64,000 nucleotides of DNA from Acidimicrobiia bacterium (GTDB lineage: Bacteria > Actinomycetota > Acidimicrobiia > UBA2766). The notes beneath the pieces were generated by a model that was given only the letters and a program-made list of their open reading frames with translations, had not been told where the DNA came from and did no database searches. The translations under genes were made by a program, and so were the position numbers. Location of the stretch: contig JADZDR010000035.1 in the NCBI GenBank assembly GCA_020850945.1, positions 62,001-126,000 on the forward strand, given 5' to 3'. Numbering within the stretch: position 1 is the first letter of the stretch; each line of letters begins with the position of its first letter. Of the stretch, positions 1 through 64,000 are shown piece by piece.

Positions 1-2217
1 TACGGGCAGTCGTCCGCGTTCGGGGGCCTGTGCGAGATGCCGACGCTGGACCGCCTCGCTGCACGAGGCCTGCGCTACCGCAGCTACCACACGACGGCCC
101 TCTGCTCGCCCACACGGGGTTGCCTTCTCACGGGTCGTAACCACCACACGCTCGGTCTCGCCTCGATCACGGAGCTCTCCCTCGGCTTCCCCTCCCACAA
201 CGCCCATATGGGATTCGAGCACGGCCTCGTCTCGGAGATGCTCGTTGCGGCCGGCTACAACACGTTCGCGGTCGGCAAGTGGCACCTCACACCGTCACAG
301 GAGTCCACGTCGGCGGGGCCTTTCCACCGCTGGCCGCTCGGCCGCGGCTTCGAGCGGTTCTACGGCTTCATGCCGGGGGACACCGACCAGTGGTTTCCCT
401 CCCTCGTGCAGGACAACGGTCCGGTCGAGCCGCCCTACACGCCGGAGGAGGGATATCACCTCAACCGCGATCTCGCCGACCACGCGATCCAGTTCGTCAA
501 GGACGCGCATGTCGGCGCTCCCGACAAGCCGTTCTTCCTCTACTACGCGACCGGTGCCGGGCATGCGCCGCACCATGTCGAGCCCGAGTGGGTCGAGCCG
601 TACCGGGGTCGCTTCGACGCCGGCTGGGACGCGTATCGCGAGGAGGTCTTCCGGCGTCAGGTGGAGCAGGGGCTCGTCCCCTCCGATACGACGCTGTCCG
701 AACGCGACCCTGACGTGCCGGCGTGGGATTCCCTCACAGACGACCAGAAGCGTATGTACGCGAGGCAGATGGAGGTCTACGCGGGCTTCCTCACGCAGAC
801 GGACCACCACTTCGGCCGTGTGCTCGACTTCATCGAGGAGATCGGCGAGCTCGACAACACGATCGTCGTCGTCGTCTCCGACAACGGGGCGAGCGCCGAG
901 GGGCGGGTGCACGGCTCGGTCAACGAGGCGTTCATCTTCAACAACGTGCCCGACACGTTCGAACAGAACCTCGACCACTACGAAGACTGGGGCGGTGTCG
1001 ACACCTTCCCCCACTACGCGTGGGGCTGGGCGTGGGCCGGGAACGTGCCGTTCCGGCGCTGGAAGCGGGAGACGTACCGGGGCGGGATCAGTGACCTCTG
1101 CATCGTCACATGGCCGCGGGGCATCCCCGCGGGAGGCGGCGTGCGCGGCCAGTACCTGCATTCGATCGACATGGCGCCCACGCTCCTCGACGTGATCGGT
1201 GTCGAAAGACCCGAGACGATCCGGGGTGTCGCGCAGTCCGAGATCCACGGCGTGAGCTTCGCCGACTCCTTCACGGACGCCGACGCCGAGTCGCGGCACA
1301 AGACCCAGGACTTCGAGATGTTCGGGCACCGCTCGATCTACCACGAAGGCTGGAAGGCGGTCTGTCCCTGGATCGGGCCGAGTTTCGTCGAGGCAGGACA
1401 GAAGGGACGCCTCTTCGGCCTCACAGAGCTCACGGGACAGGTCCTGGACGAGTTGGATGCAGACGGCTGGGAGCTCTACGACCTCTCGCGTGACCCTGCC
1501 GAGACACAGGACCTGGCCGCGGCCGAACCCGAACGACTCGAGGCGATGATCCAGCGCTGGTACACGGAGGCGGACAAGTACGGCGTGCTGCCCCTCGCCG
1601 GTGTGGGTGTGGCCCGCATAGGCGAACGGCCCATGCCCGGGCGCCGCGACCGGATGGTCTTCTACCCCGGAGCGGCACCCCTGCCGTTCAGCACTGCACC
1701 CCGCCTCGTGAACCGCCCGTTCACGGTCACCGCCGACGTCGTGCTCGCGGACGCGGCGACGGAGGGGGTCGTGTTCTCCCAGGGGGGCCGGCACGGCGGC
1801 TTCGCGCTGTACATGTACGAAGGCCGCCTCTGCCACGTCTACAACTACCTGGGCGTCGACCGGTTCACGGTCGAGTCCGCCACACCGATCCCGGCGGGGG
1901 AGCACAGGCTCGCGTACGAGTTCGAACCCGTGGGCCACGCGAACCTTCTGGTCGGGAAGGGCGTGCCTGCCCGCGTGCGGCTCGCCTGCGACGGCGAGCT
2001 GCTCGTCACGGGCGAGCTGCCCCACAGCGTCCCGATCCTCCTGGGCCTCGGGGGCGGGATGTCGTGCGGCTACGACACCACCGACTCGGTGGATCCGTCG
2101 CGGTGGCAGGCCCCGTTCGCGTTCACGGGGGAGATCCGGCGCGTCACACTCGACATGTCAGGTGACGCCACGGTCGATTTCGAAGCCGAGGTGACACGCA
2201 TCCTCACACAACAGTGA
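1..2217 (+). CDS. Arylsulfatase, 5'-truncated by the window edge
   Basis: Type I sulfatase that hydrolyses sulfate esters. The reading frame is open from base 1, so the true start lies outside the window; the first ATG at 37 is internal, since the residues before it align with the second sulfatase here. The FGly signature C-S-P-T-R is encoded at 103-117, with Cys at 103-105. It is followed by the L-T-G-R-N-H-H and V-G-K-W-H-L motifs and S-D-N-G near 880. The first metal-ligand Asp pair is missing from view. About 738 residues are visible, close to the 750-790 of actinobacterial AtsD-like enzymes, so little is lost. The C-terminal ~180 residues look beta-rich and are shared with the paralogue at 12499. 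No formylglycine-generating enzyme gene is in the window. The natural substrate is unknown. Confidence 0.9.
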   Translation, partial: YGQSSAFGGLCEMPTLDRLAARGLRYRSYHTTALCSPTRGCLLTGRNHHTLGLASITELSLGFPSHNAHMGFEHGLVSEMLVAAGYNTFAVGKWHLTPSQESTSAGPFHRWPLGRGFERFYGFMPGDTDQWFPSLVQDNGPVEPPYTPEEGYHLNRDLADHAIQFVKDAHVGAPDKPFFLYYATGAGHAPHHVEPEWVEPYRGRFDAGWDAYREEVFRRQVEQGLVPSDTTLSERDPDVPAWDSLTDDQKRMYARQMEVYAGFLTQTDHHFGRVLDFIEEIGELDNTIVVVVSDNGASAEGRVHGSVNEAFIFNNVPDTFEQNLDHYEDWGGVDTFPHYAWGWAWAGNVPFRRWKRETYRGGISDLCIVTWPRGIPAGGGVRGQYLHSIDMAPTLLDVIGVERPETIRGVAQSEIHGVSFADSFTDADAESRHKTQDFEMFGHRSIYHEGWKAVCPWIGPSFVEAGQKGRLFGLTELTGQVLDELDADGWELYDLSRDPAETQDLAAAEPERLEAMIQRWYTEADKYGVLPLAGVGVARIGERPMPGRRDRMVFYPGAAPLPFSTAPRLVNRPFTVTADVVLADAATEGVVFSQGGRHGGFALYMYEGRLCHVYNYLGVDRFTVESATPIPAGEHRLAYEFEPVGHANLLVGKGVPARVRLACDGELLVTGELPHSVPILLGLGGGMSCGYDTTDSVDPSRWQAPFAFTGEIRRVTLDMSGDATVDFEAEVTRILTQQ

Positions 2218-2272
2218 CGTCGTACCGTCGGATGCCTCGGGCCGGAGGTCAGTCCGGGGGAAGCGGTGGGCG

Positions 2273-2800
2273 TTACATGCGGGTCACGGTGAAAGGTGCG
2301 ACTCCCGGATCGGACGCGTCCGTCTTCTCGGCGTGGACGGGCCCGCGGTAGGTCCCGGGGGCACCGTAGACGTTCACGGTGGTCACGTGGGCGAGATCAG
2401 TCTTGAACGTGCCGACCGTCTCGTCGATGATCTGTGCTTTGGCGCCCGTGAGCGCCGGGAACGTGAGGGGGAAGGGCTCGTCCTGGGCGGCGAGGTAGAC
2501 GAGGATGCCGTTCAGGTTCACGGGGGCACCGGGAGTGCTCCCACTCGCCCCGCCGAGGAGCGTCCCGCTGATCACGATGCGGTTGAGCATGCTCGAACCG
2601 GTCACGACCCGGAACGAACCCACGCAGATGAAGAAGCAGCTCACGTCGAGGCTGAGCTGTCCCGAGGGGTCCCCACTCGTGCCACGGATTCCGGTGATGA
2701 TGCCGAGGCTCTGCGCCGACGCCGGCTGCTGGGCGGCGGGTGCAAGACCGAGGAGCAGAGCGGCGCAGAGGACGACGGCACAACGGCGGTGCGTTCGCAT
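2273..2800 (-). CDS. Secreted protein of unknown function
   Basis: 175 residues. The first ~29 form a classical Sec signal peptide: basic MRTHRR, hydrophobic core, then A-Q-Q-P-A-S-A-Q. The mature part is rich in Gly, Thr and Val with few charges, as in a beta-rich extracellular protein. It carries one close cysteine pair (C-F-F-I-C). A strong Shine-Dalgarno (GGAGGAAACC) directly precedes the ATG. The gene is convergent with the sulfatase, 55 bp away. I do not recognise a family. Confidence 0.75.
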   Translation of the reverse strand: MRTHRRCAVVLCAALLLGLAPAAQQPASAQSLGIITGIRGTSGDPSGQLSLDVSCFFICVGSFRVVTGSSMLNRIVISGTLLGGASGSTPGAPVNLNGILVYLAAQDEPFPLTFPALTGAKAQIIDETVGTFKTDLAHVTTVNVYGAPGTYRGPVHAEKTDASDPGVAPFTVTRM

Positions 2801-2862
2801 GGTTTCCTCCCGACAGGCAAGTTGCAGGGAAGATGCTAATAGATATGGGTGTCCGGCGACGT

Positions 2863-3126
2863 CTACTGCGTGATGCTCACGTGACGCCCCTCGAACGCCT
2901 CGATCCGGTTCACGGCGGCTTCGATGAGGCGATGTGAGAGATCCGCCAGCGCCCTCGCGATGGCGAGGTCCTCGCCTATCGCGGGGATGTTCGGATCCCC
3001 CGGGTTGCGTCGGGCGACACCCCGCCCTTCGAAGTCCGCGCCGGCGACGTGCAACCGTGCCGCGGCGACAGTGTGCGCCTCGTCCTCTTCGATGGCGATG
3101 TCCGCCTTGATCTCACGTTCCACCAT
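2863..3126 (-). CDS. DUF1876 (dsRBD-fold) small protein
   Basis: 87 residues that follow the pattern of the mycobacterial Rv2632c/Rv2738c family. Shared features are an I-A-I-E-E-D/E start to strand 1, A-A-A-R-L-H-V-A-G, G-V-A-R-R-N-P-G-D, then I-G-E-D-L-A-I-A-R-A-L-A-D-L and a C-terminal helix. Family members are small, with a double-stranded-RNA-binding-like fold and no proven function. The start ATG at 3124-3126 has a GCGGAGG Shine-Dalgarno. The gene stands alone between a secreted protein and an oxidoreductase. Confidence 0.8.
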   Translation of the reverse strand: MVEREIKADIAIEEDEAHTVAAARLHVAGADFEGRGVARRNPGDPNIPAIGEDLAIARALADLSHRLIEAAVNRIEAFEGRHVSITQ

Positions 3127-3194
3127 GGTGCACCTCCGCTTCTCCTTCGTTCATACGACACGGTGCTTGTGTTCGCAAGCGCGTCGCGGCGCTG

Positions 3195-4106
3195 TCACGC
3201 GCGCGTGGCCTGGAGGACGGGGAGGAGATCCTCGCCGATGGTCTCGAGGTACGAGAGGTCATCCCGCAGGAATGGCGCTATCACGACTTCGTCGGCTCCG
3301 TAGTCGAGGATGCGGTGGGCGCACGTGGCTGCGTTCCCCACGACGGCACGGGCCGTGAGAGTGTCGGTGTCTAGGTCTCGCAGGAACGGGGCGCGCCCGC
3401 GCAGGACATCGACGGCCCGTGTGACAGCCTGCGGTGTCGCGGCGACGAGGACCGTGAGGCCCACGGAACAGCGCAGCGGAGGCCGCGTGCGGCAGGGAGA
3501 GGCAGCAGGGGCGGCGAGGCGGGCGGTGAGCGACCGGAATGCGTGAGCCGGGACGTCCCATGCCACGTTCCAGGCGTCGGCGAGTTCGCGTGCGACGTCG
3601 AGCACGTCCGTGCCCCAGCCACCCACGAGGACCTCGGGGCCGCCATCGAGCCTCGCCGCCCGGGCGAGATCGGCGAGGTGTGCTACCCGGTCGGCGTAGT
3701 CGACGAGCGAGACGCCGTACGCCGTGTGGATCACGGGGTTCCAGCCCGTGCCGAGGCCGAGCGTCGCGCGATCGGGGCAGAGGAGCCGCAGGCTCCGGGC
3801 GAGCTCGGCGACCGTCGGCTCGTCGAGGAGTGACGCCGCGAGCACCAGGGAGCCGACTCTCACGTGGGACGTGACGGCGGCGATGGCTCCGAGCAGGGCG
3901 ATCGGGTCGAGGGCACCCGAGATCGAGCCGTCCGGACCGGCCACCCAGGGGTGGTCCGACACCCAGACGGAGTCGAAGCCGAGGTCTTCCGCGTGCTGGG
4001 CGTACGCGAGCGTCGACGCCGCCACGGCCCGACCCGCGGAGAAGTCGACGTCGTACTGGGGAAGGTTGACTCCGACCTGCAACACGCCTCCGCGGTCCAC
4101 AGCCAA
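3195..4106 (-). CDS. LLM-class (luciferase-like) flavin/F420-dependent oxidoreductase
   Basis: About 303 residues forming a TIM-barrel luciferase-like monooxygenase. The opening V-G-V-N-L-P-Q strand, F-D-S-V-W-V-S-D-H, L-G-A-I-A-A-V-T-S-H-V-R-V-G-S-L and L-G-L-G-T-G-W-N motifs are typical of actinobacterial F420- or FMN-dependent members. The substrate cannot be read from sequence. The start is uncertain: TTG at 4106, GTG at 4100 or GTG at 4085 are all possible. A TACCGT -10-like box lies at 4118-4123 on this strand, implying a very short leader. Transcribed divergently from the GH1 gene. Confidence 0.85.
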   Translation of the reverse strand: MAVDRGGVLQVGVNLPQYDVDFSAGRAVAASTLAYAQHAEDLGFDSVWVSDHPWVAGPDGSISGALDPIALLGAIAAVTSHVRVGSLVLAASLLDEPTVAELARSLRLLCPDRATLGLGTGWNPVIHTAYGVSLVDYADRVAHLADLARAARLDGGPEVLVGGWGTDVLDVARELADAWNVAWDVPAHAFRSLTARLAAPAASPCRTRPPLRCSVGLTVLVAATPQAVTRAVDVLRGRAPFLRDLDTDTLTARAVVGNAATCAHRILDYGADEVVIAPFLRDDLSYLETIGEDLLPVLQATRA

Positions 4107-4166
4107 GGGGCGGGACCACGGTAGCCTCGAACGCCCGGTAGGAGTAGGTGCGAGCGGAGGTCGACG

Positions 4167-5411
4167 ATGAGGCCGTCAGAGGACCCGGGGCAGACTCAGG
4201 GCTTCTGGTGGGGGACGGCGGCGTCGTCGACCCAGGCCGAAGGGGCGGCCCCCACGTCGGACTGGTGGCAGTGGGAGCGGGTGGGCCGGGTCCCCGCCTC
4301 GGGTGACGGCAACGGCTTCGCATCCCGCTACGACGCGGACTTCCGTCTGCTCGCCGATCTCGAGTTGCGCCACCACCGTCTCTCGATCGAGTGGGCACGT
4401 ATCGAGCCCGAGTGCGGGATACGCGATCCTGAGGCGATCGCGCACAACGCACGTGTGCTGGCGGCGGCGCGGGACGCGGGAATCCACGTGTGGATCTGCC
4501 TTCACCACTTCACCCTGCCGGTCTGGTTCACCGAGCTCGGAGGATTCGAGACGGCGGAGGGCCGCGAGTGCTGGCGGCGCCACGTCACATGGATTGCGGA
4601 TGCATACGGCGACGAGGTGTACGGGTGGAAACCCGTGAACGAGCCCGTCGCGTATGCGGCGGCGGGATGGCTACTCGGAGTCCACCCGCCCGGTGAGACC
4701 GACGTCGCCGGATTCCTCGCCTGCCTCGAAGCGACGTACGTGGCCGCCACCGATGCGGCCCGTGTCCTCCACGGGACGGGAAGACCCGTAGCCACGGTCG
4801 AGGCGGCAAGCCCTCTGTTCCCCGCGCGCGACACGCAAGCCGATCGGGCTGCCACGCAGTTGGTCGACGACGTCTGCTGGGGCACATGGACGCGACTCGT
4901 GCGCGACGGCGTCCTGCACGTGCCGGGACGTGAGCCGATCGACATCCCGGACGCCCCCGAGGTGTTCGATCTGGCCGGCTTCTCCTACTACTCGGCCGCG
5001 ACAGTCGGGGCGGATCTCTCGTTCGGCCCGTATCCACCCCAGGTGGAGCCCGGACCGATGGGTTACGTCGCCTGGAGCGGCGGACTCGACCTCGTGCTGC
5101 GCCGTATCGAGACCGAGCTCCCCGGTCGGCCGGTCCTCGTGTGCGAACACGGGGTCGGGACCCGCGACGACACCCGCCGCTGCGTGATCCTGGCCGAGTC
5201 GCTCGAACTCCTCGGCAGGGCGATGGGCGACGGTGTCGACGTGCGCGGGTTCTTCCACTGGACCGGCGTCGACAACTACGAGTGGGCGTTCGGGTTCGAC
5301 GTCCCCTTCGGCCTGATCGACGCCGCCCGGGTACCCAAGGCGAGTGCCGGCCTCCTGCACGAGTGGGCCGGGTCTGGCCACCCTCGTGTGCCGCGGAGCG
5401 GAGGACCGTGA
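4167..5411 (+). CDS. Glycoside hydrolase family 1 (beta-glucosidase-like)
   Basis: 414 residues with the GH1 barrel start F-W-W-G-T-A-A-S-S-T-Q-A-E-G. The acid/base is E159 in V-N-E-P. The nucleophile is E327 in V-C-E-H-G, where most GH1 enzymes have E-N-G; the paralogue at 15448 shares the His. Retaining beta-glycosidase activity is expected, sugar specificity unknown. No signal peptide, so probably cytoplasmic. ATG 4167 is preceded by GCGGAGGTCGACG. The last codons overlap the next gene by GTGA (5408-5411), which implies translational coupling. Confidence 0.88.
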   Translation: MRPSEDPGQTQGFWWGTAASSTQAEGAAPTSDWWQWERVGRVPASGDGNGFASRYDADFRLLADLELRHHRLSIEWARIEPECGIRDPEAIAHNARVLAAARDAGIHVWICLHHFTLPVWFTELGGFETAEGRECWRRHVTWIADAYGDEVYGWKPVNEPVAYAAAGWLLGVHPPGETDVAGFLACLEATYVAATDAARVLHGTGRPVATVEAASPLFPARDTQADRAATQLVDDVCWGTWTRLVRDGVLHVPGREPIDIPDAPEVFDLAGFSYYSAATVGADLSFGPYPPQVEPGPMGYVAWSGGLDLVLRRIETELPGRPVLVCEHGVGTRDDTRRCVILAESLELLGRAMGDGVDVRGFFHWTGVDNYEWAFGFDVPFGLIDAARVPKASAGLLHEWAGSGHPRVPRSGGP

Positions 5412-5953
5412 CTTCCGCCAAGGATGCCCGGTCCCGCGCGGCGCGGGCTGTCGCCCTTGCGGAGGAGATCCGCGTTCTCGCCCTGCGACTCCTCGGGTGG
5501 GCGAGGATGGCGAGCCGGTTCAGCCTCGTCGGGGGGGCCCTCTGCGCCGTCGCGGTCTGGGAGGTGTTCGCGTGGCGTCTCCCGGCATTCGTCGTCGCCC
5601 TCATCGTGTTCCTCGCGCCCGCCGTCGTCCTCTGGTGGTACGAGCGGATGCTGCGTTCGCTCGTCGGTCTCCCCGATGCCCTGACCGAGAGCTGGGCCGA
5701 GTTCCGCGAGGACCGCGCCCTGCATGCCGAGCCCGAGAGCGAGAGCCGCCTGCGCCGGGCCGGCGGCCCGCGTGTCATGTGGCGGATGGTGGGCGAGCTC
5801 TACCAACTCCGGCAGGTGCTGGTGGACGTGGTCGTGAACGCGCGTGCCCTCGTCAACCCGCTGCCGCACGTGGTCGGAGGTATCGCCGCCCTCGCCGCTA
5901 TCGTCGTGGCACTGCTCCTGCCCCTGCTCACCCTCGTCGCGATCGCGTTCTGA
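5408..5953 (+). CDS. Small integral membrane protein
   Basis: 181 residues from a GTG that overlaps the stop codon of the GH1 gene by 4 nt. A basic N-terminus leads to two close hydrophobic segments around residues 35-80 (ending A-V-V-L-W-W-Y-E-R). A soluble middle of ~70 residues with many Arg/Glu follows, then a C-terminal hydrophobic stretch ending T-L-V-A-I-A-F. No family recognised. The overlap upstream and the 12-nt gap to mscL downstream suggest one transcript, so a role in the envelope or in osmotic response is possible but unproven. Confidence 0.7.
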   Translation: MTSAKDARSRAARAVALAEEIRVLALRLLGWARMASRFSLVGGALCAVAVWEVFAWRLPAFVVALIVFLAPAVVLWWYERMLRSLVGLPDALTESWAEFREDRALHAEPESESRLRRAGGPRVMWRMVGELYQLRQVLVDVVVNARALVNPLPHVVGGIAALAAIVVALLLPLLTLVAIAF

Positions 5954-5965
5954 AGGAGATGACCC

Positions 5966-6349
5966 ATGCTCAAGGAGTTCCGTGACTTCATCAACCGGGG
6001 CAACGTGGTCGACCTCGCCGTTGCCGTCGTCGTCGGAGCCGCCTTCGGTGCCGTGGTGACGTCGTTCACGAACGACATCCTCATGCAGGTCATCGCCGTC
6101 TTCGGTGGCACCCCCGACTTCAGCGACCTCGTCCTCACCGTTGGGGACACGCCGATCCGTTACGGCGCGTTCCTCACGGCGCTCATCAGCTTCCTGATCA
6201 TCGCCTTCGCCGTGTTCCTCGTCGTGAAGGCCCTCAACGCGGCGCAGGCGCGCATTGCCCGCGAAGATGAGGAAGCAGACGTCGAACAGACCGAAGTCGA
6301 GCTCCTCGCCGAGATCCGCGATCTGCTCGGCGGACGCAGTGGCTCGTGA
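5966..6349 (+). CDS. mscL: Large-conductance mechanosensitive channel MscL
   Basis: 127 residues. The N-terminal helix M-L-K-E-F-R-D-F-I-N-R-G-N-V-V-D-L-A-V-A-V-V-V-G-A-A-F is the MscL signature. A periplasmic loop with D-F-S-D-L, TM2 (A-L-I-S-F-L-I-I-A-F-A-V-F) and an acidic C-terminal bundle ending L-L-A-E-I-R-D-L-L follow. It opens under membrane tension and releases solutes during hypo-osmotic shock. AAGGAG is positioned 7 nt before the ATG. Third gene of the probable GH1-membrane protein-mscL transcript. Confidence 0.96.
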   Translation: MLKEFRDFINRGNVVDLAVAVVVGAAFGAVVTSFTNDILMQVIAVFGGTPDFSDLVLTVGDTPIRYGAFLTALISFLIIAFAVFLVVKALNAAQARIAREDEEADVEQTEVELLAEIRDLLGGRSGS

Positions 6350-6369
6350 AATCGGACGGATTACCGATT
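6350..6369 (+). terminator. Weak hairpin after mscL
   Basis: AATCGG (6350-6355) and CCGATT (6364-6369) can pair around an 8-nt loop just after the mscL stop codon. The stem is short and has no T-run, so this is a low-confidence terminator. Confidence 0.25.
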
Positions 6370-6467
6370 CCTGACATCCTCCACGGATGGCCCTGACTTC
6401 TCGGGCCCATCCTGGTGCGGCGGCCGGCAACCGAGGTGGTCCGGCCGTGTCGAGAAGGAGGGAGCCC

Positions 6468-7010
6468 ATGCGACGATTCATCGCCATCAGCGTGCTGTGC
6501 GGCCTGCTGGTCGGTCTGCTGGCCGGGACGGCGGTCCCGGCAGCAGCAGAGCTGCCCGCGGAGCTCGATGACTCCGCTTGCGTGACCGGACACTGGCCGG
6601 CGGAGTACGAGGGCCGTCCCGCGTCGTTCCAGGCCCACGCCCAGAAGGGCATCTACGTGTGGCACGACAACCGCGGCTGGCATCTCGGTGTCACACACGA
6701 AGGTCAGGGGCCTGTCGTGTTCAAGGGCAGGATCACCGTGAACGGCAAGCTCCTCGGTCACGAGCGGTTCGCCGAGGGCCGCGACGATGCCGTCATCCGC
6801 CGCGATCCGATGCGCATCCTCTACCGCTTCGTGAACTGGAGTTGGATCGACGGGCTCAGCTTCGTCACGCACTGCACGGCCACGATCGTCATCCAAGGAA
6901 CGATCGACGGCGAACCGGTCACCCCGGACCAGGTCTTCGTCGGTGCAGGAGGCGTGCACCCCGACACCGTCCCCCTCGTGATCCGGCGGGGGACAGAGCC
7001 GGTCGCCTAG
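6468..7010 (+). CDS. Secreted protein of unknown function
   Basis: 180 residues starting at the ATG preceded by GAAGGAGGGAGCCC; an upstream in-frame ATG at 6387 has no Shine-Dalgarno. Residues 1-27 form a clear signal peptide (MRRF, hydrophobic core, P-A-A-A-E). The mature protein has two Cys (one early, one in T-H-C-T) and several Trp in short strands, suggesting a small disulfide-linked beta domain. No family recognised. Its 3' end lies 4 bp from the convergent PrsW gene. Confidence 0.72.
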   Translation: MRRFIAISVLCGLLVGLLAGTAVPAAAELPAELDDSACVTGHWPAEYEGRPASFQAHAQKGIYVWHDNRGWHLGVTHEGQGPVVFKGRITVNGKLLGHERFAEGRDDAVIRRDPMRILYRFVNWSWIDGLSFVTHCTATIVIQGTIDGEPVTPDQVFVGAGGVHPDTVPLVIRRGTEPVA

Positions 7011-7014
7011 AGGG

Positions 7015-8199
7015 TCACCCCTCACCCAGTCCTTCGTCCGCCACCGCCCGCCGTGCCTCGCGCACGGCAGCGCGGGCGGACTGAACGGCAGGTGAATCCC
7101 TGTCCGGACTGCGCGCGCGAGTCAAGGCGAGGCGCACCTGGGCACGCTGCAACCGGTGCATCGCCCGTGCCCCGTTCCTGCCCCGGGCGCGGCGCGCGGC
7201 CCTGCACGCCGCGCGACGTCCCCGCAGGCTCGTGAGGGCTTCGAGCTCCGCCGGTGTGACGTCGGCTTCGTCGTGGAGCACGCAGGCGAACCACGCGACC
7301 TCGCGCCGGCGGGCGAACACGTAGACCACGATGACCAGGCAGAGTGCGGGCAGACCCTTGCCGACGTAGAGCACGATGTCCTCCCACGCCGGTGCGCCCG
7401 CCCGTTCGGGCTGGAGAAACGGTGTGTTCCAGAGGAAGTGGAGGCCCCATGCCGCCGTGCACGAGCCGAGGAGGACGGCAGCGCGCACCCAGCGGCTGCG
7501 GTCCACACGGATCAGGGCGAAGGCGATGCCGAATCCGACGAACCCCGTGTAGACGGCATGGGACCACAAGCCGAGGGCGAGGCCACGCAGGATGAACATG
7601 TCGAGGACGACGCGACCCGGAGAACCACCGAACGCTGCCAGGGGGAGGCGGTCGGCCGTGTACACGATGTTCTCGGCGACCTGGAAGCCGAGGCCGACGA
7701 AGAGGCCGTAGACGAGTCCGTCCAGCACCGTCGTCACCTGCCGCCGTGCGATCAGCACTACGACGACGATGCCGAGCGCCTTGACGGTCTCCTCCGTGGT
7801 CGGTCCACTCAGCGCCGGCCACCACGCGTGTGTGAACTCCGGCCCCGCGAGCTTGGTCATGAGCGACTGTGTGGCGGTGTTGGCGACCATCGCGACAGAT
7901 GTGGCGACGAGTGCCCCCCACGCGAACGCCGACGCGAGGAAGGCGGGTGGTTCCGGTTCGATGAGATCGAGACCCACGATGAGGAGGACGAGGGGCACGG
8001 CGTACAGGGTCCAGATGACGAGAGTGAGGCTCGCCGCCCCGAGGTCGACGTTGAGGCCGGGAGAGACGCGGGAGTAGAGGAGGAGAGCACCGAGGACGAG
8101 GAGGACGGCGGCGAGCCAGAACGCCGGACGGCGCGGCTGCCAGAGGGAGTCGCCCTGGCCCCAGCCGGGCTCGGTCTCGAGGAGGGACGCAGCAGGCAT
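7015..8199 (-). CDS. prsW: PrsW-family intramembrane metalloprotease
   Basis: 394 residues with about eight hydrophobic segments. PrsW motifs are present in order: T-E-E-T-V-K-A-L-G, Q-V-A-E-N-I-V-Y, S-H-A-V-Y-T-G and W-G-L-H-F-L-W-N, whose Glu and His residues are the predicted metal and catalytic ligands. PrsW cleaves the anti-sigma factor RsiW in Bacillus; the substrate here is unknown. A soluble Arg-rich tail of ~100 residues follows the last TM. The start ATG shares its A with the stop codon of the upstream gene (TGATG), so translation is probably coupled. Last gene of a three-gene minus-strand operon with a trypsin-like protease. Confidence 0.88.
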   Translation of the reverse strand: MPAASLLETEPGWGQGDSLWQPRRPAFWLAAVLLVLGALLLYSRVSPGLNVDLGAASLTLVIWTLYAVPLVLLIVGLDLIEPEPPAFLASAFAWGALVATSVAMVANTATQSLMTKLAGPEFTHAWWPALSGPTTEETVKALGIVVVVLIARRQVTTVLDGLVYGLFVGLGFQVAENIVYTADRLPLAAFGGSPGRVVLDMFILRGLALGLWSHAVYTGFVGFGIAFALIRVDRSRWVRAAVLLGSCTAAWGLHFLWNTPFLQPERAGAPAWEDIVLYVGKGLPALCLVIVVYVFARRREVAWFACVLHDEADVTPAELEALTSLRGRRAACRAARRARGRNGARAMHRLQRAQVRLALTRARSPDRDSPAVQSARAAVREARRAVADEGLGEG

Positions 8200-8816
8200 C
8201 AGGCGATCTCTATCGACCGCGTCATGGACATGACGGGACCGTCCGGGGCGGAGACTCCGTTGAGCGAGCCGACGGGGCCGGTTGCGACGGCCGTGACCGC
8301 CACGGCACCTGCGCACACGGCGAAGGCGAGCCCCTCGACTCGCGAGCCGAGGAACGGGGCCGTCAGTCCCGTATGCCCGGCGTCGGTGACGAACGTGCGG
8401 GAGCTTCCGAGCGTGCCGGTCGGGTCGAGGTCTTCGAGAGAGCGGGCAGCCGTGCGCAGGACCGCCGGGCATGCCTGTTCCCCCGCTGTCTCCACGACCC
8501 TCACTTCGAACGAGATGCCGTCGTGGGCGAGGACGACGGATCCGCGTGGCGAGTCGTGCTCTCTCGATCTCCCCCATCCGGCGGCCGGAACGAAGGTTGC
8601 TGCCGTGGTACCGGGGGACGGGACGGCGGCCACCTCGTTGCGGTCTGTGCTCAAGACGATCTGCGTTCCGGCCGCGACGGCGTCCCTGGTGCGGGGCTCG
8701 ACGAAGGTGTCGACGAGGGGCAGGCCGACGGTGAAGGCGAGGACGACTGCGGCGACGGCAGCCGTCGCGACGAGGTGTGTTCTGTCCCAGGTGTCGGCGG
8801 AACGGGTGTCTTCCAT
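8199..8816 (-). CDS. Single-pass membrane protein between two protease genes
   Basis: 205 residues. A short cytoplasmic N-terminus is followed by a TM segment (about 15-38, L-V-A-T-A-A-V-A-A-V-V-L-A-F) and an extracytoplasmic domain of ~165 residues with no recognised fold. A mildly hydrophobic stretch lies near 165-185. The gene sits 28 bp after the trypsin-like protease gene and overlaps the PrsW start by one base. That position suggests it is a partner or substrate of one of the proteases, which is inference only. Confidence 0.7.
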   Translation of the reverse strand: MEDTRSADTWDRTHLVATAAVAAVVLAFTVGLPLVDTFVEPRTRDAVAAGTQIVLSTDRNEVAAVPSPGTTAATFVPAAGWGRSREHDSPRGSVVLAHDGISFEVRVVETAGEQACPAVLRTAARSLEDLDPTGTLGSSRTFVTDAGHTGLTAPFLGSRVEGLAFAVCAGAVAVTAVATGPVGSLNGVSAPDGPVMSMTRSIEIA

Positions 8817-8844
8817 GTTGCAGCTCGCGGCCCGCGTCGTCTTC

Positions 8845-9900
8845 TCAGCGGGTGTCGCCGCTCGAGTCCTCGTCTGCAGGCGAAGCCCCCGGCGGAACAG
8901 TGCAGGATGGCACCTGACAAGGCCACCATTCCGAGTCGGGGTCGATGGCGGGTCGGGCCGTGTCGAGCACTGCCGGCACGAACGCGGCCATCTCCGGCAC
9001 CCCGGGAGGGCATCCGACGGGTCCGAAGCTCACCAGACCCACGAGGAAGAGACGATCGTCGGAACCCTCCGTCACGAAGGGCCCGCCGCTGTCGCCCTGG
9101 CAGGTGGTGCTCGTGGCCCGCTCGTCCGTCGCGCAGAGCATCGTCTCGGCGGAGAAAGTGGAGTAGTGCTGCGCGCACGTGTCTGCGGGCAGAACCGAGG
9201 TGAGGGTGGCCTTGAGGGGGCTGCCGCCGGCCTGCTCACACGTCTGGCGGCCCTCGGCCAATGGCCACTGGCACCCCCACCCGGCCACGATGAGCTGCTC
9301 CCCCGTGGCCCACAGGGTCTCATCGGATGCAAGGGGGAGGGCGACGGGTGTCGCCGAGGAGGGCTGGTCGAGCTCGACCATGGCGAAGTCCCACTGGCCG
9401 GCCCAGTCCCACAGGGCAGACACGTAGACCGCCTTCACGCCGAGCACCTCACCTCCGGCCTGGGTGAGGTCTGATCTTCCCAGCACGACTTCGAATGTCC
9501 CCGGCCCGTATATGGCCAGGTCCTCCTTGTCGGTGACGCAGTGGGCTGCAGTCATCACGAGGTTCGAGCGGATGAGGACTCCACCACAGAAGTTGTCACT
9601 GGCGCCGGGAGGGACGAGGGCGGCGATCCAGGGGAACGCTGTGATGGTGAAGCCGCCCACGATGTTCTCGTCGGCAGTCGTGTCGCCCGGCTTGCCGGCA
9701 TCGGCCGGACTCACGACGTCGAGCGTCGTCACGTCGTTCCGGGTGAGTTGGGTGCTCTCCCCGGGCTGGGTGGCATCCTTGCCGGCCGCCCTGCCCTCGC
9801 CGCCGGAGGACGCGCACGCCAGCACGAGAAGACCCGAGAGAAGGCACGCGGGGACGGCGGCCCTGGTACGTCTCGACACGCCGAATCCCGATCCAGGCAT
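8845..9900 (-). CDS. Trypsin-like (S1) serine protease, predicted lipoprotein
   Basis: 351 residues from the ATG at 9898-9900. The signal peptide ends in a lipobox (L-V-L-A-C29), so the mature enzyme is predicted to be lipid-anchored outside the cytoplasmic membrane. The protease domain begins at I80-V-G-G, the usual activation site. The triad is H120 (T-A-A-H-C), D171 (D-F-A-M) and S271 (G-D-S-G-G-P). Several Cys could form the usual S1 disulfides. A ~45-residue Thr/Asp-rich linker separates anchor from domain. First gene of the operon with the 8199 membrane protein and PrsW. Confidence 0.9.
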   Translation of the reverse strand: MPGSGFGVSRRTRAAVPACLLSGLLVLACASSGGEGRAAGKDATQPGESTQLTRNDVTTLDVVSPADAGKPGDTTADENIVGGFTITAFPWIAALVPPGASDNFCGGVLIRSNLVMTAAHCVTDKEDLAIYGPGTFEVVLGRSDLTQAGGEVLGVKAVYVSALWDWAGQWDFAMVELDQPSSATPVALPLASDETLWATGEQLIVAGWGCQWPLAEGRQTCEQAGGSPLKATLTSVLPADTCAQHYSTFSAETMLCATDERATSTTCQGDSGGPFVTEGSDDRLFLVGLVSFGPVGCPPGVPEMAAFVPAVLDTARPAIDPDSEWWPCQVPSCTVPPGASPADEDSSGDTR

Positions 9901-10053
9901 GTGGTCCCCCGAGTCGTGAGCGGGATACGGCCAGGTCAGGCCGCCCGAACCTAGCAGAGGCCGACCAGGTGGCTCAGGCCCTCCCATCCGCACGGGAGCG
10001 CCCGCTCGGTGACCTCTCCGTGTGTCAGGGTGTCCAGGAAGCAGCTCCACTGA

Positions 10054-10059
10054 CAGAAT
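10054..10059 (+). promoter_or_regulatory. -10 box of a leaderless gene
   Basis: CAGAAT followed by 6 nt (GGGCGG) and the GTG at 10066, with no Shine-Dalgarno. Predicts transcription starting at or next to the start codon. Confidence 0.5.
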
Positions 10060-10065
10060 GGGCGG

Positions 10066-11898
10066 GTGAGCAGATCGGGGAGTCGCCGGGGCAGGCAGCC
10101 GTGGGCTTGGGCCGTGATCATCGCTCTCGGCGCGATCACGGCGGTCCTCGGCTTCGTCGGCTGGGGTGCCTACTACGGCGGCAGGGAACCGCACCTCACC
10201 TGGCTCTACGACACGATCGAGCTGTTCACGGGTGGCTCGGGTGGCTCGGTATCGGGCTCCCTACCCCCTCCACTCGAGGCTGCCCGGTTCTTCGCGCCCC
10301 TGGTCGTCGCGAGCACTGTGATCATCGCCGGGTACGCGGTCTTCCGCGCCCAGATCCAGACCGGCCGCGCTCGCCTGTCCAGGAACCACGTGGTCGTGTG
10401 CGGTGCCGGTGACCGAGGAATGCGCCTCGCGAGGGCGTTCCGACAGGCAGGCAGAGCCGTGACCCTCATCGAGAAGGACGAGACGCAGCCCTCCGTCGCG
10501 GAGGCCCGCGAGATGGGCATCCCCGTGGTGGTCGGTGATGCGTCGAGCCCGACCCAGTTGCGACGCGCGAACGTAGCGCGTGCCGGCGAGGTGGTCTGCG
10601 TGGTCGGCGGTGACGACACGAGTGTCGAGGTCGCGACGGCGCTCGGGGACGTGATGCGGGGCACCCGTTCGCTCTCGAGCGGGTACGGGGGGACCGTACG
10701 CACGTTCGTGGGGATCGACGACCCCGACCTCTGCAGGCGGCTGCAGGCGAGGACCTTCGGTGACGATGCGGCCCTCCGGATCGAGTTCTTCAACCTCGCG
10801 ATCAGCGCCGCCGAAGACCTCCTCGACCGCGCCCTCGACCTACCAGCACCGGGCGAAGTCCCCCGTGCACCCTGCCTTGCCATTGCCGGCCTCACACCAC
10901 TCGGCATGGCGATCGCCGTGCAAGCCGTGCGCCGATGGCAGGCGATGCGTCCGGCCGGCAGCACCGACCGCCTCACCCTCGTCCTCGTCGATACACAAGT
11001 CGACACGCGGGCCGACTCGATCTCGATGTGGATTCCGGGCCTCGAGACCGTTTGTGATCTGCGCAAGGCATGCGTCGCCGTCGACACGCACGAGTTCAAC
11101 ACGTGTGATTTCGTGCAGGAGGCCGCGCCCAAGACGATCTTCGTCTGTTATGCGGACGAATCGACGGCTGTGCAGGCCGCTCTCGTGCTTGGCGAACAGG
11201 CGCCCTGTGAGAGCGAGGTCGTGGTCTGCACGCGGACGGATCGCGGTCTTGCCCGCCTCTTCACGGAGACCCCCGTACAGCCTGCCACCGCCGACCCGTC
11301 CGAGTCCGCCACCTCCGTGTACCCCACACTCGACCGCGTGTGCACGCCGGAGCAGGTCTGTGTCGACATGCGCGAGCGCCTTGCCCGCATCCTGCACCTC
11401 GGATACGTCTTCTATGTGGCTTCCACTGAGGGCGTGCGTCCCGGTGACCCGTCGATGCGGGTGTGGGACGATCTCGACGAGCCGATCCGCGAGTCGAACA
11501 GGGCCGCCGTCGACGCACTCACGCACGTCCTTGCAGGGAGCTTCGAGCTGGCCGTGCTCACCTCGGCGGCCGACGACTCCGAACCGTTCACCGACGACGA
11601 GAAGGAGAGGCTCGCCGCGGCAGAGCACGAGCGGTACCGCAGGTTCAAGCTCGACGAGATCGCGACGAGCCCGGACGGCCGTGACGGCAAGGGCAGGACA
11701 GCCACAGACCTCGTGTCGTGGTCCGACGTCTCGGATGCCGACCGGCGCAAGCAGTACGACCAGATCGATCGCATCCCCCGCATGCTCGCATATGCCGGCT
11801 TCAGGCTGCGCCGCCGGGCCGGCCCGACTGACGGCAACGGGGGACGCAGCGCTTCCGGCAGTCGTCCCGGTGCGGCGGAGGTCGAAGCGCTCAACTGA
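10066..11898 (+). CDS. Two-TM protein with TrkA-N (NAD-binding) domains and a C-terminal RyR domain
   Basis: 610 residues. TM helices at about 14-36 and 74-94 enclose a Gly/Ser-rich loop that lacks a T-x-G-Y-G potassium filter. A Rossmann TrkA-N domain follows, with G113-A-G-D-R-G118 and an acidic end of strand 2 (I-E-K-D), suiting NAD(H). A second Rossmann-like unit starts near 270 (L-A-I-A-G-L-T-P-L-G-M-A). The last ~90 residues form a ryanodine-receptor-repeat (RyR, PF02026-type) domain: L-A-A-A-E-H-E-R-Y-R-R-F-K, then R-I-P-R-M-L-A-Y-A-G. This looks like a ligand-gated membrane regulator related to K+ channel/transport RCK proteins. Ligand and ion are unknown. The adjacent downstream gene also encodes RyR repeats. 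Confidence 0.82.
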   Translation: MSRSGSRRGRQPWAWAVIIALGAITAVLGFVGWGAYYGGREPHLTWLYDTIELFTGGSGGSVSGSLPPPLEAARFFAPLVVASTVIIAGYAVFRAQIQTGRARLSRNHVVVCGAGDRGMRLARAFRQAGRAVTLIEKDETQPSVAEAREMGIPVVVGDASSPTQLRRANVARAGEVVCVVGGDDTSVEVATALGDVMRGTRSLSSGYGGTVRTFVGIDDPDLCRRLQARTFGDDAALRIEFFNLAISAAEDLLDRALDLPAPGEVPRAPCLAIAGLTPLGMAIAVQAVRRWQAMRPAGSTDRLTLVLVDTQVDTRADSISMWIPGLETVCDLRKACVAVDTHEFNTCDFVQEAAPKTIFVCYADESTAVQAALVLGEQAPCESEVVVCTRTDRGLARLFTETPVQPATADPSESATSVYPTLDRVCTPEQVCVDMRERLARILHLGYVFYVASTEGVRPGDPSMRVWDDLDEPIRESNRAAVDALTHVLAGSFELAVLTSAADDSEPFTDDEKERLAAAEHERYRRFKLDEIATSPDGRDGKGRTATDLVSWSDVSDADRRKQYDQIDRIPRMLAYAGFRLRRRAGPTDGNGGRSASGSRPGAAEVEALN

Positions 11899-11912
11899 CA
11901 CGAGTTCACTGA

Positions 11913-11918
11913 TACGCT
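11913..11918 (+). promoter_or_regulatory. -10 box of a leaderless gene
   Basis: TACGCT, 7 nt before the ATG at 11926 of the small RyR gene. It gives this gene its own promoter, although it lies only 27 bp after the larger RyR gene. Confidence 0.55.
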
Positions 11919-11925
11919 GCGATCG

Positions 11926-12477
11926 ATGTCCGACCGTGCGGCTGAAACCGAGGTTACGTTCGACGCCGACCTCGTGGACCGCTTGGCCGCCCGTGAGCAC
12001 CAGACGTACGTCCTGCTCACCGGCCGGCCCGGACCCGCGTATGCGGATCTGAGCGAGGACGAGAAGGAGCTGAACCGGGAGAGCGTCCGTGCCATCCCCG
12101 ACAAGCTGCGCCATGTGGGCCTACGGGCCGTGTGGGTGAACGCGGCGCACGAGGAGCCGCTCGAGCTGACACCGGCCGAGGTCGAGACCCTGGCCTGCGC
12201 GGAACACGACCGCTGGATCGAGCACACTGTCGGCCGCGGCTACACGTGGGGTCCGGACCGCGACGACGATGCCGTCCCCCCGACGCATCCCGACCTCGTG
12301 CCCTACGAACCGATGTCCGGGGACGAGCGGCGGGCACGCTACACGCCGGCGGTCGCGGCCAGGCTCGGTCCGGGCCAACTCGGCGAGGCAGCTCGCGAGA
12401 AGGACAGGGCGCGGGTCCGCAACCTTCCCGCAATCCTCGGGCGGACCGGGATCGGTCTGCGACGACTTTCGCGGTGA
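11926..12477 (+). CDS. Stand-alone protein with two RyR-type repeats
   Basis: 183 residues with no TM or signal peptide. The first RyR-like unit (about 12-70) is shortened: L-A-A-R-E-H-Q-T-Y ... E-K-E-L-N-R-E-S-V-R-A-I-P-D-K-L. The second (about 82-180) is closer to the consensus: L-A-C-A-E-H-D-R-W, G-Y-T-W-G, H-P-D-L-V-P-Y-E, then N-L-P-A-I-L-G-R-T-G-I. It carries an insertion of ~20 residues before the last helix. RyR repeats are best known from animal calcium channels; prokaryotic ones have no settled function. Its place next to a TrkA-N/RyR membrane protein suggests a soluble partner or ligand sensor. The 3' end is 21 bp from the sulfatase start. Confidence 0.78.
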   Translation: MSDRAAETEVTFDADLVDRLAAREHQTYVLLTGRPGPAYADLSEDEKELNRESVRAIPDKLRHVGLRAVWVNAAHEEPLELTPAEVETLACAEHDRWIEHTVGRGYTWGPDRDDDAVPPTHPDLVPYEPMSGDERRARYTPAVAARLGPGQLGEAAREKDRARVRNLPAILGRTGIGLRRLSR

Positions 12478-12486
12478 CGTGCCCGC

Positions 12487-12492
12487 TACCGT
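12487..12492 (+). promoter_or_regulatory. -10 box of a leaderless gene
   Basis: TACCGT, then 6 nt (CTGGGC), then the ATG of the second arylsulfatase. No Shine-Dalgarno is present. Confidence 0.55.
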
Positions 12493-12498
12493 CTGGGC

Positions 12499-14772
12499 AT
12501 GAGCCCCACGCGAGCCCGCCTCACCCCTGATCTGTCCGAATCCACCCCCCCGGCTGTCCCCTTCCGGCCGGGAGCGCCGAACGTGGTCGTGGTCGTGCTC
12601 GACGACCTCGGCTTCGCCCAGCTCGGCTGCTACGGCTCCGACATCGAGACCCCGGTCGTGGACAGGATCGCGGGGCGAGGGCTGCGGTTCAACAACTTCC
12701 ACACGACCGCGATCTGCTCGCCGACCCGGGCGTGTCTCCTCACCGGCCGCAACCACCACAGGGTGGGCATGGGCATGCTGCCCGACATCCCGATGCGCTT
12801 CCCCGGCTACACGGGTCGCATCCCGCCCGAGGCCGGCACGCTTGCCCGTGTGCTCGGCGACGCCGGTTGGGCGACGTTCGCCGTGGGCAAGTGGCATCTC
12901 ACGCCACGGGACGAGCGCACGCCGGCCGGGCCCTACACGACGTGGCCGCTCGGCTCCGGTTTCGGGCGCTTCTACGGCGTCCTCGGCGGCGACGCCAACC
13001 ACTGGACACCCAACCTCGTGCGGGACAACACGTTCGTCGATCCCCCCGCCTCACCCGAGGAGGGATACCACCTGACCGAGGACCTCGCGGACAGCGCGAT
13101 CGGCTACATCCGCGAGCTGCGCACGCACCAGCCCGACCGTCCCTTCTTCCTCTGGTTCGCGACAGGCGCTACACATTCGCCGCACCACGTGCCTGCCGAC
13201 TGGATCGAGCGGTACCGGGGCAGGTTCGACGCGGGCTGGGACGAGTGGCGGGAGAGCACCCTCGCCCGCCAGGCGGCGCTCGGTGTCGTGCCGGCAGGCA
13301 CACGGCTTTCGGACCGCCCGCCGTGGGTGCAGGCGTGGGCGGATCTGCCGGAGCGGGAGCGAGACCTGTATGCCCGCATGCAGGAGGTCTTCGCCGCGTT
13401 TCTCACGCATACCGATCATCAGCTCGGCCGCCTCATCGACCACATCGAGGCGAGCGGTGAGCTCGACAACACGATCGTCGTCGTCACCTCCGACAACGGG
13501 ACGTCGGGAGAAGGCGGACCGCACGGGTCCGTGAACGAGCTCCGCTTCATCGCCCAGCTTCCCGAGGACCTCGAACAGAACATGGCGATGATCGACGAGT
13601 TGGGCGGCTGGCACACCTACAACCACTACCCGTGGGGTTGGGCGCTGGCCGGGAACACGCCCGCGCAGCGCTGGAAGCGCTACACCCTCGAGGGGGGGAT
13701 CCGTGACCCGCTGATCCTGAGCTGGCCGGCCGGGGGTATCGCCGACGGTTCGGTGCGTGGCCAGTACTGCCATGCCGTGGACGTGATGCCTACGATCCTC
13801 GACCTCGTCGACATCCGGATGCCCGAGCGCGTGGACGGTGTCGAGCAGATGAGTCTCGACGGCGTGTCCCTGCGGGATGTGGTCGAGCAGCCCGACGCAG
13901 ACGAGGTGCGTACCACGCAGTACTTCGAGTGCTGGGGGAGCCGGGCGGTGTACCGCGACGGCTGGAAGGCGGCCACGGACCACGTGAACCAGCAGGTCGC
14001 AGCAGATCGCGAGCTCATGCAGGGCAGTTCCGACTTCGATCTCGACACGTGGCGGCTCTTCCACGTGGCGGAGGACTTCGCCGAGGTCGAGGACCTGTCG
14101 GCGACACATCCGGAGCGGCTCGCAGAGCTCGTGGATCTCTGGTACAGCGAGGCGGAGCGCAACAGTGTCCTCCCGATCGACGACGGACTCGTGCGCCGAT
14201 TCGCCCATCTCGACCAGCGCTGGCTCTCGTACCGTCCCCGTGTCGTGCTGCAGAGGGGAGATGCCCTGCACGAGGAGGCCGCCCCCGCCCTGAGCGGAGG
14301 CTTCCGCATGGCTGCCGCCTTCGGCAGACCGCTCGAAACGGGTGACGAAGGGGTCATCTGCGAGCAGGGGGACTGGACGAACGGCTGGGCGTGGATCCTG
14401 CAGGGCGGACGCACGACCTGGATGCTGAACCACGTCGGTGAGAGGACGTACTCGGTCGGTGCCGCGGTCCCACCCGGCGCCGAGTCGCTGACAGTCAGCG
14501 GCGTGCGGGCGGACGACGGCACGATCCGTTGCACGGTAGACGCCGACGGTACACCGATCGGTGCGGGGGAGATCCCGGTCGAGATCCCGTTCCGGTGGAC
14601 GCCGAACGGTGCCTTCCTCACAGTCGGATACGGCCGGCCCTTCCCCGTGAGCGACACGTACGAGCCTCCGTTCGAGATCACGGCGGACCTCGTCAGCGTC
14701 GTGATCGACTCGGGCGAGATCGCCCTCCCCGAGACCCTGACCGAGATCGAGATCGCTCTCCACCACGAGTAA
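12499..14772 (+). CDS. Arylsulfatase
   Basis: 757 residues, complete. V-V-L-D35-D36-L-G provides the first metal ligands and C73-S-P-T-R is the formylglycine site. L-T-G-R-N-H-H, V-G-K-W-H-L and T-S-D-N-G are also present. No signal peptide is visible, as in actinobacterial AtsD-type sulfatases. A C-terminal domain of ~190 residues (from about 570) is shared with the truncated sulfatase at base 1, so the two are paralogues. A methyltransferase and a GH1 gene follow on the same strand. Sulfate release from a glycan or aryl sulfate is the expected role; substrate unknown. Confidence 0.92.
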   Translation: MSPTRARLTPDLSESTPPAVPFRPGAPNVVVVVLDDLGFAQLGCYGSDIETPVVDRIAGRGLRFNNFHTTAICSPTRACLLTGRNHHRVGMGMLPDIPMRFPGYTGRIPPEAGTLARVLGDAGWATFAVGKWHLTPRDERTPAGPYTTWPLGSGFGRFYGVLGGDANHWTPNLVRDNTFVDPPASPEEGYHLTEDLADSAIGYIRELRTHQPDRPFFLWFATGATHSPHHVPADWIERYRGRFDAGWDEWRESTLARQAALGVVPAGTRLSDRPPWVQAWADLPERERDLYARMQEVFAAFLTHTDHQLGRLIDHIEASGELDNTIVVVTSDNGTSGEGGPHGSVNELRFIAQLPEDLEQNMAMIDELGGWHTYNHYPWGWALAGNTPAQRWKRYTLEGGIRDPLILSWPAGGIADGSVRGQYCHAVDVMPTILDLVDIRMPERVDGVEQMSLDGVSLRDVVEQPDADEVRTTQYFECWGSRAVYRDGWKAATDHVNQQVAADRELMQGSSDFDLDTWRLFHVAEDFAEVEDLSATHPERLAELVDLWYSEAERNSVLPIDDGLVRRFAHLDQRWLSYRPRVVLQRGDALHEEAAPALSGGFRMAAAFGRPLETGDEGVICEQGDWTNGWAWILQGGRTTWMLNHVGERTYSVGAAVPPGAESLTVSGVRADDGTIRCTVDADGTPIGAGEIPVEIPFRWTPNGAFLTVGYGRPFPVSDTYEPPFEITADLVSVVIDSGEIALPETLTEIEIALHHE

Positions 14773-14806
14773 CAGGCGGCGATTTCTGCGGCGTGTGGAG
14801 TCTCGA

Positions 14807-14812
14807 TACGCT
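14807..14812 (+). promoter_or_regulatory. -10 box of a leaderless gene
   Basis: TACGCT, then 6 nt (GTGCCG), then ATG at 14819. It favours this ATG over any earlier in-frame codon. Confidence 0.55.
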
Positions 14813-14818
14813 GTGCCG

Positions 14819-15430
14819 ATGCAGACGGGTGACAAGCGCCGGTACTGGGACGACAGGTACCGGAATTCGTGCCTGTGGGGCGTCGAGCCGAACCTGTTTC
14901 TCGTCGAGAGCGTCGCGGACCTGCCGCCCGGCGACGCGCTCGACCTCGGGTGCGGTCAGGGCAGGAACGCCGTCTGGCTCGCCCGGCAGGGGCACACCGT
15001 GACCGCCGTGGACCAGTCCGAGGTGGCGCTTGAGCAGGCACGTGAGCTCGCCACCGCGTCGGGGGTGGAGCTGACGACCGTCTGCGCAGACGCCGCGACG
15101 TGGGACGCCCCCGAGGCCGCGTTCGACCTCGTCATCCTCACGTACGTGCAGACACCTCCGCACGAGAGGCGCATGATCCACGCCCAGGCCGTGCGTGCGC
15201 TCCGGGCCGGCGGCCGCCTCTTCCTGGCCGCTCATCACCTGCGGAACCTCACGGACGGCGTGGGTGGGCCGCCGTCGCCCGACGTCCTCTTCACCGAGGC
15301 CGACCTCGCCGCGGACTTCGCGACCCTGCACATCCTGCGCAACGAAGAGGTCGTGCGACATGTCGAGCGGGAGGACCTGACGGGGGACGCGGTCGACGTC
15401 GTCTTGATCGCGGAGAAGCCCGAGAGTTGA
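14819..15430 (+). CDS. Class I SAM-dependent methyltransferase
   Basis: 203 residues. The opening K-R-R-Y-W-D-D-R-Y-R is typical of TehB/UbiE-like small methyltransferases. Motif I is L-D-L-G-C-G-Q-G-R-N-A-V-W-L-A, followed by the acidic V-D-Q-S of motif II and F-D-L-V-I-L-T-Y-V as motif IV. Small lipophilic or inorganic acceptors are usual in this subgroup; the actual substrate is unknown. The next gene (GH1) starts 17 bp downstream. Confidence 0.85.
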   Translation: MQTGDKRRYWDDRYRNSCLWGVEPNLFLVESVADLPPGDALDLGCGQGRNAVWLARQGHTVTAVDQSEVALEQARELATASGVELTTVCADAATWDAPEAAFDLVILTYVQTPPHERRMIHAQAVRALRAGGRLFLAAHHLRNLTDGVGGPPSPDVLFTEADLAADFATLHILRNEEVVRHVEREDLTGDAVDVVLIAEKPES

Positions 15431-15447
15431 GCAGGGAGGCACGTCCT

Positions 15448-16821
15448 GTGGGTGGGCCGATTCGTGAGGGAGGCGAGTTGCGGGACCGCTCGTTCCCCCG
15501 TGACTTCCTGTGGGGCGTCGCTGTCTCGGCGCACCAGGTCGAAGGGGGCAGCGTCGACTCCTGGACGGCATGGGAGGACGCCGGCCGCGTCCCGGAGAAG
15601 GCCGGGATCGCGTGCGACTGGTGGCGCGACGCCGAGCGTGACCTCGACCTCGCTGCCGCGCTCGGCCTGAACGCGCTGCGACTCTCGACCGCTTGGGCGC
15701 GGGTCGAGCCGGAAGAGGGGTCGTTCGACGACAAGGCCCTCCACCGCTACCACGAGATCGCGCAGGGCATGATCGACCGGGGCATCCGTCCCATGGTCTG
15801 CCTCCACCACTTCGCGGATCCCGTCTGGTTCGCACGCCGGGGCGCATTCACGTCACCCGGTGCCGTCGACCTCTTCGCGCGCTATGCCGCCCGCGTCGCC
15901 GATGCCCTCGGGGACGTGTGCGACATGTGGCTCACGTTCAACGAGCCGAGCGCGTACCTCGCCCGCGGTTGGCTCACAGGCGAGTATCCGCCGGGGGAAA
16001 GGGGGAACATCGTCGCGGCGGGGATCGGCTTGGGGAACATCGCACGAGCCCACGCGGCGGCGTACCGAGTCCTGCACGCCCGGATCCAGGATGCGAGCGT
16101 GAGCTGGGTTCAGCACCAGCACACGCTCGTCCCGGCGTCGCATCGCGTGGTCGACCGCGTGGCGGCACGTGTGCAGGATCGCCACATCAATGCGGCGTTC
16201 CCGCACTTCGTGCGGACGGGACGTTCCTTCCCCGAGCTGCGCGTCTTCACGGGTGACGTGTCGGCCGTGCAGGGCACGGCCGACTTTCTCGGTATCAGCC
16301 ATTGCGGGCGGTGGCGTGTGCGCTTCGACCGACGTGCCGCCGCCGAGGGGTTCGCCCACCACTACGCGCCGTCAGGGGCAAGGACAGGCGACGGATCACC
16401 GGACCCCCTCCACGGCGAGTGCGACCCGGACGGGATCGAGAGCGTGGCACGTCTGCTGGCCAAGTGGGGGAAACCCGTCTACGTCCTCGAGCACGGCGTG
16501 GCCGACGCCGCAGATCGGATCCGGCCCTGGCTCGTCGTCGAGGCCGTGCGGTGCTGTCACGAGCTCATCGAGGATGGTGTCGACCTGCGCGGCTACTTCC
16601 ACGCGACACTCGTGGATGCTTTCGAGTGGGAACGAGGCTGGTCGACACGGTGCGGTCTCGTGGCCCTCGATCGCGCGACACAGCAGCGCGCCGTACGCGA
16701 GAGTGGACGCCTGTACGGTGCGATCGCGAGCGCCGGCGCGTTGACGGCCGACCAGCAGTCCCGCCATGCGCGATGCGGCGGTCCGGCTCAGACCGGCCGC
16801 GTGGCCGTCTCGATGTCCTGA
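15448..16821 (+). CDS. Glycoside hydrolase family 1 (second copy)
   Basis: 457 residues from GTG 15448, which has CAGGGAGG 9 nt upstream; a TTG at 15478 with its own GAGGGAG is an alternative. F-L-W-G-V-A-V-S-A-H-Q-V-E-G-G opens the barrel. The acid/base is E166 in F-N-E-P and the nucleophile is E348 in L-E-H-G, the same E-H-G variant as the GH1 at 4167. Cytoplasmic retaining beta-glycosidase by family. Its last 34 bp overlap the 3' end of the convergent MFS gene. Confidence 0.88.
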   Translation: MGGPIREGGELRDRSFPRDFLWGVAVSAHQVEGGSVDSWTAWEDAGRVPEKAGIACDWWRDAERDLDLAAALGLNALRLSTAWARVEPEEGSFDDKALHRYHEIAQGMIDRGIRPMVCLHHFADPVWFARRGAFTSPGAVDLFARYAARVADALGDVCDMWLTFNEPSAYLARGWLTGEYPPGERGNIVAAGIGLGNIARAHAAAYRVLHARIQDASVSWVQHQHTLVPASHRVVDRVAARVQDRHINAAFPHFVRTGRSFPELRVFTGDVSAVQGTADFLGISHCGRWRVRFDRRAAAEGFAHHYAPSGARTGDGSPDPLHGECDPDGIESVARLLAKWGKPVYVLEHGVADAADRIRPWLVVEAVRCCHELIEDGVDLRGYFHATLVDAFEWERGWSTRCGLVALDRATQQRAVRESGRLYGAIASAGALTADQQSRHARCGGPAQTGRVAVSMS

Positions 16822-18056
16822 GCGTCACGTGCGATCCGGCCGCGGCAGCCGCTGAGCCACATCGCGGCGACGGCGACGAGGGGTGCGATCCCACCGAGGG
16901 CGATGGCTGGTCTCGTGCCGAGGGTGTCGGCGATCCAGCCGACGATCGGGCCGCCGATCGGTGTCGTGCCGAGGACGAGGATCACGTAGAGGGCCATCAC
17001 CCTCCCTCGCATGTCCGCATCGGCGTGGAGCTGGAGGCGTGCGTTGGCCGAGGCCATGAAGGACACACCCGTGCCCCCGACGAGGAGGAGCGCCACACCG
17101 GCAAAGGCCGGGGACGGAGCGGCGGCGGTGAGGAGCATGGCTGCTCCGAACGCGAGCGTGGTCGTCCACAGGAGGCGGCGTGTGGGCGACCGTCGCGAGG
17201 CGGTGAACAGGGCGGCCCCGCAGGCGCCGAACGCCATGGTCGCGAAGAGGATGCCGATCGTGCTCGGCCCCTGTGCGAACACCTTGCTGCCGAGGAGAGG
17301 TACGGTCACGCGGAAGTTGTAGCCGAGTGCCCCCACGACGGAGACGAGGATGAACGTCTCTCGCAGCACCGGATTGCGCCACGCGTGAGCGAGGCCCGCC
17401 CGGATCTGCCCGGAGTCGCGTGCGGCCGGTTCGCCTTGGCGGAGGCGGTTCCGGTCCATGCGCGACATCACGATGATCGCGAACGCGTAGCTGGCGGCGT
17501 TGAGGAGGAAGGCGGGGGCGGTCCCCCAGACTGCGACGGTGACGCCTGCCAGGGCGGGACCGACGACGCGGCCCGCGTTCAGGACGGCGCTGTGCAGCGA
17601 CACGGCGTTCGTGAGGAACCGGTCGCCGACAAGGTCGTGCACGAAGGCCTGGCGGGCGGGGAGCGACAGCATGTTGCAGAGGCCGAGGAGAAACGACATG
17701 AGCCAGACGATCTCCACGGTCACGGCATCGGAGAGCACGAGGCCGGCGAGGACGACCGCCTGCACGGCCATGGCGGCTTGGACGGCGATGAGGAGCCGCC
17801 GCCGGTCGACGCGATCCGCGATCAGGCCGCTCCAGGCGCCACCGAGGAGGAGCGGGACGAACTGGAGTGCGGCCGTGATCCCGACGGCAGTGCCGCTCTT
17901 CGTGAGCTGGAGGACGAGGAGGTCCTGGGCGACCGTCTGCATCCACGTGCCCGACACGGAAACCGCCTGGGCGGTGAAGTACATGCGGAAGTTGCGGACA
18001 CGGAGGGACGAGAAGACGCGGGTCGTCGCCGACGGCTCGTGCTGCGTGGGGGTCAC
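16788..18056 (-). CDS. MFS transporter (EntS/MFS_3-like exporter)
   Basis: 422 residues with twelve predicted TM helices. The N-terminal F-R-M-Y-F-T-A-Q-A-V-S-V-S-G-T-W-M-Q motif and D-R-V-D-R-R-R between TM2 and TM3 are typical of the MFS_3/EntS-like group of drug and siderophore exporters. The start codon overlaps the stop of the MarR gene (ATGA), so the pair is coupled. A MarR-controlled efflux pump is the usual reading of this arrangement. The transported compound is unknown. Confidence 0.9.
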   Translation of the reverse strand: MTPTQHEPSATTRVFSSLRVRNFRMYFTAQAVSVSGTWMQTVAQDLLVLQLTKSGTAVGITAALQFVPLLLGGAWSGLIADRVDRRRLLIAVQAAMAVQAVVLAGLVLSDAVTVEIVWLMSFLLGLCNMLSLPARQAFVHDLVGDRFLTNAVSLHSAVLNAGRVVGPALAGVTVAVWGTAPAFLLNAASYAFAIIVMSRMDRNRLRQGEPAARDSGQIRAGLAHAWRNPVLRETFILVSVVGALGYNFRVTVPLLGSKVFAQGPSTIGILFATMAFGACGAALFTASRRSPTRRLLWTTTLAFGAAMLLTAAAPSPAFAGVALLLVGGTGVSFMASANARLQLHADADMRGRVMALYVILVLGTTPIGGPIVGWIADTLGTRPAIALGGIAPLVAVAAMWLSGCRGRIARDAQDIETATRPV

Positions 18057-18523
18057 GTGACCTCCTCGGGAGGGCGAACCTCCTCGGCGAGTCGTTCGAG
18101 GATGTCGACGACGGCTTCGAGCCGGGAGAGGTCGGTGGCCGGCAGTCCGGCAAGGCGCTCGGCGAGGAAGGTGTCCCTGCTCTCGCGCACGCGGGTGAGG
18201 AGACGCCGGCCGCGGGGGGTGGTCGCCACCGCCGTGCAGCGCCTGTCCGCGGCCTCTGTCGTGCGTGCGACGAGACCCTTCTCCTCGAGCAGGGCCGTCA
18301 TGCGGGTGATGCTCGGTGGCCGCACCTGCTCGATCGCGGCGAGGCGGCCGAGGGTGACCGGTTCGTGTTCCGCGATCCGGGCGAGGGCCGAGAGCTGCGC
18401 GGGCGTGAGCTCACCGGAGCCGTGATGGCGCACACCCCGCGCGAGGCGCATGAGGGGGAGGCGGAGGCGTGCCGCGAGGTCGGCGAGTCCGTGTTCGGAT
18501 GCGGCATCCGGTCGTGGTGGCAT
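18053..18523 (-). CDS. MarR-family transcriptional regulator
   Basis: 156 residues with a winged-helix core: T-P-A-Q-L-S-A-L-A-R-I, then V-T-L-G-R-L-A-A-I-E-Q-V-R-P-P-S-I-T-R as recognition helix, then wing R-R-C-T-A-V-A-T-T-P-R-G-R. A repressor of the coupled MFS gene is likely, with autoregulation through the palindrome directly upstream. There is no Shine-Dalgarno; a TATGCT -10 box ends 8 nt before the ATG, so the mRNA should be leaderless or nearly so. Confidence 0.9.
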   Translation of the reverse strand: MPPRPDAASEHGLADLAARLRLPLMRLARGVRHHGSGELTPAQLSALARIAEHEPVTLGRLAAIEQVRPPSITRMTALLEEKGLVARTTEAADRRCTAVATTPRGRRLLTRVRESRDTFLAERLAGLPATDLSRLEAVVDILERLAEEVRPPEEVT

Positions 18524-18525
18524 AA

Positions 18526-18542
18526 TTACTTAGCATAACTAA
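18526..18542 (-). promoter_or_regulatory. MarR operator overlapping the -10 box
   Basis: Read on the minus strand: TTAGTTA-TGC-TAAGTAA, a 17-bp inverted repeat with one mismatch between its 7-bp arms. It is a rare AT-rich island in this GC-rich DNA and ends 2 nt before the start codon. The likely -10 hexamer TATGCT (18532-18537) lies inside it, so bound repressor would block polymerase directly. Confidence 0.7.
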
Positions 18543-18590
18543 TGAAGTCGGGTACGTGCCAGCGACTCTCCGGGCGAGGGGGCCGGGGCG

Positions 18591-19376
18591 TCAGTGGCAG
18601 GCGAGCGTGTGCGGCTTGGGCGGGATCCCGAGGAGCTCCTCGAGGATCCACGCGAACAGGTCGTCGTATGCGACAGCGGGGCAGGTCGCAGGCTCCGTCG
18701 GGAACGTGACGGGGTCACAGACCGGTTCCACGGCGGGCATGTGCGCGGCGAGGTGCGTGTCGTAGGTGCCACCCCCGATCCCGTTCGTTCCCCGCCACCC
18801 GGCGTACTTGCCGATCGAGAAGACTCGGTCCTTGGGGATGCCGGCGTCGAGGAACGCCTGGAAGTCCGTGAGTGCGTTGCCGTACGCGAAGTCGACGGTA
18901 TACCCGTCGTCCTCGAGCGCTTCGACGACGGATGCCTTGTAGCCGCGGGGCAGGAGTGCAGACAGCACGTCGGGCGCCTGGTAGAGGTATGTGCTGCCGG
19001 GGTCGGTGGGGAAGTCGTGCGCTTCGAGCCAGGCGAGTGTCGCAGCCCGCGTGGTCGCGCCGCTCGGGAGGCGAAGCCCGTCGGGTCGCGCAGTCACGTA
19101 CACGATCCGGTAACCGCGCTCCGCATATGCGCGGAACACCTCGGCGGCCGACGACCGCTCGGCCGCGTCATGTTTCGGATCGAGGATCGAGAGCAGCCAT
19201 TCGGCGTCGGACGTGGTCAACGTCTCGTCGATGTCGGTGGCGACGGCGCGCAACTCCTGCGTGCAGGAGTCCTCGGCGGCTGCCGAGGTCGGCGGCCCGG
19301 GAACCGTTATGACGGCGACGAGTGCGATTGCGCCAGTGGTCGCGCAGGCGAGAAGCCTGCGTCTGATGAGCCCCAT
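18591..19376 (-). CDS. Secreted lipin-like (LNS2) HAD phosphatase
   Basis: 261 residues from the ATG with GGGAGG 9 nt upstream; a GTG 21 nt earlier is less likely. The signal peptide ends near S-A-A-A-E-D. HAD motif I reads D-I-D-E-T-L-T (D-x-D-x-T), followed by Y-V-T-A-R-P as in Lipin/Ned1/Smp2 LNS2 domains, then N-A-L-T-D-F-Q-A-F and G-I-P-K-D-R-V-F-S-I-G. Lipins are phosphatidate phosphatases; an exported member could act on lipid or other phosphomonoesters outside the cell. The C-terminal ~60 residues with three Cys are not part of the HAD core. Confidence 0.8.
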   Translation of the reverse strand: MGLIRRRLLACATTGAIALVAVITVPGPPTSAAAEDSCTQELRAVATDIDETLTTSDAEWLLSILDPKHDAAERSSAAEVFRAYAERGYRIVYVTARPDGLRLPSGATTRAATLAWLEAHDFPTDPGSTYLYQAPDVLSALLPRGYKASVVEALEDDGYTVDFAYGNALTDFQAFLDAGIPKDRVFSIGKYAGWRGTNGIGGGTYDTHLAAHMPAVEPVCDPVTFPTEPATCPAVAYDDLFAWILEELLGIPPKPHTLACH

Positions 19377-19601
19377 CGGTGTCGCCTCCCTGGTCACGAC
19401 GTCTCCCCACTCCCTAGTCGTCCCTCACCCTATCGCGACAGCCCGACCGGATTCGAAGGGATGGCGTGTCGCTACCGGGCCGCCTCTTCCTCAAGGTGCC
19501 CCGGCCGGGCGACCGACTCATGGTCAAGGGCCTCACCCGGAGGCACCATAATTGACGGTGCATTGAGGCTGCGGGATCTGCACGCCAAGGGAGCGTCGAG
19601 G

Positions 19602-21812
19602 TTGTCCCTTCGCACGCGCGTTCTTCTCACATCGATCGGGATCCTGGCGGTGGCAGCCGTCGTCACGCTGGTGAGCGGCATCATCCTCTCGAGCTCGGGC
19701 CTCAGGGCCGTCGAGACAGACGCGGTCCTGCGTGACTCGGAGCGGATCGTGGCGGCGGTTGAGGTACGGGCGTCGGAGCTCGAGACGTTCACGACGGATT
19801 GGGCGTGGTGGGACGATACCTACGCGTTCGTCCGCAACGCGAACGAGGAGTATGTGCGTGCGAACCTCATGCCCAGCACCTTCACGACGATGGGACTGAG
19901 CTTCATCGGCTTCTACGACAGGGCGGGCCGCCCCGTCTGGCGGTCGGGCTACGACTTCGAGGCGGACGAGATGGTGCCGACACCTCCCGGCACCGAGTCG
20001 TCCGTCGCGTTCGGGATAAGCGATGCCGAGGAGTCATCGACGGGTGTGATGCGGGTCGGGGGCGTGAACATTTCGGTGGCCGCCCTCCCGATCCTGACGA
20101 GCGCGAACGAGGGGCCGTCACAGGGCACGCTCGTGATGGCACGACCCTTCGGGGAGGAGTCGCTGGCGGAGCTGACGGACACGGTCCTCGTGAGTGATCT
20201 GCGCATGAGCGATGCCGCCATCCCAGCGGAGGCGGACAGGCAGCACCTCGGCGAGGGTGTCGTCGTGGCGGCCGAGCTGCACGGGGCGAGCGCGACGGGG
20301 TTCGTGAGGTTCCCAGTGGTGGGCACGTCCGACCCGCTCGTCCTCACATTCGCCGAGCCGCGCCGCCTCACGGATGCCGCGGCAAAGACGCTACAGCGAC
20401 TCCTCCTCATCGGCATCGGCACGGCGCTCGCCTCGATCACGGCCGTCGCCCTCCTCGTCGACCGTCGTGTCCTGAGGAGACTGGCCGCGATAAGCACCTC
20501 GATACGCGACATGGCCGCCACAGGCGACATTGCGGAGCGCGTCGTTGTCGACGGGCACGACGAGCTGTCCTCGGTCGCCGAGGAGGTGAACGCCCTGCTC
20601 GATCGGGTCGAGGAATCCAACCGCGAGCTCAACGCGGCGGTCGTCGCCGCCCAGCGCGCGAACCGCGCGAAGAGCCAGTTCCTCGCGAACATGAGCCACG
20701 AGCTGCGCACACCGATGAACGCCATTCTCGGCATGTCGACGTTCGCGCGTGAGACGGATGATCCCGTCGAGCGGGCCGACATGCTGCGCATCGTCGAGCA
20801 GTCCGCCCGGACCCTGCTCAGCGTGCTCGAGGACGTCCTCGATCTCTCCAAGGTCGAAGCCGGCCACCTCGCCCTGCAGGCGTCACCGTTCGACGCCGCC
20901 GCCTGCATTCAGGCCGTCGTCGGACTCCTCCACCCCAGCGCCCGCCAGGCCGGGCTCTACCTGCACAGCGAGATCGCCGCGAACGTGCCAACCTGGGTCG
21001 TCGGCGACGAAGTCCGCTTCCGCCAGATCGCCGTGAACCTGACGGCGAACGCTCTCAAGTTCACGGAGGCCGGGGGGGTCACGATCCGGCTCGCCCTCGT
21101 GGGGGAGTGCACTGCCGAGGCGGGCGAGCACGTCGACGTGCGACTCGAGGTGGAGGACACGGGTATCGGGATCGCCAAGGCACAGCAGGAGAGGATCTTC
21201 GAGGCCTTCACACAGGTGGACGAAACCCCGGCCCGTGCATACGGGGGTACCGGGCTCGGTCTCGCCATCTCGTCACGCCTCGCCTCCCTCATGGGCGGCA
21301 CGATCGGCGTCGAGAGTGAGGGACCGGGGAGAGGCGCGACGTTCCGCGTCGAGCTTCCCTTCGTGGTCTGTGAGACCCCGGCCGTCGCTTCGACACCGCG
21401 GGGGCGTTCTCTTCCCGAGGGCCTCCGCGTCCTGGTCGTGGAGGACAACCCCGTGAACCGCAAGGTCGCCACCCGCATGCTTGCCGGGCTGGGCTGCGAG
21501 GTCGAGGCGGTCGAGGACGGGAGTGAAGCGGTGGCCGTCCACCACGACGGCTGGGACGTGATCCTCATGGATGTGCAGATGCCCGGCATGGACGGCTACG
21601 AAGCCACGCGTCGCATCCGCGATGCGGAGGGGAGCACGAGCCGGCACACGCCCATCGTCGCGGTCACGGCGCACGCGATGCGCGGGGACCGTGAGACGTG
21701 CCTGGCCGCGGGCATGGACGGCTATGTCGCGAAGCCCTTCGATTCGCAGTCGCTCGAGGGGGCGATCATCGAGGCGCTGGCGGCTGTGGACGTGCCCGTG
21801 CCGTCGGACTGA
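19602..21812 (+). CDS. Hybrid sensor histidine kinase (CHASE4-HAMP-HisKA-HATPase-REC)
   Basis: 736 residues from TTG 19602 (L-S-L-R-T-R-V-L-L, the usual opening of CHASE4 sensors; AAGGGAG lies 9-15 nt upstream). Earlier in-frame candidates are TTG 19563 and ATG 19461. TM1 at about 8-30. The extracytoplasmic CHASE4 domain carries T-T-D-W-A-W-W-D-D-T-Y. TM2 is near 250-275, then HAMP. HisKA has the phospho-acceptor H366 (M-S-H-E-L-R-T-P), followed by the HATPase N and G boxes (N-A-L-K-F, G-T-G-L-G-L-A). The receiver domain has D657 (L-M-D-V-Q-M-P-G-M-D-G). No response regulator or HPt gene is next to it, so its output is unknown. Its 3' end overlaps a convergent gene. Confidence 0.92.
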   Translation: MSLRTRVLLTSIGILAVAAVVTLVSGIILSSSGLRAVETDAVLRDSERIVAAVEVRASELETFTTDWAWWDDTYAFVRNANEEYVRANLMPSTFTTMGLSFIGFYDRAGRPVWRSGYDFEADEMVPTPPGTESSVAFGISDAEESSTGVMRVGGVNISVAALPILTSANEGPSQGTLVMARPFGEESLAELTDTVLVSDLRMSDAAIPAEADRQHLGEGVVVAAELHGASATGFVRFPVVGTSDPLVLTFAEPRRLTDAAAKTLQRLLLIGIGTALASITAVALLVDRRVLRRLAAISTSIRDMAATGDIAERVVVDGHDELSSVAEEVNALLDRVEESNRELNAAVVAAQRANRAKSQFLANMSHELRTPMNAILGMSTFARETDDPVERADMLRIVEQSARTLLSVLEDVLDLSKVEAGHLALQASPFDAAACIQAVVGLLHPSARQAGLYLHSEIAANVPTWVVGDEVRFRQIAVNLTANALKFTEAGGVTIRLALVGECTAEAGEHVDVRLEVEDTGIGIAKAQQERIFEAFTQVDETPARAYGGTGLGLAISSRLASLMGGTIGVESEGPGRGATFRVELPFVVCETPAVASTPRGRSLPEGLRVLVVEDNPVNRKVATRMLAGLGCEVEAVEDGSEAVAVHHDGWDVILMDVQMPGMDGYEATRRIRDAEGSTSRHTPIVAVTAHAMRGDRETCLAAGMDGYVAKPFDSQSLEGAIIEALAAVDVPVPSD

Positions 21813-22290
21813 ACATCGTCTCACGAGACGGCGTCTCGGCAGAGAGCTCGGCGGCGACGTCGGCGAGGAGCCTGAGCGTGTCCCGACCCGGGGCCGACTC
21901 GAGGCGTCCTTCCTCGGCGAGCTCCACGGCGAACTCGGAGAACACGCGGAGGCCGAGCAGGACCCGTGCCGCGTCCGCGCGGTCGCATTCGAACCGGATC
22001 GCTATCACGTCCTCACCGCGCACGGTCGCCTCGGTGAGCTGGCGCTGCACGGAGGCCTGGACGACGAGGGTGAGGTCACGTTCGGCCCGCGGGAGGATGA
22101 CGTAGGGCGATATCTCGCCCCGCGCGCGGGATTCCGTGATGTCGAGGGTGACGTTCGTCCAGTCGCGCAGGGCCCTGATCCAGGCCGTGACAGGGCGTGG
22201 CTGCAGCTCGAACGCGACCCCGGGGTTCTGGAATGTCGTGTCGATGCCGTTCGGTCCGGACTCCCGGCCCTCACTGTCATCGGGGGCCAT
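21766..22290 (-). CDS. Conserved-looking hypothetical protein
   Basis: About 174 residues from ATG 22290; in-frame GTG codons just upstream, up to 22302, are alternatives. The middle reads like a folded alpha/beta domain: a W-I-R-A-L-R-D-W-T-N helix, repeated Val/Leu-rich strands, and a C-terminal helical stretch rich in Leu, Ala and Glu. No TM, signal peptide or known motif. The last 47 bp overlap the end of the histidine kinase gene. Codon usage fits a real gene, but the start signal is weak. Confidence 0.5.
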   Translation of the reverse strand: MAPDDSEGRESGPNGIDTTFQNPGVAFELQPRPVTAWIRALRDWTNVTLDITESRARGEISPYVILPRAERDLTLVVQASVQRQLTEATVRGEDVIAIRFECDRADAARVLLGLRVFSEFAVELAEEGRLESAPGRDTLRLLADVAAELSAETPSRETMFSPTARARPQPPAPR

Positions 22291-22394
22291 TCGCACCACC
22301 ACCCGGCGCCCCCTACCCCGTCCCCACAGGCCTACTGGAGTCCCATATTGGGACGAACAGCTTGGAATGGCAATGGGTCGGATGCCCCAGCTCT

Positions 22395-22418
22395 GGTATG
22401 GGTCGGGAGACCCATACC
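22395..22418 (-). terminator. 10-bp-stem hairpin, candidate terminator
   Basis: GGTATGGGTC and GACCCATACC pair perfectly around a GGGA tetraloop. It lies 63-86 bp after the stop codon of the DUF2510 gene (read on the minus strand), in the gap before the 22290 gene. No T-run follows, so it could also be an operator. Confidence 0.5.
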
Positions 22419-22480
22419 GTCCACGGTCGACGCGAAGTGGCGACCGTCCTGAGATCTGCCGTTGCAGCGTCGGTGGCCAC

Positions 22481-23743
22481 TCAGGCGGTCCGTCCCGACG
22501 GTGTGCGCGACGGGTCCTCGCGCACGTGCGCGGTCCACGTCGTCCCGTCCCACCAGCGCAGGTCGCGTTCCGCGACGGGGTCGGGGTACCAGCCGGCCTG
22601 CGGTCCGCACGGCACGGGCTCCTCCACGATTCGCATGGGTGCCCCGCCGTCGAACGCCTCGGGGACGAGGTCGAGCTTGGGATGCGCCCTGAACATCTCC
22701 GGGATCATGTCCCGGGCCCGTCCCGGGGCCATGTCGAGCACCCTCAGGGTGGGAATCGCCACCTCCGCGGGGACGAGTGCAGCGACCTCGCGGCCGCCGA
22801 GCATTCCCCCGATGACCACGTCGGCGAGGCCACCCTCCTGCCACGCTACGGAATGGACCGGCCGCGGCATGAGGGAGGTCATCTGCGCGAACGAGCCACC
22901 CCAGCGGAGGAAGCGCTGCATGCCCAGGTCTCCGAACAGGGCCGCGGAGATCGTCTCGTAGGAGACGCCGAGCATGGCGTGGTCCTCGTCCCGCCACCAC
23001 GGTGTGCCCGTGGTGTGGAACCTGACCCTGATCTCGCCTGCGCTGCGCGCCGCCGTGAGATCGGGGGGAACAGGGTCAGGGCGCGCACCGCCGGGTCCCG
23101 CTGGCACGGCCGCGGTCGCGAAGGTGCCGGTGGGCGAGGTCGCGCCGGCGCTGGGGTGGATCGCAGGCACGTAGCCGGCGGTGAGGGCGCCGAGCGTGAG
23201 GGGCGGTGTGAGAACCTGTGCCGTGCCGTGCCGGGGTCGCAGCGTGCGCTTCGCGTAGCTCGTCGCCGACCACTGGTGGAGGGAGTCGCCGAGGACGAGC
23301 CATGCTCCCCAGTCGTGCTCGACGAAAGCGCCGGTGGGGACATCTCCCCACCGGCAGGTGTGGAGCGGCTTGGTGCCTGCCGGGTCGAGGCGCTCGGCGT
23401 GGAGTTGCGCGTCGATCCAGTCGGGTGGAGGCGGCGTGAAGGAACCCGCCGCCCCGACTGCATGTGCGAAGGCTGCGAAGCGGGCGGGGTCGTTCACCTC
23501 GCACGGGCGGTGTCCCGCCGCGAGGGCGGTTGCCTCGTCGAGGATGTGGAGAGGTGAGCCCGTACCGGATGTCGGGGCGTACACCCAGCGGGCCGTCTCG
23601 AACTGGCGGGTGGGCTCACCACCCGCGTCCACGACGTTGCCTCTGTCTCCGAACACCTGGCCTGGCGGGGGGGACCCGTTGAGATGGGTGGGCTCCATGT
23701 GGGGCTCGAGCCTTCCCCGCGGTCCGACAGCGAGGTGAAGCAT
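22481..23743 (-). CDS. DUF2510-containing protein with an uncharacterised N-terminal region
   Basis: 420 residues from the ATG preceded by GGGGAGGTTGCC. The C-terminus holds a DUF2510 module (G-W-Y-P-D-P, then R-W-W-D-G-T-T-W-T), a small domain common in actinobacterial membrane and envelope proteins. The N-terminal ~370 residues contain H-T-C-R-W-G-D-V-P and a Trp-rich stretch (V-E-H-D-W-G-A-W-L-V-L-G) but match no family I can name. No TM or signal peptide is seen. Having DUF2510 at the C-terminus instead of the N-terminus is less common. Transcribed away from ppk2. Confidence 0.7.
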   Translation of the reverse strand: MLHLAVGPRGRLEPHMEPTHLNGSPPPGQVFGDRGNVVDAGGEPTRQFETARWVYAPTSGTGSPLHILDEATALAAGHRPCEVNDPARFAAFAHAVGAAGSFTPPPPDWIDAQLHAERLDPAGTKPLHTCRWGDVPTGAFVEHDWGAWLVLGDSLHQWSATSYAKRTLRPRHGTAQVLTPPLTLGALTAGYVPAIHPSAGATSPTGTFATAAVPAGPGGARPDPVPPDLTAARSAGEIRVRFHTTGTPWWRDEDHAMLGVSYETISAALFGDLGMQRFLRWGGSFAQMTSLMPRPVHSVAWQEGGLADVVIGGMLGGREVAALVPAEVAIPTLRVLDMAPGRARDMIPEMFRAHPKLDLVPEAFDGGAPMRIVEEPVPCGPQAGWYPDPVAERDLRWWDGTTWTAHVREDPSRTPSGRTA

Positions 23744-23904
23744 GGCAACCTCCCCTGGTGCCATTGCATGATTCCAGAGGATTCTCCCGTCCGGGGGAGG
23801 ACGCGGGCAAGGTTCCAGGGGCGTGTTCTCAGAGTCCTCTCAATCGCCTCTCGTCCGCGTGGTGTCGTTTAGAGTCCTCACGGCCCGCACGGAGGAGGTC
23901 CGGC

Positions 23905-24717
23905 TTGACGAAGGCGACTTCAGGCGAGGGTGGAGGATCCGACGAGATCTGGCATCCACCCAAGATGAAGGGCAAGGTCTACGAGGAGACCCTGCGCGCA
24001 CTCCAGATCGAGTTGGTCAAGGCCCAATACTGGATCAAGAAGACGGGGCAGCGCGTGGTCATCGTCTTCGAGGGCCGTGACGCCGCGGGCAAGGGCGGCA
24101 CGATCAAGCGTTTCCTCGAGCACCTCAACCCCCGGGGGGCGAGGCACGTGGCTCTCACGAAGCCGAACGAGACCGAGTCTGGCCAGTGGTACTTCCAGAG
24201 ATACGTGGCGCACATGCCGACTGCGGGTGAGATCGTCTGCTTCGACCGGAGCTGGTACAACCGGGCGGGTGTCGAGCGCGTCATGGGGTTCTGCTCCGTG
24301 GACGAGCTCGCCCTCTTCCTCCGCCAGGCACCCGATTTCGAGCAGGCGCTCGCCGAGAGCGGCATCGTGCTGTTCAAGCTCTGGCTGTCGATCGGCAAGG
24401 CCGAGCAGCAGCGACGCCTCGCAGCCCGCAAGGAGGATCCGCTCAAGGCCTGGAAGCTGAGTCCGATCGACGCCGCCGCCCAGGAGAAGTGGGACGACTA
24501 CACACGTGCGCGCGATGCCATGTTCGCCATGACCGATACGCCGTGGGCACCCTGGACGGTCGTCAACACCAACGACAAGCGGACCGGTCGCATCGACGCG
24601 ATCCGCTTCGTCCTCGCCGGCCTCGAATACGAGGGCAAGGCAGCAGACGTCGTGGGTGAACCGGATCCCCGGATCGTCGGCCCGGCGCGGACGATGCTGC
24701 CCCCCCTCGACATCTGA
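23905..24717 (+). CDS. ppk2: Polyphosphate kinase 2 (PPK2)
   Basis: 270 residues from a TTG that follows GGAGGAGG by 6 nt; longer readings have no comparable start signal. The Walker A variant is G57-R-D-A-A-G-K-G-G65 and the lid/Walker B region is D114-R-S-W-Y-N-R120. R-Y-V-A-H-M-P and L-A-A-R-K-E-D-P-L-K-x-W-K motifs also fit PPK2 class I. These enzymes transfer phosphate between polyphosphate and nucleoside diphosphates, usually making ATP or GTP from polyP. A palindrome repeat follows the stop codon after 39 bp. Confidence 0.93.
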   Translation: MTKATSGEGGGSDEIWHPPKMKGKVYEETLRALQIELVKAQYWIKKTGQRVVIVFEGRDAAGKGGTIKRFLEHLNPRGARHVALTKPNETESGQWYFQRYVAHMPTAGEIVCFDRSWYNRAGVERVMGFCSVDELALFLRQAPDFEQALAESGIVLFKLWLSIGKAEQQRRLAARKEDPLKAWKLSPIDAAAQEKWDDYTRARDAMFAMTDTPWAPWTVVNTNDKRTGRIDAIRFVLAGLEYEGKAADVVGEPDPRIVGPARTMLPPLDI

Positions 24718-24756
24718 CGTGAGCCTGGGCCGGGCAGTGGGGCTTCCGCTACATCC

Positions 24757-24794
24757 GGGTACCTGAGCGGCGATATATCGCCGCTCAGGTACCC
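24757..24794. repeat. 38-bp perfect palindrome, copy 1
   Basis: GGGTACCTGAGCGGCGATA followed immediately by its exact reverse complement. It lies between the convergent ppk2 and tRNA-Glu genes, 39 bp and 32 bp from their 3' ends. Symmetry stops exactly at 38 bp here. The same 38 bp recur at 25309-25346, 55302-55339 and 56362-56399. Confidence 0.95.
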
Positions 24795-24826
24795 AGACCG
24801 GTCGGTGGGACGCTCGATGGTCTGAG

Positions 24827-24899
24827 CGCCCCCAACGGGATTCGAACCCGTGCTACCAGCTTGAAAGGCTGGCGTCCTAGGCCGCTAGACGATGGGGGC
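24827..24899 (-). tRNA. tRNA-Glu (anticodon UUC)
   Basis: Acceptor stem GCCCCCA/TGGGGGC with discriminator G and no encoded CCA. The D-arm contains TCTAGCGGCCTAGGA. The anticodon stem-loop is CCAGC-CTTTCAA-GCTGG, placing TTC at positions 34-36. The T-arm contains GGGTTCGAATCCC. All parts match bacterial tRNA-Glu. Confidence 0.96.
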
Positions 24900-24922
24900 A
24901 GGCCGAACGCCTCGACCGACAG

Positions 24923-24928
24923 AGCGTA
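24923..24928 (-). promoter_or_regulatory. -10 box for tRNA-Glu
   Basis: TACGCT on the minus strand, 23 nt before the mature tRNA 5' end. It would give a short 5' leader for RNase P to remove. No clear -35 element. Confidence 0.45.
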
Positions 24929-24969
24929 GTCGGCGGCGTCCCTGCACCCGCCTCGGCGGCAGCGGCACG

Positions 24970-24975
24970 TATGCT
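24970..24975 (+). promoter_or_regulatory. -10 box for the GlsB-like gene
   Basis: TATGCT, about 50 nt before GTG 25026. Here a leader with an AAGGGGA Shine-Dalgarno fits between promoter and start. Confidence 0.4.
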
Positions 24976-25025
24976 CCCCCTGCCCGGACGGACATGTCAG
25001 GGCCCGACCAAAGGGGAAATCGACT

Positions 25026-25280
25026 GTGTGGCTGATCCTCTACATCATTCTGCTCGGCATGTTCTCGGGCTGGATCGCCAAGCTCCTCGTCGCGCGAGAC
25101 CGCGCCGACCTGTCGTGGGGGGAGCTCTTCCTGGCGGGGATCGCCGGCTCCTTCGTCGGCGGGATCATCGGCAACCTCGTCTCCGGGCAGGGCTTCAGGA
25201 TCCACCCGGCGGGCCTCATCGGCACCGTGCTCGGCGCGATCGTCGTCCTCTGGATCTACGTCACCGCGATCAAGAAGTGA
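25026..25280 (+). CDS. GlsB/YeaQ/YmgE-family stress membrane protein
   Basis: 84 residues, three TM helices. The Gly-rich pattern G-W-I-A-K-L-L, G-I-A-G-S-F-V-G-G-I-I-G-N and A-G-L-I-G-T-V-L-G-A-I-V-V-L-W-I-Y is diagnostic of the transglycosylase-associated (PF04226) family. These small membrane proteins are often induced by envelope or osmotic stress; no activity is established. GTG start with AAGGGGA upstream. Palindrome copies lie on both sides. Confidence 0.9.
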   Translation: MWLILYIILLGMFSGWIAKLLVARDRADLSWGELFLAGIAGSFVGGIIGNLVSGQGFRIHPAGLIGTVLGAIVVLWIYVTAIKK

Positions 25281-25302
25281 CGCTGGACGACAGAGAGAGG
25301 GT

Positions 25303-25352
25303 AGGACTGGGTACCTGAGCGGCGATATATCGCCGCTCAGGTACCCAGTCCT
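25303..25352. repeat. Palindrome copy 2, extended to 50 bp
   Basis: The identical 38-bp core (25309-25346) is flanked by AGGACT on the left and AGTCCT on the right, which also pair, so symmetry reaches 50 bp. It lies 22 bp after the GlsB-like gene and 16 bp after the stop codon of the convergent GH31 gene, so it serves both 3' ends. Confidence 0.95.
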
Positions 25353-25368
25353 TGTGAGAGGGGCGGGA

Positions 25369-27960
25369 TCAACCTGCTTCGAGCGAGGTGGCGCCGGTGG
25401 GAATGGCGGCCCAGAGCTCCTGCGTGCCGGCGTCCCAGTACCAGCCGGTGCGCGACGACTCGACAGCCTCGCGGCTCACGGCCGCTGAGAGTGGCCCGAG
25501 GTCCGTGCGCACCTCAGCGGGTGCGGCCGCGAGTGGCATGCGGACGAGGAGGCTCGGTGCGGGGGATCCCGTCCACTCGAACCTGCCCGGCGCGGCCGAG
25601 AGGACGGCGCCGTCCGCGAGACGTATTGACGACGAGGTCTCGTCCACCCACGGCCAGACACGGACGTCGAGACGCCCGCCCGGACCGACGGCGCGGGGAT
25701 CCGCTGCCCCGTCGGTCAGGGTCGTGACGTCGGATGGATATGTGGGCACGATGGCCCCAGGCCGGACGTAGACGGGGATGCGGTCGAGAGGTGCTGGCGC
25801 GGTGATCTCGGAGCCGCCCGCCACGACCTCGCCCGTCCAGTAGTCGATCCACCGGCCGGCGGGAAGCGGCACGTGCCGTGAGGTCGCCGCCGCCGCCAGA
25901 ACCGGCGCAACCCAGAATGCATCCCCGAAGAAGTACGCGTCCGAGACCGTCCACGCGAGATCGCGCTCTGGTTCCTCGAAGAAGAGACCCCGCACGACGG
26001 GGATGCCTGACTCGGCCGCGAGCCGTGCCATCGCCCGCACGTACGGTACGAGCTGCTCGTGCAGGCGGGCATAATGGCGCACGACCTCGAGGGTCTCGGC
26101 GTCGTACACCTCCGCATCCCACGGTTCGACCGTCGCGATCGAGTGCAGATGGAAGACCGGCGAGAAGGCTCCGAGCTGTGCCCAGCGCACGAGTGTGGGT
26201 TTCGTCGGCGGATACCCCGTCACGAGATCCTCGAGATCGACATCCGGATTCGCGGCGAGGCGCCTCAGGATGTCGAGCAAGGTCGGTGGGCGCCCGAAGT
26301 AGCCGCCGACGTCGTGCGCCCAGTTGCTGAAGCCGGCCGCACCCGCGGTGATCCCGTTCGTCACCACCTCCCGCATGCCGTAGGACGTCGACCACTGGTC
26401 GCCCGGCCACGTGATCCCCTGCGCCTGCGCCCCGTGCGTCGCCGACCGCCCCATCACGACCGTCTCGGCCCGCCCCGCCGCCGCGAGGGCGTCGAGCATC
26501 GTCTCCCGGTACTGCCGGATCAGACCCCAGGCCGCACCCGCTCCCGTGCGTCCGTCCGAGAACCGGGCGCTGTCCGACAGGTAGTAGCCCTCCTCACCGT
26601 CGAGGACGAGACCGTCGAGGCCGAGCGCGATCGTGGGCACGGCGAGATCACGCCAGAACTCGCGGGCCTCGGCCTTCGAGAAATCGACGAAGGAGCCGCG
26701 TCCCATCCACCAGTCGAAGAGGTAGGGGGAACCGCTCGGTCGCTCGACGAGCAGATCTCGGGCCGCCATCTCGGCGTAGGGCGCGGCAGGCCCACTCGCC
26801 CACAGCTCGGACTGGGGCCCCTCCGCCCTGTCGCCGTCGGTCGAGTCGACGTTCATCCAGCCCGTGATCCATGTAACCGGGTGTGCTCCCGTCGCACTGA
26901 GGCCGGCGAGCATCCCTGGGAAGTCCTCCCACTGCTCCGGATTCGGCTCCCACGTGTTGTACGTCGTCTCCCACGGCGAGTCGATGCGCACGACGTCGAC
27001 GGGGAAGCCGACGCCACGGGCACTGTCGATGTCGTCCTCGAGCTCCGCCTGGTTCGCGTAACGGTTCCTGCTCTTCCAGACACCGTACGCCCATTCCGGC
27101 AGGACCTGGGGGCGTCCCACGTCGGCGGTGTAGTCCTCGACGACGCTCGCCGGGTCGCCCGCGTAGACGTCGAACTCGAGGGGGACGGCCGCGGCCCGGA
27201 CCGCGAACGAGACGGCGTCCGAGCCGCCGGCGGCGAGGTCGAAGCGGGTGGCGGCCCCGTCGGTCCAGACCGCGACGCCGTATCCGTGGTCGGAGAGGAA
27301 GAACGGGACCGCGTGGTAGTCCGGGAGCGGTACGGCGGGCAGCTCAGGTCCACCGTATGTGCGGTCTGCCCCCAGCATGTAGGAACGGCCGCGCTGGTCG
27401 ACGCGTGTCCCGATCTTGTTCGCGCCCACGAAGTGCTCTCCGGGCCGGGCGTCGAAAGCGGCGCGAAGTCGATGGTCCCGGGTCGAGTTGCCCGACAGCT
27501 CGAGGCGCACCCGCATCCGGCGGGGACCGGCACTGCTCAGGGTGACGATCGCGGTCCTGCCCGGCTCGGTGGAGTCGGCGACGAGCCTGAGGCCGCCGGG
27601 TACGTCGGCCACCTCGAGTACCCGAGTGGGGCGGAAGGTGAAGAGGTCGAGGTCGAGGTACACGGGTGTCTCGAACGTGTCCAACAGCCCCGACAGGAAC
27701 AGGCCGCGGCTCCACGAGAGACCCGCCCAGCGGGGAGTCCCCGTTCCCTTCTCCTCGAGGAGGACGTTGCCACTCCCGTCGAGGATCCGAAGCCGCAGCG
27801 GATCCGTGTCGATCTCGGCCCGGATTCCGTCACCGTCGACGACGAGCGCTGCGTCGGCAACGGCACTCGAAGGCGTGAGGAGGCCCGCCAAGAGGGATGC
27901 GAGCGCGACGCCCAGGACAACGAGGCGGAACCGTCCACATCGGTCCCTGCGTGCAGCCAT
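25369..27960 (-). CDS. Secreted GH31 alpha-glycosidase
   Basis: 863 residues from the ATG with GGGAGGG upstream. Signal peptide of ~36 residues (M-A-A-R-R-D-R, then a Leu/Val/Ala-rich core ending A-V-A-D-A). An N-terminal beta-sandwich leads into the GH31 barrel. The predicted nucleophile is D454 (L-V-L-D-G-E-E) and the acid/base D521 (W-P-G-D-Q-W-S-T). The usual A-H-D-V-G-G-Y-F follows. A C-terminal beta domain of ~200 residues completes the fold. Family members include alpha-glucosidases and alpha-xylosidases; specificity is not readable here. The palindrome copy at 25303 follows its 3' end. Confidence 0.9.
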   Translation of the reverse strand: MAARRDRCGRFRLVVLGVALASLLAGLLTPSSAVADAALVVDGDGIRAEIDTDPLRLRILDGSGNVLLEEKGTGTPRWAGLSWSRGLFLSGLLDTFETPVYLDLDLFTFRPTRVLEVADVPGGLRLVADSTEPGRTAIVTLSSAGPRRMRVRLELSGNSTRDHRLRAAFDARPGEHFVGANKIGTRVDQRGRSYMLGADRTYGGPELPAVPLPDYHAVPFFLSDHGYGVAVWTDGAATRFDLAAGGSDAVSFAVRAAAVPLEFDVYAGDPASVVEDYTADVGRPQVLPEWAYGVWKSRNRYANQAELEDDIDSARGVGFPVDVVRIDSPWETTYNTWEPNPEQWEDFPGMLAGLSATGAHPVTWITGWMNVDSTDGDRAEGPQSELWASGPAAPYAEMAARDLLVERPSGSPYLFDWWMGRGSFVDFSKAEAREFWRDLAVPTIALGLDGLVLDGEEGYYLSDSARFSDGRTGAGAAWGLIRQYRETMLDALAAAGRAETVVMGRSATHGAQAQGITWPGDQWSTSYGMREVVTNGITAGAAGFSNWAHDVGGYFGRPPTLLDILRRLAANPDVDLEDLVTGYPPTKPTLVRWAQLGAFSPVFHLHSIATVEPWDAEVYDAETLEVVRHYARLHEQLVPYVRAMARLAAESGIPVVRGLFFEEPERDLAWTVSDAYFFGDAFWVAPVLAAAATSRHVPLPAGRWIDYWTGEVVAGGSEITAPAPLDRIPVYVRPGAIVPTYPSDVTTLTDGAADPRAVGPGGRLDVRVWPWVDETSSSIRLADGAVLSAAPGRFEWTGSPAPSLLVRMPLAAAPAEVRTDLGPLSAAVSREAVESSRTGWYWDAGTQELWAAIPTGATSLEAG

Positions 27961-27994
27961 TCCCAAAGGCCCTCCCGAGTCCCCACGATTGTGC

Positions 27995-30535
27995 TCACAG
28001 ACGGAGGATCTCGTCCAGACCGACGACGGCCCTGCCTTCTTCCCGCGAGCGGGCGAGGTCGACGCTCGCCATGACGCGCCACTCCGCGTCTCCGTCCGGG
28101 TCGAGGAGGATCTGGGTCGCCCTCCACACGGGTCCCGACGCGTCGATCTCGAGCCATGCCGACGCCCGGGCGTCGGCATCGGTGCGGATCTCGGCGTACT
28201 CCTCCCAGTACGGCGCCATGGCAGCGGCGATGTCGTCGGGTTCGCAGGGACCGGTCTCGCCGCGCACCTCGGCGAAGGTGGAGTAGTCGCGGCGGGCGAG
28301 TGCCTGCACCCATCGGAAGAGCTCGTTTCGCACCATCGTGTGGAATGCCCGCACGTTCCGCGTGACGTCGAAGGGAAGATCTCCCTCCGGTCCGGCTTCA
28401 GGTGCGGGTGCGAGGGCATGGCCGGGCTCCGCCGCGTCACGCAGCCGTTCCCACTCGTCGAGGAGGCTCGAGTCGACCTGGCGCACGACGGCACCGAGCC
28501 ATTCAGTGAGGTCGTAGAGGTCGTCGGTCTTCACGTCCTCGGGGACGTTCTGCACGAGGCCCTTGTAAACGTCCGTGAGGTACCGCAGAAGGGTCCCCTC
28601 GTGCCGTTTGAGCCCGTAGTCCTTCACATACCCGGTGAAACCGAGACCGCGCTCGTACATCTCCCTCGCGACGGACTTGGGTCGCACGTTGTCGGACCCT
28701 GCCCAGGGATGCGTGACACGGAACGCGTCGAAGCTCTCGTAGAGGAACTCCCCGAGGGGCTTGGGCCACTCGACCGCCTCCAGAGCCTCCATGCGCTCCT
28801 CGTACGCGACCCCCTCCGCCTTGAGACGGGCGAGCTCGATCGTCTTCGCCCGGTCGAGTTGCGCGAACAGCACGGCACGCGGGTTCTCCTGCACGGCTTC
28901 GACCGCGCTGAGGACATCAAGAGGCCACGAAGGGGATGCGGGGTCGAGCTCGGCGAGGGCGTCGAGGAGGAAGGGGGACAACGGCTGGTTCAGCGCGAAG
29001 TCGGCCTGCAGGTCGAGATGGACCCGTACGTAGCGGCCCTCGGGATCGGGCTCGGCCAAGCGTTCGATCACGTCTGCGGCGAGGAGTGAGCGGTAGATCT
29101 GGATCGCCCGCCGGATGTGCCTGCGCTGCCGTGCGCGGGGCTCGTGGTTGTCGAGGAGGAGCTGCTTGATCGCGGCGCAGCCGTCACCGGGGCGGTCGAG
29201 CATGTCGAGCAGCATCGCATGCGTCACGTGGAAGCTCGATTCGAGCGTCTCGGGCCGGCCCCGGGACAGCCGTGCGAGGGTGTCGGCGTTCCATGGGACG
29301 AAGCCACGTTCGGGGGCACGTTTGCGCACGAGCTTGCGCTGCTTCTTCTTGTCCGCACCAGCCTTCTCGAGTGCCCGCTTGTTCTCGATCACGTGTGAGG
29401 GCGCGAGCACCCACACGCTGCCCTCGTCGTCGAAACCCTTGCGGCCTGCCCTCCCTGCGATCTGCTGGAACTCCCGTACGGAGAGGATGCGTGTGGTGGA
29501 TCCGTCGAACTTGCAGAGCTGCGTGAAGAGGACGGTGCGGATGGGGACGTTCACGCCGACCCCCAACGTGTCGGTGCCACAGACGACCGCGAGCAAGCCG
29601 TCCTGGGCGAGGCGCTCCACGAGGAGGCGGTACTTCGGCAACATGCCGGCGTGGTGGACACCGATTCCGTGTGACAGGTAGCGCTTCAGGTCGGCGCCGA
29701 ACTGCGTGTCGAACCGGAAACCGCGCAGGGCCGAGGCGAGCGCCGCCTTGCGGTCCGCGTCGACGAGCGCTGCCGACGTGAGGGCCTGCGCCTGGTCGGC
29801 CGCGGCTGCCTGTGTGAAGTGGACGATGTAGACGGGTGCGCGTCCCGACTCGAGGAGGTCTTCGATCGTCTCGTGCACGGGGGTCTCGCGGTACTCGAAG
29901 TCGAGGGGTACGGGACGTTCCCCGGAACGCACCACGGTCGTGCGCCGCTCTGTGCGCCGCGAGAGCTCCTCTTCGAAGAACGCGACGTCGCCGAGTGTGG
30001 CGGACATGAGGAGGAACGTCGTCTCGGGCAGGGAGAGGAGCGGCACCTGCCATGCCCAGCCCCGGTCCGGGTCGGAGTAGAAGTGGAACTCGTCGAAGCA
30101 CACGTGGTCGACGTCGGCGGCGGCTCCGTGACGCAGGGCCAGGTTCGCCACGATCTCGGTCGTGCAGCAGATCACGGGCGCATCCGCGTTGATCGCCGCG
30201 TCACCGGTGAGCATTCCGACCGTGTCGGAACCGAGGGTGCGGCAGAGGTCGAAGAACTTCTCGGACACGAGGGCCTTCACAGGCGCGGTGTACCAGCTCC
30301 GCTCGTGCCGGGCGAGCGCTCTGAAGTGCTGGGCGAGGGCGATCAGCGACTTGCCCGACCCCGTGGGCGTGTTGACGATCACATTGTCGCCTTCGAAGAG
30401 GGCGAGGATCGCCTCCTCCTGGGCCGCGTAGAGCTCGATGCCGACGGAGTCCACGTATGCGAGGAAGGCGTCGAGCAGGGACGCGGCATCCGCCGTGACG
30501 GGAAGGTGCGAGAGCAGTGGGCCGGGCGGTGGCAT
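27995..30535 (-). CDS. Ski2-like DEAD/DEAH helicase with C-terminal DUF3516
   Basis: 846 residues. Walker A T-P-T-G-S-G-K-S (56-63), D148-E-F-H as motif II, S-A-T-L as motif III, and Q-I-A-G-R-A-G-R-K-G as motif VI place it in the Ski2/Mtr4-like RNA/DNA helicases. The C-terminal ~400 residues (R-Y-V-R-V-H-L-D-L-Q-A-D-F-A-L-N onwards) match the actinobacterial DUF3516 arrangement. A role in RNA turnover or repair is plausible but unproven. The start chosen follows a TATCCT -10 box by 6 nt; upstream in-frame sequence is Arg-rich and unlikely to be coding. Confidence 0.9.
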   Translation of the reverse strand: MPPPGPLLSHLPVTADAASLLDAFLAYVDSVGIELYAAQEEAILALFEGDNVIVNTPTGSGKSLIALAQHFRALARHERSWYTAPVKALVSEKFFDLCRTLGSDTVGMLTGDAAINADAPVICCTTEIVANLALRHGAAADVDHVCFDEFHFYSDPDRGWAWQVPLLSLPETTFLLMSATLGDVAFFEEELSRRTERRTTVVRSGERPVPLDFEYRETPVHETIEDLLESGRAPVYIVHFTQAAAADQAQALTSAALVDADRKAALASALRGFRFDTQFGADLKRYLSHGIGVHHAGMLPKYRLLVERLAQDGLLAVVCGTDTLGVGVNVPIRTVLFTQLCKFDGSTTRILSVREFQQIAGRAGRKGFDDEGSVWVLAPSHVIENKRALEKAGADKKKQRKLVRKRAPERGFVPWNADTLARLSRGRPETLESSFHVTHAMLLDMLDRPGDGCAAIKQLLLDNHEPRARQRRHIRRAIQIYRSLLAADVIERLAEPDPEGRYVRVHLDLQADFALNQPLSPFLLDALAELDPASPSWPLDVLSAVEAVQENPRAVLFAQLDRAKTIELARLKAEGVAYEERMEALEAVEWPKPLGEFLYESFDAFRVTHPWAGSDNVRPKSVAREMYERGLGFTGYVKDYGLKRHEGTLLRYLTDVYKGLVQNVPEDVKTDDLYDLTEWLGAVVRQVDSSLLDEWERLRDAAEPGHALAPAPEAGPEGDLPFDVTRNVRAFHTMVRNELFRWVQALARRDYSTFAEVRGETGPCEPDDIAAAMAPYWEEYAEIRTDADARASAWLEIDASGPVWRATQILLDPDGDAEWRVMASVDLARSREEGRAVVGLDEILRL

Positions 30536-30541
30536 CCGCCC

Positions 30542-30547
30542 AGGATA
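30542..30547 (-). promoter_or_regulatory. -10 box of a leaderless gene
   Basis: TATCCT on the minus strand, 6 nt (GGGCGG) before the ATG of the helicase gene. Confidence 0.55.
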
Positions 30548-30591
30548 TGGGGTCGGGGAGTGGTCGAGGCGGGGCCGGTCGGAGGTGACGG

Positions 30592-30885
30592 TCAGCCCAC
30601 GTCGAGCGCGTCCCAGCCGGGGTCGCGAACGAGCTCGGGGAAGCTGCGGCACTCGATGAGGTCGAGGAGGACGCTCAACACGGTGAAGCGCATCGGCGGC
30701 GCGAGGTCGTCGACGAGTTCGAGGGAGAGAGTGAAGGCACCGAGCTCACCGTCGAGCCAGAGGTCGTGCAGGTCGAGCGCGACCTCCACGCACACGTCGT
30801 ACTCGTTCGCGGCGAGGGTGAGGGCAGATGGTGCCTGCGCGGCCTGCGGCCCCGATCCCACTTCTTCGACTGGTGTTGTTGACAC
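30592..30885 (-). CDS. Small hypothetical acidic protein
   Basis: About 97 residues from GTG 30885, which has GGGAG 9 nt upstream; GTG 30906 is an alternative. Acidic, with alternating strands (Y-D-V-C-V-E-V-A-L-D-L-H-D-L-W-L-D-G and A-F-T-L-S-L-E-L-V-D-D-L-A) and a C-terminal helix. No TM, signal or family recognised. It lies between the helicase and the DAC-like gene on the same strand. Confidence 0.55.
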   Translation of the reverse strand: MSTTPVEEVGSGPQAAQAPSALTLAANEYDVCVEVALDLHDLWLDGELGAFTLSLELVDDLAPPMRFTVLSVLLDLIECRSFPELVRDPGWDALDVG

Positions 30886-31048
30886 CGCTCCGTCTCCCGT
30901 TCCCACGGATCGAACCGGCCCGGCATGTACCGGGTTGGGGAAGGGACGAGGGCCTTGATGGAAGATGCGAACGTCGTCCTCGGCGCGACAAACACTGTCA
31001 CGGCACCCGATCCGTGTAAAGGACCGTCGCCGACTCGGCGCAAGCGAC

Positions 31049-32245
31049 TCAGACGCGAGCGTCGAGGGACTTCATGACACCGCGGAGATGGAAGCCCTCC
31101 TCGGGTGCGGTGATGCTGCTGCTGCAGACGGGACAGACGACTGAGCGGGGCTGGTCCACCCGGCCTGTCGCGAGGTGACCGAAGAGGACCTTGCCGCAGA
31201 ACGGGCAGACGAGGGTCTTCTGGGACGGGCCGATCAGGGTGACTGTCCCGTCCGGTTCGGGATGGGCGAGTGGACACGGGTCGGCATGCATCTCGGCGAC
31301 CTCGGCCCCGTCCGAGAAGACGGACACGGGGCCGTCTGCCGACACGACGAAGACCACGGCCCGCTTCTCGTCGAAGGAGAAACGGCGGGCGGAGGTGTGG
31401 CGAGTCCCCCGCAGCGGCGACACGATGCCCTCGGCCAGTTCACTCGGTACGAGCCGCACCCCGAGGAGGCGGAGGTCTCCGTCCGGCGCGAGGACGGCGG
31501 CCCCGTCCATCTGGGCGAGTGCACTGCGAAGCGCAGAGTGGGTGCGCCTGTCCGAGATCGGGAGCAGGGGTGGTGACACGGCCTGGGCGAGGTCCATGCG
31601 CGGCGGTCGCGCACCCGGATCCTCGAGGTACCACACGAGGGTGGCGCCCACGCGGCCTGCGCTCAGGTAGTCGACACAGAAGTCGAGGATCGCCCGGACC
31701 ACCTCCGGGTCGGCCTGGGGGGCGGCGAGGCGCACGGGTACCACGTAGTTCCAGCCGTGCGGGGTCTCGTTCCAGCGCACCGTGTCCCATTCGATCACGG
31801 CCTCGGCCGTGAACACACGCACGTTCCCGCTCCTGTGGCGCTGCACTATGAAGCCGCCCGCGCGGCGCTGCAACTCCACGAGGCTCGCCGTGTGCTCGAC
31901 GGAGCGTTCGAACGTCGCGAGCGCGGTGAGCCCGGCCGGGCAGCGCAGCGTGAAAGCGGCACGTCCGTCGGCGAAGCGGCGGGTCACGTCCGGGTGTGTT
32001 CCCGCCAACTCCTGGAGTCGCACGGCCGAGACGGTCCTGCTCCACCCCTCCACGTCGCCGTCGGGAAGGACTATGGATCCGTACGTGGGCACGCGTCCCT
32101 CGTGCACGGGTGGGCGGCGCGCGTAGAGGATCTCCTCGAGGAGAGGGTGACCGTCGAGGTCGAGGGGAAGCGGCACCTCCTCGTCGAGGAGCTCCTCGCG
32201 CAGACGTTCGAGGTGGCGGGCTTCTCTGTCGGAGCGGGATTCCAC
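31049..32245 (-). CDS. Diadenylate-cyclase-like (DisA_N/DAC) protein with C-terminal zinc ribbon
   Basis: 398 residues. The N-terminal ~175 are an uncharacterised, possibly sensory domain. Residues ~180-315 follow the DAC fold: an E-V-V-R-A-I-L-D-F helix, then G-A-T-L-V-W-Y, then D247-G-A, then G280-T-R-H-T, then F-V-V-S-A-D-G-P-V-S-V-F-S-D-G. D-G-A and R-H-R are the catalytic motifs of c-di-AMP synthases; here the third residue of R-H-R is Thr. A zinc ribbon follows (C347-P-F-C350 and C371-P-V-C374). It may make c-di-AMP, or be a degenerate sensor of it. The GTG start has no Shine-Dalgarno; a TAGGCT box (32255-32260) ends 9 nt upstream. Confidence 0.8.
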   Translation of the reverse strand: MESRSDREARHLERLREELLDEEVPLPLDLDGHPLLEEILYARRPPVHEGRVPTYGSIVLPDGDVEGWSRTVSAVRLQELAGTHPDVTRRFADGRAAFTLRCPAGLTALATFERSVEHTASLVELQRRAGGFIVQRHRSGNVRVFTAEAVIEWDTVRWNETPHGWNYVVPVRLAAPQADPEVVRAILDFCVDYLSAGRVGATLVWYLEDPGARPPRMDLAQAVSPPLLPISDRRTHSALRSALAQMDGAAVLAPDGDLRLLGVRLVPSELAEGIVSPLRGTRHTSARRFSFDEKRAVVFVVSADGPVSVFSDGAEVAEMHADPCPLAHPEPDGTVTLIGPSQKTLVCPFCGKVLFGHLATGRVDQPRSVVCPVCSSSITAPEEGFHLRGVMKSLDARV

Positions 32246-32271
32246 GGTGTCAGCAGCCTACGCGCAGGTGG

Positions 32272-32724
32272 TCAGGGGCCGTCCGCGCCGACGAGGGCGC
32301 GGTGGTCGACCATGATGCAGCGGTCCTGGACGACGTCGATCCCGGCGTGTGTCAGGGCGGTGGCCACGTCGTCGTCGCGCAGGCCCTCCTGCAGCCACAC
32401 GACACGGGGTGGTGGGCGCAAGGCGAGGAGCTCAGGCAGATGGGCGGGGATCGCGTCGTTGCGCCGGAAGACGACCACGGCGTCCACGGGCTCGGCGATG
32501 TCGGCGAGGTGCCCGCGGACTCTCTCGCCGAACAGGATCTCCCCCTCGAAGCGCGGGTTCACGGGCACCACCCTGCACCCGGCGGAAGCCATGTAGGCGG
32601 GCACGTAGTGGGCGGGGCGCACACGGTCGGGGTGTGCGCCGAGCACGGCGAGGCTGGCCAGGCCTGCCAGGGTCTGGCGCAGCTCAACGCTGGTCGCAAG
32701 TTCCCGGCCGGGTGTCTGTGTCAT
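32272..32724 (-). CDS. CoA-binding domain protein (YccU-like)
   Basis: 150 residues forming a single Rossmann domain. Strand 1 is S-L-A-V-L-G-A-H-P-D-R, followed by Y-M-A-S-A-G-C-R-V-V-P-V-N-P-R-F-E-G-E-I-L-F-G-E and V-V-W-L-Q-E-G-L-R-D-D-D. This is the CoA_binding_2 pattern seen in YccU and in the N-terminal domain of succinyl-CoA synthetase alpha. Function of the stand-alone proteins is poorly known. Ends 26 bp upstream of the DAC-like gene's start region and is divergent from the DapA-like gene. Confidence 0.85.
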   Translation of the reverse strand: MTQTPGRELATSVELRQTLAGLASLAVLGAHPDRVRPAHYVPAYMASAGCRVVPVNPRFEGEILFGERVRGHLADIAEPVDAVVVFRRNDAIPAHLPELLALRPPPRVVWLQEGLRDDDVATALTHAGIDVVQDRCIMVDHRALVGADGP

Positions 32725-32753
32725 TGCCTCGGGTTCCGCTGCCTCCTCCTGCA

Positions 32754-32763
32754 ACCGTAGCCT
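32754..32763. promoter_or_regulatory. Overlapping divergent -10 boxes
   Basis: TAGCCT (32758-32763, plus strand) ends 6 nt before GTG 32770. TACGGT (32754-32759, minus strand) points to the CoA-binding gene. The two hexamers share the central TA, so only one polymerase could occupy the site at a time. Confidence 0.5.
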
Positions 32764-32769
32764 CTCGCT

Positions 32770-33783
32770 GTGCAACCCGAGATCCCCGAGATCCACGTGC
32801 GCCCACTTGCTCCGCTGCGTCCCCGGCGTCGAATCACCGGCATCGTGGCTGTGCTCCTCCCCCATACGGGCAGGGGGGAGATCGACTGGGAGGGGTTCCG
32901 CGGGATCCTCGCCCGTACCTCGGGCGCGGGCCTCGTCCCGGCGGTGAACATGGACACCGGATTCGGGCGTCACATCCGCGAGGAGGATCGCCTCGAAGTC
33001 CTGCGCACCGCGGCCACGTGCTCGGTACCCGACCCTTCCCGCCCGGACCGGTTCGTGGCGGGGGTGCACGTCCTCGACACGCCGGGCGACGGTTTCGACT
33101 TCGACGCCTACGCGTCTGCCCTCGAAACGGTCACGGCGTTCGGGGGTACTCCGATCGTCTTCCCGTCGTGGGGACTGAGCGGCTTGAGGGGCGATGCGCT
33201 CGTCGCCGCGCACAGGTCCTTCGGGGAGACCGTGGACCGCTTCCTCGGCTTCGAGCTCGGCCCGGCGTTCCTGTCGGAGGGACGGATCTGGTCGTTGCAG
33301 GAGTTCGAGGGGGTCATGCAGATCGAGGCATGTGCGGGGGTGAAGCACTCGTCGCTCCACCGCGAACCCGAGTGGGAGCGGCTCGGGCGCCGGGACGCGA
33401 TCCGGCCCGAGTTCATGGTCCTCAGCGGCAACGATCGTGCGATCGACATGGTGACATACGGAAGTGACTGGCTGCTCGGGCTCGGCACGTTCGCACCTGA
33501 CGCCTTCGCCGTACGCGACCGCCTCTGGGAGTACGGCGATCAGCGCTTCTGGGCGCTCAACGACCTCCTCCAGTACCTGGGGAGCTTCGCGTTCCGCGAG
33601 CCGGTACCGGCTTACCGTCACGACGCCGCCCGCTTCCTCAGACTGCGCGGCTGGATCGGGGATGCCGGAGTCCCCGCCGGGGCGGAGCTGAGACCGGACT
33701 CCGACGAGCCGGTCCTGCGTGAGATCCTCGGGCGCCTCGAGTCCGTCCTCACCCGGCTCGACGGCGAGGACGGGGATCGGTGA
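32770..33783 (+). CDS. Dihydrodipicolinate synthase/N-acetylneuraminate lyase family aldolase
   Basis: 337 residues, DapA-like TIM barrel. G-I-V-A-V-L-L-P-H-T opens strand 1, and the Schiff-base Lys is in A-C-A-G-V-K-H-S-S-L. The Tyr motif of true DHDPS is not obvious and spacing differs, so a lysine-biosynthetic role is unlikely. A catabolic 2-keto acid aldolase/dehydratase is more probable. Predicted leaderless GTG start. Its stop overlaps the next gene by GTGA, coupling it to an old-yellow-enzyme gene. Confidence 0.8.
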   Translation: MQPEIPEIHVRPLAPLRPRRRITGIVAVLLPHTGRGEIDWEGFRGILARTSGAGLVPAVNMDTGFGRHIREEDRLEVLRTAATCSVPDPSRPDRFVAGVHVLDTPGDGFDFDAYASALETVTAFGGTPIVFPSWGLSGLRGDALVAAHRSFGETVDRFLGFELGPAFLSEGRIWSLQEFEGVMQIEACAGVKHSSLHREPEWERLGRRDAIRPEFMVLSGNDRAIDMVTYGSDWLLGLGTFAPDAFAVRDRLWEYGDQRFWALNDLLQYLGSFAFREPVPAYRHDAARFLRLRGWIGDAGVPAGAELRPDSDEPVLREILGRLESVLTRLDGEDGDR

Positions 33784-35182
33784 CCGGCCGCCACGTCCAG
33801 GTGCGCCGCCTCATCACCGCGGACGACTTCCGATCACACGTCTCCTCCCTCGGAGTCGAGCTGCCGTTCGATCCCGCACCCGACGTGGCGGGACTTTCCG
33901 CGCCGTTCCGGTTCGGGCCCCTGCACGTCGGCAACAGGTTCGCGATCCTGCCGATGGAGGGCTGGGACGGTACGGCCCGAGGCGGACCCACGGACCTCGT
34001 GCGACGCCGCTGGCGACGCTTCGGACGCAGCGGCGCGAAGCTGATCTGGGGTGGCGAGGCGACGGCTGTCCGATACGACGGGCGGGCCAACCCCCGTCAG
34101 CTCGTCCTCACATCCGAGACAGCCGGCGGGATCGAGGGATTGCGCGACGACCTCGTGCGAGAGCACCGGGGCCGGTTCGGCTCTGACGCCGGGCTCGTGG
34201 TCGGTCTCCAGCTCACGCACTCGGGTCGGTGGGCGCGGCCGGACGGGCAGCCGCGCCCGCGCATCGCCTACCGGCATCCGGTACTCGACGCGCGTGTCGG
34301 CGCGGACGAGACGTCGCTCCTGACCGATGCCGAGCTCGACGACCTCGTCGGTGATTTCGTGCGGGCCGCGCGGCTCGCACGCGAGATCGGATTCGACTTC
34401 GTGGACGTGAAGTGCTGCCACGGCTACCTCGGACACGAGCTGCTGAGCGCCCACACGCGCCCCGGTCTGTACGGCGGGGACCTCTCAGGTCGCTCCCGGT
34501 TCGTGTGCTCGACCGTGGAGGCGATCCGCGCGTCAACCCCCGATCTCCCCGTGGGTGTACGCCTCTCCCTCTTCGACTTCGCGCCGCACGACAGCGAGGG
34601 CGAGGGAGGGCACGAGGCGGGGAGGTTCGCCTTCGGGGGAGACGGAACGGGGGCGGGTGTCGACCTGAGCGAGCCCAATGCCCTGCTCGAAGCCCTGGCC
34701 GAGGCGGGAGCAGTCGCGGTCTGCGTGAGCGCCGGAAGCCCTTACTACTGCCCGCACGTGCAGCGTCCCGCCTACTTCCCGCCGAGTGACGGCTACCCCC
34801 CGCCTGAGGATCCCCTCGTCGGCGTTGCCCGCCTCGTCGAAGCGGCAGCCGCGGTGAAGGCCCGGCATCCCCGCCTCGCCGTCGTCGGTTCCGGCTACTC
34901 GTACCTGCAGGAGTGGCTCGCACACGTCGCGTCCGCAGTCGTCACACGTGGTGGGGTGGATGCCGTCGGGATCGGACGCATGGCTCTTTCCTATCCGGAC
35001 CTGCCCGCGCGGACGTCCTCGCCGGGGTCGGTCTCGACAGGAGACGGCTCTGCCGCACGTTCAGCGATTGCACGACGGCGCCACGCAACGGTCTCGTCTC
35101 GGGCTGCTATCCACTCGACGAGCACTACCGCGACCTGCCCGGCCGGGCGGACGTCACACGGGCGAAGCGCGGCACGAGGTAG
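33780..35182 (+). pseudogene. Old-yellow-enzyme (NADH:flavin oxidoreductase) gene with a frameshift near its 3' end
   Basis: OYE-type FMN enzyme: P-F-R-F-G-P-L-H-V-G-N-R-F, W-G-G-E-A-T-A-V, G-L-Q-L-T-H-S-G-R-W and a late [14 protein letters not shown]. The frame then shifts. At GCGCGG (35007-35012) the same frame runs into R-T-S-S-P-G, while the +2 frame continues the family ending: [22 protein letters not shown], then [11 protein letters not shown] and a TAG at 35180-35182. Removing one CG from GCGCG restores one gene of about 467 codons. Either a genuine recent mutation or a sequencing/assembly error. Translationally coupled (GTGA) to the DapA-like gene. Confidence 0.85.
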
Positions 35183-35262
35183 GTGAAGGGGTGCAGGGTC
35201 ACCCGTGGGCGGGGTCGAAGTATCGCGCTCGAGCCGATCATCTGACAGCGGGGCGAGCGGAC

Positions 35263-36654
35263 ATGAAGAGACGGGCTGGGACCTTGATGTGCGCTGTCGT
35301 CGCCGTCTGCCTCCTCGTCGGAGGGCTCAGCCGCACTTCGCCTGCAGGTGCCGACGAGACGTATCCGCGAGACGACACGCTGCGTCTCAACGAAGTGCAG
35401 CACCTCGCCTCGCACAACAGCTACCGGCAGCGCAGTGTGTGGCCGATCCCACTCGTCGTACGGCTCCTCGAGTACGGGCACGCGCCTCTCCCGGTCCAAC
35501 TCGGTTTCGAGGGAGTGCGGGCAGTCGAGCTCGACGTCCATGCCCGGCCCGGCGGCACCTTCCGCGTCCTCCACATCCCTGTCGTGGACGAGCGGAGCAC
35601 ATGTGAGACGCTCGTGGCATGCCTCGCCGAGCTCGAGGCGTGGTCTGATGCCAACCCCATGCACGCTCCCATCTTCGTCCAGATCGAACCCAAGGACGAC
35701 CTCTCGTCGGTGAAGGTCTCCGACCACTACGACGCGCTCGACGCCACGATCCGCTCTGTTCTCCCGCCGGAGAAGCTGATCACACCCGACGACGTGCGGG
35801 GCAGCCACACGTCCCTGGTCGAGGCGATCGCGGCAGACGGGTGGCCGACCCTCGGTGAGACACGCGGGAAAATGCTCTTCTACCTCGACGTCGGAGCGGG
35901 ACCGCTCACGGACAACTACCTCGACGGGCATCCCGACCTGGCCGGGCGCGTCGCCTTCCCGAACGGCTCGGTCGGTGAATCGTGGGCAGTGGTCTTCGTC
36001 GAGAACGACCCTGTTTCCGGGTTCGACGAGATCCAGGATCTCGTGTCTGCGGGCTACATCGTGCGGACCCGTGCTGACGACGACGTGAGGCCCGAGCCGG
36101 CGCAGACAGCCGCGGCACTGGCGAGCGGTGCCCAGATCGTGAGCACCGACTTCGAATCACCCGGGCACCTCGCCCGGGGCGACTGGTCGGTCTCGATCCC
36201 GGGGGGGACACCGTCGGGCTGCAATCCCGTCTCGGCCCCCGCCGACTGCACGCCGGCCGACGTCGAGTCGGGGATCTGGGCACGACGCCCGCAACGCCTG
36301 CGGGTCGACGTGCGCGGCCCGACCTCCTGGTCCCTCGACACCGAGCTCGCGCCCGAGACGTTCGTCGTCGGAATCCCGGGCGACGAGTTCCTGTATCAGG
36401 TCACGGGCAGCACAGTCGTTCCCGGCGCAACGGGGGGAGATGCCACGGTCTCGCTCGAGGCCTCGACCATCATCGGGCTGCCCCTCTACGTCGGGAGTCT
36501 GAAGATCCGCGATCCGGGTGCCGGTGTGCGGCTCGACGTCCCTCTTCTCTTCACGCCGCTCGCGCGGTCTGGCATCAACGGAGCCACGGGTTCCGCGCCC
36601 TGGTGCTCCGCCCGTGGGTGCGGTCGGGTCGCGTTCACCGTCGAGACCCTGTAA
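35263..36654 (+). CDS. Secreted PI-PLC-like phosphodiesterase
   Basis: 463 residues. Signal peptide of ~31 residues (M-K-R-R-A-G-T, then hydrophobic core, then S-P-A-G-A-D-E). Catalytic-domain signs of the Ca2+-dependent phosphoinositide phospholipase C superfamily: A-S-H-N-S-Y-R-Q-R, G-V-R-A-V-E-L-D-V-H and F-R-V-L-H-I-P, plus Q-I-E-P-K-D-D and D-F-E-S-P. The last ~110 residues form a separate beta-rich domain with two C-terminal Cys. An exported phosphodiester hydrolase acting on inositol lipids or related compounds is the family expectation. Confidence 0.82.
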   Translation: MKRRAGTLMCAVVAVCLLVGGLSRTSPAGADETYPRDDTLRLNEVQHLASHNSYRQRSVWPIPLVVRLLEYGHAPLPVQLGFEGVRAVELDVHARPGGTFRVLHIPVVDERSTCETLVACLAELEAWSDANPMHAPIFVQIEPKDDLSSVKVSDHYDALDATIRSVLPPEKLITPDDVRGSHTSLVEAIAADGWPTLGETRGKMLFYLDVGAGPLTDNYLDGHPDLAGRVAFPNGSVGESWAVVFVENDPVSGFDEIQDLVSAGYIVRTRADDDVRPEPAQTAAALASGAQIVSTDFESPGHLARGDWSVSIPGGTPSGCNPVSAPADCTPADVESGIWARRPQRLRVDVRGPTSWSLDTELAPETFVVGIPGDEFLYQVTGSTVVPGATGGDATVSLEASTIIGLPLYVGSLKIRDPGAGVRLDVPLLFTPLARSGINGATGSAPWCSARGCGRVAFTVETL

Positions 36655-36714
36655 GCCTCGGCGACCGCGAGGTGTCCTACCAGTGGCACCGGACCCGATT
36701 CGAGGAGGAAACCC

Positions 36715-36912
36715 ATGCGGTCGACCAGCCAGCCCCCGCATCGCAGCCCGACGTGGACGTTCGCGGCGCTGCTCGCCGCAGGCGCCTGGTTCCGCACCGC
36801 CGCCACCATCTGCCCCGGTACCCGGACGGGAATGACACTCCCGGCATCGGCGTTCCCCCTCTTGACCCCGCAAGCAGGTACCGGCCCCAACCGCTCGGGT
36901 GAGATGCGGTGA
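36715..36912 (+). CDS. Possible small protein before thioredoxin
   Basis: 65 residues preceded by a very strong Shine-Dalgarno (GAGGAGGAAACCC). Composition is Pro/Ser/Thr-rich with a short hydrophobic stretch (T-F-A-A-L-L-A-A-G-A-W-F) that could be a weak signal or membrane helix. Its stop overlaps a GTG that opens the extended thioredoxin frame. No homology is recognised. It may be a leader peptide or a real small envelope protein. Confidence 0.35.
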   Translation: MRSTSQPPHRSPTWTFAALLAAGAWFRTAATICPGTRTGMTLPASAFPLLTPQAGTGPNRSGEMR

Positions 36913-36932
36913 CCGGTCGAAACGGAGGCCTC

Positions 36933-37286
36933 GTGGCAACCATCACTCTGACGAAGGACACCTTCGAGGAGACCATCAAGACCAACGACACCGTCCTCGT
37001 GGACTTCTGGGCATCCTGGTGCGGCCCGTGCCGCATGTTCGCCCCCGTCTACGAGAGCGTCTCCGAGGACAACGACGACATCGTCTTCGCCAAGGTCGAC
37101 ACCGAGGCCGAGCCCGAGCTCGCCGCAGCCTTCAACATCATGTCCATCCCGACCCTCATGGTCGTGCGCGACGAAGTCGTCATCTTCCAGCAGGCCGGCG
37201 CTCTACCCCGACCCGCTCTCGAGGAGCTCGTCGAGAAGGTGCGCGAGGTCGACATGGACGACGTGCGCAGCAAGCTCGCAGGCTGA
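36933..37286 (+). CDS. Thioredoxin
   Basis: 117 residues from GTG 36933, preceded by CGGAGGCCTC; a GTG at 36909 has no good signal. V-L-V-D-F-W-A-S-W-C30-G-P-C33 is the redox centre. The cis-Pro lies in S-I-P-T-L-M-V. A cytoplasmic disulfide reductase; TrxA-like in length, but without the usual final K-x-x-L-x-x-x-L ending. Convergent with a serine hydrolase gene 13 bp away. Confidence 0.93.
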   Translation: MATITLTKDTFEETIKTNDTVLVDFWASWCGPCRMFAPVYESVSEDNDDIVFAKVDTEAEPELAAAFNIMSIPTLMVVRDEVVIFQQAGALPRPALEELVEKVREVDMDDVRSKLAG

Positions 37287-37299
37287 AGTACGCCGGCGG

Positions 37300-38517
37300 T
37301 CAGTCCCGCGCCTGCGCCGCGCTCCACACCGTTGCACCGAGGCGCGCCCTGCGCATGTCGCCCACCGCGGTGCCGCCCAAGCGGTTGCACATGAAGGCGC
37401 ACGACACCTCGTGGTCGGGATCGGCCCATGCCCCCGAACCGCCGAAGCCGAAATGGCCGAAGCCGCGGGGTGGGATGCCGTCGGCGGTGAAGGCCATGTG
37501 CCAGCCGAGGCGCCACTGCATCGGCATGACAAGCACGAGGTCGGGCCGTGTGTTCTGGATCTCCGTCGCCCGCGCGAGCGTCTCGGCTGACAGGAGGCCG
37601 ACCCCGCCGAGCTTGCCGCCGCTCGCGAGGGCACCGTACAGCGTGGCGAGCGACCGGGCCGTGAAACAGCCGTTCGCGGCGGGGACCTGGGCTTTGACCG
37701 TCTCGGGATGGCTGATCCACTCGTTCATGCCGGGCGGGTAGATCGCGTCGATGATCTTCTGGGGATCGATCTCGAGTCCCATCGCCTCGGTGAGCTGGGC
37801 GAGGGGACCACGCGGGGCAACGAGGCCGCTCACGTCGTGGGTTTCCGACGCCTTCTGCAGGGCAGCGAGCTCCCTGCCCGGGAACAGGGTCGCGAGACGG
37901 CTCACCTCGCTGTCCGGCAGACCTATGTAGAGCCCGTCGAGGTCGAGAGGATCGCCGATCTCCGTGCGGACGAACTCGCCGATGGTCCGGCCCGAGACGC
38001 GCCGCACGAGCTCACCCACGAGCCAGCCGTACGTGAATCCGTGATACGCGTTGGCTGTGCCGGGCTCGACGGCGGGCTCGGCCTCCTCGAGTGCCTCGAC
38101 CATGAGGTCCCAGTTGTTCAGCTCCAAGGCATGCTCGACGAGGCTGCGTACGGGATACAGGCCCGCCTCGTGGCACATCACCTGACGCACCGTGATCGCG
38201 TCCTTGCCGTTGCGGGCGAACTCGGGCCAGTGGTCGGCGACGGGGTCGTCGTAGTCGAGGAGAGCACGGTCCACACACATGTGGAGTGCAGTCGCCGTCA
38301 CACCTTTGGTCGTGCTGAAACCCATGGCCAGCGTGTCGGCCTCCCAGGGTGTCCCGTCCGCGTCTCGCGTGCCCGTCCAGATGTCGACGACCTTCTCCCC
38401 GTGGTGCCAGGCTGCCACAGCCCCACCGCCGGCAGGCCCACCCGCTTCTTCCTCCACGACGATCTCGTCGAGTACGTCGGCGACGGCGCTGAAGTCCGGA
38501 TGGATCTCTCCCTGCAC
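37300..38517 (-). CDS. Serine hydrolase, beta-lactamase/EstB-like family
   Basis: 405 residues from GTG 38517. The S68-T-T-K71 catalytic motif, a Y-H-G-F-T-Y-G-W-L-V-G-E-L-V-R-R-V-S-G region holding the second catalytic Tyr, and a late F-G-F-G-G-S-G-A-W place it with EstB-type esterases of the class C beta-lactamase fold. No signal peptide, so probably a cytoplasmic esterase rather than a resistance enzyme. Start selection is moderately sure, since the upstream frame is Arg/Pro-rich and unlike protein. Confidence 0.85.
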   Translation of the reverse strand: MQGEIHPDFSAVADVLDEIVVEEEAGGPAGGGAVAAWHHGEKVVDIWTGTRDADGTPWEADTLAMGFSTTKGVTATALHMCVDRALLDYDDPVADHWPEFARNGKDAITVRQVMCHEAGLYPVRSLVEHALELNNWDLMVEALEEAEPAVEPGTANAYHGFTYGWLVGELVRRVSGRTIGEFVRTEIGDPLDLDGLYIGLPDSEVSRLATLFPGRELAALQKASETHDVSGLVAPRGPLAQLTEAMGLEIDPQKIIDAIYPPGMNEWISHPETVKAQVPAANGCFTARSLATLYGALASGGKLGGVGLLSAETLARATEIQNTRPDLVLVMPMQWRLGWHMAFTADGIPPRGFGHFGFGGSGAWADPDHEVSCAFMCNRLGGTAVGDMRRARLGATVWSAAQARD

Positions 38518-38645
38518 TGCGGTCCCCCCGATTCGGGTGCGCGAGCTTCCTCGATGCGACGGACCGTACCCGCGAGGCCGCGGCCGTCCGAAATGTGGAT
38601 GCGGCCTCGTAGTTCCACGCGTGCTGGTACGGCCGGCCTCCGCCC

Positions 38646-39122
38646 TCAGGCGTCCGTGGCCGTGACGCGGCACCCTCGCATCCCGAGGAGAAGGCAGGAC
38701 GGGCAGACGGATCCACTGCCTGCGGCCTGGGCGAGGCAGGCCTCGACCGATGCGCCCACCGCGACTGCGATCGTGGGATCGAGGCCGATCGGTGCCGTCA
38801 CGAGGAAGGGCACGCCGGTGCCGGTGAGAGCGCTGCGCACGGCAGCCGGAATGTCCGTCTGCCAGTGGCGTCCCGGCAGGAGGAAGAACGGGCTGACGAC
38901 GACGGCGCTCACGTCTGTGTCCACGCATGCGTGCACGGCCGTGGGGATCGTCGGTTCGGCGAGTTCCATGTGGGCCGGCTCCACATGCCGCCATGTCCCG
39001 TCGTCGAACCTGGATCGCGTCAGGTCCTCGAACGCATGATTCGCGGCGGTCTCCGCCGAGCCGTGATCGACGACGACGAGTCCTGCCGTGGCCTTGTCGA
39101 TACGGGACCACCCAGCGGTCAT
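38646..39122 (-). CDS. CbiX/SirB-like chelatase-fold protein
   Basis: 158 residues, one CbiX domain: V-V-D-H-G-S then A-N, H-M-E-L-A-E-P-T-I-P-T-A-V, and V-V-S-P-F-F-L-L-P-G-R-H-W-Q-T-D-I-P. These are the His/Glu-bearing motifs of sirohydrochlorin chelatases. A short Cys-containing tail (C-P-S-C ... G-C) is added. No other tetrapyrrole gene is nearby, so it may be an orphan metal-handling protein. The start overlaps the stop of the SHOCT gene (ATGA). Confidence 0.8.
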   Translation of the reverse strand: MTAGWSRIDKATAGLVVVDHGSAETAANHAFEDLTRSRFDDGTWRHVEPAHMELAEPTIPTAVHACVDTDVSAVVVSPFFLLPGRHWQTDIPAAVRSALTGTGVPFLVTAPIGLDPTIAVAVGASVEACLAQAAGSGSVCPSCLLLGMRGCRVTATDA

Positions 39123-40663
39123 GTCGTGTCGAGCAGGCGAGTCTTCTGGTCGGCGAACTCGTCGTCGGTGAGGACACCCTTGGCATGCATCTCCGAGAGG
39201 CGTTCGATAGCAGCCATGCGGTCGTCGAATCCGGGCGGAGTGCGAGGCTCCGGTACCGCGCCCCGCGGGCCTGCGGGCCGGAGGTGTTGTGTGAGCTCGA
39301 AGCGTTCGACGGCGTACAGGGCGCCGCCGTAGGCGGCAAAGAGGAGGAGGAGGACGAGGAACACGGTCGCGTTCTTCTCCGGCCAGAAGAGGAACATGAG
39401 GACGAACACGCCGCCGCCTGCCAGGAGGAGGATCGGCATGCGTTCCTGGATCCAGAGGCCGACGTCCACCGGCTCCCGCTCGGGTGCGGGTTCCGGTTCC
39501 GTGTCGTCTGTCCCGGCTGGTTCGCGGCGGTCCGTCCCGGCGGACTCGGCGCCCGCGGGTGCCGGCTCGTCCTCTGTGCCCTCGCCGTCTGTCGCCTTGC
39601 CGGCCCGGTGGCGCTCGGCGATCTCACGACCCTTCGCGAAGAGGCGATCCCAGCCCTCGCGGATTCCCGTGGCGGCAGACCGGAAGCCGCGGGCGATCGC
39701 CGCCCGGTTCTCCTCGCCGGCGAGGATGAAGGAGACGAGGGCGACGACCGCGAAGATGACAGCCGTCCAGATCAGGGCGACACGCAGCGTCGTGGCGACG
39801 AGGATGTCCCAGGCAGCCTGGGCGGCATCGCGCCACACGGCTGTCGGGATCCCGCTCACGACGAGACCCTCCGTTGCCCACAAGACCCACAGGAGGAGGG
39901 TCGCGAGCGCCGTCACGCCGATTCCGTATGTGCCGAGGAGGCGCCACCGCGAGGGCGACACGATCAGGCCACACGCGAGGAACACGGCGGAGAAGAGAGG
40001 CACGACCCATGCCGCCATGCGCACCCATTCGACGGCCTGCCATGCGATCGGCACCTGCTCCCGCGTGAAGAGGACGTATGTCGTGTACTTCTCCGGGATG
40101 GGGAGATCCTCGATGCGGGAGGAGAGACCCGACGTCACGAGCCCCTCTTTCTGGAGGAGGGTGAGGAGCTCGTGCAGACCGAGCGTGACCTCGTCGCTGT
40201 CGGGGTCCGTGAGCTGGCCGTGCGTGCTCTCGAGCGCCGTCTGCCAGACGGGCGCGAGGGTTTCGGAGTAGTTCCAGTTGTTGAGGAGCGAGAGCACGCC
40301 GTTCTGGGCACCGGCTGCCGCGGCCGCAGCCGCGCCTGCGGGCAGCTTCACGTCTCCGTCGGTGATGGCGTCGAGGATTCCCTGACCGGCATCCTCGATC
40401 CAGGTCTGGACGACCGGCGTGCAGTCCTCGTCCGCCTGCTTCGTGGTCGTCTTGCCGTCCTCCTCGCAGACGGAGAACACGGCGGTCACGAACGCCGTGT
40501 TGATGGCGCGGCGAATCGCCTTGTCGGTCGTGAGCTCCTCCGCCTTGGACATGAGCGTGCTCGTGTCGATCGTGAGGTCGTAGACGATCCAGACGACCGG
40601 CGTGAGCGCGGTGCCGATCATCGCGAACGCGATGAGGAACCCAGCGAGGATCCGTCGAGCCAT
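39119..40663 (-). CDS. Membrane protein with C-terminal SHOCT domain
   Basis: 514 residues. TM1 near the N-terminus (A-G-F-L-I-A-F-A-M-I-G-T-A-L-T-P-V-V-W-I-V) precedes a large extracytoplasmic region with a Cys pair (V-C-E-E-D ... D-C-T-P). Three or four TM helices lie around 240-355, then an acidic Pro/Glu linker, two more TMs near 420-455, and a SHOCT module at the end (M-A-A-I-E-R-L-S-E-M-H-A-K-G-V-L-T-D-D-E-F). SHOCT domains often mediate oligomerisation. Function unknown. Coupled to the CbiX-like gene. Confidence 0.8.
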   Translation of the reverse strand: MARRILAGFLIAFAMIGTALTPVVWIVYDLTIDTSTLMSKAEELTTDKAIRRAINTAFVTAVFSVCEEDGKTTTKQADEDCTPVVQTWIEDAGQGILDAITDGDVKLPAGAAAAAAAGAQNGVLSLLNNWNYSETLAPVWQTALESTHGQLTDPDSDEVTLGLHELLTLLQKEGLVTSGLSSRIEDLPIPEKYTTYVLFTREQVPIAWQAVEWVRMAAWVVPLFSAVFLACGLIVSPSRWRLLGTYGIGVTALATLLLWVLWATEGLVVSGIPTAVWRDAAQAAWDILVATTLRVALIWTAVIFAVVALVSFILAGEENRAAIARGFRSAATGIREGWDRLFAKGREIAERHRAGKATDGEGTEDEPAPAGAESAGTDRREPAGTDDTEPEPAPEREPVDVGLWIQERMPILLLAGGGVFVLMFLFWPEKNATVFLVLLLLFAAYGGALYAVERFELTQHLRPAGPRGAVPEPRTPPGFDDRMAAIERLSEMHAKGVLTDDEFADQKTRLLDTT

Positions 40664-40734
40664 CTTGAACCTCGAATCGGGAGAACGATCGGACCCGGAT
40701 GCTAATGGAGAAGCCGGCCGGGGGACGTCCTCCT

Positions 40735-41679
40735 TCAGGATGCCGGGCCGGGCAGGACGCAGAGCATCTCGTAGAGGAGATTGGCGGCGAGGAGGGCGGT
40801 GTTGCCCGACGTGTCGTACGCCGGCGCGACCTCGACGACGTCACCCCCGACGATGTCGAGCCCCTGACAGCCCCGGATCACCTCGAAGCCCTGCGCTGCT
40901 GTGAGGCCGGCGAACTCGGGAGTACCCGTCCCGGGCGCGACCGACGGATCGAGGCCGTCGATGTCGAACGAGACGTAGACCGGCCCCCGACCCATCTGCT
41001 CGCGCACCTCGTGCATGAGCGGACTGAGTGACCGGTTCCAGCACGCATCGGCCGGCACGACACGGAAGCCCTGCGCGCGGGGCCAGTCGAAGTCACCCGC
41101 CGAATAGCCGGTGCCCCGCAGGCCGATCTGCACGACACGTGCGGTGTCGAGCAACCCCTCTTCGACAGCACGCCGGAACGGTGTGCCGTGAGCGATCTCC
41201 TCCCCGAACATGTCGTCGTTGGCGTCGGCGTGGGCGTCCACGTGCACGAGACCGACCGGTCCGTGGCGGCGCCGCATCGCCCGCAGGATGGGAAGGGCGA
41301 TGGTGTGGTCGCCTCCCAGGGTCAACGCCCGGCAACCTGCCTCGAGCACCGCGTCGTAGGCGGCCTCCGTTATCCCGATGCTCGCCGCGAGGTTGTAGGT
41401 GTTGATCGCGACGTCCCCCACGTCTGCGACCGTAAGTGCCTCGAAGGGGGCTGCGCCCGTCGCCATGTTGTACGGGCGGAGGAGGCACGATTCGGCCCGG
41501 ATCGCGCGGGGCCCGAACCGGGCGCCGGGACGGTTCGAGGTGCCGACGTCGAGGGGTACTCCGATGAAGCAGGCGTCGAGACCGCGTGCGGTCGACGCGG
41601 AGGGGAGCCTCATCATCGTCGCCGGCCCCGCGAAGCGGGGCATCTCGTTGCCGCTCAGCGGCTGCGGGTGCTCGGGCAT
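40735..41679 (-). CDS. Ureohydrolase (agmatinase/guanidinobutyrase-like)
   Basis: 314 residues. Binuclear Mn-binding motifs are intact: G-G-D-H-T, D-A-H-A-D and S-F-D-I-D-G-L-D-P. P-L-D-V-G-T-S-N-R-P-G-A-R-F-G-P at the N-terminus is the usual agmatinase/guanidinobutyrase signature. It hydrolyses a guanidino compound to urea plus an amine; the exact substrate cannot be told from sequence. Predicted leaderless; divergent from the MaoC gene with 57 bp between starts. Confidence 0.9.
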   Translation of the reverse strand: MPEHPQPLSGNEMPRFAGPATMMRLPSASTARGLDACFIGVPLDVGTSNRPGARFGPRAIRAESCLLRPYNMATGAAPFEALTVADVGDVAINTYNLAASIGITEAAYDAVLEAGCRALTLGGDHTIALPILRAMRRRHGPVGLVHVDAHADANDDMFGEEIAHGTPFRRAVEEGLLDTARVVQIGLRGTGYSAGDFDWPRAQGFRVVPADACWNRSLSPLMHEVREQMGRGPVYVSFDIDGLDPSVAPGTGTPEFAGLTAAQGFEVIRGCQGLDIVGGDVVEVAPAYDTSGNTALLAANLLYEMLCVLPGPAS

Positions 41680-41685
41680 GGTCAG

Positions 41686-41691
41686 ATTCTC
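41686..41691 (-). promoter_or_regulatory. -10 box of a leaderless gene
   Basis: GAGAAT on the minus strand, 6 nt (CTGACC) before the ATG of the ureohydrolase gene. The first position departs from the TANNNT form. Confidence 0.45.
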
Positions 41692-41736
41692 GCACCGATG
41701 CGATCCCCGCGGAACCGCTCTGCTATCCCAGGGGGC

Positions 41737-42192
41737 ATGTCCCGCGTATTCGAATCCCCCCACGAGCTCGGCGACGCGATCGGTGTCGCGTTGGGACCCA
41801 CCGACTGGATCGAGATCACACAGGAACGCATCGACACGTTCGCCGACGCCACCGGCGATCATCAGTGGATCCACTGCGACCCGGAACGTGCCAAGGACGG
41901 TCCCTTCGGCGCGACGATCGCGCACGGGTACCTCACGCTCTCCCTCACGAGCCTCTTCCTGCCGGACCTCGTCACGGTCCGGGGCATCTCGATGGGCATC
42001 AACTACGGAACCGACAAGGTGCGCTTCCCGGCCCCGGTGCCGGTCGGGAGTCGTGTGCGAGGTCGGGGTGAGATCACCGGGGTCGCCGAGATCAACGGTG
42101 GTGTGCAGGCGACGATCCGCATCACCGTCGAGATAGAGGACTCCCCCAAGCCGGCCTGCGTCGCGGATGCCGTCGCCCGCTACCTGACCTGA
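41737..42192 (+). CDS. MaoC-like hot-dog hydratase
   Basis: 151 residues. The hydratase-2 motif A-D-A-T-G-D-H-Q-W-I-H-C-D-P-E-R-A, then G-P-F-G-A-T-I-A-H-G-Y-L-T-L-S-L, is complete, with the Asp/His pair of (R)-specific enoyl-CoA hydratases. Similar mycobacterial proteins (Rv0130-like) hydrate enoyl-CoA thioesters. No Shine-Dalgarno; CTATCCC lies just upstream, so this start may also be leaderless. A WS/DGAT gene follows after 164 bp, fitting a lipid-metabolism neighbourhood. Confidence 0.9.
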   Translation: MSRVFESPHELGDAIGVALGPTDWIEITQERIDTFADATGDHQWIHCDPERAKDGPFGATIAHGYLTLSLTSLFLPDLVTVRGISMGINYGTDKVRFPAPVPVGSRVRGRGEITGVAEINGGVQATIRITVEIEDSPKPACVADAVARYLT

Positions 42193-42277
42193 GACGCCCT
42201 GCTCGAGGGCATCCAACGCGTGAAGAGCCCGATCGGGACGAACGACCGGAATGGTCGGGGCCCCTTGACGAGCGGGG

Positions 42278-42283
42278 TAGGCT
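42278..42283 (+). promoter_or_regulatory. -10 box for the WS/DGAT gene
   Basis: TAGGCT, about 74 nt before ATG 42357, implying a leader of roughly 65 nt. GGACGGA precedes the start codon. The remainder of the 164-bp gap shows no recognised element. Confidence 0.35.
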
Positions 42284-42356
42284 GCTGACGCCAAGACACC
42301 GCAACGGCAGCAAGACGACGCGGCGCACCGGTGCAACCCGACTGGACGGAAGTCCC

Positions 42357-43760
42357 ATGCCACGTGTGAGCGGACCGGATGCAGCATTCCTCTACGGGGA
42401 GACGCCGAGCTGGCACATGCACGTGTCGGCCCTGCTGGTCGTCGATCCCAAGGACGCCCCGGGGGGATTCGACACCGAGCTCTTCAAGCGCATCATCGAG
42501 CGTCGTCTCCACCGGGCGCCACAGTTCAGGTGGAAGCTCCAGCATGTCCCCCTCGGTCTCGAACGCCCGTCCCTCGTCGATGACGCCGCGTTCGACATCG
42601 ACCATCACGTGCATCGCATCGGCTGTCCGAGTCCCGGCGGCCCGGCCGAGCTCGGTGAGCTTGTCGGCACGCTCTCCAGCCTCAAGATCGACCGCACGCG
42701 GCCCCTGTGGGAGATCTGGGTGATCGAAGGACTCCAGGGCGGTGAGGTCGCGATCCTCGCCAAGATCCATCACTCGATCATCGACGGCGTCGCGGCGGCC
42801 GAGGTCGCCATGCTCCTCTTCGACCCGACGCCCGATCCCGTCCTCGACGAGGCCGTGACCTCCGGCGAGGCCGACACGGAGGTGTCCGTGCGGGATCTCG
42901 TCGGAGACGCCGTGCGTGCAGTCGTGAGCACTCCTGCCCGCCTCACGCGCCTGGCCCGCTCGCTGGCGAGACAGGGCAGCGCGCTCCTCGGCTATCTGGG
43001 GCGGCCCGATCCACCCTCGCTGCCCTTCTCGGCGCCGATGTCGCTCACGAACGGCCGGCTCACCCCGGAGCGCCGCTTCGACGCGACGGACATCTCGCTC
43101 GCGGATGCCAAGGCGGTCAAGGACGCATACGGGGTCACCCTGAACGACGTGATCCTCGCCGTATGTGCGGGCGCGCTGCGCCACTGGCTCATCTCACACG
43201 GCGCCCTCCCCGGCGACCCGCTCGTCGCCCAGGTGCCCGTGTCGACGCGGACCACGCATGACAGGCAAGGGGACGGGACGCGGGTGTCGAACATGAGCGT
43301 GCCTCTCGCGACCGAGATCGACGACCCGGCCGAGCGCCTCTATGCGATCCATGCGGGCGCGAGGTACGCGAAGGAGGTCCGGTCCGCGCTGAGCGAGACG
43401 AAGACCGTGCACATCACGGAGGCCGTCTCGCCCGCCCTCGTCAACCTCGCCGCCCGCGCTTACCGGGCAGGGCAGATCGAGAACCGGGGCGCGCCCTTCA
43501 ACCTCATCGTCTCGAACATCCCCGGCCCTCCGACACCCCTCTTCGTGGCCGGGGCCGAGCTCCTGTCGGTGTTCCCGATGGGCCCTCTCCTCATGGGTGG
43601 TGGCCTCAACATCACCGTGATGAGCTACTGCGACTCCATCGATTTCGGCCTCCTCAGCTGTCCCGACGTCGTGCCCGACGCGTGGACGATCTCGGATGCG
43701 ATCCCGTTCGCGCTCAAGGAGCTCGCCGACGCCGCCCCCCTCCACGCCGCGTCCCGCTGA
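42357..43760 (+). CDS. Wax ester synthase/diacylglycerol acyltransferase (WS/DGAT)
   Basis: 467 residues. The catalytic H-H-S-I-I-D-G (H-H-x-x-x-D-G) sits at about 138-144. M-P-R-V-S-G-P-D-A-A-F at the start, the late S-N-I-P-G-P and the N-D-V-I-L-A-V-C motif are typical of the mycobacterial-type family. It esterifies acyl-CoA to diacylglycerol or fatty alcohol to make neutral storage lipid at the membrane. The adjacent MaoC hydratase fits fatty-acid metabolism. Confidence 0.92.
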   Translation: MPRVSGPDAAFLYGETPSWHMHVSALLVVDPKDAPGGFDTELFKRIIERRLHRAPQFRWKLQHVPLGLERPSLVDDAAFDIDHHVHRIGCPSPGGPAELGELVGTLSSLKIDRTRPLWEIWVIEGLQGGEVAILAKIHHSIIDGVAAAEVAMLLFDPTPDPVLDEAVTSGEADTEVSVRDLVGDAVRAVVSTPARLTRLARSLARQGSALLGYLGRPDPPSLPFSAPMSLTNGRLTPERRFDATDISLADAKAVKDAYGVTLNDVILAVCAGALRHWLISHGALPGDPLVAQVPVSTRTTHDRQGDGTRVSNMSVPLATEIDDPAERLYAIHAGARYAKEVRSALSETKTVHITEAVSPALVNLAARAYRAGQIENRGAPFNLIVSNIPGPPTPLFVAGAELLSVFPMGPLLMGGGLNITVMSYCDSIDFGLLSCPDVVPDAWTISDAIPFALKELADAAPLHAASR

Positions 43761-43834
43761 CACGAGCCGGCCGGATCCGCCGAGTACCCTCCTCGACGTC
43801 GACACCACCACGTCCGACCTGAGAGGTGAGACCT

Positions 43835-44728
43835 TTGCTGCGCCGCATCCTGCCGACCGTCGTTCTGATCGCCCTCGTCGCGGCGGCATGTGGCGGCAGT
43901 CGCGTCGAGAACTACGAACTGGACTCCTATGACCTGAAGGCGGGCGAGTTCGAGTACAAGGTCGAGCTCGCCATCAAGGGCAACATCGAGCTCGGCGCCC
44001 TCGAGGCGATCATCGGCAGTTCCGCCGAGGAGGCCAGCAACCTCGACGTCACGCTCACGGCCGACGCCAAGCTCGAGGTGAAGAAGGAGGGCGCGAACAA
44101 CGTCCTCACGCTCGAGCTCACGGACTTCAAGGGGAAGCTGCCCTTCGGCGCCGATTACCCCAACGACAAGGAGACGTACGAGATGACCGTGAGTCCGCAG
44201 GGGGAGATCGTGAGATCGAGCGGTGACGGCCTGCTCGCCGTGATCCCGGGCGTCCCGAGCACCTTCGGTTTCAACTGCCCGCCCCTGCCGGGTGAGGCGA
44301 CCAAGAGCGGTGCGACGTGGACGAGCGAGGTGGCACCGCCGTTCTCCGACGAGGAAGGGGAGAAGTGGGAGTCCTCGAACCGCTGGAAGGACACGGACGC
44401 AGCCGACCAGCAGGTGGCCGAGATCACGGCGAACGTGGATCAGGACTTCGAATCCGCCCTCGAGCTGACCGAGGTCGTCGAGTTGCTCGGTCTCGACGTG
44501 CCCGCCCTCACGGGCGTCAAGGCGACCGCCAAGGGCCATCTCACGCTCGCCACGGCGTGTGCCCTCTCGATCCCCGACCAGGCACTCGTCGAGTCCGGCG
44601 GGACGAACAAGATCAATGTCGCCGTATCCGTCGACGCCGGTACAGGGATCGGCGCCGAGGTGGCCAAGCTCGTGTCCGGCATCACGCTCGACCTCTCGAT
44701 CGAGGGCAAGATGACGCCCACGGGATGA
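43835..44728 (+). CDS. Predicted lipoprotein of unknown function
   Basis: 297 residues from TTG 43835, with GAGAGGTGAGACC upstream; GTG 43826 would leave no room for a Shine-Dalgarno. The signal ends in the lipobox A-A-A-C19-G-G-S. The mature protein alternates Lys/Glu-rich strands (F-E-Y-K-V-E-L-A-I-K-G, V-T-L-T-A-D-A-K-L-E-V) that repeat near the C-terminus (V-A-V-S-V-D-A-G ... I-T-L-D-L-S-I-E-G). This suggests a beta-barrel or LolA/LppX-like lipid carrier fold. That assignment is tentative. Confidence 0.72.
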   Translation: MLRRILPTVVLIALVAAACGGSRVENYELDSYDLKAGEFEYKVELAIKGNIELGALEAIIGSSAEEASNLDVTLTADAKLEVKKEGANNVLTLELTDFKGKLPFGADYPNDKETYEMTVSPQGEIVRSSGDGLLAVIPGVPSTFGFNCPPLPGEATKSGATWTSEVAPPFSDEEGEKWESSNRWKDTDAADQQVAEITANVDQDFESALELTEVVELLGLDVPALTGVKATAKGHLTLATACALSIPDQALVESGGTNKINVAVSVDAGTGIGAEVAKLVSGITLDLSIEGKMTPTG

Positions 44729-44748
44729 GTGGCCGGTGGAGTCCGCGA

Positions 44749-44754
44749 TACCTT
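44749..44754 (+). promoter_or_regulatory. -10 box of a leaderless gene
   Basis: TACCTT, then 7 nt (GGGCGGG), then ATG 44762. Confidence 0.5.
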
Positions 44755-44761
44755 GGGCGGG

Positions 44762-45289
44762 ATGACTGACACGCCGGGTGCGGACACGGATTTCGCACCT
44801 CCCACCGAACCAGAGGCCTCGCAGGAGACTCTCGTCACGCGGTCGGCCGACGTCGAGCCGAACTCGTGGGCGGACATCGTGAACTCGATCGGCTACGTGC
44901 TCGGGGTGACTTATCCGGTTCTGGCGATCTCGACCGGCGCCCGCGCCCTGTACCAGCTTGCCGGCTTCAAGGAGGGAGCGAGCACGACCGCGGCGGCCCT
45001 GAGCCTCGTGGCCGCCCTCTGCTACCTGGCGGCGACGATCGGGTTCTTCAAGCGCAGGCCGTGGGCTTGGTGGGTCTCGGTCGTGGCCCTCGCATTCGAG
45101 CTCGGCATGGTCCTCACCGTCGGCCTGATCACCACACTGAATCCGGGCGTCTTCGGGGACGAGACGGTCTGGTCGCGCTTCGGCGCCGGCTACGGGTTCT
45201 TCCCCCTCATCCAGCCCCTGCTCGGCCTCGTCTGGCTGCTTCGTCCCCGCACTCTGGTCCTCTACGACGTGTCATGGCGGCGCGGCTGA
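44762..45289 (+). CDS. Four-TM membrane protein of unknown function
   Basis: 175 residues. An acidic soluble N-terminus of ~40 residues leads to about four TM helices: V-L-G-V-T-Y-P-V-L-A-I, A-A-L-S-L-V-A-A-L-C-Y-L-A, W-W-V-S-V-V-A-L-A-F-E-L-G and I-Q-P-L-L-G-L-V-W-L-L. It ends in a short basic tail. No family recognised. The -10 box fixes the start at 44762 over an in-frame GTG codon at 44729. Confidence 0.7.
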   Translation: MTDTPGADTDFAPPTEPEASQETLVTRSADVEPNSWADIVNSIGYVLGVTYPVLAISTGARALYQLAGFKEGASTTAAALSLVAALCYLAATIGFFKRRPWAWWVSVVALAFELGMVLTVGLITTLNPGVFGDETVWSRFGAGYGFFPLIQPLLGLVWLLRPRTLVLYDVSWRRG

Positions 45290-45363
45290 GCGATTCAGGC
45301 TGGTTCCGCCGGGCGCTGTATCGTCCGAACCCGGGAAGTGAGAGGCACCGAACTGGAGGACGC

Positions 45364-46350
45364 ATGGCACTGTCCCTTCTGCGCCTGGACATGCGGGCAC
45401 CCGAGACGGGAGCGCCACCCCGCGACCTGTATGCCGCGGCTCTCGACATGGCCGAGTTCGCCGACGAGGTGGGCTTCACGGACATCGTCCTGTCGGAGCA
45501 CCACCAGACAGAGGACGGCTTCCTTCCCGCCCCCCTGGTCATGGCAGCAGGAGTTGCCGCCCGCACGTCGCGGATCCGGATCAACGTCGGTGCACTCCTC
45601 GTACCCCTGCACGACCCGATTCGCCTCGCCGAACAGCTCGCCGTCCTCGATCTCGTGAGTGGCGGCCGTGTCAGCGTGACTGCGGGCCTCGGCTACCGGC
45701 GCGAGGAATACGATGCAGCCGGTCTCGACTGGTCGCGGCGCGGTGCCATCTTCGACGAGTGCCTCGAGGTCATCCTGAACGCGTGGACGGGCGAAGCCTT
45801 CGAGTACCAGGGACGCTCTGTGCGCGTCCTGCCCCGGCCCGGCACGCAGCCTCACCCGATCATGATGATCGGAGGTTCGACCCAAGCCGCCGTGCGGCGC
45901 GCCATCCGTTTCGGGCTGCCCCTCGCACCCGCCGTGGACGACCCCGAGCTCGTCGCGACCTACAAGCAACTCGCCGCAGAGAACGGCGTGGAGGGCGGAT
46001 TCGTCGTGCGCCCCGGCAAGTCGGTGATGGTGAACGTCTCCGACGATCCCGCGGCGAGCTGGCGCGAGTACGGCCCGTACTTCCTCCACGATGCCCGCAC
46101 GTATGCGAGCTGGCAGACCCCCGACATCCGATCGCACGTGATGTCGCATGCGACGACGGTCGAGGAGTTGCAGGAGGAGGGGCGCTACCGGATACTCACA
46201 CCTGCAGAGTGCCTCGAATACGCAGCCGAGGAGGGACGGTGGGCGGCTTTCATCCACTTCCCCCTCGTCGGCGGCGCGCCACCCGAGCTCGGCTGGCGCA
46301 GCCTGCGTCTCTACGCCGAAGAGGCCCTGCCCCATCTGTCCCAGCCGTGA
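45364..46350 (+). CDS. LLM-class flavin-dependent oxidoreductase
   Basis: 328 residues with a luciferase-like TIM barrel. F-T-D-I-V-L-S-E-H-H, R-I-R-I-N-V-G-A-L-L-V-P-L-H-D-P and G-R-V-S-V-T-A-G-L-G-Y-R-R-E-E-Y are typical. R-R-G-A-I-F-D-E-C-L-E-V-I follows. Closer to the FMN-type LLM subgroup than the protein at 3195. GGAGGACGC precedes the ATG. Substrate unknown. Confidence 0.87.
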   Translation: MALSLLRLDMRAPETGAPPRDLYAAALDMAEFADEVGFTDIVLSEHHQTEDGFLPAPLVMAAGVAARTSRIRINVGALLVPLHDPIRLAEQLAVLDLVSGGRVSVTAGLGYRREEYDAAGLDWSRRGAIFDECLEVILNAWTGEAFEYQGRSVRVLPRPGTQPHPIMMIGGSTQAAVRRAIRFGLPLAPAVDDPELVATYKQLAAENGVEGGFVVRPGKSVMVNVSDDPAASWREYGPYFLHDARTYASWQTPDIRSHVMSHATTVEELQEEGRYRILTPAECLEYAAEEGRWAAFIHFPLVGGAPPELGWRSLRLYAEEALPHLSQP

Positions 46351-46370
46351 GGGCCGCCGGGGCGCGAAGT

Positions 46371-46460
46371 ACCCCGAACTGACCGAACATCCTCCGGGGG
46401 CTGAAAACCGACGGTACGTCGCACCTGCCCTCTGCGGATCATGTCCCGCCTGTTCGGGGT
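46371..46460. other. Gap with a 9-bp inverted repeat before msrB
   Basis: ACCCCGAAC (46371-46379) and GTTCGGGGT (46452-46460) are exact complements separated by 72 nt. They lie in the 195-bp gap between the LLM gene and msrB, upstream of a TAGAGT -10 box (46516-46521). They could mark the LLM terminator or a regulator site. No known riboswitch was recognised. Confidence 0.35.
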
Positions 46461-46545
46461 GAGGCCAGGATAACGCCCGAACCACTCGTAGTCCAGACCC
46501 TGTGCCCGCATCGCTTAGAGTCGGGTGCGCAGGAAGGAACTGAGA

Positions 46546-46953
46546 ATGATCGAGCGATTCGACGATTCGGAGCTGCGTGCCCGCCTCACACCCGAGCAGT
46601 ATCGGATCACGCAGGAGAAGGGCACAGAACGACCCTTCACGGGTGAGCACCTCGACGGCAAGGAGCCCGGCCGGTACGTGTGCATCGTGTGCGACGCCCC
46701 CCTCTTCGCATCGGAGGCGAAGTTCGACTCGGGGACGGGCTGGCCTTCGTTCACGGCCCCGCAGGCCGACACGGCAGTGGACGAGGAGACCGATGTGCGC
46801 CACGGCATGGTCCGTACCGAGGTGCACTGCCGGAACTGCGGCGCCCATCTCGGCCACGTCTTCCCCGACGGACCGGCCCCGACAGGCATGCGCTATTGCA
46901 TCAACTCAGCCGCCCTGGAGTTCGAGGCCGGAGCCGAAGCCGAGGGGTGCTAG
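46546..46953 (+). CDS. msrB: Peptide-methionine (R)-S-oxide reductase MsrB
   Basis: 135 residues. The zinc site is C46/C49 and C95/C98. The catalytic Cys is C118 in [16 protein letters not shown] and H-L-G-H-V-F-P-D-G are family signatures. It reduces methionine-R-sulfoxide in oxidised proteins, usually with thioredoxin. AGGAAGGAACT precedes ATG 46546. The final ~50 bp overlap the convergent EEP gene. Confidence 0.95.
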
Positions 46954-47698
46954 GGGCCGCCTGGCGTGGCACGGCGACCGCTTCCCCGGCCAGGCACCGC
47001 AGTCGCGCCCACACGGCCCGGTGATCCGAGGCACCACCGGGCGTGACGCCGGCCTCTTCCACACCGACTGTGGCACCCACGAGGATGTGATCGATCTGGC
47101 TGTGCGGAGCGGGCTCCGGCCATGTACGCCCGCGCACCGCGCGGCGCCATCCCCGCATGAGGCCGGTCACGATCGGCCCCCACATGTTCAGGTCGCCGGC
47201 AACGAGGTCACGGGGTCGGGGCGGGCCGAGTACACGACGGAGCTGCGTGAGGTGCGACACCGAACCGTGGGGCAGCCAGCTCACATGCGTGGCGTGCACG
47301 CGCCAGATGTGACCCGTCGTGTCCCGCAGCGCCACACGCACGACTGTGCGCCGCGCCGGATCACCTGGGATCGGGACGAGGTCGCGTTGCGAGACGTCGA
47401 CCATCTCGAGACGGGAGAGCACCACGACACCGTGTCCGTGTGCCGGGTGCGAGTCCGGACCACCCGCCGGCACGGGGCGGCGCGAGCTCCCCGCGATGCG
47501 GTAGGGGGAGACGGCCGTCTCGTACCCGAGGCGCTGCGCCTCGGCAAGGACGGATCCCTTTCCTGTCGCGCACCTCATCTCCTGGAGGACGACCACGTCG
47601 GTGTCGAGCTCGCGTACGACCTCGAGCAGGTCGTACGGGCGACGATCGGGACCGACCCCCATGTGCGTGTTGAACGTGGCGACCGTGATCCTGCCCAT
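46901..47698 (-). CDS. Endonuclease/exonuclease/phosphatase (EEP) family protein
   Basis: 265 residues. EEP catalytic motifs in order: [31 protein letters not shown] and S-D-H-R-A-V. They provide the Asn, Glu, His and Asp residues of the DNase I-like metal centre. No signal peptide. Substrate could be nucleic acid, a phosphoinositide or another phosphodiester. Its 3' 53 bp overlap msrB in convergent orientation. Confidence 0.82.
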
Positions 47699-47723
47699 GA
47701 CACGTGCTTCGGCAGACGCTTCC

Positions 47724-48638
47724 TCAGTGTGAGGGTTTCGCCGTCGCGGTCGCCTCGGCCTCTGCCTCCGCCGTGGTCTCCTCGAGTGCGAGGAGCGACG
47801 GGGACTTGGCGAGAAGGGCGATCCCGATCCCGACCGCTGTCAGGGCGAGGACTGCTACGAATCCGAGCAGAGGCGTGAGGGCGAGCTCTTCGCGGAACAC
47901 CCAGAGGCCGATTCCCGATGTCACGATCGTGCCCCACACGACGATCATCGTCATTCCTGTCGCGAGCCTGCCCACACGGAGGGCCGAGTTGATCCAGACG
48001 ACGTTCATGACGCCGAGCACGGCCATGGCCCACACCGCCCAGTTGCCGAGGTTGGGCGCCTCGACTGCCTGCTTGATGACCGCGCCGACGACGCCTGCGT
48101 GCACGCCTGCGGCGGTGCCGCGCAATGCCGCCTTGTACGGGCTGTCGGTGAGCGACGCGACCCAGAAGACGGCGAACAGGACGGCGCACACGGCCGCCGC
48201 CTCCAGCCAGGCTCCGGTTCGGCCGAGATCGACGCCTTCCTCCGGCTGGAGGGCGACGAGGGTGGCGGCGAGGCCCACGGTCGTGAGCGCGGCCGCGAAC
48301 CACTCGCGTCCTTCCATTCCCGTGCCGACTACCCAGGCGCTGGCCGGGACGAGGAACACGAGCTGGAGGGCGAGGACGGGCGCGACGAGCACGAGGGGGG
48401 CGAGTGCGGACGCCCCGGCCTGCATGATGACACCGACGAACCCGAGCCCGATGCCGGCCCACCAGATCCACTGCCTGAGGACACCCACGGTGGCAGCGGC
48501 GACGCCCGCATCTCTGTCGGCGAGCAGATCCCGCAGATGTGCCTTCTGCTGGGCTGCGCTGCCGGCCGGATACGTCATCGCTGCGAGGAGAGCGAGGACC
48601 ACGGCGGCTGCATCTGCGGCAGTGGCGGCGAGGAGCAC
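47724..48638 (-). CDS. DMT-superfamily (EamA-like) membrane transporter
   Basis: 304 residues with nine or ten TM helices in two halves, typical of EamA/NIPA-like drug-metabolite transporters. The second half ends with G-I-G-L-W-V-F-R-E-E-L-A-L-T-P-L-L-G-F, where the F-x-E-x motif is diagnostic. The cytoplasmic tail is rich in Ala, Glu and Thr. Transported substrate unknown. Predicted leaderless from GTG 48638. Confidence 0.82.
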   Translation of the reverse strand: MLLAATAADAAAVVLALLAAMTYPAGSAAQQKAHLRDLLADRDAGVAAATVGVLRQWIWWAGIGLGFVGVIMQAGASALAPLVLVAPVLALQLVFLVPASAWVVGTGMEGREWFAAALTTVGLAATLVALQPEEGVDLGRTGAWLEAAAVCAVLFAVFWVASLTDSPYKAALRGTAAGVHAGVVGAVIKQAVEAPNLGNWAVWAMAVLGVMNVVWINSALRVGRLATGMTMIVVWGTIVTSGIGLWVFREELALTPLLGFVAVLALTAVGIGIALLAKSPSLLALEETTAEAEAEATATAKPSH

Positions 48639-48644
48639 CGGCCC

Positions 48645-48650
48645 ACTGTA
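48645..48650 (-). promoter_or_regulatory. -10 box of a leaderless gene
   Basis: TACAGT on the minus strand, 6 nt (GGGCCG) before GTG 48638. Confidence 0.5.
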
Positions 48651-48703
48651 GCGGTGGGGATAGCGCCCGGTAGTGTCGACAGGAGCGAGATGGGAGGAAG
48701 GCG

Positions 48704-49879
48704 GTGAATGGTGGCGGCGCGTTGGAGGAAGCGCTCGATCGGTGGCGACTCGACGCGGGCATGCGCGGTGTCACTGCCAAGGTCGTGTGTCCGGGCTCGC
48801 TCGAATGGGGCGGGGCTGCGGGCACTCTGGGCACGTTGCCGGACAGGCCGATGCGAGTGGACCAGCCGGGCCGGGTCGGTTCGATCACGAAGGCCTTCAC
48901 CGGCGCGCTCGTGCTCCGTCTCGTAGAGGAGGGATCCTTCTCCCTCGACGACACCCTCGACACGTTCGTCCCCGCCTGTCCGGGCGGCCACAAGGTCAAG
49001 ATCCGCCATCTCCTCTCGCACCACAGCGGCCTCCAGGAGCTCCAAACCGACGACCTCGTGTTCGTGGCCGCGACGTGCCTGCGTCTCTTCCACTGGTGGA
49101 CGATCGACGAGATCATCGCCTGGTCGAGGTCGCCGTGGCCGATGTACTCGATCACGGCCGGGAAGTGGAAAGGCAGGGGACTCCAGTTCGAGCCGGGAAC
49201 CGACTTCCTCTACTCCCAGCCGAACTACTTCCTCCTCGCCAAGGTCGTCGAGGTCGTGACGGGTGAGTCATTCGAGACGAACCTGCGCGAGCGGATCCTC
49301 GAACCCCTCGGTCTCGACAGCACCGTGTATGTGACGCGTGACAGGAATCCGCGGTTGTCCGGCCGCACGAACGCGATGGGCTTCTTCCGAAGGGCCATGC
49401 CCACGTGGCTCATTCCGACGTACAACTCGGTGGCGAGTGCCGGCGGGCCGGCAGGTGGGCTCATCTCGACGGTGGACGACCTCGCCGCCTTCCTGCGCAG
49501 CCTGCTCGGTGAGGGCTTCCTCTCGTCCGCGTCACTCGCCGAGATGCTCACCTTCCTGCCGGCGCCGTCATTCGGGCCGGCACACGAATACGGCCTCGGC
49601 ATCAACCGTGAGAGGATCGGCGACATCACCGTGATCGGCCAGAGCGGTGGCATCCCGGGGTTCCAAGGCCGGATGCGCTACGTACCGGACCGGGACGTCT
49701 ACGTGACGATCCTCACGAACACGGATCCACGGCCGGGTGCGGCGACCCTCGACGACCTCATCGTGCGATTCGTCGAGATCCTCGACGAATCCGCCCGGGG
49801 GATAACATCGGTGCGCCCACCGCATGTCGGGTCCTCAGCCGCACACCTGCAGGCGACCCGACCACAGAACGGGCCATGA
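48704..49879 (+). CDS. Serine hydrolase, class C beta-lactamase family
   Basis: 391 residues. The catalytic motif is S60-I-T-K63, with Y-S-Q-P-N-Y as the Tyr motif and G-Q-S-G-G-I-P-G-F as the third box. No signal peptide; a cytoplasmic esterase or D-amino-acid amidase is more likely than a resistance enzyme. GTG start after GGGAGGAAGGCG. Only 16 bp separate it from the inositol-phosphate synthase gene, so the two are probably co-transcribed. Confidence 0.85.
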   Translation: MNGGGALEEALDRWRLDAGMRGVTAKVVCPGSLEWGGAAGTLGTLPDRPMRVDQPGRVGSITKAFTGALVLRLVEEGSFSLDDTLDTFVPACPGGHKVKIRHLLSHHSGLQELQTDDLVFVAATCLRLFHWWTIDEIIAWSRSPWPMYSITAGKWKGRGLQFEPGTDFLYSQPNYFLLAKVVEVVTGESFETNLRERILEPLGLDSTVYVTRDRNPRLSGRTNAMGFFRRAMPTWLIPTYNSVASAGGPAGGLISTVDDLAAFLRSLLGEGFLSSASLAEMLTFLPAPSFGPAHEYGLGINRERIGDITVIGQSGGIPGFQGRMRYVPDRDVYVTILTNTDPRPGAATLDDLIVRFVEILDESARGITSVRPPHVGSSAAHLQATRPQNGP

Positions 49880-49895
49880 CGAGGAGCGTCCACCC

Positions 49896-51212
49896 ATGAC
49901 CGACCGCCGGATCGATGTCGCAGCCCCCGAGGGCAGACTGCTCGTCTTCACACCGGGGCTCGGCGCGGTCTCCACGACCTTCATCGCCGGAGTCGAGGCC
50001 GTGAGACGGGGGCGGGCACGTCCGTTCGGGTCTCTCGCCGAGATGCAGACCATCCGCCTCGGAAAGCGCTCGGCGGGGAGTTCTCCCGCCATCCGGGACG
50101 TCGTGCCGCTCGCCGAACTCACCGATCTCGACTTCGCGGCGTGGGACCTCTTTCCCGACAACGCCTACGACGCCGCCCGCCGGGCGGATGTGCTCGGCCG
50201 GGACGACGTCGAGCCCTTTGCCGACTTCCTCGGGTCGATCGAGCCGATGTCCGCCGCGTTCGACCACTCATACGTGCGGAACCTCGACGGTCCGAACGTG
50301 AAGACGGAGACGAACAAGTTCGACCTCGCCGAAGCGCTGCGCACGGACATCAGGGATGCCCTCGCCCGGCCGGGCGTGAGTCGTGGTGTCATGGTCTGGT
50401 GTGCCTCGACCGAGGTCTACCTCGAGCCGTCCGCCTGCCACAGCTCCCTCGCCGCGTTCGAGGCGGGCATGAAGGACAACGACCCCGCCATCGCCCCGTC
50501 ACAGCTCTACGCATACGCGGCGATCTCCGAAGGTGTCCCGTACGCGAACGGTGCCCCCAACCTGTCCGCGGACTTCCCCGCCCTCGAAGAGCTCGCGGCG
50601 GACCGTGGGGTCCCCATCGCCGGCAAGGACTTCAAGACGGGCCAGACGCTCATGAAGACGGCTCTCGCACCGGCGTTCAAGGCCCGCATGCTGGGCGTGC
50701 GCGGCTGGTTCTCGACGAACATCCTCGGCAACCGCGACGGGGAGGTCCTCGACGACCCGGACGCGTTCAAGACGAAAGAGGTCAGCAAGTCGGGCGTGCT
50801 CGGCACGATCCTCGAACCGGAGTCGTATCCCGACCTGTACGGCGATCTGTATCACAAGGTGCGGATCAACTACTACCCGCCCCGCGGTGACGCGAAGGAG
50901 GGGTGGGACAACATCGACATCTTCGGCTGGCTCGGATACCCGATGCAGGTCAAGATCGACTTCCTCTGCCGGGACAGTATCCTCGCCGCCCCCATCGTCC
51001 TCGATCTCGCCCTCTTCCTCGACCTCGCGGCCCGGGCAGGGCGCAGCGGGATCCAGGAGTGGCTCTCCTTCTACTTCAAGAGCCCGCACGTGCTGCCGGG
51101 CCACCTGCCCGAGCACGACCTCTACATCCAGCACATGCGCCTCAAGAACACGCTGCGCGTGTTCGCAGGCGAAGAGCCCGTCACGCACCTCGCCGAGGAT
51201 CTCTATCCCTGA
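49896..51212 (+). CDS. ino1: myo-Inositol-1-phosphate synthase
   Basis: 438 residues. Hallmarks are an N-terminal Rossmann start (L-V-F-T-P-G-L-G-A-V), L-Y-A-Y-A-A-I-S-E-G-V-P-Y-A-N-G-A-P-N and G-K-D-F-K-T-G-Q-T. The late S-N/T-N-I-L-G-N-R-D-G and V-R-I-N-Y-Y-P-P-R-G-D are also present. It converts glucose-6-phosphate to inositol-1-phosphate with NAD, feeding phosphatidylinositol and mycothiol-type pathways in actinobacteria. GAGGAG lies upstream of ATG 49896. Convergent with, and overlapping by 10 bp, the next gene. Confidence 0.93.
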   Translation: MTDRRIDVAAPEGRLLVFTPGLGAVSTTFIAGVEAVRRGRARPFGSLAEMQTIRLGKRSAGSSPAIRDVVPLAELTDLDFAAWDLFPDNAYDAARRADVLGRDDVEPFADFLGSIEPMSAAFDHSYVRNLDGPNVKTETNKFDLAEALRTDIRDALARPGVSRGVMVWCASTEVYLEPSACHSSLAAFEAGMKDNDPAIAPSQLYAYAAISEGVPYANGAPNLSADFPALEELAADRGVPIAGKDFKTGQTLMKTALAPAFKARMLGVRGWFSTNILGNRDGEVLDDPDAFKTKEVSKSGVLGTILEPESYPDLYGDLYHKVRINYYPPRGDAKEGWDNIDIFGWLGYPMQVKIDFLCRDSILAAPIVLDLALFLDLAARAGRSGIQEWLSFYFKSPHVLPGHLPEHDLYIQHMRLKNTLRVFAGEEPVTHLAEDLYP

Positions 51213-51667
51213 GCGTGATCCGACGCGGGGTGGCCTGGCGGGACCTGACGTGATGCCTCGGCTTCCCAGTCGTTCAGGAGCACGGCCGTCATGTCGACGA
51301 GACCGGGGGCGACGTGGCCCGGAACGAGGATGCAGCGGATTCCCTCAACGGCGTCGCTCGCTCCGATCTGGAACACTGCCATGCCGACGAGTGTGGGGAT
51401 GGTGAGGCCCGTGCCGGGCTCGAGGACGAACCAGCCTGCCCGGCCGGGGCCGGACCCCGTGCCGTCGAGGCGAGAGCGGAGCTCCCCGATCGTCTCCGTG
51501 TCGAGGTCCGGCGGCGGCCACGTGGGGGGGATGTGCGCCTGGAGGGTGCGGCCGAGCTCGACACGGTCACGGATGCACGCGTCGAGCGTGTGGCGGTTCG
51601 CAGCCCGCAGGATGACACCTGGACCGCGCAGCTCGAGCTCACGGCGCCGCCGCGGGGAATGAGACAT
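51203..51667 (-). CDS. Hypothetical protein, possibly a divergent GNAT-like fold
   Basis: 154 residues. The N-terminus L-R-G-P-G-V-I-L-R-A-A-N, followed by a D-R-V-E-L-G-R-T-L helix and P-P-T-W-P-P-P-D-L, resembles the start of RimJ/GNAT acetyltransferases. W-F-V-L-E-P-G-T-G-L would be the central strand. The acetyl-CoA-binding R/Q-x-x-G-x-G/A loop is not evident, so the domain is either degenerate or different. A TAGCCT box 6 nt before the ATG supports this as a real, leaderless gene. Confidence 0.6.
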   Translation of the reverse strand: MSHSPRRRRELELRGPGVILRAANRHTLDACIRDRVELGRTLQAHIPPTWPPPDLDTETIGELRSRLDGTGSGPGRAGWFVLEPGTGLTIPTLVGMAVFQIGASDAVEGIRCILVPGHVAPGLVDMTAVLLNDWEAEASRQVPPGHPASDHAQG

Positions 51668-51673
51668 GCGGGG

Positions 51674-51679
51674 AGGCTA
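51674..51679 (-). promoter_or_regulatory. -10 box of a leaderless gene
   Basis: TAGCCT on the minus strand, 6 nt (CCCCGC) before ATG 51667. Confidence 0.5.
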
Positions 51680-51693
51680 CGGCGAACGGTGAA

Positions 51694-53070
51694 TCAGGGT
51701 TGGGCGGGCGGCGCGGTCGCCTCCGGTATCTGTGCGCTCGGGGGCGGGCCACTGCGCAACGAGTTGACGGTTTGGCCGAAGGCACCGAGGTCGTCGGGTA
51801 CCTGGAGGTCCTTCTTGCTCATGAGCGCGACCACGATGACCTCACCCGGGCGGTAGACGAACTGGACGAGGGCTTGGCCGGGGGCGTTCGTCGCCTCGAC
51901 GTAGAGGCCGGGCCCGAGGGCGTGGGGACGGGCCTCCTGCTTCGTGACCTGGAGGGGTGGGAGCTGGACCGGTGGGAGGGCTTCGGGGGTCATCGTCTGC
52001 AGCGCCTCCGGTGTGAGGTCAGCCAGTTCGAGGACGGTGACGGCGAGCACGGCCGACTCCCGGACGAAGGCGGCCGATGCCTTGACCGGGAGACCCGACT
52101 GCGCCATGTTCGCCTCGATCTCGCCGCTCTGCTTGCCGCTCGCCGCCTGCCAGCCGGCGGGGGGTGTCACGGCCAGGTCGGTCCCCTCGATCTCGACCTC
52201 TTCGGGTGTGGACGTGTCCTCGCCGCCCGAGAGGCGTTCGGGGATCTTGAAGACGAAGACGGCTACGGCGAGGGCGGCCACGAGGACCAAGACGGGTATG
52301 AGGAGCTTGCGAAACCTGCCCCCGGACTGCACTTCGGTTGCACCGGCTCCGGTCGCCGTCTGCGCCTGGGAGGGCTGGCCGAACGAGGAGCCCCAGTTCG
52401 AGGCGGACACGGGGGGAGCCGTGCCCGGTGTGGGTGCCGTCGAGGCCGCGAACAGGGGTGCGGGCGCGGCGTTGCCGCCTGCGAGGTTCCATGCGCCGTT
52501 GCCGTCTCCGGCAGGTGCACCTGCGGCAGGCCCCGCTGGGTTGCCGGTGGGAGACGGTGGGGGGGCCGACGGTGCGGGAAGGAGGTTGGGTGGGACGGCT
52601 GCCGCCGTGTCCGGTCCCGGACTGGGTGACATGTCCGGCAGGGTTGCCTGGTTCGGCGAGAACGGGGGAGGGGGGGTTCCGAACTGCGGTCCGGGCGACC
52701 CAGGGAGGGGATCCGGTGCGAGTGGAGGTGCAAGGCCCGGCACGACAGCGTCGGCGGAGGGCGGAGGCGCGAGTGGTGACGGCGACGCTGCGAGGCCGGC
52801 AGACAGGACTGGCTCCGTGGGGACCGACACGGTGTAGGGCGAGGGGCCGGTGACGGGAAGCCCGGGTTGTGTCGTCGTGGCGGAGGAGACCGGGGGAGCC
52901 GAGTATGAAGGTGCCGAAGGCGGTACCGGTGGCGCCGGTGGTACCGGTGGCGCATCGGGGGTGAACTGCGCGTACGTGGCGCCGTTCCCGGAACCGGCCA
53001 ACGGTGCCGCGCATGTCGCACAGACCGGTGCGTGTGAATCGTTGACGGCCCCGCAGTTCGCACAGTTCAT
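51694..53070 (-). CDS. Zinc-ribbon, proline-rich single-pass membrane protein
   Basis: 458 residues from the ATG with GGGAGG 7 nt upstream. An N-terminal zinc ribbon (C3-x2-C6 and C17-x2-C20) is followed by ~250 residues of Pro/Ala/Ser low complexity. A TM helix near 290 (L-I-P-V-L-V-L-V-A-A-L-A-V-A-V-F-V-F) separates this from an extracytoplasmic domain of ~140 residues with no known family. The layout suggests a cytoplasmic zinc module signalling or scaffolding across the membrane. Divergent from parE. Confidence 0.75.
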   Translation of the reverse strand: MNCANCGAVNDSHAPVCATCAAPLAGSGNGATYAQFTPDAPPVPPAPPVPPSAPSYSAPPVSSATTTQPGLPVTGPSPYTVSVPTEPVLSAGLAASPSPLAPPPSADAVVPGLAPPLAPDPLPGSPGPQFGTPPPPFSPNQATLPDMSPSPGPDTAAAVPPNLLPAPSAPPPSPTGNPAGPAAGAPAGDGNGAWNLAGGNAAPAPLFAASTAPTPGTAPPVSASNWGSSFGQPSQAQTATGAGATEVQSGGRFRKLLIPVLVLVAALAVAVFVFKIPERLSGGEDTSTPEEVEIEGTDLAVTPPAGWQAASGKQSGEIEANMAQSGLPVKASAAFVRESAVLAVTVLELADLTPEALQTMTPEALPPVQLPPLQVTKQEARPHALGPGLYVEATNAPGQALVQFVYRPGEVIVVALMSKKDLQVPDDLGAFGQTVNSLRSGPPPSAQIPEATAPPAQP

Positions 53071-53203
53071 GTGGCGTCCTCCCATGCCAATGATCGGAGC
53101 GCATCCAAGAAGGCCAGTGTTCCCGGAGTCGGGGGCGAGACCACGGGTGGGTGTCCGCGGCTCGAGGTGCACTCGGGAGAGGACTTCGCCTCCCGACGTG
53201 TGA

Positions 53204-55255
<2,052 letters not shown>

Positions 55256-55298
55256 CGGCATCGGCCCACCCCTCGCCCCCTTCCACACACACACGCCC

Positions 55299-55342
55299 TC
55301 TGGGTACCTGAGCGGCGATATATCGCCGCTCAGGTACCCAGA
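55299..55342. repeat. Palindrome copy 3, extended to 44 bp
   Basis: The identical 38-bp core (55302-55339) is extended by TCT/AGA. It lies between the convergent parE and DUF559 genes. The last codons and the TGA stop of the DUF559 gene (55330-55332) are inside the palindrome. Confidence 0.95.
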
Positions 55343-56256
55343 CCGAGCGCACCGGTGAGTCTCTTCCGAAGTTCACGCGGCCGTCGGGTGAAATGCGTGA
55401 GGCGGACACGAATCACACGGAACCCGGCTGTACGCAGGTTCTCGTCCTTGAGCTGGTCGAACTGGCGTTGGTCCTCCAGATCGTGGATCCTGCTGTCGCA
55501 TTCGAGGATCACGCGCTCCTGTCGCCAGACGACGTCGCACTCGTACGTGCGTTGCGGCGTGACAACCCTCGCATTGAACTCCGGGCGGGGCAACGCCCAC
55601 TCCTCCAGAGCGCGGGCAGCGAGGATCTCGAAGGGTGAGCGGGCATCGGGCGCGGAGGCGGGCCGAGTCGCGGCGATCTCGATCACCTCCTTGGGACCGC
55701 GTCGTCCGAACTTCTTGAGCTCGAGGGCCCGCTCGAGGAGTCGGTCGGCCGTAGCCGCGCCGCGTCGGATCGACTCGTCGATGAGCAGCGTCAAGTGGGT
55801 GTGGGTGCAGGTGGGGGCGGCGTCTATCAGGGCGCGCTCCACGGTGGTGGTTCTCATCCCCCGCAGGACGCAGACATCGCTCTCGGGGAAGTCCCGCGTG
55901 CGGTGGACGACGAAATCGCGGGGGAGCCGATAACGCCGCGCGTGTTGCGTCACGACATGGGTTTGACTCGGAAAGGAAGTGAGACCCCGCAGCGCCAAGG
56001 CCGAGTGTTGGGCGAGAGCCCCGTCCGGTCTCAGCATGAGGGTTGCGGCGGTGCACTTGGCGAGGTCGGTCATGGGTTGGGTCGCGGAGACGAGGACACC
56101 GGGGTAGACCTCACGCCAGCGTCGGGTCGACACCTGGGTGCGGATCGTACGTCGCGGAACACCGAGAAGCACGAGCTGCTCCACGAGGATGATGCCGTGC
56201 TGACGCAGGGCGAGACGCGTGACGTCCAAGGGCAACGCTGCCGGCGGTGATTGCAT
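55330..56256 (-). CDS. AbiEi-like winged-helix plus DUF559 endonuclease-fold protein
   Basis: 308 residues. The N-terminus (L-A-L-R-Q-H-G-I-I-L-V-E-Q-L-V-L-L-G-V-P-R-R-T-I) is the AbiEi_4-type winged helix seen in type IV antitoxins. The C-terminus is a DUF559 domain of the Vsr/PD-(D/E)xK fold: Y-E-C-D-V-V-W as first acidic strand, V-I-L-E-C-D-S-R, then F-D-Q-L-K-D-E-N-L-R-T-A-G-F-R-V-I-R-V-R. Such proteins are common in actinobacteria, often alone and without known role. This one is bracketed by palindrome copies 3 and 4. Its final codons and TGA are read out of copy 3, giving the ending L-G-L-G-T. A GGGGGA Shine-Dalgarno lies in a hairpin just upstream. Confidence 0.82.
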   Translation of the reverse strand: MQSPPAALPLDVTRLALRQHGIILVEQLVLLGVPRRTIRTQVSTRRWREVYPGVLVSATQPMTDLAKCTAATLMLRPDGALAQHSALALRGLTSFPSQTHVVTQHARRYRLPRDFVVHRTRDFPESDVCVLRGMRTTTVERALIDAAPTCTHTHLTLLIDESIRRGAATADRLLERALELKKFGRRGPKEVIEIAATRPASAPDARSPFEILAARALEEWALPRPEFNARVVTPQRTYECDVVWRQERVILECDSRIHDLEDQRQFDQLKDENLRTAGFRVIRVRLTHFTRRPRELRKRLTGALGLGT

Positions 56257-56260
56257 GGGG

Positions 56261-56291
56261 TCCCCCAGAGGCAGTTGGAACTGCTGGGGGA
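56261..56291 (-). promoter_or_regulatory. Hairpin covering the DUF559 Shine-Dalgarno
   Basis: TCCCCCAG (56261-56268) pairs with CTGGGGGA (56284-56291). The inner CAGTT and AACTG also pair around GG, leaving a 3-nt bulge. On the minus-strand transcript the arm CTGGGGGA contains the GGGGGA ribosome site, 4 nt before the ATG. The folded RNA should hide it. Confidence 0.6.
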
Positions 56292-56307
56292 AGTCGAAGT
56301 GACACGT

Positions 56308-56313
56308 ACAGTA
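56308..56313 (-). promoter_or_regulatory. -10 box for the DUF559 gene
   Basis: TACTGT on the minus strand, 51 nt before the start codon. It would produce a leader that contains the Shine-Dalgarno hairpin. Confidence 0.4.
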
Positions 56314-56357
56314 AGGGAATGCGAGAACGTTGGCAACCCATGCGCAGTCTGGACGCA

Positions 56358-56403
56358 GTCTGGGTACCTGAGCGGCGATATATCGCCGCTCAGGTACCCA
56401 GAC
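56358..56403. repeat. Palindrome copy 4, extended to 46 bp
   Basis: The identical 38-bp core (56362-56399) is extended by GTCT/AGAC. It lies upstream of the DUF559 gene and at the 3' end of the ArsR gene, whose last codons and stop (56390-56392) are inside it. GCAGTCTGG occurs twice in direct orientation at its left edge (56345-56353 region and 56355-56363 region). Confidence 0.95.
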
Positions 56404-56749
56404 GGGGGGGTTCGAGGGAGGATGCCACGTCGCTGAGGACGTCGCAGCAGACGGAGTAGTAGGCCCAGTTCCCCCGCTGCTGCCGGGTCAGGACACCGGC
56501 CTGGCTGAGCACCTTGAGGTGATGCGAGACGGTCGGCTGCGCCAGTCCGAGAGGTTCGACCAGGTCACACGCGCAGACCTCACCTGTGGGGGAGGAGTTG
56601 ACGAGAGCCACGATCTGGAGCCGGGCGGGATCTGCGAGCGCCCGCAGAACGCCGGCCAGCTCCGCCGCCTGGCCACGCGTCAGCGGAGCCGAGAGCGGGT
56701 GACAGCAGGGGTGGGCTGGCGCGTCTCCGGTCTGAAGTCCTGTCGTCAT
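56390..56749 (-). CDS. ArsR/SmtB-family metalloid-sensing repressor
   Basis: 119 residues. Winged-helix core with L-G-L-A-Q-P-T-V-S-H-H-L-K-V-L as recognition helix. E-V-C59-A-C61-D-L is the alpha-3 C-x-C site of arsenite/antimonite-responsive ArsR. Further Cys pairs are C15-C16 and C101-C102. It probably represses a promoter in the gap to the SDR gene and lifts on metalloid binding. No arsenic efflux or reductase gene is adjacent, which is unusual. The last codons (R-L-G-T-stop) come from palindrome copy 4. Confidence 0.88.
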   Translation of the reverse strand: MTTGLQTGDAPAHPCCHPLSAPLTRGQAAELAGVLRALADPARLQIVALVNSSPTGEVCACDLVEPLGLAQPTVSHHLKVLSQAGVLTRQQRGNWAYYSVCCDVLSDVASSLEPPRLGT

Positions 56750-56794
56750 GACATTTCCCCGCGTGTGGTACTCCGAGGGCCCGACATAGATCTC

Positions 56795-56813
56795 CATCAA
56801 TATACGCGTGATG
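56795..56813. promoter_or_regulatory. Putative ArsR operator
   Basis: CATCA-N9-TGATG, an inverted repeat in the only AT-rich part of the gap between the divergent arsR-like and SDR genes. ArsR operators are commonly of the ATCA/TGAT type. Could control both genes. Confidence 0.45.
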
Positions 56814-56903
56814 CGCGGTGCGGGGGCGCCGCCGGTAGGGTGGGCCGCCGGCGGGGTGACGCGGGCGAACGGACGTGGCGGAACCAGTGACGGAGAAGCA
56901 GGG

Positions 56904-57830
56904 ATGACAGGAACGGACGGGATCGGGGTCGACCTCACGGACCGGGTCGCCTTGGTCACGGGGGCGTCCCGCGGGCTCGGCGCGGCGACGGCCGTCCGAC
57001 TCGCCCGCATGGGTGCCGACGTCGTCGTCACCTACAAGAAGCAGGCGGAGGCGGCCGAGGAGGTCGCCGCTGCCGTGCGGGCGGCGGGGCGGCGCGCGTG
57101 GGTGTGGCAGGTCGACATGGCCGACTCCGCGTCGATCGACACCGCCTTCGACGAGTTCGCTGCCCACGGTGGCCCCGGTCCCCACCGCCTCGACATCCTC
57201 GTCGCGAACGCGGCGGCGACGAGCCTCAAACCACTCATGGAGCAGAAGCCGCACAACATCGACATCACGTTCGCGATCACGGTCACCGGCTTCATCCGCA
57301 GCGTGCAGCGAGCCGTGCCACTCATGGAGAGAGGCGGCGGCGGCCGTGTGGTCGCGATCAGTGGCATCGACACGGTGCGCTGGGCGCCTGCGCACGGCCT
57401 GCTCGGGGCGGCGAAGGCGGCGATGGAACAGCTCGTGCGCTACTTCTCCGTCGAGCTCGCCGATCGCAACATCACGCTCGTGGGCGTGAACTTCGACGCG
57501 TTCTTCGGCGACGGGCTCAAGATCATGCTCGGCCCCTACTACGACTACCTGATGCAGGTGATGTCACGCCTCCCACCCCTGCTCCGGGCGCTCGAGCCCG
57601 AGGACGCGGCCGAGGTCGTCGCCCTGTGCTGCACGGATGCGGCCCGGCTCCTGTGCGGGAACACGCTCATGGCCGACGGCGGGAACACCTTCGCCCAGTC
57701 CGGCAACCTCACGGCACTCCTCGGCGCCCTGCCCGAGGACGTCGTGCGTGATGTCCTCGGCCTCGATACCGACGGCGGGGAGTCCGGCCCCGACCGGGGA
57801 ACGTCAGCGCCGTCGGTACCGGAGCTGTGA
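56904..57830 (+). CDS. Short-chain dehydrogenase/reductase family protein (enoyl-reductase-like)
   Basis: 308 residues. NAD(P) binding is by V-T-G-A-S-R-G-L-G, and N-A-A-A-T follows. The active-site region reads H-G-L-L-G-A-A-K-A-A-M-E: the Lys is present, but neither the SDR Tyr (Y-x-x-x-K) nor the FabI/FabL Tyr (Y-x6-K) is at its place. The later S-V-E-L-A and G-N-T-L-M-A-D-G-G parts are normal and resemble FabL-type enoyl reductases. Altered chemistry or a non-catalytic role is possible. GGAGAAGCAGGG precedes the ATG. Its stop overlaps the AlaX gene (GTGA). Confidence 0.82.
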   Translation: MTGTDGIGVDLTDRVALVTGASRGLGAATAVRLARMGADVVVTYKKQAEAAEEVAAAVRAAGRRAWVWQVDMADSASIDTAFDEFAAHGGPGPHRLDILVANAAATSLKPLMEQKPHNIDITFAITVTGFIRSVQRAVPLMERGGGGRVVAISGIDTVRWAPAHGLLGAAKAAMEQLVRYFSVELADRNITLVGVNFDAFFGDGLKIMLGPYYDYLMQVMSRLPPLLRALEPEDAAEVVALCCTDAARLLCGNTLMADGGNTFAQSGNLTALLGALPEDVVRDVLGLDTDGGESGPDRGTSAPSVPEL

Positions 57831-58552
57831 CCGCCGTGGGTGCCGTGGCGACCGAGCAGATCCACCTCCGGGATGCCTATGCGAGGGAGATGGATGCCGA
57901 GGTCGTCGATGTGAGTGGGGGAGCGATCGCCCTCGATCGCACCGTCTTCTACGCGACGGGCGGCGGGCAGCCGTGTGACCTCGGCGGGATCGACGGAGTC
58001 GCCGTGACCGACGTCCACAAGGACGGGGACGTCGTCTGGCACGAGCTCACCGACGCGTCCGGTTTCGTACACGGCCGCAAAGTCCACGGCTCGATCGACT
58101 GGGACCTCCGCCACGACCTCATGCGCACACACACGGCGCTCCACATCCTCTGCGGGGTGATCTGGCACGAGTACGGCGTGCCTGTCACGGGAGGGAACAT
58201 GAAGAGACTCGAGGCACGCATGGACTTCGAGTTCGATCCCCTGCCGCCCGGTTTCGCCGGACAGATCCAGGAGCGGGTGAACGAGGAGATCCGAGCCGAC
58301 CGGCTCGTGCGGGTCGGCTTCCTGCCCCGGGCGGTGGCCCTCGAGGATGCCGACCTGATCCGCACGAAGGTGAACCTGATCCCGGAGTCGGTGCGCGAGA
58401 TCCGTGTGGTCGACATCGTGGGGCTCGACCGCCAGGCCGACGGTGGTACGCACGTGCGCTCGACAGGAGAGGTCGGCTCGTTCGAGGTCACGAAGACGGA
58501 GTCGAAGGGGAAGGGCAACAAGCGCCTGCGGGTCGCGATCCGTGACCGATAG
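57827..58552 (+). CDS. alaX: AlaX-type alanyl-tRNA editing protein
   Basis: 241 residues. An N-terminal mini-domain (V-F-Y-A-T-G-G-G-Q-P-C-D) leads to the editing core with H-T-A-L-H and the late zinc-ligand motif D-R-Q-A-D-G-G-T-H-V-R-S-T-G-E-V-G. This is AlaX-M size. It deacylates Ser-tRNA(Ala) or Gly-tRNA(Ala) in trans. The usual Cys of the last C-x-x-x-H motif is replaced: the sequence shows A-D-G-G-T-H, with Gln before it. GTG start, translationally coupled to the SDR. Confidence 0.87.
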   Translation: MTAVGAVATEQIHLRDAYAREMDAEVVDVSGGAIALDRTVFYATGGGQPCDLGGIDGVAVTDVHKDGDVVWHELTDASGFVHGRKVHGSIDWDLRHDLMRTHTALHILCGVIWHEYGVPVTGGNMKRLEARMDFEFDPLPPGFAGQIQERVNEEIRADRLVRVGFLPRAVALEDADLIRTKVNLIPESVREIRVVDIVGLDRQADGGTHVRSTGEVGSFEVTKTESKGKGNKRLRVAIRDR

Positions 58553-58561
58553 GACAGGTGA

Positions 58562-59686
58562 TCACCGGTGGACGAAGATCGTGTCGGTCCAGCGGTCGAC
58601 GGCGCTCCTGCCGTCACGCATCGTCAGGACATAGAGGAATCCCAGGCCGCACGCGAGCATGGGGACCACGAGGAGGAGCGTGCGGGCGACTGCACGCCAG
58701 AAGCCGAGCCGCCTCCCGTCGGCGCGGAGGACCCTGAGCTTGAAGGCGCGCATGAAGAGCGTGCTGCCGGCTGTCGAGGCAGGAAGGGCCCAATAGAGGA
58801 GGAGTAAGAGGAGGGCAGAGGGCGCACCCACCCCCCAACCTGTGGCAAAGGCGCGGTCGTAGTCACCCGTGCTCTTGCATACCTCGCTGGCCTCGGGACA
58901 CTGGATCCAGAAGAGCCCCAGACCTACACCGGCCGAGAGCGCCACGACGAGCCAGAAGTCGAGCGCGAAGGCACCCATTCGAGACCCTGTGAGATCCGGT
59001 TGCCTCGGCTGCGGTGTGGGTGTGGGTGTGGGTGTGGGTGTGGGTGCCGGTTGGGGTGCCGGTTGGGGTTGGGGTGGGGGTGTCGCCTCGATCTCCGCGA
59101 GCAGCCTGTCGAGGTCGCTGTCGGGGTTGTTGTGGTCGATCACGAATGCGTGGCGGCGTGAGAGCGAGACGAGGTCGGGGGGGAGGAGGGAGGCGGGGGG
59201 CGGTTGTGCCCCGTCGATGAGGACGGGGATCGTCCGGATGTTGCGCTCGAGGGCGCGGGCGAGCTCGAGGCGGACGAAGTCGGCGGGGTCGTCGAGGCGC
59301 CGGTTCCCGTCGCGGTCACGCGCGTCGATCCAACCGGTGCCGATCACGGCGAGCATGACCTGGGTGCGTTCGAGGTACTCGTCGATGGTGTCGGCGAAGT
59401 CGTATCCGGGCCGGATCGTGCCCATGTCGAAGAACACCCGCTCGTTTCCGAACTCCTGCGTGAGACGATCACGGATGAGCTTGGCGGGCCAGCGGGTGTC
59501 GGCGTGCCTGTAGCTGATGAAGATGCAGTCGCGGCGAAACGCCTCGTGTGACGCCCCGGAGGAACGGGCTTGAACCGGGGCGGCTGCACCCGGTACGGGG
59601 GCCACGTGGCCGGTCCAGTTGTTCCCGTCCCAGTAGCGCAGGAGGGCCGGATCCGTGTCGTGGGCATACCAGCCTGGTTCGGTCAC
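58562..59686 (-). CDS. DUF2510-TIR-RDD fusion protein
   Basis: 374 residues in three parts. Residues 1-30 are a DUF2510 module (G-W-Y-A-H-D, R-Y-W-D-G-N-N-W-T). Residues ~53-185 are a TIR domain: C-I-F-I-S-Y-R-H-A-D, then V-F-F-D-M, then G-Y-D-F-A-D-T-I, and the putative NADase Glu E141 in V-R-L-E-L-A-R-A-L. A Pro/Thr/Gln linker (202-230) is encoded by a DNA hexamer repeat. Residues ~235-374 are an RDD membrane domain with about three TMs and the R-M-G-A-F-A-L-D-F and A-F-K-L-R-V-L motifs. TIR domains signal or degrade NAD in immunity; being tethered to an RDD membrane domain suggests an envelope-linked sensor. GTG start with GGGAGAGATC upstream. Confidence 0.85.
   Translation of the reverse strand: MTEPGWYAHDTDPALLRYWDGNNWTGHVAPVPGAAAPVQARSSGASHEAFRRDCIFISYRHADTRWPAKLIRDRLTQEFGNERVFFDMGTIRPGYDFADTIDEYLERTQVMLAVIGTGWIDARDRDGNRRLDDPADFVRLELARALERNIRTIPVLIDGAQPPPASLLPPDLVSLSRRHAFVIDHNNPDSDLDRLLAEIEATPPPQPQPAPQPAPTPTPTPTPTPQPRQPDLTGSRMGAFALDFWLVVALSAGVGLGLFWIQCPEASEVCKSTGDYDRAFATGWGVGAPSALLLLLLYWALPASTAGSTLFMRAFKLRVLRADGRRLGFWRAVARTLLLVVPMLACGLGFLYVLTMRDGRSAVDRWTDTIFVHR
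59013..59084. repeat. Hexanucleotide repeat with G-quadruplex potential
   Basis: Twelve 6-bp units: GGTGTG five times in a row, then variants GGTGCC, GGTTGG, GGTGGG and GGTGTC. On the minus strand they encode the Pro-Thr/Ala/Gln linker of the TIR-RDD protein. Five GGG runs separated by TGT (59018-59044) form a strong G-quadruplex motif on the plus (template) strand. Copy-number change would alter linker length without a frameshift. Confidence 0.85.
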
Positions 59687-59924
59687 GATCTCTCCCGGTG
59701 GCGCCTCGCAGTCCCCCGGTAGGACCGGCCTGACCGAGTGGGAGGACCGATGCTACCCGGGGGCTCTCGACCCCGCCACGTGGAACACGAGGCGGTGCGA
59801 CCAGGTGATTCACGCGGGGTGCACTAGGCGCCGTCGTGGTACACCCAGACGAGGTACCCAGCGTGGCGATGGTCTTCGACGCCCACAGGCCCGAAACGAC
59901 GACTCGGGGACGTGGCGGTGTCCG

Positions 59925-61193
59925 TCACCTCTCCACGGCGCCGATGTCACATGCGCCGCCCGCGGGCCTCGGCCTGGCCACGTCACGCTGATCCCAACGC
60001 ATGTCGCACGCTTGCGGGTTCCCCGGAACGACGTTCAGGAGTGGACTCCCCGCCAGGGGCATGCGCGTTTGCGTGCGACCGCCGTTCTCGGCGAGAGCGC
60101 CGACGAGCGGGTTGGCGACAACCCTGTCGGTCGGACCGCGGAAGCCACACGAGTTGTCGCCGGCGATGTTGTATCCGAGAGAGTTCGTCGGGTTGGTCAG
60201 GCGGCAGTCGGTGCCGCCGCCACGCCGCACACCGACGACGGAGGCGTATGACTCGAGCATCATGGCCGTGACGTTCGCACCGCGGGGCGCCGAGTTGTCG
60301 ACAACCGTCGACCAGCGCAGGTGGGCGGTACGAGACGCCGAGATGGCACCGCCGGACACGGTTGCGCTGTTGCCCGAGATCGTCACGTTCTCCGTGGAGA
60401 TCTCGCTGAACGAGAGGATGCCCCCTCCGCCGCCGTTCCGGGCCCGGTTGCCGCTGAGAGTCGACCCCGTGAGCCAAGCTCCGAGCACAGACACGATCCC
60501 CCCGCCCGATCCGGACGCCGTGTTGTCCGCGACCGTCGACGCGATGACATTGATCTGGTCACCCGACCAGACACCGCCGGCGTTGAGAGCCGTGTTGGAG
60601 GTGATCCGTGACTCGACCAGCATCACTCCCTCCCGGGCGAAGACGCCCCCACCACTGCCGCCCGAGCTGTTGTTGCGGGCACCCGCGCCGTAGGCCATGA
60701 GCACGAACCCGGCCGGGGCGTAGACACCGCCTCCGTTCTGGAAATGGCCGGTTCGTCCGCCGGTGAGCGTCGTCCCGGTGAGCTGCACGTCACCGTCGAG
60801 CATGTGCAGGACGCGTTCACCGGGGCAGTTCTGGCGGATCATGTTGGACGTGCCGGCGATCGTCAGGAAAGACTCCTGGGTGTCCAGGTCACCCGACTCG
60901 TTTGCGTCCTCGGGTGCGTTCCCGCACATCGTGAGCTCGTAGGTGACCCCTGGTCGGAGCTCGATCGTCCCGATGTCGGGAACGAACTCGGCCCACAGGA
61001 CGGCCTCTCTCAGGGTCAGGTCGGCGTCCCAGAAGTCGAGCGGTAGGTCTCTGGCCGTCGTGGGGTGGACGACACTGTCGTCGAGCAGGTCGTCCCCAAC
61101 GTCGGCCCGAGCCTCGGGCCCGACTCCGACAATGGAGACGAGGACGACGGCGAGCCCTATGAGGAAGGCGAGGGTGTGAGTGAGACGGCGCAT
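59925..61193 (-). CDS. Secreted parallel beta-helix protein (choice-of-anchor Q type)
   Basis: 422 residues from the ATG preceded by GGGAGGAACGAA. Signal peptide of ~32 residues (M-R-R-L-T-H-T, hydrophobic core, A-R-A-D). About ten repeats of the type G-G-x-I/V-x-x x-S-T-V/L-x-x-N-x-A form a right-handed beta-helix. The end Q-R-D-V-A-R-P-R-P-A-G-G-A-C-D-I-G-A-V-E is the recurrent terminal motif of surface proteins with a choice-of-anchor Q domain. Carbohydrate binding or lyase activity is possible; no catalytic residues were identified. The 238-bp gap to the TIR gene shows nothing recognisable. Confidence 0.82.
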   Translation of the reverse strand: MRRLTHTLAFLIGLAVVLVSIVGVGPEARADVGDDLLDDSVVHPTTARDLPLDFWDADLTLREAVLWAEFVPDIGTIELRPGVTYELTMCGNAPEDANESGDLDTQESFLTIAGTSNMIRQNCPGERVLHMLDGDVQLTGTTLTGGRTGHFQNGGGVYAPAGFVLMAYGAGARNNSSGGSGGGVFAREGVMLVESRITSNTALNAGGVWSGDQINVIASTVADNTASGSGGGIVSVLGAWLTGSTLSGNRARNGGGGGILSFSEISTENVTISGNSATVSGGAISASRTAHLRWSTVVDNSAPRGANVTAMMLESYASVVGVRRGGGTDCRLTNPTNSLGYNIAGDNSCGFRGPTDRVVANPLVGALAENGGRTQTRMPLAGSPLLNVVPGNPQACDMRWDQRDVARPRPAGGACDIGAVER

Positions 61194-61306
61194 TTCGTTC
61201 CTCCCGGATTTGCGGACGCATTCACCGCAGTTTCCGAATGGCACCTTTCGCGCGCCTTTCACTTTCGGGCTGGAGTGATTGACCCGGGGGTGACGCAGGC
61301 GGGCTG

Positions 61307-61312
61307 TAGCGT
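61307..61312 (+). promoter_or_regulatory. -10 box of a leaderless gene
   Basis: TAGCGT, then 6 nt (GGCGGC), then ATG 61319 of the topoisomerase A gene. Confidence 0.55.
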
Positions 61313-61318
61313 GGCGGC

Positions 61319-63811
61319 ATGGCTGAACAGGGAAGACGACGCAACAGAGCGGCCGGGTCGAAGCGCCGTGCGAAGACCACGTCCGACACACCGTCACTCT
61401 TCGACGGCGAGTCGAACGGTGCTGGATCGGTCGCGGTGGAGGACAGGGAGTTCACCCGCGAGATGGAGACCGCGTACCTCGAGTACTCGATGTCGGTCAT
61501 CGTCGCCCGTGCGCTGCCCGACGTCCGTGACGGCTTGAAGCCGGTGCAGCGGCGCATCCTCTGGGGGATGCAGACGAGTGGTGTGCGAGCGACAGGTCCG
61601 CACCGCAAGTGCGCGAAGGTCGTGGGTGAGGTGATGGGCTCCTACCACCCCCACGGCGACAGCGCGATCTACGACGCCCTCGTGCGCATGGCGCAGCCGT
61701 TCAGCTACTACGTGCCCCTCGTCGACGGGCAGGGCAACTTCGGCTCGCCCGGGTTTCCGCCCGCCGCGATGCGCTACACGGAGTGTCGTATGACACCCAC
61801 GGCGGAGCAGATGCTCGCCGACATCGGCGAGGAGACCGTCGACTTCGTCCCCAACTACGACGGCGAGACGACCGAACCCGCGGTCCTCCCCTCGGCGTTC
61901 CCGAACCTCCTCGTGAACGGGGCTGCCGGAATCGCCGTCGGCATGGCGACGAGCATCCCCACCCACAACCCGGTCGAGGTCCTCGATGCCGCCCTCATGG
62001 TCCTCGACTCACCGCAGGTGACCACGAAGCGCCTCCTGCGCAAGCTGAAGGGTCCCGACTTCACGACGGGGTGCGACATCATCGACGCAGGTGGCGAGCT
62101 CGGTATCGCCGCCGCGTACGAGACGGGAGCGGGCCGGGTCACAGTCCGGGCCTCTGTCGAGATCGAGGCCGGCGCCCGCGGCTCGCAGGTGATCACGTTC
62201 CGCAACCTGCCACCCGCCGTGTCCGTGTCACAGGTCGCCGAACAGATCGTGGACCAGGTGAAGAAGGGCAAGCTCGCCTCCCTCTCCAACGTCGTCGACG
62301 CGTCGGACAAGGAGGGTCAGCAGCTCCAGGTCCACACGAAGAAGGGCCATTCGGCGCCTGCCGCGGTCGCCGAGCTCTTCCGCCTCACGCGGCTCGAGGA
62401 CACGTTCGCGATCAACATGCGGGCCCTCGTCGACGGCGTCCCCCGTGTCCTCTCCGTCGCGGAGATGCTCAGGGCCTTCTGCGACCACCGCATGGAGGTC
62501 GTGCTGCGCCGCAGCGTCTTCCGCAGGCAGAAGGCCGAGGCACGTCGCCACATCGTGCAAGCCCTCATGAAGGCGTTGGACCGCATCGACGAGGTCATCG
62601 CCGCCATCCGCAGGTCTGCCGATGCCGCCGCTGCCAAGGAGGCCCTCATCGACCTGCTCGACATCGATGCCGAGCAGGCACAGGCGATCATCGAGATGCA
62701 GTTGCGTCGCCTCACGGGCCTCGAGACGCAGGCCCTCGCCGACGAGCTCGAGGCACTGAACGCGGAGATCCGCACCCTGAAGGCGATCATCGACGACGAG
62801 GAGCGCCGCCGCGGTGTCGTGCGCAGCGAGATGCAGGAGGTGCGGGCCGCCTACGTGGGTCTGAAGCGCCGCAGCCGGATCGTGTCGGTCGACACTGCGG
62901 AGCTCGAGGCCGAAGCCGAGGAGGCAGAGGAGGGCCTCGCCGACCTCGAGGTACAGGTCAGGGTTCTACGGGGTGGGTACGTCGAGGTGACGCCGCCTGG
63001 TGATCGACGCAAGACATGGCGGGGCAGCGACCCGCACATGGCACCCGTGCTCGACCGCGTCGTCGCGATGTCGGATCGCATCGCCGTCGTCACGGAGGAC
63101 GGGAGAGCGTGGGGGATCCCCCTCCTCGACGTGCCGGCGGGCAGACGCGTGGCCCTGCGGGACCTGAGCGACGCTCCCCGTGATGCCCGCATCGTGTTCG
63201 CCTTCCCCGCGTCGGTCACCGAGAGGTCGGGCGGGACGGGCCTCACCCGTACCCTCGCCCTTGTCACGTCCGACGGCAAGGCGAAACGCCTCGAGGCGGC
63301 CGATGCCGTGGCATCCACGCGTTCCGGCGTGCAGGTGATGCGTCTCGACGACGATGCGAGAGTGGTGGGTGCCGCTCTCGTCACAGACGCCGACGCGCTC
63401 GTTCTCGTGAGCTCTGACGGGCATGCCGTGCGTGTGACGGCGGGCGACCTCCCCGCCCAGGGGAGATCGGCCGGCGGCGTGCGGGCGCAGCGCCTCGCGG
63501 CGGAAGCGGTTGTCGTCGCGGCGGCGCTCGCCCCGGACGAGGCAGTCCTCGTGTGTGGCACCGCGGACGGCTGGGTCACGTCGGTCGATGTCGCCGAGAT
63601 CCCCGTCCACGCCCGTGGCGCCAAAGGTGTGCTTGCGGCCCGGACGGACAAGGGTCGCGGTTCGGTGACGGGAGCTGCCGTCACCGAACGCAAGCAGCCG
63701 GTGTGGCTCGTCGACTCCGACCACAAGGTGCACGGTGTCGAGGCGAAGGCGGCGAAACGCGGCGGGCAGGGCAGGCATGTGACCGGGTCAGTGGCCGACG
63801 TCTTCGCTTGA
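61319..63811 (+). CDS. parC: Type IIA DNA topoisomerase subunit A (ParC/GyrA)
   Basis: 830 residues. The breakage-reunion domain has [17 protein letters not shown], the quinolone-resistance region [13 protein letters not shown] and catalytic Y153 (A-M-R-Y-T-E-C-R). A coiled-coil tower is followed by a C-terminal beta-pinwheel from about 560. Blade 1 reads G-G-Y-V-E-V-T-P, then R-R-K-T-W-R-G-S-D; the Q-R-R-G-G-K-G GyrA box needed for DNA wrapping and negative supercoiling is absent. This favours a ParC-type decatenase. The partner is the B subunit at 53297. Annotation pipelines may still call it GyrA. Confidence 0.85.
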
Positions 63812-63908
63812 GTCCACGTGCCCAACAGTTTCCTGGTCCGAACGGTCGATATGGGTATGGCCCGAGGGGGTGGCTGTGGGAGGTGCCGGTGAGTGGACGG
63901 AGGGACAG

Positions 63909-64000
63909 TTGGAAGTGCGCAGGGCCGGAGTCCGGCGGTCCCGCCTCGTCCGCCTCCTCACGCGCGGTGTCATGGCGGGGGGTGCCATCGTTGTCATCTT
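63909..64000 (+). CDS. Start of a gene cut by the window end
   Basis: About 30 codons from TTG 63909, which follows GGAGGGACAG; GTG 63870 is an in-frame alternative. The visible residues are Arg-rich (E-V-R-R-A-G-V-R-R-S-R), then turn hydrophobic (V-M-A-G-G-A-I-V-V-I). That pattern fits the first TM helix or signal anchor of a membrane protein. Too short to identify. Confidence 0.4.
   Translation, partial: MEVRRAGVRRSRLVRLLTRGVMAGGAIVVI

Follow-up and report, generated by a model that had tools for sequence, protein, structure and literature searches.

AbiEi-like winged-helix/Vsr-like nuclease genes of Acidimicrobiia are linked to their own palindromes and may form a RAYT-like system

The TRIT elements of mycobacteria are sequence-uniform terminators, with many near-identical hairpins standing behind genes. 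RAYT genes, which belong with the REP and REPIN repeats, have orthologues that are less conserved than their neighbours and that keep their position while the repeats change and stay palindromic (PMC2817692). AbiEi, of the AbiE type IV toxin-antitoxin system, binds an inverted repeat that extends over about 49 bp (PMC3985639), and I-Bth0305I, a homing enzyme of the EDxHD type, reportedly dimerises on a target nearly 60 bp long (PMC3943268). The locus described here resembles each of these systems in part.

The window is the whole 64,000-nucleotide stretch that was analysed, from contig JADZDR010000035.1 of an Acidimicrobiia bacterium (genome G000), and all coordinates are positions in it. At 55330–56256, on the minus strand, an ORF with profile matches encodes a 308-aa protein with an AbiEi-type winged helix and a Vsr-like DUF559/MTES_1575 nuclease domain. 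Around it are two identical copies of an exact 42-bp palindrome, CTGGGTACCTGAGCGGCGATATATCGCCGCTCAGGTACCCAG, at 55300–55341 and 56360–56401; in dinucleotide shuffles no palindrome of this length is expected. The core is perfect in both, and more paired bases prolong the copies to 55299–55342 (copy 3) and 56358–56403 (copy 4). Copy 3 is 3' of the gene, between it and a convergent parE/gyrB-type topoisomerase gene (53246–55255, plus strand). Copy 4 is 5' of the gene, with some 100 bp between it and the start codon, and overlaps the end of a codirectional arsR-type regulator gene (56390–56761, minus strand). A sequence-only reading of this DNA had claimed this palindrome-gene-palindrome arrangement, and we found it; that reading also placed the gene exactly between the copies, but the 3' end of the gene enters copy 3 and draws its TGA stop from the palindrome (CTG GGT ACC TGA, read as LGT*). 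Copy 4 supplies the stop codon of arsR in the same way: the arsR protein ends PPRLGT* here and PPG*, without a palindrome, in the same-genus genome G001. We saw no empty parE–arsR site in contigs of the same genus, which stop about 90 bp past parE and about 280 bp past arsR. Scans of the focal locus for sigma-70 promoters and T-run terminators found nothing, and Rfam gave chance hairpin matches only, below the gathering score. Further along the window, 58562–59686 (minus strand) holds a 374-aa ORF whose middle reads as TIR-domain-like, with a proline/threonine-rich linker and a membrane part.

The focal ORF matches DUF559 above the cut-off and MTES_1575 and AbiEi_4 below it, the AbiEi_4 winged-helix region covering residues 12–54 (56095–56223, minus strand; E 7e-4, below the Pfam cut-off). 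PADLOC models of AbiEi match the focal protein at 5.7e-25 over residues 12–183, and they match all 24 of the members that we compared. The Vsr-like nuclease domain, at about residues 207–304 (55345–55638, minus strand), is placed by profile matches and invariant residues. Ten residues are invariant in the 24 aligned members (T137, R141, D145, G187, E210, D241, E252, D254, H258 and D267), and the last six of these are the predicted catalytic residues of the nuclease. The nearest solved sequences are 3hrl (endonuclease-like, 2.1e-8) and 3r3p ("Mobile intron protein", E 3.6e-5), followed by PvuRts1I. A Pfam scan of the 24 members returned MTES_1575, AbiEi_4 and DUF559, with minor AbiEi_1 and HTH_17 matches, and no HUH/Y1 transposase domain of the Transposase_17/IS200 type. 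The antitoxin-type winged helix joined to a Vsr/DUF559 domain, and the lack of a family link to RAYT, had both been read from the letters correctly.

The enzyme is therefore unrelated to RAYT, being an AbiEi winged helix with a Vsr-like nuclease in place of an HUH/Y1 protein. With AbiE it shares the N-terminal winged helix, but nearly all members have the C-terminal nuclease where AbiEi has its antitoxin domain, and the focal neighbours are parE and arsR, with no AbiEii toxin gene at the focal locus. Like I-Bth0305I and the EDxHD enzymes, it has a Vsr-type nuclease domain with conserved acidic and His residues (E252, D254, H258 and D267) and an added DNA-binding region. Unlike them, the gene is free-standing and chromosomal, not in an intron, and it is bracketed by complete palindromes.

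We searched the class for homologues and found them in 50 of 149 genomes, which gave a usable set of 75 loci from 46 genomes. For each locus we compared the upstream and downstream flanks (350–400 bp) by ungapped matching; the placement of start codons is approximate, so the gene-repeat distances are rough. Homologues proved to be bracketed by a repeat of their own in 54 of the 75 loci at a score of at least 14, in 43 at a score of at least 20 (which we call strong) and in 28 at a score of at least 30. The controls were 303 other genes, alike in length, that came from these loci and from stretches of the family's genomes. Nine of these reach 14 and two reach 20; of those two, one reflects a run of N and the other a neighbour gene that picks up the DUF559 repeat. 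Mismatched pairs of flanks never scored above 13 in about 150 trials. The difference between homologues and controls has a Fisher p of about 1e-38, for loci that are not fully independent because of kinship, and strong cases occur in 33 of the 46 genomes. The strong shared repeats are palindromic in 31 of 43 cases (z of at least 3 against shuffles). They differ from gene to gene, and some stand in tandem on both sides (as at locus L294). The linkage of gene and repeat is real and general in the class, and in having two flanking palindromic repeats specific to the gene these loci are like RAYT/REP/REPIN. The sequence-only reading had asked whether palindromes occur widely in genomes without a DUF559 protein. 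This one does not: with 3 mismatches allowed over 32 bases, the focal palindrome is absent from 394 other genomes sampled in the class, same genus included, and its exact core had no match in the genome contig collection. That relatives keep the gene without these palindromes, the other sign named against linkage, is literally true, but most of them carry a different palindrome instead.

The clearest single case is G006, a single-contig genome whose only two copies of the palindrome stand one at each end of the DUF559 homologue. In G002, of the same family as the focal genome, a homologue on contig C27 (34% identity to the focal protein) is bracketed by two copies of that genome's own loopless palindrome, GGAGCATGGGGCGGCCACATGTGGCCGCCCCATGCTCC; we had retrieved this contig for its protein homologue and saw the bracketing afterwards. 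Thirteen copies of this palindrome lie within 3 mismatches of the query variant, and one symmetric position varies among them in a paired way (C-G, G-C and T-A). A pair of G002 homologues is 61% identical and both of their repeats begin GTTGGA. The own-genome paralogue of the focal gene at C32 is bracketed by a different palindrome, while C64 has another repeat and C93 a repeat upstream only. In G037 one repeat family is essentially limited to its locus and another is dispersed. We thus observed dispersed extragenic copies, as in RAYT/REP, in three genomes (56 in G000, 13 in G002 and several in G037). Because G006 has the pair only and one G037 family is essentially confined to its locus, dispersal appears to be a secondary property of some families. 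Unlike REPs, the DUF559 palindromes are about 40–55 bp long, some are loopless, and for some loci the bracketing pair are the only copies.

The repeat follows the protein. Seven homologue loci carry AACCCNGGGTT, an AACCC motif, in their flanks, and 731 kb of background stretches from G001–G003 hold none. On the protein tree, with 6 of these loci, the motif needs 3 changes against 5.9 when labels are shuffled, and none of 500 shuffles was as low. Five of the loci fall in one supported clade of six and the sixth in the sister clade; the remaining member of the clade, L295, has a one-base variant of the motif. The loci cluster in this way although their hosts belong to four families. We noticed this motif by eye before building the tree and it is the sole motif family formally tested; in it, protein and repeat change together.

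Many homologues are at the same site in different genomes, across genera, beside genes that resemble ssrA, rarA, uvrB, ilvC, gatB and uppS (names assigned by eye from the sequence). The conserved sites of orthologues point to inheritance that was mainly vertical, with movement infrequent. Homologues are also less conserved than their neighbours in most of the testable ortholog pairs, with exceptions. As with RAYTs, then, the orthologues keep their site and evolve faster than the genes around them, and their repeats change yet stay palindromic. The DUF559 orthologues L240 (G000:C93) and L071 (G001:C434) are 79% identical over 220 residues and lie beside a tmRNA-like gene; their repeats are clearly different, and an GTGGGCAG-like core is common to both.

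In the focal genome the palindrome had been taken as four copies, but the whole 3.9-Mb genome has 56 (up to 3 mismatches), most of them exact. The other two in the window are at 24755–24796, with one mismatch, where it follows a ppk2-like gene and precedes a convergent tRNA-like gene (two names given by eye), and at 25307–25348, where the outer arms (AGGA...TCCT) are unlike those of copies 3 and 4 and still pair. The true number is probably higher, because contigs break at or near the palindrome (C35, C37, C39, C40, C54 and C72). We took the context of 51 copies with a simple gene caller. Directly 3' of a stop codon are 43 of them: 14 separate convergent genes, 26 follow the leading member of a codirectional pair at no more than 77 bp from its stop, and 3 stand behind a gene at contig edges; 6 more are between divergent genes and 2 inside called genes. 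In 12 of the 51 the palindrome provides the neighbour's in-frame TGA stop, in the same register, and the proteins end LGT where checked (window 55330 and 56390, and loci L008, L010, L014, L024, L044, L052, L054, L055, L057 and L064). Outside the core the bases vary among copies yet pair: position 4 is paired in 45 of 51 copies against 30.5 expected, and positions 5 and 6 likewise exceed expectation. As RNA, the window copies have predicted folds of -38 to -50 kcal/mol. There are six close pairs of palindromes in the genome against about two expected. These palindromes look terminator-like, and they are like TRIT elements in being many near-identical hairpins behind genes. They are unlike TRIT elements in that the palindrome is linked to a nuclease gene, differs in sequence among relatives and is missing from the rest of the class sample. 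We also considered half sites of the DNA-uptake type and rejected them, as the 18-bp half is almost never alone and the exceptions are mainly contig ends.

Our main reading, to which we give a probability of roughly 0.55, is that the AbiEi-like winged-helix/Vsr-like nuclease loci are a widespread set tied to their own palindromes, with RAYT-like copying. The protein itself is best read as an endonuclease that would recognise its own palindromes and work like a RAYT or a homing endonuclease. Linkage as in REP/RAYT, suggested by the sequence-only reading, stands at the level of gene and repeat (54 of 75 against 9 of 303, with the motif following the clade); the protein likely recognises the palindrome, and cutting and propagation of the palindrome are plausible. 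At slightly under even odds we put an independently evolved REP-like system, convergent with RAYT/REP, in which a Vsr-type hydrolytic nuclease propagates its own palindromes and the dispersed copies are terminators.

The protein binding, cleavage, copying, mobility and terminator function that we infer would fit together as follows. A dimer of the protein would bind the palindrome of 42–50 bp with one winged helix per arm, a length that suits the protein given the AbiEi repeat of about 49 bp and the I-Bth0305I target of nearly 60 bp. The nuclease would then nick or cut the palindrome, or a hairpin or cruciform formed from it. Through copying during repair, the two bracketing copies would stay alike, and new ones would now and then be seeded elsewhere; RAYT enzymes are thought to copy or seed REPs in like manner. 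A hydrolytic nuclease joins no strands, so any spread of the palindrome would need host repair. The surviving dispersed copies would be those that landed behind genes, where a hairpin may be harmless or may even help, by ending transcription in both directions and supplying a stop codon. Several results weigh against the main reading. About 28% of the homologues are without a shared flank repeat, we saw no target-site duplication around the dispersed copies, and 54 of the 56 palindromes in the focal genome have no DUF559 gene near them. Dispersed copies are absent from G006, and in G151 a 107-kb sample holds no dispersed copy of AACCCNGGGTT.

We consider it unlikely that the palindromes are simply operators of an AbiEi-like repressor that controls its own gene, with no mobility and with the nuclease domain doing something else. 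AbiEi does repress its own promoter through a pair of inverted repeats (PMC3985639), and autoregulation would also explain why motif and clade agree. The upstream copy would then control the promoter, and the downstream copy would be a local duplication or would control the convergent neighbour. However, this leaves unexplained the downstream copies in 54 loci, the tandem copies on both sides at L294 and the 56 dispersed copies behind unrelated genes, and the focal upstream copy overlaps the end of arsR, some 100 bp away from the start codon.

The odds are lower still for a selfish gene of the homing-endonuclease kind, which would cut a cassette-free site and be copied in with its palindromic ends, the dispersed copies being remnants or something separate. 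The alignment of the nuclease domain with 3r3p, the dimer of I-Bth0305I on its long target (PMC3943268) and the G006 unit with palindromes at its two ends only are all in its favour. But orthologues hold the same sites across genera, a search of plasmids, phages and viral contigs found no relatives of the focal protein, and there is a complete palindrome on each side and not a split target site. Our first working hypothesis took the palindromes for ordinary gene-end terminators acting in both directions, with the gene between two of them by chance, and it fits the copies behind or supplying stop codons, the stable hairpins and the close pairs, but we dropped it as very improbable after G002:C27, the recurrence of bracketing with different sequences in 54 of 75 homologues against 9 of 303 controls, and the G006 palindrome that is nowhere else in its genome.

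In the open-access literature, including that on Caulobacter VsrA, we found no mention of a link between DUF559 and palindromes. The bracketing of dozens of distant relatives suggests that a palindrome-tied nuclease system has gone unrecognised. For DUF559/MTES_1575 proteins with AbiEi-type heads, to which we found no function assigned, the likely DNA substrate can be predicted locus by locus from the flanks. Should the main reading hold, the tie between nuclease and palindrome evolved more than once, with unrelated enzymes, and one could test directly where the species-specific uniform palindromes behind genes come from.

Two other genomes had further repeats that we noted in passing. At L231 (G002:C92), about 0.6 kb 3' of parE, there are tandem GC-rich hairpins, CCGAACGCGGGC...GCCCGCGTTTGG, an intergenic pair that gives G002 a second type of repeat between genes. 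At L345 and L297, in G037, several TGAACCCAGGGCTC...GAGCCCTGGGTTCA units lie within 20 kb, like a BIME array.
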